9,715 bases of DNA from an uncultured Clostridium sp. (GTDB lineage: Bacteria; Bacillota_A; Clostridia; Lachnospirales; Lachnospiraceae): contig USQV01000019.1 of assembly GCA_900556965.1 (NCBI GenBank), positions 1 to 9,715 on the forward strand, read 5' to 3'. The position numbers and the translations under genes were made by a program. Under the pieces are notes generated by a model. That model was not told where the DNA came from, ran no database searches, and saw only the letters and a list, made by a program, of their open reading frames with translations. How positions within the stretch are numbered: the stretch's first letter is position 1; each line of letters opens with the position of its first letter. Below are positions 1 to 9,715 of this stretch, one piece after another.

Positions 1-51
1 CCGCGACCCTCGCCTTGGCAAGGCGATACTCCACCACTGAGCCACTCGTGC
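1..51 (-). tRNA. tRNA-Gly (anticodon GCC), 3' part cut off by window edge
   Basis: Read on the minus strand from 51 down, the sequence begins with a 7-base acceptor strand GCACGAG. It continues with TG, a D arm GGCTCAGTGGTGGAG, and a 5-bp anticodon stem TCGCC/GGCGA closing the 7-base loop TTGCCAA. The anticodon GCC lies at 19-17, which decodes glycine GGC/GGU codons. The variable loop and the first bases of the T stem follow, and the gene then runs off the window at position 1, so about 51 of an expected 74 or so bases are visible. The T loop, the 3' acceptor strand and any encoded CCA cannot be seen. The gene lies downstream of the GntR gene on the same strand but has its own promoter. Confidence 0.94.
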
Positions 52-72
52 ATAAGTTTTATGAACACCTGT

Positions 73-102
73 ATTATATACCAGAAACGTAGAAAATGTC
101 AA
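73..102 (-). promoter_or_regulatory. sigma-A promoter of the tRNA-Gly gene
   Basis: On the minus strand there is a perfect TTGACA (102-97), an 18-base spacer and a perfect TATAAT (78-73). The -10 box ends 21 bases before the mature tRNA 5' end at 51. Transcription would therefore begin near 66, leaving a short 5' leader for RNase P to remove. This is the usual layout for a stable-RNA promoter. Confidence 0.82.
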
Positions 103-133
103 GCTATATCTCAAAAAAGGAAGAACAGCAGAG

Positions 134-172
134 GGCTGCCGCACCGGCAAATATTTTCTGCCGTCGACAGCC
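134..172 (-). terminator. Possible terminator hairpin after the GntR gene
   Basis: An interrupted stem lies 25 bases beyond the GntR stop codon. Outer arms GGCTG (134-138) and CAGCC (168-172) enclose a further short pair and inner arms CGGCA/TGCCG around an AT-rich loop. On the minus strand a pyrimidine-rich stretch follows, but the actual run of six T (119-114) is about 15 bases from the stem, which is far for a classical intrinsic terminator. The site sits where a terminator is expected, between the GntR gene and the tRNA promoter. Confidence 0.35.
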
Positions 173-196
173 ATTTCTTCCCTACGACCCGCATTT

Positions 197-925
197 CTAA
201 GCATTGCCACCTTCATATACATAAAGAGAGAATCTGTCTCCGTTAATCAGCTGGATCCCGGCATAAAACGGCTCTCCGGCTTTATCGTATGCCGTGCTGC
301 GAACAAACAAAAGATTGTCTCCCTTTCGTACTCCCAGCTGTGCCGCTTCCTCCGTTGTTGCCCGACAAAGCTCGATCACTTTCTCAGAACCGGCTACGCT
401 TGAGCCTGTCTTTTCTCTGAGAATTTCGAACAGAGAATTATTATCAAAATTTATATCCAGTAAAAACGAGAACTTTAACGGGAAATAGTTGCGTTCGATC
501 TGAACAGGTTCGTTATCGGCATAACGAAGCCTTGATATATAGATCACTTTGCTGCCTTTTTCGATGCCAAGGCTTTTTGCCACCTTTTCATCGGCCTTAA
601 CCAGACGGTTCTCCAGCATCTTTGCCCCCGGAACGGCTCCCATCTGTTCACACATTTCACTAAAGCTTTGGAGCTTTTTCATGTCCCGGGAAATCTTCGG
701 CTTTGTCACAAAGGTTCCTTTTCCCTGTCTCCGCACGACAAGGCCCTTTTCCATAAGTGAACCGATGGCTTTTCTTACCGTGATCAGGCTGACGCCATAG
801 AATTTCGCCATCTCCGCCTCAGTCATGATCTTATCTCCCGGCTTATATTTTCCCTCCCGGATGTCTTTTTCAACCTCGTCCATCAGCTGGACATACAACG
901 GGGTCATTACATCCTGATTCAGCAT
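197..925 (-). CDS. GntR-family transcriptional regulator, HutC subfamily (UTRA domain)
   Basis: This 242-residue DNA-binding regulator has the usual length for the HutC subfamily. Residues 8-75 form the winged helix-turn-helix: PLYVQLMDEVEKDI, then the recognition region TEAEMAKFYGVSLITVRKAI (35-54) and the wing RRQGKGTFV (65-73). Residues from about 93 to 235 match the UTRA ligand-binding fold, with the RLRYADNEPVQIERNYFP stretch (132-149) typical of it. UTRA proteins bind small molecules such as sugar phosphates, amino acids or histidine-pathway intermediates and then release their operators. The start is well supported: AAGGAGG (938-932) lies 6 bases before the ATG. The gene follows the peptide-transport operon and has its own promoter, so it is the probable local regulator of that operon and possibly of itself. 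The ligand cannot be read from the sequence. A gap of 126 bases separates it from the hydrolase gene. Confidence 0.95.
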   Translation of the reverse strand: MLNQDVMTPLYVQLMDEVEKDIREGKYKPGDKIMTEAEMAKFYGVSLITVRKAIGSLMEKGLVVRRQGKGTFVTKPKISRDMKKLQSFSEMCEQMGAVPGAKMLENRLVKADEKVAKSLGIEKGSKVIYISRLRYADNEPVQIERNYFPLKFSFLLDINFDNNSLFEILREKTGSSVAGSEKVIELCRATTEEAAQLGVRKGDNLLFVRSTAYDKAGEPFYAGIQLINGDRFSLYVYEGGNA

Positions 926-966
926 ACGGCCCCTCCTTTCTGCTATACCTGTTATTAATTCATTCT

Positions 967-978
967 ATATTCTAATAT
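967..978. promoter_or_regulatory. Candidate operator: 12-bp inverted repeat over the gntR -10 box
   Basis: ATATT (967-971) and AATAT (974-978) form a perfect inverted repeat with a two-base centre, covering the -10 hexamer of the gntR promoter. A repressor bound here would block RNA polymerase, as expected for autoregulation by a GntR protein. The site is short and AT-rich, so it could arise by chance in a promoter. Confidence 0.25.
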
Positions 979-997
979 GGACAACTACAAATATCAA
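969..997 (-). promoter_or_regulatory. Promoter of the gntR gene
   Basis: On the minus strand TTGATA (997-992) is separated by exactly 17 bases from TAGAAT (974-969), each one mismatch from the sigma-A consensus. The predicted start near 962 leaves a leader of about 37 bases containing the AAGGAGG ribosome binding site. A second TAGAAT (967-962) lies just downstream but has poor spacing. This promoter lets gntR be expressed separately from the upstream transport operon. Confidence 0.7.
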
Positions 998-1050
998 GCC
1001 ACAAAGGAAAAAATACGCTGTGAACGGGTCGGAACAAACAGAACAAGATT

Positions 1051-1066
1051 ATCAGCAGAGGCTGAT
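1051..1066 (-). terminator. Weak hairpin at the end of the hydrolase gene
   Basis: ATCAGC (1051-1056) and GCTGAT (1061-1066) form a 6-bp stem with a 4-base loop that includes the hydrolase stop codon. On the minus strand it is followed by a T-rich but not continuous stretch. It may reduce read-through into gntR, but it lacks a proper T run and is not a convincing intrinsic terminator. Confidence 0.2.
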
Positions 1067-1777
1067 CAGGTATTCAAAAAGCTTTGTTCCGTCCGGTCCG
1101 TTGACCGGGTTTTTCTCATCGCCCCGCATACGCTCCGGGTGGAACTGAACACTGAAGATCGGAAGTGTTTCATGCTCGATCGCCTCGATAACTCCATCCT
1201 CGGATCTCGCTGACACGATCACGCCCGGACCTGCCTGATCTGCACAATCTCTATGATAGCTGTTTACCATAAATTTATTTCCGTACAGACGGTTTAAGAT
1301 AGAGCCTTCCTCTGTCAGAATGCTGTGCTGGATCCCTTCTGAGTGCTCTACCGGATGGATCCTCGGGAAGTTCAGCATGTTATGGCCGCCTAAAGCCGCA
1401 TTGACCAGCTGATGTCCGCGGCAGATCCCCATGATCGGCTTCTTTCTCTTATAAAAAGCCTGAAATACCGCAAATTCCATCTCATCCCGTGCCGTGTTGC
1501 AGCCTGCCTTCAGATTGTGAGCAACGGCCGCATCACCGCCTGCGAGATTATTAAAGGTATCATTATATCTTGCCGGATGAACGCTCTCTCCGCCTGTCAG
1601 CAACAGTCCGTCTGCAATCTCTGCATACTGCTCTGCCAGTGCCGTACAGCCCATTACGAGGGGAATGCCGCCCGCTGCCTCAATAGCGTTCATATACGAT
1701 GTATTGACACTGATCGCAGACATTCCTCTCGGATTCTTTCCGAGGGCTCCTGTTACAAGAATGATCTTTTTATCCAT
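1052..1777 (-). CDS. Gamma-glutamyl-gamma-aminobutyrate hydrolase family protein (class I glutamine amidotransferase-like, peptidase C26)
   Basis: This 241-residue soluble protein belongs to the PuuD/C26 group, which cleaves gamma-glutamyl amide bonds in compounds such as gamma-glutamyl-GABA or folate polyglutamates. Visible marks are LLLTGGESVHPARY (58-71), corresponding to the family's LLxGGxDxxPxxY; the nucleophile elbow GICRGHQLVN (117-126) with Cys119; the HPVEH block (141-145); VNSYHRD (171-177) before the C-terminal part; and FSVQFHPE (208-215) with His213 and Glu215 completing the triad. All three catalytic residues are present and the length is normal. No signal peptide is seen, so it acts in the cytoplasm. 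A GGAGG lies 10 bases before the ATG. The gene begins 35 bases after the last ATPase gene and is the last gene of the transport operon, which suggests it acts on the imported compound. The substrate is an inference only. Confidence 0.9.
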   Translation of the reverse strand: MDKKIILVTGALGKNPRGMSAISVNTSYMNAIEAAGGIPLVMGCTALAEQYAEIADGLLLTGGESVHPARYNDTFNNLAGGDAAVAHNLKAGCNTARDEMEFAVFQAFYKRKKPIMGICRGHQLVNAALGGHNMLNFPRIHPVEHSEGIQHSILTEEGSILNRLYGNKFMVNSYHRDCADQAGPGVIVSARSEDGVIEAIEHETLPIFSVQFHPERMRGDEKNPVNGPDGTKLFEYLISLC

Positions 1778-1812
1778 AATTCCATATCCTCCGTTTGAAA
1801 AGCCCGCTGCTC

Positions 1813-2790
1813 TTACTGATGAAGAAAGCAGGCAACACTCCGTTTATTTCCATTAGGATCGACCAGCTCCTTAAGAGCCGGAGCCTCCTTGTGGCATCGT
1901 TCTGTCGCATAAGCACATCTGGTACTGAACAGACATCCCTTGGGCGGGTTTAACGGGCTGGGAACCTCTCCCTCCAGGATGATTTCTTCCTTTTTGGCAT
2001 GAATATCCGGAACCGGGATTGCTGAAAGCAGCGCCTTTGTGTAGGGATGAAGCGGAGCTTCAAACAGCGGCTTTTTATCTGCAAGCTCCATGATCCTGCC
2101 CAGATACATAACTGCGACTCTGTCACACAGATATTCTACCACACTAAGGTCATGAGAAATAAAAATATAGGTAAGATTTCTCTTTTTCTGCAGATCCTTT
2201 AACAGATTCAGTACCTGAGAACGAACAGACACGTCCAATGCAGAAACAGGTTCATCACAGATCACGATCTCCGGATCATTGATGAGGGCACGGGCGATCA
2301 CGACTCTCTGTCTCTGTCCTCCTGACATTTCATGAGGATACTTGTCCAGATACTTCTCATCAAGGCCTACCTCCTTCAGCATGTTTTTGACTTTCTGAAG
2401 TTTTTCCTCCTGCGTGTATTTTTTTGACACGTTTAAAGGGGCCATGACAGACTGAACAACCTTCTTTTTAGGATTTAACGATGCGTAAGGGTCCTGAAAG
2501 ATCATCTGGATCTTCTCTCTGAGCGGGCGCATCTGTTTTTCTGAATAGTGGGTGATATCTTCCCCATGGAAAAAGATATTTCCGCCTGTGATCTCGTGAA
2601 GCTTGATGATCGTTTTTCCCAGTGTGGATTTTCCGCAGCCGGATTCTCCTACCAGCCCCAGTATCTCACCCTGATTAACCGTAAGATCGATCTGGTCGAC
2701 TGCTTTGACAACGATATCCTCTCCATTTCTGACTTTCTTTACCGGAAAATATTTCTTTGCATCACGAATTTCAAGTAATGGCGCTTCCAT
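1813..2790 (-). CDS. dppF: Opp/Dpp-type peptide ABC transporter ATPase, second subunit (DppF/OppF-like)
   Basis: This 325-residue ATP-hydrolysing subunit works as a pair with the neighbouring ATPase on the inner face of the membrane. It carries Walker A GESGCGKST (48-56), the Q loop at Gln99 in IFQDP, the signature MSGGQ (155-159), Walker B IVICDE (175-180) and the switch His213 in ISHD. The C-terminal extension has the Opp-specific HPYTKALLSAIP segment (248-259) and a cysteine cluster (Cys286, 292, 299, 321), similar to the one reported to hold an iron-sulfur cluster in some DppD/OppD proteins. The ATG shares its first base with the last base of the preceding gene's TAA, so translation is probably coupled. 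A GGAGG lies inside the upstream gene's 3' end. The symbol is a family-level label, because Opp and Dpp cannot be separated here. Confidence 0.94.
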   Translation of the reverse strand: MEAPLLEIRDAKKYFPVKKVRNGEDIVVKAVDQIDLTVNQGEILGLVGESGCGKSTLGKTIIKLHEITGGNIFFHGEDITHYSEKQMRPLREKIQMIFQDPYASLNPKKKVVQSVMAPLNVSKKYTQEEKLQKVKNMLKEVGLDEKYLDKYPHEMSGGQRQRVVIARALINDPEIVICDEPVSALDVSVRSQVLNLLKDLQKKRNLTYIFISHDLSVVEYLCDRVAVMYLGRIMELADKKPLFEAPLHPYTKALLSAIPVPDIHAKKEEIILEGEVPSPLNPPKGCLFSTRCAYATERCHKEAPALKELVDPNGNKRSVACFLHQ

Positions 2791-3779
2791 TATTTTTCAC
2801 CCTCCTCTCCATACAGGAAACAGCGTACCTGATGTCCTCCTGCACGTCTCATGCCCGGATCCTCCTGTCTGCAGCGCTCTGTGGCATGCTCGCATCTTGT
2901 GCAGAAGCGGCAGCCCTTCGGCATCTCATCCAGCCCCGGAACCGTTCCTTCGATCGTATACAAATGGCCCTCCTGTCCGCTTCCAAGCTTAGGGATCGAC
3001 CGTAAAAGTCCGATCGTATACGGATGCATCGGATGATCGAAGATCTCCTCAACCGTTCCGTATTCCACTGATTTTCCTGCGTACATGACCATAACGTTAT
3101 CTGCGGTCTCTGCCACAACGCCCATATCATGGGTGATAAGAATAACCGAGGTATTGGATTCCTTCGTCAGCTTTTTAATAATTCTTAAGATCTGTGCCTG
3201 AATCGTTACATCCAGCGCTGTTGTCGGTTCATCCGCGATCAAAAGCTTCGGATTACATAAGAGTGCCATTGCGATCATGACTCTCTGGCGCATTCCTCCG
3301 GAAAGCTGGTGCGGAAATTCCTTCACCCTCTGTTCCGGTGAAGGGATCCCGACACGCTTCAGCATCTCCACACATTGCTTCAGGGCGTCAGCCTTGGATA
3401 TTTCTTTATTGTGGGTACGGATCATCTCCATCATCTGATCGCCGATCCGGTATACCGGATTCAGCGATGACATCGGCTCCTGAAAGATCATGGAAATTTC
3501 ATTTCCGCGGATCTCCCGCATCCGTGCCTCAGATGCCTTGGTAAGATCTTCTCCTTTAAACAGGATCTCACTGTTTTCGTCTATCACACATACCGCAGGA
3601 GGGACAAGCCGTAAAATAGAAGTTGCTGTCACACTTTTTCCACATCCGGACTCTCCTACGATTCCAATGATCTTTCCCTGATCCAGAGAAAATTCTACAT
3701 TTTCCACTGCCGTAAGCTTTTTCTTTCCGACATTAAAAGAGACTTTCAGCTTTTTTATCTCCAGCAATTTATCTCCCAT
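2790..3779 (-). CDS. dppD: Opp/Dpp-type peptide ABC transporter ATPase, first subunit (DppD/OppD-like)
   Basis: This 329-residue partner of the second ATPase has all nucleotide-binding motifs: Walker A GESGCGKSV (42-50), Q loop Gln100 in IFQEP, signature LSGGM (159-163), Walker B LLIADE (179-184) and switch His217 in ITHD. HPYTIGLLRSIP (252-263) and a cysteine-rich tail (Cys290, 293, 296, 303, 320) mark the Opp/Dpp C-terminal extension. A longer reading from a TTG at 3797 is possible, but it is rejected. That TTG has no ribosome binding site, while AGGAGG (3793-3788) lies 8 bases before the ATG at 3779 and would fall inside the longer version. The gene starts 26 bases after the binding-protein gene and overlaps the next gene by one base. 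The symbol is a family-level label. Confidence 0.94.
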   Translation of the reverse strand: MGDKLLEIKKLKVSFNVGKKKLTAVENVEFSLDQGKIIGIVGESGCGKSVTATSILRLVPPAVCVIDENSEILFKGEDLTKASEARMREIRGNEISMIFQEPMSSLNPVYRIGDQMMEMIRTHNKEISKADALKQCVEMLKRVGIPSPEQRVKEFPHQLSGGMRQRVMIAMALLCNPKLLIADEPTTALDVTIQAQILRIIKKLTKESNTSVILITHDMGVVAETADNVMVMYAGKSVEYGTVEEIFDHPMHPYTIGLLRSIPKLGSGQEGHLYTIEGTVPGLDEMPKGCRFCTRCEHATERCRQEDPGMRRAGGHQVRCFLYGEEGEK

Positions 3780-3805
3780 CTGCTTTCCCTCCTGCAATTA
3801 TCTTT

Positions 3806-5485
3806 TTACTTAGATACAGACCATTCCCATACCTTCTGGTTGTTTACACCGCTCTCGAATGGGTTGTAGCCCTGGAAGCGATCTGACTTTACATTATACA
3901 GATATCCGTGATACAGCATTACTAACGGCATTTCATCATAGAGCAGCTCCTGATACTGATTGATCAGCTCTTTTCTCTTTGTTTCATCTGTCTCTGATGC
4001 GATCGCATCCTGGATCTCTGCAAACTTTGTATCTGTAATCTGGCAATATGTAGCATTCTTGTTGTCATAGTATCCGGACATCCATAACGGATAACCCATA
4101 GCGGTGGAACCGCAGATACCAAGATCATATGTACCATCCTGAAGTCCTGCGAACATAGTTGCAAGCTCTACTGTCTGCACTTCGATGTTGATGCCTGCCT
4201 CTGCAAGGTTCTGCTGGATAACGGCTGCCATACTCTCTCTTGCGGATGTTACGACCATGTGAAGAACTTTACCGGAATCCCAGCCTGCCTCTGTAAGAAG
4301 CTCTTTTGCCTTATCTACGTTTCTCTCCCACTTGATTCCGCAGTCATATTCGGATCCCGGGATAATGCATGTGGTGGACGGAACGCCATGTCCCTGAAGG
4401 CTCTGCTCAACTAACAGCTCCTTATCGATCGCATAGCTCATTGCCTGACGGACTCTCTTATCCGGTACATTCTGGTTGTTGATAAGGAAGATTGCTGTAC
4501 TTACCGGGTTTTCGGACTCCTCTACATTCATTCCCATATCTTTTGCTGCCATAGCATCGTCTACAGTCGGGTTCTGGAAGAAGCCATCCATCTCACCGGC
4601 AGCGATAGAAGTGATCGTATTGGTAGCAGCGATCACCTTAAGCACCAGCTTGCCCCACTTCGGAGCGCCGAGATGATAATCCGCAAAGGAACCGAGCTGT
4701 AATTCACTTCCGGAAAGCTCAGAAATAAAGGTACACGGTCCGGATCCTACCGGAGATTTCCAGAAGGCATCCTCTTTCATGTTTTCCGGTGCGATATCCT
4801 TTAAAAGATGCTCCGGAAGAACGTAGTAATACTTGTTATGAAGGATCAGCCAGTCTTCTGCCGGCATTACATTCTTTAATGTCATCTTTAAGGTGTAATC
4901 ATCCAGAGCTTCCATTCCGACGGAATTCTCGGAAACCTCAACACCGGTATCATCTGTTCCGGCCCATGTATTAAATTCACTTCTTAAACCATAATCAAAT
5001 TTCGGATTTGTAATCAGGCGTGCTGTATATACCCAGTCGTTTGCTGTAACCAGCTCACCATCATGCCATTTTGCATTTTCATCCAGATGGAAGATGACTG
5101 CTTTTCCTTCATCCGCCATTTCCCAGCTCTTTGCTCCGCGCGGGCTTACGCCGGTTCCTGCCTCCTCGATAAAAGCAAGACGGTCATACAGCTTATCGCA
5201 GACAAGGTTCTGATAAATAGAACCGGTAGAGGAGCCATAGGGATTGATCGTATCCCATGCCTGTGTCATGCCGTATACGATGACATCATCGGAATAGTCC
5301 GTGTTTTCCTGTGCATCGGCCTTTGTATCTTCTGCTTTGGCAGAGCTCTCCTCTGTGGTTTTTCCGGTCGATGCTGTAGATTCTGCAGTCTTATTGTCTG
5401 CGCCTCCGCCACATCCGGAAAGAAGGCTGCAGGCCATAGCTGCTGCAAGCATAACGCTTGCGATCTGTCGTGTTGTCTTTCTCAT
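3806..5485 (-). CDS. Peptide ABC transporter substrate-binding lipoprotein (SBP family 5, OppA/DppA type)
   Basis: This 559-residue extracellular receptor captures the ligand and delivers it to the permeases. The N terminus is a lipoprotein signal: MRKTTRQ, a hydrophobic stretch, then the lipobox LSGC with Cys25 as the lipid-anchored residue. Residues 26-64 are a Ser/Thr/Ala/Glu/Lys-rich flexible linker, as usual in Gram-positive lipoproteins. The family-5 fold follows, with the characteristic KWHDGELVTANDWVYTA (about 139-155). A later lobe contains the RVRQAMSYAIDKELLVEQ segment that recurs in this family. The ATG has an AGGAG 10 bases upstream. The gene sits unusually between the permease and ATPase genes, 113 bases after the second permease, behind a hairpin. 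Its ligand could be an oligopeptide, a dipeptide or another peptide-like compound, and the sequence alone does not settle this. Confidence 0.95.
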   Translation of the reverse strand: MRKTTRQIASVMLAAAMACSLLSGCGGGADNKTAESTASTGKTTEESSAKAEDTKADAQENTDYSDDVIVYGMTQAWDTINPYGSSTGSIYQNLVCDKLYDRLAFIEEAGTGVSPRGAKSWEMADEGKAVIFHLDENAKWHDGELVTANDWVYTARLITNPKFDYGLRSEFNTWAGTDDTGVEVSENSVGMEALDDYTLKMTLKNVMPAEDWLILHNKYYYVLPEHLLKDIAPENMKEDAFWKSPVGSGPCTFISELSGSELQLGSFADYHLGAPKWGKLVLKVIAATNTITSIAAGEMDGFFQNPTVDDAMAAKDMGMNVEESENPVSTAIFLINNQNVPDKRVRQAMSYAIDKELLVEQSLQGHGVPSTTCIIPGSEYDCGIKWERNVDKAKELLTEAGWDSGKVLHMVVTSARESMAAVIQQNLAEAGINIEVQTVELATMFAGLQDGTYDLGICGSTAMGYPLWMSGYYDNKNATYCQITDTKFAEIQDAIASETDETKRKELINQYQELLYDEMPLVMLYHGYLYNVKSDRFQGYNPFESGVNNQKVWEWSVSK

Positions 5486-5534
5486 AATAACGTTCTCCTT
5501 TCATATAATTCCTTATTTCTTTATCTCTATCGGC

Positions 5535-5569
5535 CCTTCTTATAATATCCTCTGCTATTTTTAAGAAGG
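5535..5569. repeat. Intercistronic inverted repeat before the binding-protein gene
   Basis: CCTTCTTA (5535-5542) and TAAGAAGG (5562-5569) are perfect 8-bp arms around a 19-base loop, in the 113-base gap between the second permease and the binding-protein gene. There is no T run after it on the minus strand, so it is not a terminator. A hairpin here could protect the downstream transcript from 3'-5' decay and help make more binding protein than permease, which such systems need. That role is an inference. The loop also contains a TATTAT that could be the -10 of a weak internal promoter, but the -35 match is poor. Confidence 0.4.
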
Positions 5570-5598
5570 AACTGAACAAGAAGCTTATCTGCCTTTTC

Positions 5599-6453
5599 CT
5601 ATTCCCGGGTCTTCGGATCCAGAGCACTTCTCACTCCCTCACCGATGAAGTTAAATCCGATTACCACAAGGATGATACAGATTCCCGGTGGAAGCCATAC
5701 CCACGGTCTGGCTGTCAGCACCAGAAGATTCTGGGCTGCAAAGATGATATTTCCCCATGAAGCCTGCGGCGTCTGTACGCCCATTCCCAAAAAGCTCAGG
5801 GAGGATTCTGTCAGGATCGCACCGGCGACACGGAAGGATATATTCGCCCACACCGGTGGGATCGCATTGGGAAGTACCTCGGAAAACAGGATCTTAACTG
5901 TTGGAATACCCGCTGTCTTTGCCGCCTGTATATATTCCTGCTCTCGGATCGAGAGAACATTTCCGTAGATCAGCTTTGCGATCGCCGTCCATCCCAGCAC
6001 ACCGATCACGACCGTTACCGTAAGGATAGACGGGCCAAAAACTGCCACAAGAACAAGGATCAGTACCATAGACGGGAATGACATAAATGCGTCTGCGGTA
6101 CGCATGATGATCGATTCTGCCGCACCTCTGAAGTAACCTGCCACCAGTCCCAGCGGAATACCGACAAGAACAGAAATGATCGTTGAGGTGATCCCGACAA
6201 ACAGGGAGATCCTGCCGCCGTAGAGAAGTCTTGCAAACAGGTCACGTCCGACATCATCTGTACCGAAAAGATGTCCGGCTGACGGGCCCTTATTAAATCC
6301 GGCTGCCCTGTCTGTCGTATAGGGATCCAGATCCATAAATACCGGAAGAAGTGTCACCGCCAAAACAAGGAACAAAACAATAAACAAACCCAGCATGGCT
6401 TTTTTATTGTGCAAAAATTTCTTTACTGATTTATTGCTTAATATTTTTTTCAT
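5599..6453 (-). CDS. dppC: Opp/Dpp-type peptide ABC transporter permease, second subunit (DppC-like)
   Basis: This 284-residue membrane subunit forms half of the translocation channel. The N-terminal segment with the first membrane helix (about 21-40) matches the OppC N-terminal domain. HLFGTDDVGRDLFARLLYGGR (61-81) is the hallmark DppC/OppC motif. Further membrane helices lie near 84-108, 126-163, 203-222 and 255-275. The EAA loop that docks on the ATPases is EYIQAAKTAGIPTVKILF (173-190) followed by LPNA. The C terminus SALDPKTRE is typical. AAGGAGG (6466-6460) lies 6 bases before the ATG and overlaps the stop codon of the preceding permease, with only 12 bases between the genes, so the two are translated as a pair. 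The symbol is a family-level label. Confidence 0.95.
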   Translation of the reverse strand: MKKILSNKSVKKFLHNKKAMLGLFIVLFLVLAVTLLPVFMDLDPYTTDRAAGFNKGPSAGHLFGTDDVGRDLFARLLYGGRISLFVGITSTIISVLVGIPLGLVAGYFRGAAESIIMRTADAFMSFPSMVLILVLVAVFGPSILTVTVVIGVLGWTAIAKLIYGNVLSIREQEYIQAAKTAGIPTVKILFSEVLPNAIPPVWANISFRVAGAILTESSLSFLGMGVQTPQASWGNIIFAAQNLLVLTARPWVWLPPGICIILVVIGFNFIGEGVRSALDPKTRE

Positions 6454-6465
6454 GACGCCCCTCCT

Positions 6466-7419
6466 TTACTTAAATTTAATTCTCGGATCCAGCGCCGCAT
6501 AAATAAGATCCAGTATCAGGTTTGCTACAAGAACGACTCCGCATATCATCACTGCGACTCCCATAATGACCGGATAATCACGCCCGGTGATTGCGGTGAT
6601 CATAAGGCTTCCGATTCCCGGCCATGCAAAGATCTGCTCCGTCACAACGGCACCGCCGATCAGGAATGGGATCGTAAGGCTGATGGTCGTTACGACCGGG
6701 ATCAGCGCATTGCGGAAGGCGTGCTTTAAAACGATAACTGTATTGGTAAGTCCTTTCGATCTTGCTGTCTTTATGTACTCCTCATTCAAGACCTCAAGCA
6801 CACTTGATTTTGTCTGCTTGATGTAGTTTCCGATCGGCTGGATTCCGCATACAAAGGCCGGCAATGCCAGATGTCTTAAAAAGTCCGCTATATTTCCGGC
6901 CTGTCCTGAGGACTGCATGCCGCTGGTGGGGAACAGCTTCAGCTTTACTGCCAGTATATAGATCAGTAAAAGGCTAAGGAAAAAGTTCGGAACGGATGCA
7001 CCGATAAAAGCAATAAATGTACTGATGTGATCCCAGATCGAATTCTGTTTATATGCAGAAATGATACCAAGGGGTACACCGATGAGAACCGCGCCGATGA
7101 TTCCCGTTCCGGTCAGAGTTAAGGATGGGATCACTCTCTGGGAGATCATCATGCTTACCTCCTGACTCGTTCTGTAGGAAACTCCCATATCTCCCCGGAA
7201 CAGATCTCCGAGCCATATAAAATATCTCACCACGATCGGCTTATCCAGTCCCATGGAGATCTTCAGGGCCTCCAGATCGCTCAGTGACATTTCTCCGGAA
7301 GATGCCAGAACAGAAAGCGGGCCGCCCGGCGCCAGATTGATCAGAAGATAGATTGCAAATGTTATTCCCAAAAATACAGGAATCGCATATAGCAGTCTTT
7401 TGATTATGTACTTAAACAT
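6466..7419 (-). CDS. dppB: Opp/Dpp-type peptide ABC transporter permease, first subunit (DppB-like)
   Basis: This 317-residue membrane protein is the first gene of the operon. It begins MFKYIIKRLLYAIPVFLGIT, the standard start of DppB/OppB proteins, with the first membrane helix at 9-29. The PGGP motif (31-34) follows, then an extracellular region with GLDKPIVVRY and LFRGDMGVSY. Helices lie near 102-124, 134-158, 183-199, 240-262 and 284-306. The EAA loop EYIKTARSKGL (214-224) contacts the ATPases, and the C terminus ALDPRIKFK is typical. The start was chosen at the ATG at 7419, because CCTCCC (7427-7432, read as GGGAGG) lies 7 bases upstream. A longer frame from a GTG at 7464 would place that site inside the gene and add 15 residues not seen in the family. 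The symbol is a family-level label. Confidence 0.95.
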   Translation of the reverse strand: MFKYIIKRLLYAIPVFLGITFAIYLLINLAPGGPLSVLASSGEMSLSDLEALKISMGLDKPIVVRYFIWLGDLFRGDMGVSYRTSQEVSMMISQRVIPSLTLTGTGIIGAVLIGVPLGIISAYKQNSIWDHISTFIAFIGASVPNFFLSLLLIYILAVKLKLFPTSGMQSSGQAGNIADFLRHLALPAFVCGIQPIGNYIKQTKSSVLEVLNEEYIKTARSKGLTNTVIVLKHAFRNALIPVVTTISLTIPFLIGGAVVTEQIFAWPGIGSLMITAITGRDYPVIMGVAVMICGVVLVANLILDLIYAALDPRIKFK

Positions 7420-7481
7420 ATAAATTCCTCCCATCCCTTTCGCTAATTGCTGATTTTTGCTCACGCTATTTGATGATTCGT

Positions 7482-7511
7482 ATTATAACATTATATATGA
7501 TTATATGTCAA
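7482..7511 (-). promoter_or_regulatory. Sigma-A promoter of the peptide-transport operon
   Basis: On the minus strand a perfect TTGACA (7511-7506) and a perfect TATAAT (7487-7482) are separated by 18 bases. Transcription would start near 7475, giving a leader of about 55 bases with the GGGAGG site before the first permease gene. The spacer is almost pure A/T. It is bounded by ACAT (7488-7491) and ATGT (7505-7508), which form the ends of an imperfect 21-bp inverted repeat that could serve as a repressor site. Consensus hexamers suggest a strong promoter that needs repression for control. Confidence 0.8.
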
Positions 7512-7611
7512 GTTTATTATTTGTATATCTATATAATGTTTCTTTTTCGTCATTATTTACAACAACGAGGCACACCTCAAACACGTTCGGGATTTTTTGT
7601 TCTATATAGAG
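7512..7611. other. Gap between operon promoter and upstream terminator; no gene seen
   Basis: This roughly 100-base stretch upstream of the operon promoter holds no credible coding sequence. Two small symmetric sites are visible: GAGG/CCTC around a 4-base centre (7567-7578) and the 10-bp palindrome TCTATATAGA (7601-7610). Either could be a protein-binding site, but both are short enough to occur by chance. Confidence 0.3.
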
Positions 7612-7612
7612 C

Positions 7613-7672
7613 AAAAAAGAGCGCCGCCCGACCATCAGATCTTATAAGATCCGGCAGTCGGGCGACGCCCTC
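7613..7672 (-). terminator. Strong intrinsic terminator of the amidohydrolase transcription unit
   Basis: GC-rich arms CGCCCGAC (7625-7632) and GTCGGGCG (7657-7664) pair perfectly and extend outward with a few mismatches to about 7619 and 7672. Between them the top of the stem includes the palindrome GATCTTATAAGATC. On the minus strand the stem is followed directly by a run of six T (7618-7613). The plus strand lacks a T run on the other side, so the terminator serves minus-strand transcription from the amidohydrolase gene and the structured element and insulates the transport operon. Confidence 0.85.
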
Positions 7673-7689
7673 ATAAAAAAGAAATAGTC

Positions 7690-7846
7690 AAGCGGATATT
7701 CGCAATCCGCTTCGCTACGCGGCTCTACACCGAATAACTGCTCCGCAGTTTATCAGAAGGAGCTTGCGCTCCTCCTGATACAAGCAAGTCCCCACCCACT
7801 GCTTATTGCTTTTCGCAATTAAAGCAGGGGACTTACTTGATTCGGT
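7690..7846 (-). ncRNA. Candidate structured RNA element: four-way junction with no linker bases, plus a 3' hairpin
   Basis: Closing helix P1 is ACCGAAT (7729-7735) with ATTCGGT (7840-7846). Inside it, three hairpins fill the space with no base left between them: 7736-7750 (AACTGC/GCAGTT), 7751-7780 (TATCAG plus AGGAGC with partners) and 7781-7839 (CAAG and AAGTCCCC with partners, an inner stem and a 6-base bulge). A separate 8-bp hairpin lies at 7690-7712 (AAGCGGAT/ATCCGCTT). On the plus strand two helices hold A-C or C-A mismatches (7757/7774 and 7785/7835). On the minus strand both become G-U wobbles, and the 7764-7767 loop becomes the GNRA tetraloop GCAA. This supports an RNA read from the minus strand. 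The element lies 16 bases past the amidohydrolase stop and before the terminator, so it is either a 3' UTR element or a separate small RNA. It could also be one copy of a dispersed non-coding repeat. I do not recognise a named RNA family. Confidence 0.5.
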
Positions 7847-7861
7847 TAAAAAGAGGATCTT

Positions 7862-9493
7862 TTAGTTTCTCTGATATACAATTTCTCCGCCTAAGATGGT
7901 GGCGTCTACCTGAACCTTCGGCAGTTCTTCCGGATCCACTGCACATGGATCACGGTCTAAAATAACCATATCAGCTAATTTTCCTTCTGTGATGGAACCT
8001 TTGATATTTTCTTCAAAAGCAGCATAGGCGCCGTTGATGGTGTAGAATTTAAGTGCTTCCATAACGGTTACTTTTTCATGTGGATTCCATGGAGCAAGTT
8101 CCGGATGATCCAGACATTTTCTTGTAACAACTGCATAAATTCCGCAGAATACATTGGGAGTTTCTACCGGAATATCAGAGCTGGCATTTAAATTGACACC
8201 CAGATCCGTCAAAGTGCGCCATGCATGGCAATATTTTGCCCGGCTGCCCAGACGGTCTTCCATAATCGGAATATCGGTAGAAGTGGATGCCGGCTGAATA
8301 TTGATATTAAGTCCCAGTTTAGCAATTCTCTTGTAGAGTTCCAGATTACCTACCTGACCGTGAACCAGACGATGACGGTGATTTTCCTTGGGGAAGTTCT
8401 GCAGAACGCGTTCATAAGCATTTAATACCTGCTCTAAGGCACCGTCTCCGATGGTATGAATGCATACCTGCATGCCGGCACAGTGAGCTTTGCGGATATT
8501 GTCATACAGCTCGTCATCGGTGTAATAGTAGATTCCGGTGGTTCCTGGTGCATCGGAATAGGGTTCTTTCATACCGGCTGTGCGGGCACCCATGGTTCCG
8601 TCCGCCCACTGTTTCATCGGTCCGATATGATAGAAATCATGTCCCATGCCGGTACGCAGAGAACAGCCCTCTAAGAATTCATCTACTTCTTTTCCGGTTG
8701 GAAGAGAAATCTTTTGATAGATGCGGAGCGGAAGCTTTTTATCTGCAGCCAACTCCTGGTAGGCCTGGTAAATATCCATAAAGTCGCCCGGATATCCTAA
8801 ATCATAGGTGTCTTCTGTATGTACGGTTGTTATACCGTAGCGGAGCATTTCTTCGCCGCCGCGGATAATAGCCTGTTTTAATTCTTTTCTGGCTGATTCG
8901 GGATTGCGCTGGCGTTTAAACCATTCCAGAGCTGCTTCACGGATAACACCATTAGGCTCTCCGTCTTCTCCCTTATCAAACTGTCCGCCTGGGAGATATG
9001 TTTCTTTTGTTACCTTTGCATCCGTCAGGGCCATGGTATTGGCGATTCCTACATGTCCGCAGGTACGGATAATAAGAATCAGATGCTTATCGGATACTTT
9101 GTCCAGATCCTCTTTGGTTGGAAAAGCACCGCCTGGGAAGATGTTCTGATTCCAGCCGCGGCCAAATACCCATTCTCCTTCTGGTATCTGTTTCTCTTCG
9201 ATGAAGTTTTTGATTCGTTCGCACATTTCTTCGCAAGAGAGACAGTTTTCAAGATTTACATATCTCAGGGAGTTACCATAGCCCACAAGGTGGGTATGGG
9301 TATCATTGAAACCTGGAACGATGGTGCGTCCGCCCATATCAATTACCCGGGTATTCTCTCCCTGCCAGGATTCAATTTCCTGATTGGAGCCTACCTTAGC
9401 AATCTTATCACCGGCGATAGCGACAGCCTCCTCCACACGGCCGTCCATGGTGTAGATTCGGGCATTTTTAAGAACCATTGTTGTCTGCGGCAT
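7862..9493 (-). CDS. Metal-dependent amidohydrolase, YtcJ-like (Amidohydro_3)
   Basis: This 543-residue cytoplasmic protein has the usual length for the YtcJ group. Residues 1-60 and the C-terminal part form the small beta-sandwich, with the entry strand motif GGRTIVPGFNDTHTH (54-68). The barrel carries metal ligands His66 and His68 in that motif, Lys294 in MKQWADGTMG, His346 in CIHTIGDGA, His378 in LVHGQ, and Asp440 in NASSDIPVE. RTCGHVGIAN (143-152) and GEPNGVIREAA (178-188) are further YtcJ-type blocks. The C-terminal GSITEGKLADMVILDRDP (499-516) is the standard amidohydrolase ending. No signal peptide is seen. AAGGAGG (9507-9501) lies 7 bases before the ATG. Known relatives hydrolyse amide or ester bonds in varied substrates, including N-acyl and formamide-type compounds, so the substrate is open. 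It is transcribed separately from the transport operon, with a terminator between them, so a shared pathway is possible but not shown. Confidence 0.93.
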   Translation of the reverse strand: MPQTTMVLKNARIYTMDGRVEEAVAIAGDKIAKVGSNQEIESWQGENTRVIDMGGRTIVPGFNDTHTHLVGYGNSLRYVNLENCLSCEEMCERIKNFIEEKQIPEGEWVFGRGWNQNIFPGGAFPTKEDLDKVSDKHLILIIRTCGHVGIANTMALTDAKVTKETYLPGGQFDKGEDGEPNGVIREAALEWFKRQRNPESARKELKQAIIRGGEEMLRYGITTVHTEDTYDLGYPGDFMDIYQAYQELAADKKLPLRIYQKISLPTGKEVDEFLEGCSLRTGMGHDFYHIGPMKQWADGTMGARTAGMKEPYSDAPGTTGIYYYTDDELYDNIRKAHCAGMQVCIHTIGDGALEQVLNAYERVLQNFPKENHRHRLVHGQVGNLELYKRIAKLGLNINIQPASTSTDIPIMEDRLGSRAKYCHAWRTLTDLGVNLNASSDIPVETPNVFCGIYAVVTRKCLDHPELAPWNPHEKVTVMEALKFYTINGAYAAFEENIKGSITEGKLADMVILDRDPCAVDPEELPKVQVDATILGGEIVYQRN

Positions 9494-9509
9494 ATAGTTC
9501 CCTCCTTAA

Positions 9510-9522
9510 AATTTATTCTATA
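9510..9522. promoter_or_regulatory. Candidate promoter -10 or shared regulatory box before the amidohydrolase gene
   Basis: Read on the minus strand, TATAGAATAAATT lies just upstream of the amidohydrolase ribosome binding site. It matches 12 of 13 bases of TATAGAATGAATT at 969-957 in the gntR promoter region. The TAGAAT within it could be a -10 box, but no good -35 is found at the right distance (AGATTT at 17 bases). It may be a short promoter, a shared operator or chance similarity in AT-rich sequence. Confidence 0.25.
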
Positions 9523-9548
9523 CTCATTTAATAAGCAAAATCTGTGCC

Positions 9549-9598
9549 ATATTAAAAAGCAGTTAAAATTCAGGGGAATTCTAACTGCTTTTTAATAT
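9549..9598. terminator. Large near-perfect hairpin, bidirectional terminator or leader attenuator
   Basis: Perfect 17-base arms ATATTAAAAAGCAGTTA (9549-9565) and TAACTGCTTTTTAATAT (9582-9598) are extended inward by one mismatch and five more pairs, around the loop AGGG (9572-9575). The single A-C mismatch on the plus strand becomes a U-G wobble on the minus strand, giving a continuous 23-bp stem. T runs flank the GC-containing core in both directions, the form of a bidirectional intrinsic terminator. It lies 56 bases upstream of the amidohydrolase start. It probably ends transcription from a gene beyond the right edge. If the amidohydrolase promoter lies further right, it would instead act inside the leader. 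Confidence 0.7.
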
Positions 9599-9631
9599 AA
9601 AGAGGGATGGGCGCGCAAAATTTTTTGCATA

Positions 9632-9660
9632 ATTATAAAAAAACACACTTTTAGTCTTTA
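9632..9660 (-). promoter_or_regulatory. Weak candidate promoter upstream of the large hairpin
   Basis: On the minus strand a perfect TATAAT (9637-9632) follows a poor -35, TAAAGA (9660-9655), at 17 bases. The surrounding sequence is very AT-rich, so a chance match is possible. If used, its transcript would run through the 9549-9598 hairpin before reaching the amidohydrolase gene. The remaining sequence to the right edge shows no gene. Confidence 0.25.
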
Positions 9661-9715
9661 AACACCACTTTACAACTTTTTAAATAAAAAATGACGTACA
9701 GCCCACCTTGTTGTA

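Follow-up and report, generated by a model that had tools for sequence, protein, structure and literature searches.

The locus and its predicted fold

The window, by which we mean the whole 9,715-nt stretch of DNA that was analysed, begins with a minus-strand tRNA gene truncated at the window edge (1-51). It carries on the minus strand a group of genes that we take to be a peptide-transporter operon and, in the same orientation at 7862..9493, a neighbouring gene whose product is presumably amidohydrolase-like. The intergenic region studied here contains an almost perfect palindrome at 7593-7618 (TTTTTTGTTCTATATAGAGCAAAAAA), a terminator-like feature at 7618-7671 made of a long imperfect palindrome and then an A run, and, downstream of these, the element at 7687..7850. 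The limits of the element are the common ends of its copies in other genomes and include a target TTAAA at the right edge. Its folded strand is the minus strand, 5'-TTTAA-CC...CTTGAC-3', which is also the sense strand of the amidohydrolase-like gene, and 11 nt separate the stop codon of that gene from the TTTAA side. At the opposite end, the 3 nt GTC (7687-7689) separate the element edge from a perfect minus-strand hairpin with an 8-bp stem and a 7-nt loop (7690..7712). The tetranucleotide GTAG (7715..7718, minus strand) lies 2 nt 5' of this end hairpin; it resembles the guide tetranucleotide of REP and IS605 systems and varies among copies. A four-way junction occupies most of the remainder up to TTAAA (minus TTTAA) at 7846..7850, a single pentanucleotide that probably pre-existed as the target, as empty sites of three other family members suggest.

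The first-pass annotation had described the interval 7729-7846, where it saw four helices that meet without an unpaired base and tile the interior exactly, and it held that random sequence seldom behaves in this way. Both statements were reproduced. Minimum-free-energy RNA folding of the plus strand returns this tiling, with a closing stem of 7 bp (P1, arms 7729..7735 and 7840..7846), interior hairpins of 15, 30 and 59 nt (hairpin 1, 7736..7750; hairpin 2, 7751..7780; hairpin 3, the long arm, 7781..7839) and zero unpaired bases at the junction, at -54.6 kcal/mol (z -9.6; equalled by 0/200 shuffles). The minus-strand fold is more stable (-64.7 kcal/mol, z -10.5), and the minus strand gives the stabler fold in 34 of 37 element copies. 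A zero-linker junction with at least four arms and a span of at least 80 nt arose in 2 of 2000 dinucleotide shuffles of the minus strand of 7729-7846, and one of the same size in none of 2000 118-mers drawn at random from DNA stretches of four related genomes. The zero linker holds for the window's own fold and is not strict across copies, being predicted in 26/37 on the minus strand and 21/37 on the plus strand. An Rfam covariance-model search gave no match for the region at E up to 1, in agreement with the earlier remark that it could not be matched to a named RNA family. Judging from the sequences of the copies, the structure at 7729-7846 is the interior core of a larger unit, 7687-7850; the narrower coordinates fall short because the ends that homologous copies have in common lie at about 7687 and about 7850.

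Compensatory change and the folded strand

For the analysis of covariation, 51 copies of 155-175 nt were reduced to 37 by dropping any copies from the odd loci L012, L089 and L103 and near-duplicates more than 96% alike, and were aligned on the minus strand. The structure tested was that of the window with two outer pairs added to P1 from the consensus, so that this helix counts nine pairs and the whole structure 51 pairs and 1877 cells. Pairing is kept in 95.2% of these cells across the 37 copies, and it falls to 35-44% when partners are slid by 1-3 columns. Double changes are found at 24 of the 51 pairs (148 cells) and 0/500 shuffles reach any of the five measures, figures that are not probabilities since the copies are related. 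At least one doubly changed pair occurs in each of the six helices, one of which is a single pair: 4/9 pairs in P1 (helix 1), 4/6 in hairpin 1 (helix 6), 6/13 in hairpin 2 (helix 5) and 10/23 in hairpin 3 (helices 2-4), whose base CAAGNAAGTCCC/GGGACTTNCTTG is conserved on the minus strand. The aligned copies support the view that the fold is upheld by compensatory change; the first-pass annotation, which had proposed covariation in homologues as a check, was right about a selected fold and drew its extent too small.

The wobble pairs point to the minus strand as the strand kept foldable, because G.T exceeds A.C there (67 vs 23 cells, 24 vs 4 pairs, counted on the 49 pairs that are most often Watson-Crick), a result somewhat favoured by the derivation of the reference structure from the minus strand.

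A dispersed repeat with defined ends

A distant DNA search of phage records returned eight unannotated human-gut contigs with copies ('phage' being the depositors' label). At least 120 stretches of genome contigs match 22 nt of the end hairpin exactly, and their titles name Lachnospiraceae or other Clostridia/Eubacteriales, which bears out the earlier choice of Lachnospiraceae as the source of homologues. The host taxonomy is that of the contig titles, which name Blautia, Eubacterium ramulus, Fusicatenibacter and relatives. The element is a dispersed repeat, with 9 to 50 matches per genome in 12 of 12 genomes that were picked for holding a copy; in seven of them the figures are matches among the best 40 candidates and mean at least that many. 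Three broader searches, which considered the best 2 to 5 candidates per genome under strict E limits and give lower bounds, returned element-part matches in at least 9 of a sample of 299 genomes in G001's family, at least 12 of 64 in the genus to which G002 (a Blautia luti genome) belongs and at least 2 of 391 in the class. When the window's flanking locus served as query against the 299 family genomes, transporter parts matched in six and element parts in nine, and the locus and the element were found together in none of the 299. The amidohydrolase-like gene, used as a query, gave no related locus, and a search of a plasmid collection gave no match. Two sites of one genome carry identical 163-nt copies.

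The element has defined ends. Its conservation extends to GTCAAG on the left and GGTTAAA on the right, and outside there is little or no base preference apart from a mild T-richness on the left. A recognisable right end was found within 260 nt for 95 of 133 hairpin matches. These patterns are partly a matter of construction: most copies were collected with the hairpin 7690..7712 as bait, which contributes to its constancy, and the right end was located by motif search, which contributes to the right-end logo. Inverting one end, GTCAAGCGG..., does not give the other, ...TTCGGTTAAA, so that there are no terminal inverted repeats. A looser collection holds 128 copies with both ends, 115 of them non-redundant, among which 48 measure 160-169 nt and 29 at most 52 nt. 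In many short copies the end hairpin is joined straight to CTTGATTCGGTTAAA. These forms (at most 52 nt) likely stem, in many cases, from internal deletion between short direct repeats that left both ends in place, because the segment that they lack is flanked in full copies by ACTTGC on its left and by ACTTGC or ACTTAC on its right. A search for a recurring gene beside the element returned largest clusters of open reading frames that looked like ordinary genes.

The family also varies in other ways. A second subfamily (L374, L369) has the end hairpin GCGGATAAAANCATCCGC or a similar one in place of GCGGATATTCGCAATCCGC, with the interior and right end alike. In some copies (L015, L065, L089) the end hairpin and the junction are separated by one more hairpin module (GATCATAAGGAATCCTCCCGC...TATGAT or a similar one), four loci of one genome (L036, L078, L086, L116) have a hairpin-like insert of about 25 extra nt before the junction, and nested or tandem copies occur, e.g., at L083 and L089. 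The end-hairpin sequence did not appear in the literature searched, and the titles and abstracts found, a set lying outside ISfinder and most subscription papers, do not describe such a family. PMC3733652 has no mention of Clostridi-, Lachnospir-, Blautia, Ruminococc-, Firmicutes or phytofermentans.

Insertion site and orientation

Seven copies were compared with related loci as candidate empty sites, the junctions being read by eye, and three comparisons were readable. The first copy of L094 reads CAGGCAT-element-TTAAAGAGTTTGG against CAGGC[CT]TTTAAAGA in L222 and L223; L064 reads AAGA-element-TTAAAC against AAGATTAAAAAC in L244; and L055 was set against L239 (about 79% alike). The second and third copies of L094, L037 against L220/L221, and L121 against L255-L257 were unreadable, and some relatives in the L064 and L055 comparisons were unusable, owing to a deletion in L245 and to a diverged copy at the same position in both L243 and L240. 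All three readable empty sites have TTAAA where the right end of the element lies, with no target duplication. From these three loci, all of them different from the window's own, we infer that insertion adjoins a pre-existing TTAAA (minus TTTAA) that is retained once. Many copies come immediately after a gene: simple ORF calling finds 58 cases of a gene end on the TTTAA side, and in 15 of these the TAA of TTTAA serves as the stop codon. Pairing of TTTAA with the opposite P1 arm might serve as target-guide pairing, which we regard as no more than a possibility because the window's subfamily pairs little of TTTAA, less than most copies do.

The folded strand is the lagging-strand template for 38 of 40 copies on four assembled chromosomes with sampled GC skew (G366, 15/15; G321, 6/7; G319, 13/14; G314 contig 4, 4/4). 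This set comprises pattern matches with at most one mismatch, two on G314 contig 3 being excluded for want of a skew; G366 and G319 start at a gene that, from its translation, we take to be dnaA. Among diverged copies additional to the 40, three in G314 agree with the strand rule and two in G366 near 4.636 Mb oppose it. The orientation might merely follow the genes, because leading-strand genes dominate: of the 86 copies flanked on either side by a called gene, 48 lie between co-directional genes, and these are sense in 39 cases and antisense in 9. It appears to be set by replication rather than transcription, because 14 of 15 copies between opposed genes in G366 and G319 obey the replication rule (28/29 overall).

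Interpretation and rival explanations

We consider it highly probable that this is a non-autonomous, PATE-like element with IS200/IS605-type movement and a conserved four-way junction as its interior. It carries no gene and appears to move at replication forks in the form of single-stranded DNA (ssDNA); support for this mechanism is good as far as the strand and the target are concerned. The IS200/IS605-type reading rests on a combination of traits: neither inverted repeats nor duplication, TTTAA present once, structured ends on one strand, and orientation to the lagging strand. In the part of PMC7290912 available to us, IS200/IS605 elements are described as having no terminal inverted repeats or target duplications and inserting 3' of a fixed tetra- or pentanucleotide, and the accessible part of the review PMC5371812 has their orientation follow replication. 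The latter text also reports an orientation bias in Tn7 and other families, so that this trait is not unique to IS200/IS605, and in the former the Halanaerobium IS605 copies show no strand preference (10/22 on the leading strand).

The proposed mechanism would start with the minus strand, 5'-TTTAA-CCGAAT...GTAG-CG-hairpin-CTTGAC-3', becoming single-stranded on the lagging-strand template during replication. It would then adopt its two folds, the four-way junction close to the left end and the hairpin at the right one, as read along this strand, and a putative Y1-type (HUH) TnpA acting in trans would recognise the folded strand, with the junction serving as the left-end recognition structure. 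The element would leave its site as a single strand and be inserted 3' of a different TTTAA, again on a lagging-strand template, with no duplication of the target. In this scheme we infer the single-stranded intermediate, the identity of the enzyme as TnpA, the hairpin to which it binds and the part played by the junction.

The enzyme was sought in the 12 element-bearing genomes. Y1 genes (PF01797) occur in 11 of them (59 matches), and none among 30 of the 59 matches is bounded by element ends; the element-rich G007 has no PF01797 match and one weak match to the RAYT model, below cut-off. The RAYT model NF047646 scores above cut-off in 0/12 genomes, with weaker matches in 6/12. TnpB-type matches are found in 11 genomes (61 matches), none among 30 of the 61 being bounded by element ends or the end hairpin, and the element-rich G005 has no TnpB match. 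A Y1 gene with a copy about 190 nt away (L141) and two TnpB loci with a copy nearby (L268, L270) were read as chance neighbours. One element-rich genome encodes a 188-aa RAYT-like protein (L229:1357-1923) whose HUH motif looks degenerate by eye, possibly a domesticated Y1 protein. The mover may have been lost, may be present intermittently or have diverged too far, or may be one of the remaining Y1/TnpB matches. Which enzyme moves the element is the question raised by element-rich genomes in which no matching transposase was seen.

The first-pass annotation had preferred a folded RNA to a cruciform DNA. The fold is most simply explained by ssDNA, because in its ends, its target, its lack of target duplication and its replication-strand bias the element matches a single-stranded DNA transposon; an extruded double-stranded cruciform is likewise less simple. 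An RNA role, whether additional or sole, is unlikely in our judgement, and it would take the form of a functional minus-strand RNA such as an omega-RNA-like guide scaffold, its transcript extending past the junction and the end hairpin into flanking sequence; a TnpB nuclease supplied in trans, with TTTAA as its motif, would cut empty sites and so keep the element. The one-strand fold and its tolerance of G.U-type wobble fit this, but ssDNA also shows G.T wobble. In the 39 of 48 copies mentioned above, both neighbouring genes have the folded strand as their sense strand, and it is probably often co-transcribed, yet the replication bias can account for this sense bias. The motif of a TnpB generally equals the target motif of its transposon, and TnpB-type matches are widespread in the 12 genomes; against this stand the element-rich genome without one and the 30 of 61 matches among which none is terminated by the end hairpin. 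We give a similarly low chance to a transposase-free ssDNA element with a bifunctional junction, which would both present the left cleavage site as ssDNA, with TTTAA part-paired to the opposite P1 arm as a built-in guide, and be a co-transcribed RNA scaffold for an in-trans nuclease that defends the element's own insertion sites.

Two other known classes fare worse. The end hairpin could be a REP moved by a domesticated TnpA-REP, which we regard as very improbable. In the window, as in many copies, the minus strand has GTAG placed 2 nt 5' of a perfect hairpin with an 8-bp stem, which recalls the REPs of PMC8266576 and PMC6006769, as far as the available parts of these papers describe them. However, the constant GTAG or GTGG expected of a REP is not kept, other copies having GCAG, GTTG or GTCG at this position; the RAYT model gave the below-cut-off matches described above; and it is unlike a REP to form a defined unit of about 164 nt and to have a fixed target. 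Slightly less probable still is a classical MITE of a DDE transposase, or the substrate of another recombinase, e.g., a folded attC-like site. The element is indeed short, non-coding, dispersed and structured, and its GTTAAA fits an integron-type core-site pattern, but it has no terminal inverted repeats or target duplication and its replication-strand orientation is strong. If, as we favour, the element moves in the IS200/IS605 manner, tiny protein-free single-strand transposons would be numerous in gut commensals, and so small an element could keep a covarying four-way junction and closely mark the direction of replication.

Comparison with known systems

The element shares with the REP/REPIN-RAYT systems, in the available descriptions (PMC8266576, PMC6006769), a GTAG-like tetranucleotide before a hairpin, a high copy number and a mobilisation thought to occur in trans, and differs from them by its defined unit and target, the variability of GTAG and the lack of a RAYT above cut-off in the 12 genomes. 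The closest likeness is to PATEs, which the accessible part of PMC3119063 describes as having no inverted repeats or duplications, near-terminal palindromes and repeat-mediated core deletions, one family going down to 52 bp. Like the PATEs of Haloquadratum walsbyi (PMC3119063) and the PATE-like Halanaerobium sequence in the available part of PMC7290912, our element has neither inverted repeats nor duplication; like PATEs, too, it has palindromes near its ends (the hairpin 7690-7712 and the junction 7729-7846), is too short for a transposase and undergoes core deletion that leaves about 50 bp. Unlike those PATEs, as far as they are described there, it resides in Lachnospiraceae at 9 to 50 matches per genome (12 genomes), has a covarying four-way junction as its interior, and came without a related IS605-type parent among the Y1/TnpB matches examined; the missing parent and the junction are what sets it apart from PATEs. 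With IS200/IS605 elements such as IS608 and ISDra2 it shares insertion 3' of a short fixed motif that is kept once (PMC7290912, in part), orientation to the lagging-strand template (PMC5371812, in part) and structured ends on one strand. Unlike them, it carries neither tnpA nor tnpB, and its left end is a four-way junction instead of a simple hairpin of the kind that IS608 has.
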